DNA of 7,205 nt from Candidatus Poribacteria bacterium. Its GTDB lineage: Bacteria > Poribacteria > DTPJ01 > WJIO01. Position 1 is the stretch's first letter, and each line of letters opens with the position of its first letter. The stretch lies in contig WJIO01000083.1 of NCBI GenBank assembly GCA_014730235.1, forward strand, positions 1 to 7,205, given 5' to 3'. Under the pieces are notes generated by a model. That model saw only the letters and a list, made by a program, of their open reading frames with translations. It was not told the origin of the DNA and searched no databases. Both the position numbers and the translations under genes were made by a program. Below are positions 1-7,205 of the stretch, in pieces.

Positions 1-788
1 CCTATAAGCTCCCCTGATCTTGTAACTTTGAAACTCGTTCTTTTTATAACTTCCGCCAATCCACCCAGATCAATATCAGGATTATTCTTTATTGCTTTTT
101 CCATAGAACTTTTCACAACCCCGGGACCTGAAACGCCTACGTTAATCACACAATCAGGTTCACCAATTCCCATATAAGCACCGGCCATAAAAGGGTTATC
201 TTCCGGAATATTGGCAAAAACCACCAGTTTCGCGCATGCAAATCCATTTTGGTCTTTAGTCGCAAAGGCCGCTTCTTTAATTATATTACCCATAATTCTT
301 ACAGCTTCCATATTAATTCCGGCCTTTGTAGTTGCCAGGTTGATAGATGAACAAACTTTATTTGTTTGGGAAAGGGCGGCGGGTATAGATTCCATAAGCC
401 GTTGATCACCGGGTTTAATACCTTTATGCACTAAAGCCGAATATCCACCCACCAGGTCTATATTTATATCCTCACAAACCCGATCCAGTCTTTTGGCAAT
501 ATTCAAAAGCTCATCAAAACTGGAACCAGCAGCAATAAGGGCGATAGGACTTACAGCAATACGCTTGTTGACTATAGGTATACCATATTTCTGTTCAAAT
601 TTATCACATGCTTTTACAAGGTTCGAGGCTTTTGAATGTATTTTTCGGGCAATTTTATCGCCTATATCTCCGCTGCCTGCACATTCCCAGAGACTAATTC
701 CCATTGTTATAGCCCTTACATCCAGGTTCTCCATGCGGATCATTTCTATTGTTTCAATTATTTCCTCGTATCTGGGCAATTTATACAT
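1..788 (-). CDS. UPF0210 (DUF711) PFL-fold family protein, N-terminal 262 codons; C-terminus outside window
   Basis: The frame is open from ATG at 788 to the window edge, giving 262 codons plus two bases, and the translation matches UPF0210/DUF711 proteins. Family landmarks are an early NLDVRAITMGISL (residues 21-33), NKRIAVSPI near residue 74, NIPEDNPFMAGAYMGIGEPD at 193-212 and NVGVSGPG at 216-223. Family members are about 450 residues, so roughly 190 are missing beyond the edge. Known of the family: a fold related to pyruvate formate-lyase/ribonucleotide reductase barrels, no established reaction, and frequent pairing with a small ACT-domain gene, as here. No signal peptide is visible, so it is probably cytoplasmic. 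The start lies 3 bases after the TAG of the ACT gene (TAG GTG ATG). The only upstream AGG is too close to be a normal ribosome site, which suggests translational coupling. The adjacent GTG (789-791) is a possible start one codon earlier. Confidence 0.93.
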   Translation of the reverse strand, partial: MYKLPRYEEIIETIEMIRMENLDVRAITMGISLWECAGSGDIGDKIARKIHSKASNLVKACDKFEQKYGIPIVNKRIAVSPIALIAAGSSFDELLNIAKRLDRVCEDINIDLVGGYSALVHKGIKPGDQRLMESIPAALSQTNKVCSSINLATTKAGINMEAVRIMGNIIKEAAFATKDQNGFACAKLVVFANIPEDNPFMAGAYMGIGEPDCVINVGVSGPGVVKSSMEKAIKNNPDIDLGGLAEVIKRTSFKVTRSGELI

Positions 789-791
789 CAC

Positions 792-1367
792 CTACACTTT
801 ATGCATAGCGTTAAATATCTGCTGGCTTTGAATATTTATCTCAACTGAAAGTTCCCTGGAGCATTTATCAAGGGCTTCCCTGAGTTCAGATAGGCTAATA
901 CCGTCATCAATCTCCACCCTGGCCACCATAGTATATTCGGGTCTTCCGTGAATAATATAGGACGGTGCGGTAGAAAGTTCAAGTATATTGATATTTCTAT
1001 CAGCTAAAGCTTTTGTAACTCCCGCAACTATACCTATCCTGTCATCCCCGATAACAGTAATTACAACCCTATCCATGTCTGCATGCAGTTTTTTTCCGTA
1101 TTCTATTTCATCAGGAACGGTAGCAGGACGTAAGGAATAACTTACATCCATTTCACTACAGCGTATTTCCAGGCTGTTTCTTAAATCCTCAACATCAATA
1201 TCTTTAGTAGGCCGAAGAAGGAGTATCATGGCAAATTCATCACTAAGAACCGTTTGGTTTATCTCCTGAATATTACATTCATATTCATACAGCACATGAG
1301 AAATACCGGCAACAATACCCGGGTGGTCTTTTCCAACAACTGTCAGTATAAACCTATCATGTTGCAT
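792..1367 (-). CDS. tandem ACT-domain protein (duplicated UPF0237-like), probable partner of the UPF0210 protein
   Basis: This 191-residue protein has two ACT domains. The first spans about residues 5-80 and carries VVGKDHPGIVAGISHVL (10-26) and INQTVLSDEFAM (36-47). The second spans about 99-180 and carries VIGDDRIGIVAGVTKAL (105-121). It ends NIQSQQIFNAMHKV, a tail typical of single-domain UPF0237 proteins. The glycine-rich loop after the first strand, which forms the ligand site in ACT regulators, is intact in both halves. ACT domains usually bind amino acids or other small metabolites. GcvR of E. coli has a similar size and double-ACT layout, but the UPF0237 tail and the adjacent UPF0210 gene argue for the latter family. 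No DNA-binding domain is seen. The start is ATG at 1367 with GGAG at 1378-1381 (10-base spacing). The ligand is unknown. Confidence 0.93.
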   Translation of the reverse strand: MQHDRFILTVVGKDHPGIVAGISHVLYEYECNIQEINQTVLSDEFAMILLLRPTKDIDVEDLRNSLEIRCSEMDVSYSLRPATVPDEIEYGKKLHADMDRVVITVIGDDRIGIVAGVTKALADRNINILELSTAPSYIIHGRPEYTMVARVEIDDGISLSELREALDKCSRELSVEINIQSQQIFNAMHKV

Positions 1368-1431
1368 TATTAATCATCTCCATGAAAATTTTATGTAAAA
1401 GAATCAAAAAGGAGAGAAGGATTGGAAGGTT

Positions 1432-1497
1432 TTAGATTCTTCGCTCCCTTCAGAATAACCCCCATATTTGTCATTCTGAACAAAGCGAAGAATCTAA
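1432..1497. repeat. REP-like palindromic intergenic repeat
   Basis: A perfect 14-bp inverted repeat (TTAGATTCTTCGCT at 1432-1445, AGCGAAGAATCTAA at 1484-1497) encloses a 3x3 internal loop and a second 8-bp stem (TTCAGAAT 1449-1456, ATTCTGAA 1473-1480). A 2-bp continuation (1458-1459 with 1470-1471) closes a loop of about 10 bases. The motif GTCATTCTGAAC...GCGAAGAATCT resembles a dispersed repeat that I recall from several unrelated bacterial genomes; that comparison is memory, not a search. It lies between the HEAT gene stop and the ACT gene. No T-run follows the stem in the direction of transcription, so it is not a classical terminator, although the folded RNA could slow read-through or protect the upstream mRNA. 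Confidence 0.8.
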
Positions 1498-1507
1498 TCT
1501 GAAAATA

Positions 1508-4500
1508 TTATATCTCGTAACCCAGGTCTTCACCGGTTATCTTTTGTAAAGCAATAGCAGCCTCATAGTGCATATTACCCTGAGTATTTTCAAGCGTATC
1601 CCTGAGGGCGGGTACAGCCTTCTGACTCCCGGCATCACCCAATGCTCTTGCCGCAGTATATCTGACGCTGTTAGCTTTACCTGTGTCCTGAACAGTCTCT
1701 ATCAAAGCTGCAATTCCAGCCAGTCTATTTATTTTGCCAAGTCCAATAGCTGATTGTATTTTAACACTGTCAGTAGCATCACTAAGGCCGTCTATCAAAG
1801 CCTGTTCTGCCGATGGATCAGCAATAACGCCCAGAGCTGTGGCCGAATCACGCCTGACAACCTCTTCTGCGTCATTTTTCAGTTTATCTATCAAAGGTTG
1901 GATCACCTCTTTTCGACCGCTTTCACCCAGGGCCAAAGCTGCTCCCTGCCTTATAGCTACTGTGGCATTATCAAGCATTTCTATCAACAAGGGAATTTCA
2001 TCTGTGCCGCTCAGAGCCATCATTCCAGCGGAACGTATAGAGGCTGAATACCATGTATCATTAACTCTTTCCTTGACTATATCGGGAACTGAAGAAATAT
2101 CCAGCTTACCAACAGCATGACCGACCTGGATCCATACAGCATCCGATTCGTTCTCATCACTTAAACGTTGGATCAAAAGGGATGAAGCTCTGCTATCACC
2201 AATTTCACCCAGAGCCTTTGCTGCATTAGCTCTTATTGTATTTGGTTCTTTCATATCGCCCAAAATTCCCATTAGCTTTAAGACCGCGGAATTTGCTTTA
2301 ATAGTACCCAACGCTGTTATTGCATTTTGTCTTATAGTCAGATCGTCTTCCAGAGCACCGGTCAATACATCAGCAACAGCAACTCCGTCATATCCTATGC
2401 TGGCCAGAGATGATATCGCATTTACACGAAGTGAATCATCTTCTGTATCACTTCCCACGATCTCAGCCAGAGAAGCAGAAGCCCTTTTGTCTTTAATTAA
2501 TCCTAGTGCAACCACAGCATTATTGCGAATGGATTGAATACCAGAATCCAGTGACTGAATCAATGGCATTATACCGCGCTCATCTTTTATTTTGCCGAGA
2601 GCTTCGGCTGCATTGGCCCTTACTGTAACCCATTCATCTTCATTTCCAAGAAGCTCTACCAGGTTATCCACAGCCCTTCTATCGGTTATAAGTCCCAGGG
2701 ATTTAGCGGCTTCACTTCTCACGACAACGCTCTCATCCTCAAGAGCAGAATTCAGAGCTTCTGTAGCATCAGCACTGGCAATTAACCCCAGAGTCTTGGC
2801 TACTTTACCTTTGGGTACTGCGTCGATCTCTGGATTATTAAGGACATCTATCAGTGGTTGAACAGCCGGACCTGCAATTTTATCCAGCGCAGTTATTGCC
2901 TGGTTGACAACAGCATCTGCTTCAGGCTCATCATCCTTACCCTCAACAATTACATCAATAAGATCATCAACAGCGTTTTTGTTGGCAATTTCACCCAGTG
3001 ACCATGTGGCCATAACTCTTGCCGACTCATATTTGTCATTTCTCATTGTATCAATAAGCACGTCCACAGAATCAGTACTTTTAAGAGTACCCCTGCCAAG
3101 TGCGCTGGCAGCTTCACTGCGAACAATTCCACTATCATCATCTTTAAGGGTTTTAACAAGGGCTGACCTTGCATCGGCATTATCAAGCTCATAAAGAGCG
3201 GTAGCAGCATTTTTTCTGACTGCTGCGCTTTTATCTTTTCTCACTGCGCGCATAAGCGCCGAAAGTGCATTTTCACCTTTAACTTTTCCCAGCGCCAGGG
3301 CTGCTGCACTTCGGATAGAACTTCTTTCTTCCTGTTCAATTTCCCTGTCTTCATAAGATACCAGACCTATCAACTCATTGGCTTCAGCTTCTTCCCCGGC
3401 TTTAACATATATCTTTACCAGTTCACCCTTGCTGGGAGCCTTAACCTGCTGACCTGTGGATGTCTCTGCCAGAACAGTAACATTGGATACCAGATCGTCA
3501 GAACCTTCCTCCTCATTCCATTTGGTAACAGTTCCCTTTTCCGGCATTAATATACCTGTAACGATCTCGCCCTTTAAAAGTCCCACAAGGGCTTCACTGG
3601 GCCAGGAATTTTCCATTGTACGAAGAGCCGTTGCGGCAGTTTTTCTTATTCCATCTTTCTCATATTCATCTATTAATATTTTTACCAGAAGCCCTAGGGC
3701 CTCAGTATCTTTTAAAGTGCCAAGGGAGGTAATAGCTGAATCCCTGATCTTCTCTCGCTCTTTTTTGTCCATAACAATCGACATCAAAGGCTTAGTCGCT
3801 CTTTTATCGTTTATAGTTCCAAGGGAAGCGGCTGCATTCGCCCTGGTAACAGCATCCTCATCTTTCAAAGCTTCTATTAGTTGTGGTACTGCACGTCTAT
3901 CCTTAAGAGTACCAAGAGAATCAGCTGCCATAGAGCGAAGGCTTTTTCTCTCATCTTTCAGTGCGGCAATCAAAGGTTCAACTGCCCGATCATCACCAAT
4001 AGAGCCTAAAATGGAAGCAGCGTTTTCAACTGCATTATTATTTCTGCTGTTTTTTAACACATCTATCAAAGGTTCAACAGCAGCAGGACCGATATCAACT
4101 AAAGCAGAAGAAGCGCCAGACCTTACAGAAGCGGCATTAGCCTTTTCAGTCTCTGTGGCATCAAAAGTCGTTTCCCTTTGCATGGCCACAATCAATGATG
4201 GTATTGCATCTGGATCGCCAATTGTACCCAGTATAGAAGCCGCAGAAACCTGTAATGCTGTGCGCTTTGATAATTCTTTGACATATTCATCACCAATCTT
4301 ATCTCCGATAAAATCGGTGGAAGGAAGCTGGATACCTTCAGCTTCAGTATTCAAGACTTCTATAAGTTTGGGAACAACTGGTTTTCCTATCTTAATCAGG
4401 GCGTTATTTGCGCTTGTTTTTACATATGAGTTATTATCAGCCAGTAGTTCTATGAGAAGGTCTATTCCTGTATCATCCTCTATAGCACCCAATATATCAG

Positions 4501-5386
4501 CAGCAGCTATACGTACCTGAGCCATCTCGTTTTTCATAGCCTTGTGCAGAGCTTCTACCATCTTATCTCCGCCGATCATACGAAGGGCAACAGGTATATA
4601 AAATTTAACTCCGGGATCCTCGTCAGTTAGTAATTCAACTACAGGATCAATTGCTCTGTCGTCGCCTATCTTACCCAGTGCAATAACAGCCTGTCGTCGA
4701 ACTATACGGTTTTCATTTTGTAAAGCTGCTATAAGACCCTCAAATGTTATATCCTTAAAAGACACCAGAAGGTCAACTACTTTTCCCCGAATTTCAGTAT
4801 TATGAACTTTAAGACATTCAACAAGCAAATCAACAGCAGTTTTACCCGAACTGCTTATCCAACTGGAATCAGATACCAGGATCATTGTCGCTGGCTCAAT
4901 GCTTGATATCCATTTCCTTTCCAGTTTAACAAGATTATCTTCATCGTCATCTGTGCGAAGGTCCTCATCAATAGCTTCCAGCTCTTTTATTTGCTCTTCA
5001 ATAGAATTAACCATGGATATAATATCTGAAATGGCCTTTTGTCGTGAAGAGGAATCAGCGCTGGAGCTGATAATTTCAAGGGCCTTAAGGGGGCATAAAG
5101 CTTCCGGATTCCCGGATTCCACCTGTAAAGCCAGGTTCAGTTCGTTCTTAAGCTGACTTACGTCCTGACTTTCTTTATATTTACCTTGCTGTATAAGAGT
5201 TCTGGCGTTTGCCAGATTTTCATTTTCTTTCTCACCACAACCAGCCCACAATAAGGCACAGAATACAACAAGTGAGAAAAATGTCAAAAATCGTAAGACT
5301 CTGGATGAGTTGAAAAGCTCTTTATAAGCATTAAACTCATTCTTGGGTCTACGGTTCAAATTTACTCCAAATCTATTATGGATCAT
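1508..5386 (-). CDS. giant HEAT-repeat lipoprotein with inserted lipoyl-like domain
   Basis: The protein has 1292 residues. Residues 1-49 form a long basic N-region and a hydrophobic core (about 33-47) ending WAGC, so Cys50 is a likely lipidation site. Tryptophan at -3 of the lipobox is atypical. Residues about 55-104 look like one or two TPR-type helical hairpins, followed by an acidic helical stretch (115-160). From about 196 to the end run roughly 30 HEAT/PBS-lyase-type repeats of about 31 residues with the pattern RxxAxxALGxIxDxRAVxPLIxxLxD. They are interrupted at 606-680 by a barrel-sandwich-like segment and by a shorter loop at 350-370. Such solenoids bind proteins; no catalytic motif is visible, so a membrane-anchored scaffold is inferred. 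It is not a phycobilin lyase by context. The start ATG at 5386 has GGGAG at 5396-5400, 9 bases away. A TTG at codon 10, itself preceded by GGAG, is a weaker alternative. The partner is unknown. Confidence 0.92.
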   Translation of the reverse strand: MIHNRFGVNLNRRPKNEFNAYKELFNSSRVLRFLTFFSLVVFCALLWAGCGEKENENLANARTLIQQGKYKESQDVSQLKNELNLALQVESGNPEALCPLKALEIISSSADSSSRQKAISDIISMVNSIEEQIKELEAIDEDLRTDDDEDNLVKLERKWISSIEPATMILVSDSSWISSSGKTAVDLLVECLKVHNTEIRGKVVDLLVSFKDITFEGLIAALQNENRIVRRQAVIALGKIGDDRAIDPVVELLTDEDPGVKFYIPVALRMIGGDKMVEALHKAMKNEMAQVRIAAADILGAIEDDTGIDLLIELLADNNSYVKTSANNALIKIGKPVVPKLIEVLNTEAEGIQLPSTDFIGDKIGDEYVKELSKRTALQVSAASILGTIGDPDAIPSLIVAMQRETTFDATETEKANAASVRSGASSALVDIGPAAVEPLIDVLKNSRNNNAVENAASILGSIGDDRAVEPLIAALKDERKSLRSMAADSLGTLKDRRAVPQLIEALKDEDAVTRANAAASLGTINDKRATKPLMSIVMDKKEREKIRDSAITSLGTLKDTEALGLLVKILIDEYEKDGIRKTAATALRTMENSWPSEALVGLLKGEIVTGILMPEKGTVTKWNEEEGSDDLVSNVTVLAETSTGQQVKAPSKGELVKIYVKAGEEAEANELIGLVSYEDREIEQEERSSIRSAAALALGKVKGENALSALMRAVRKDKSAAVRKNAATALYELDNADARSALVKTLKDDDSGIVRSEAASALGRGTLKSTDSVDVLIDTMRNDKYESARVMATWSLGEIANKNAVDDLIDVIVEGKDDEPEADAVVNQAITALDKIAGPAVQPLIDVLNNPEIDAVPKGKVAKTLGLIASADATEALNSALEDESVVVRSEAAKSLGLITDRRAVDNLVELLGNEDEWVTVRANAAEALGKIKDERGIMPLIQSLDSGIQSIRNNAVVALGLIKDKRASASLAEIVGSDTEDDSLRVNAISSLASIGYDGVAVADVLTGALEDDLTIRQNAITALGTIKANSAVLKLMGILGDMKEPNTIRANAAKALGEIGDSRASSLLIQRLSDENESDAVWIQVGHAVGKLDISSVPDIVKERVNDTWYSASIRSAGMMALSGTDEIPLLIEMLDNATVAIRQGAALALGESGRKEVIQPLIDKLKNDAEEVVRRDSATALGVIADPSAEQALIDGLSDATDSVKIQSAIGLGKINRLAGIAALIETVQDTGKANSVRYTAARALGDAGSQKAVPALRDTLENTQGNMHYEAAIALQKITGEDLGYEI
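3347..3571 (-). other. lipoyl/biotinyl-type barrel-sandwich-hybrid segment within the HEAT protein (residues about 606-680)
   Basis: This segment lacks HEAT periodicity and is rich in beta-formers, G and P. Two halves echo each other: MPEKGTVTKW...EEG (614-628) and APSKGELVKIYVKAG (650-664). This is the quasi-twofold pattern of lipoyl/biotinyl domains and of membrane-fusion-protein hybrids. It also aligns with the E2 lipoyl-domain layout: GTxxKW, then VLAE (638-641), then VKAPxxGxLxKIxVxxG. The hairpin that carries the lipoyl lysine in E2 (the DKA motif) reads AETSTGQQ here, with no lysine and about three residues fewer, so attachment of a cofactor is not expected. It sits exactly between two HEAT units, after the helix ending EALVGLLKGE and before IRSAAALALGKV (691-702), so the solenoid can continue around it. 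Confidence 0.65.
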
Positions 5387-5395
5387 TACATTACG

Positions 5396-5400
5396 CTCCC
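5396..5400 (-). promoter_or_regulatory. ribosome binding site of the HEAT lipoprotein gene
   Basis: GGGAG on the minus strand lies 9 bases before the ATG at 5384-5386. It supports that start over the internal TTG at codon 10, and therefore supports the unusually long N-region of the signal peptide. Confidence 0.7.
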
Positions 5401-5402
5401 TT

Positions 5403-5480
5403 CTCGATATTGGGTGCTAAACATCAATGCCGATCATGAGCTAATTAACTCAAAATCATTATATAATGCGAAATATCGAG
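5403..5480. repeat. 9-bp inverted repeat bracketing the promoter of the HEAT gene
   Basis: CTCGATATT (5403-5411) and AATATCGAG (5472-5480) are perfect inverted copies separated by 60 bp. One arm fills the end of the promoter spacer next to the -35 box. The other lies in the leader, just upstream of the ribosome site. If transcription starts near 5451, only the leader arm is transcribed, so an RNA hairpin is unlikely from this promoter and a pair of protein-binding half sites is more plausible. No cognate regulator is in the window. Confidence 0.55.
5438..5451. promoter_or_regulatory. imperfect palindrome at the predicted transcription start
   Basis: GAGTTAATTAGCTC on the minus strand is a 14-bp dyad with a single mismatched pair, positioned where transcription from the 5458-5486 promoter should begin. 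The half sequence GAGTTAAT occurs again at 5557-5564 on the plus strand. It could be an operator, but AT-rich dyads of this size also arise by chance. Confidence 0.3.
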
Positions 5481-5486
5481 CATCAA
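5458..5486 (-). promoter_or_regulatory. sigma70-type promoter of the HEAT lipoprotein gene
   Basis: On the minus strand TTGATG (5481-5486) and a perfect TATAAT (5458-5463) are separated by exactly 17 bp. The predicted start near 5451 gives a leader of about 65 bases before the ATG at 5386. This is the best promoter match in the window and implies that the HEAT gene is transcribed on its own rather than only from the upstream secreted-protein gene. Confidence 0.7.
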
Positions 5487-5574
5487 AGTATTTTCCAGTA
5501 AATCCCTTTATCCCTCTTTAATCCACAGAGAGTAAAGATGTATTTAAAAATACCAAGAGTTAATCAACCTGAAT

Positions 5575-6912
5575 CTACCTGATAAACTGAGCATGGCCTT
5601 TTCCTAACAACTGACCTGTTTTTGTATCGCGTATATAGGAAGAAGCCACAATATTTCCATTTGCTCCCCTTATAACTACCGTTCCCAGATTTGAACCTTC
5701 AAAGTAACTCTTCATCAATTCGTCTTTTCTTTCGTAAGGATCAAGTTGAAGTTGCCTGACACCAAGTTTCTTACCTTCATCATTGAAGAAAAATAGTTCT
5801 AAAGCAACAGACTCCTGTCCGGTATTTAAAAGTGAAAGAAAATCCTGGGAATTTTTCAGAGGAGTAAAGTGACTTATAAACAAAAAATCTTTGTTTCCAC
5901 CGACTGCCGGAATTCCTAATATCCCCTCCGGCCCTTTTTCCAGATAATCAGCGATGATACGGGAAGTACCACTTATATGTATTATGCCATTTTTCGCGTT
6001 TCTGATATAATCGGCAGGATCAATCAAGGCTGTACCATTTATAGGCAAAAGTTTTTCCAGTCTGTAGGAACCGTCATTACCAAGAAAACTAATTCTGACG
6101 GCAGGGCCTTCAGCATTAGTATCAGTAATAATAAGCCTGCTTTCTGTATCTGTATTGGCGGAAAACATATCTATAAATAACTCCCTGGATGGCATCCGGG
6201 CGGGAAAAGCAAAAACCAATCCCTCGGTGTCCCACGATTGACGATAATAAGGGATAACACTACCCCGAAAGTTTCTTATGGAAACTTTACCCAGCATTTC
6301 CCAGGGAATATAATCATCTACTTTTAAAATCAGTATACCATGAGGTCTAAGCATTTTGGGAACAACCCTGAGAAGTTCTCCACTTTTGCTGTAGAATTCC
6401 ATTTGTACCGCTGGCCCTGAACCAAAAGGATCTGATAAAACCAGCAGGCACGAATCGCTATCCAAAAACCTGAAGCAGTTTACAAAATATCGTCCTTCTT
6501 CAACAGGTGTCTGCAACGGAAGCATAAATACAGACCCATTACCCTGAAACTGCCAGTATTCACCAGAAATATTGGGACTGGATGACTTCAATACAATACT
6601 TCCTGGTGAATTCCTGAGATAGTTATCTACCTCAAACTGCAACTTGCCATTAGGAGGGAGTAATTTGCGTATAGAGGAAATATTACGGCCGTATTCATCA
6701 AAAAAAGCAACCTCTATCGAAGGTCCTTGACCGTTTAAATCTGTAACAAGAAGATATGTATGCCCGTCTTCCAAAGGTGGAACATGACCTATTGAAAAGG
6801 AATAAATTTCTGCCGAAGCTGTTAAATTGAAAAATAGTATTATAATTAAACCCAAACTATAAAATATCAGATTAGGAATTATTCTTATACTAAAAATTTT
6901 CGTTCTTGCCAT
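5575..6912 (-). CDS. secreted four-repeat beta-sandwich-like protein of unknown function
   Basis: From ATG at 6912 the protein has 445 residues. Residues 1-34 are a Sec-type signal peptide: basic start, hydrophobic core at about 15-30, and ASA before Glu35. The mature part contains four similar units beginning near residues 50, 151, 255 and 354, about 100 residues apart. Each has the pattern (L)LLxTDxxxxGPxxxxxFxxxxG, then a (L)LPPxG turn, a VDxYI segment and a strand ending in an aromatic-rich motif. Examples are LNGQGPSIEVAFFDEYG (59-75), FGSGPAVQMEFYSKSG (163-178) and NAEGPAVRISFLGNDG (266-281). The fourth unit is the most diverged (LNTGQESVALELFFFNDEGK). No catalytic residues or sorting signal are recognised. 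An extracytoplasmic binding or structural role is inferred. An in-frame GTG at 6960 would add 16 residues, but it has no good ribosome site and would put a charged stretch before the signal peptide. Confidence 0.88.
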   Translation of the reverse strand: MARTKIFSIRIIPNLIFYSLGLIIILFFNLTASAEIYSFSIGHVPPLEDGHTYLLVTDLNGQGPSIEVAFFDEYGRNISSIRKLLPPNGKLQFEVDNYLRNSPGSIVLKSSSPNISGEYWQFQGNGSVFMLPLQTPVEEGRYFVNCFRFLDSDSCLLVLSDPFGSGPAVQMEFYSKSGELLRVVPKMLRPHGILILKVDDYIPWEMLGKVSIRNFRGSVIPYYRQSWDTEGLVFAFPARMPSRELFIDMFSANTDTESRLIITDTNAEGPAVRISFLGNDGSYRLEKLLPINGTALIDPADYIRNAKNGIIHISGTSRIIADYLEKGPEGILGIPAVGGNKDFLFISHFTPLKNSQDFLSLLNTGQESVALELFFFNDEGKKLGVRQLQLDPYERKDELMKSYFEGSNLGTVVIRGANGNIVASSYIRDTKTGQLLGKGHAQFIR

Positions 6913-6920
6913 ATTATAAG

Positions 6921-6925
6921 CCTCT
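6921..6925 (-). promoter_or_regulatory. ribosome binding site that decides the start of the secreted protein gene
   Basis: AGAGG on the minus strand lies 8 bases before ATG at 6910-6912, within the purine-rich run GAGGAAGAGG. The upstream in-frame GTG (6958-6960) lacks a comparable site, so the shorter protein with a compact signal peptide is preferred. Confidence 0.7.
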
Positions 6926-6998
6926 TCCTCAAAGGATATTTTCCTGAGTGGCTTAATCACTTTAAGTAATTTTCAATAAATCTCTTCAACTTTTCTCC

Positions 6999-7017
6999 TA
7001 ATGGGCAAAGCCCATTA
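6999..7017. repeat. 8-bp stem, 3-base loop hairpin inside the MITE-like element
   Basis: TAATGGGC (6999-7006), AAA loop, GCCCATTA (7010-7017) form a perfect hairpin. In the direction of the genes it is followed by GGAGAAAAG rather than a T-run, so it is not a standard terminator for minus-strand transcripts. Confidence 0.7.
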
Positions 7018-7046
7018 TCCCCCCTTAATAAAGGTGCAAAGGGGAT
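7017..7046. repeat. C/G-rich bulged hairpin inside the MITE-like element
   Basis: ATCCCC (7017-7022) pairs with GGGGAT (7041-7046), and CCTT (7023-7026) with AAGG (7031-7034), leaving the loop AATA and a six-base bulge. On the plus strand the stem is followed by a run of five T (7046-7050), giving it terminator form for plus-strand transcription. No plus-strand gene precedes it, so this is probably structural to the repeat. Confidence 0.55.
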
Positions 7047-7128
7047 TTTTAACCCGGCTGAAAACTTCAAAATCATTGTTGAAATTACTTAAACAGCGAT
7101 CAAACCAGTAAGTTATGTTGCAAAACTA

Positions 7129-7203
7129 CTACTCAACCAACTTGGAAAAATCGGCCACCAGAGAGAACATATTAGCAAGATGTCTCAATAAAATCAAGCG
7201 ATT
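7129..7203 (-). CDS. possible C-terminal tail (24 codons) of an upstream gene
   Basis: One minus-strand frame stays open from the window edge and ends in two consecutive TAG codons (7129-7131, then 7126-7128). The predicted end is LANMFSLVADFSKLVE, which could be an amphipathic helix. The stretch is too short to prove coding, and no family is recognised. If it is real, the gene upstream is also on the minus strand and the MITE-like element lies between the two genes. Confidence 0.22.
   Translation of the reverse strand, partial: NRLILLRHLANMFSLVADFSKLVE
7169..7197 (-). promoter_or_regulatory. weak candidate promoter upstream of the secreted-protein gene
   Basis: TTGATT (7192-7197) and TAATAT (7169-7174) on the minus strand are separated by 17 bp, each matching consensus at four positions. 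It would give a leader of about 250 bases containing the MITE-like element. It overlaps the possible upstream coding tail, and both readings cannot easily be fully right. Nothing stronger is visible between 6913 and 7205. Confidence 0.2.
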
Positions 7204-7205
7204 TC

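Follow-up and report, generated by a model that had tools for sequence, protein, structure and literature searches.

The window analysed here, one whole contig of 7205 bases from a 5.5 Mb MAG, encodes a HEAT-repeat lipoprotein of 1292 aa in which a 2-oxoacid dehydrogenase E2-type lipoyl-like domain (barrel-sandwich hybrid) interrupts a single helical repeat. The inserted domain (residues ~608–684; 3335..3565, minus strand) is probably an unmodified descendant of an E2-type lipoyl domain, put to new use on an exported scaffold as a docking knob specific to this lineage. The constraint on the domain, its lost carrier features and the envelope location of its host all fit such a reuse. The architecture is new but built of known parts, and it comes from a sparsely sampled lineage of the Poribacteria; a literature search for the combination of HEAT repeats with a lipoyl domain found no description in open-access papers, which does not prove its absence.

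The host gene lies at 1508..5386 on the minus strand and was identified by its match to Pfam HEAT_2 (E 1e-125, 17 stretches) and by orthologues that align with it end to end in 21 other Poribacteria genomes. Its product is laid out as a signal peptide, a lipobox cysteine and then a long HEAT solenoid of ~1100 residues, for which both Pfam and a repeat map give tandem A-B helical repeats of ~31 residues. The hydrophobic stretch of the signal peptide and the lipobox (residues 29–53, ...LLWAGCGEK, with Cys50; 5228..5302, minus strand) are a conserved feature, the cysteine being preceded by a hydrophobic stretch in 22/22 orthologues, as is characteristic of bacterial lipoproteins at the level of sequence. 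The protein is predicted to be exported and lipid-anchored, and it would presumably undergo lipoprotein processing and lipidation. The HEAT_2 match and the conservation of the lipobox thus uphold the description of the host as a HEAT lipoprotein given in a first-pass annotation of this DNA.

A profile built from the N-terminal region outside the HEAT repeats found relatives of the host in 27 other Poribacteria genomes. Twenty of these, all from other families, were fetched and aligned along their length (mostly 1240–1350 aa, 27–33% identity, one truncated at a contig end); adding the window copy and a relative from the same class gives the set of 22 orthologues. A scan of the genome collection with the full host protein gave no match. 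In most of the loci inspected (L069, L070, L076, L077, L078, L082 and L084–L087) the HEAT lipoprotein gene occurs directly after, or one gene after, a gene which we take to encode glycyl-tRNA synthetase, read by eye from its sequence without a family search. The gene upstream of the host in the window (5575..6960, minus strand) encodes a 461-aa predicted secreted protein with a weak DUF5719-like match, below the Pfam cut-off, and its homologues in two other families (phmmer E 1e-29 for the neighbour in L078 and 4e-14 for that in L070) sit between the putative glycyl-tRNA synthetase gene and the HEAT gene. This often preserved gene order supports the orthology of the HEAT lipoproteins, and the host is, on sequence grounds, a member of a Poribacteria-wide HEAT lipoprotein family with a conserved lipobox. 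Downstream of the HEAT gene (window 3–1367, minus strand) are genes for an ACT-domain protein and then a DUF711 protein, a neighbourhood unlike that of the inspected orthologues.

Residues 606–680 of the host spell IVTGILMPEKGTVTKWNEEEGSDDLVSNVTVLAETSTGQQVKAPSKGELVKIYVKAGEEAEANELIGLVSYED, and it was here that the first-pass annotation had recognised the layout of a lipoyl domain with two quasi-symmetric halves. Both halves (MPEKGTVTKW and APSKGELVKI) are present at this place, with the boundaries of the domain revised to ~608–684. When searched alone against PF00364 (Biotin_lipoyl; curated cut-off 22.1 bits), the window segment scored 18.8 bits (E 0.0015), below the cut-off, while the corresponding segment of the orthologue from the same class scored 34.3 bits (E 2e-8), above it, placing the orthologue in the superfamily. 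The window copy is tied to PF00364 through this orthologue, with which it shares 48% identity over the domain, and the profile of the two copies aligned to nine Poribacteria E2 lipoyl domains at 98.2% (E 4e-14, hhalign). With an HMM built on 23 lipoyl domains of Poribacteria, the window segment scored 24.0 bits and the orthologue 44.5, against 11.6 and 10.2, respectively, for the best of ~5000 shuffles of each, and when the whole host protein was scanned the top-scoring stretches all fell on this segment.

Individual matches pointed in the same direction. The orthologue segment matched both lipoyl domains of a PDH E2 in the PDB (9y7v, phmmer, 2e-11), and the window segment alone matched a genuine E2 of the related genome (E 1.5e-4; BLASTP 3e-8). 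A plasmid search with the orthologue segment returned E2 genes at ~40% identity, these being solely of E2 type among the annotated matches listed, and the other matches of the two-copy profile in 81 Poribacteria genomes lay in frames of 404–495 aa, the size of an E2 protein. Given the PF00364 score of the orthologue, the PDB and E2 matches, the pair profile and the HMM scores relative to the shuffles, the homology of the segment to E2-type lipoyl domains can be taken as settled at the level of sequence, and the lipoyl-type ancestry first proposed holds. An interpretation as low-complexity or loop sequence was rejected, as the core residues of the domain are conserved in the alignment of the two copies.

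A structural model built with E2 rows in the alignment (mean pLDDT 81; 76–93 for 10-residue blocks of the domain) shows, between helices A and B, eight strands forming a flattened barrel, the E2 rows steering this result; because these rows are in its alignment, the model is not independent of the homology. A model from the window copy and one orthologue without E2 rows was poor (pLDDT 48). The beta part of the former superposed on the biotin carrier 2d5d, which was absent from the alignment, over 67 residues at 0.9 Å (Z 12.8), and its helical flanks superposed on alphaRep solenoids over 89 contiguous residues at 1.7 Å (Z 13.3), the superposition passing over the beta domain. In agreement with the superposition, the Foldseek list for the model was topped by the adaptor-type BesA together with biotin carrier and lipoyl domains. 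The barrel-sandwich hybrid fold suggested earlier for this segment is thus supported by the model at residues 608–684.

The model is also near entries of the efflux adaptors MacAB-TolC, TMexCD1-TOprJ1 and AcrABZ-TolC (Z about 11.5), which share this fold, and several HlyD-type adaptors are encoded in the organism's own genome. It could be proposed on this basis that the segment is not of E2 type but a barrel-sandwich domain of the HlyD-type membrane-fusion proteins, assembling with efflux adaptors, but we consider this improbable. The domain is unbroken, its tip being a short turn in both alignment and model with none of the alpha-helical hairpin that splits the tip of membrane-fusion proteins, and an HlyD origin was rejected as the sequence matches favour the E2 and biotinyl families. 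Elsewhere in the genome (locus L015, contig C269 of G000), genes for a MarR-like regulator, a 192-aa HEAT-like protein and an HlyD-type adaptor lie side by side on one strand and form another pairing of HEAT repeats with a barrel-sandwich protein.

The position of the E2-type domain differs from that first reported. The insertion had been described as lying between two HEAT repeats, which is wrong, since it is one repeat that is split. The 'IR' motifs of helix B occur at 580 and 691, a spacing of 111 residues (31 + 80), and when SEALVGLLKGE was joined to EERSSIRSAAALALG the two scored as a single HEAT repeat with 26.3 bits, compared with 22.8 and 2.9 bits for the halves. From this spacing and the joined-repeat score, the 80-residue domain lies within one HEAT repeat, in the loop between helix A (residues 597–606; 3569..3598, minus strand), recognised by the repeat HMM on the joined halves and as a helix in the model, and helix B (residues 686–700; 3287..3331, minus strand), recognised by the repeat map, the model and the joined-repeat score.

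The orthologue sharing this domain comes from another Candidatus Poribacteria MAG (record DTPJ01000393), which belongs to a different family of the same class, and is 53% identical to the host overall. The window is a single contig of 7205 bases from a MAG with an estimated contamination of 4.8%, circumstances under which an assembly or gene-prediction artefact could join a HEAT gene to part of an E2. Here such an origin has a negligible probability; no break interrupts the reading frame, and an assembly chimera is refuted by the second genome, which was assembled independently, belongs to another family and has this architecture at the identical position. Identity between the two copies is 48% in the domain, 49% in the non-HEAT N-terminal region and 53–60% in the HEAT repeats. 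The insert is therefore not a poorly conserved loop, but its lysine-free tip is not shared by the single orthologue. This conservation is read from two domain-bearing sequences, a thin sampling.

Among the genomes examined, the lipoyl-like domain is restricted to the window's class, where it was found in 2/2 genomes, and it is lacking from the 20 orthologues of other families, none of which scored above 1.2 bits over its full length with the 23-domain lipoyl HMM. A scan of the genome collection with the two-copy profile found solely the known orthologue as a further host of this architecture. The 20 orthologues of other families have instead a different insert of 38–69 residues at exactly the same site, typically STRFDEISDFQRHMKRKYKTLDALR...YRTWGELKPIPSLVR, which is well conserved in those families, gave no Pfam family above cut-off and did not score with the lipoyl profile. 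As judged from these alignments, the A-B loop site is an insertion point across the family. One of these orthologues (L082, genome G007) has an extra insert of ~80 residues one loop downstream, after ...SEAAIALGKIRG, also with no Pfam match.

A loop so tolerant of unrelated inserts, together with the lack of a known partner for the domain, lends some weight to the main rival explanation, namely that a lipoyl domain was captured there by chance and remains as a neutral or structural spacer, folding by itself and leaving the solenoid undisturbed. We regard this as unlikely. A purely neutral insert would be expected to decay faster, whereas two genomes from different families have retained this domain at an identity close to that of the rest of the protein, with its core residues conserved, and the alternative insert shows good conservation of its own in other families.

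Those features of the domain that bear on cofactor carriage also fit its reuse as a docking part. The degenerate tip hairpin (ETSTGQQVKAP, residues 641–651; 3434..3466, minus strand) is three residues shorter than in the orthologue and the E2 domains, with the gap falling between ETSTG and QQVKAP, and is without lysine, exactly as had been noted from the sequence. The lysine that a carrier has in its beta4–beta5 turn is thus missing from the window copy, so that lipoate cannot be attached there at the canonical site. In the orthologue this turn does contain a lysine, its tip SRGKGKQE aligning ungapped with TTDKVDVE of E2 so that the lysine falls in the lipoyl-lysine column. The beta1–beta2 loop, a long surface loop beside the lysine in functional carriers, takes part in E1 recognition (PMC6270654); in both copies it is six residues shorter than in E2 domains.

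NMR and mutagenesis indicate that the correct positioning of the lysine is needed for lipoylation and outweighs the flanking residues (PMC6270654), and LipA and an E2 catalytic domain are encoded in both genomes. With its lysine exactly in the lipoyl-lysine column, the domain of the orthologue could in principle carry lipoate, and one could conceive of it as still being a cofactor carrier, at least in that organism, in the form of an exported, lipoylated lipoprotein with swinging-arm redox activity outside the cytoplasm. The shorter, lysine-free tip of the window copy and the short recognition loop of both copies speak against this, as does the conserved lipobox. Sec export passes unfolded chains, whereas lipoylation is cytoplasmic, and with export predicted from the lipobox the cytoplasmic lipoylation of a folded domain is unlikely. 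We therefore consider a carrier role very doubtful and infer that the domain is unmodified in vivo. It would be equally speculative to propose that the captured domain passed through a lysine-bearing extracytoplasmic stage, still seen in the orthologue, before the window species lost the lysine and the domain became purely a docking part. Were the lysine of the orthologue indeed modified, it would represent an extracytoplasmic lipoylated lipoprotein. In the same genome as the window, an E2-type lipoyl domain in which the lysine is kept (ETEKFAIE; locus L013, contig C397 of G000, 16882–17112, minus strand) occurs in a stand-alone protein of 136 aa, encoded on the same strand as and just upstream of the gene for a protein resembling two thioredoxin/TlpA-like domains.

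Taking the docking knob as the best explanation, an E2-type lipoyl domain of the 2-oxoacid dehydrogenases would have been inserted into the A-B loop of one HEAT repeat. In lipoyl domains the two termini are close to each other, on the side away from the tip (PMC6270654), and this proximity would allow the domain to be grafted into a short A-B loop with the solenoid left intact. The domain would then most likely project from the edge of the solenoid as a compact knob, the tip that once held the cofactor facing outwards. In the window organism cofactor carriage would have been lost with the tip lysine, the trimming of the E1-recognition loop and the predicted exit from the cytoplasm, and the knob would serve as a lineage-specific docking surface for proteins, at a site holding another insert elsewhere in the family. 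This docking function is suggested by elimination and by the likeness to efflux adaptors, the lipoyl domains of which are unmodified and stabilise self-assembly (PMC8277102).

A metabolic carrier domain has here been captured within one helical repeat of a predicted exported lipoprotein, where sister families have another insert. Such a natural domain swap may be used to study how solenoid scaffolds change partners, and the pair of copies with and without lysine to study the transition of a cofactor carrier to a structural role. The host family spans an uncultivated phylum, often beside the presumed glycyl-tRNA synthetase gene.

The inserted domain is most similar to the lipoyl domain of E2 (PF00364), with which it shares the sequence family, the eight-strand barrel of two-fold quasi-symmetry and the MP...GTVxKW...VxAPxxGxLxKI layout; it differs in having two extra residues between beta2 and beta4 and in its setting, an exported HEAT protein with no E2 catalytic domain. 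The lipoyl domains of the HlyD, AcrA and MacA adaptors are similarly unmodified barrel-sandwich hybrids in an envelope protein, their use in assembly being that of the adaptors, but their tip contains an alpha-hairpin and they lie beside a beta-barrel, whereas here the whole domain is within a HEAT repeat and its sequence is closer to E2. The repeats of the host resemble those of CpcE-like and alphaRep HEAT/PBS-lyase repeat proteins in their ~31-residue length and VRxxAAxALG helix B, although the solenoid here is of ~1100 residues, follows a lipobox and has one of its repeats interrupted by a folded beta domain. Lineage-specific insertion of such folds has a precedent in the barrel-sandwich domains inserted into RNA polymerase and into metabolic proteins (PMC11515920). 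These HABAS domains, defined as a four-stranded open sheet with a GD-box-like motif (PMC11515920), are likewise lineage-specific domains of barrel-sandwich type in unrelated hosts, among them RNA polymerase beta'. By description, the present case differs in that the host is a helical-repeat lipoprotein and the insert a full E2-type lipoyl domain rather than a four-stranded unit.
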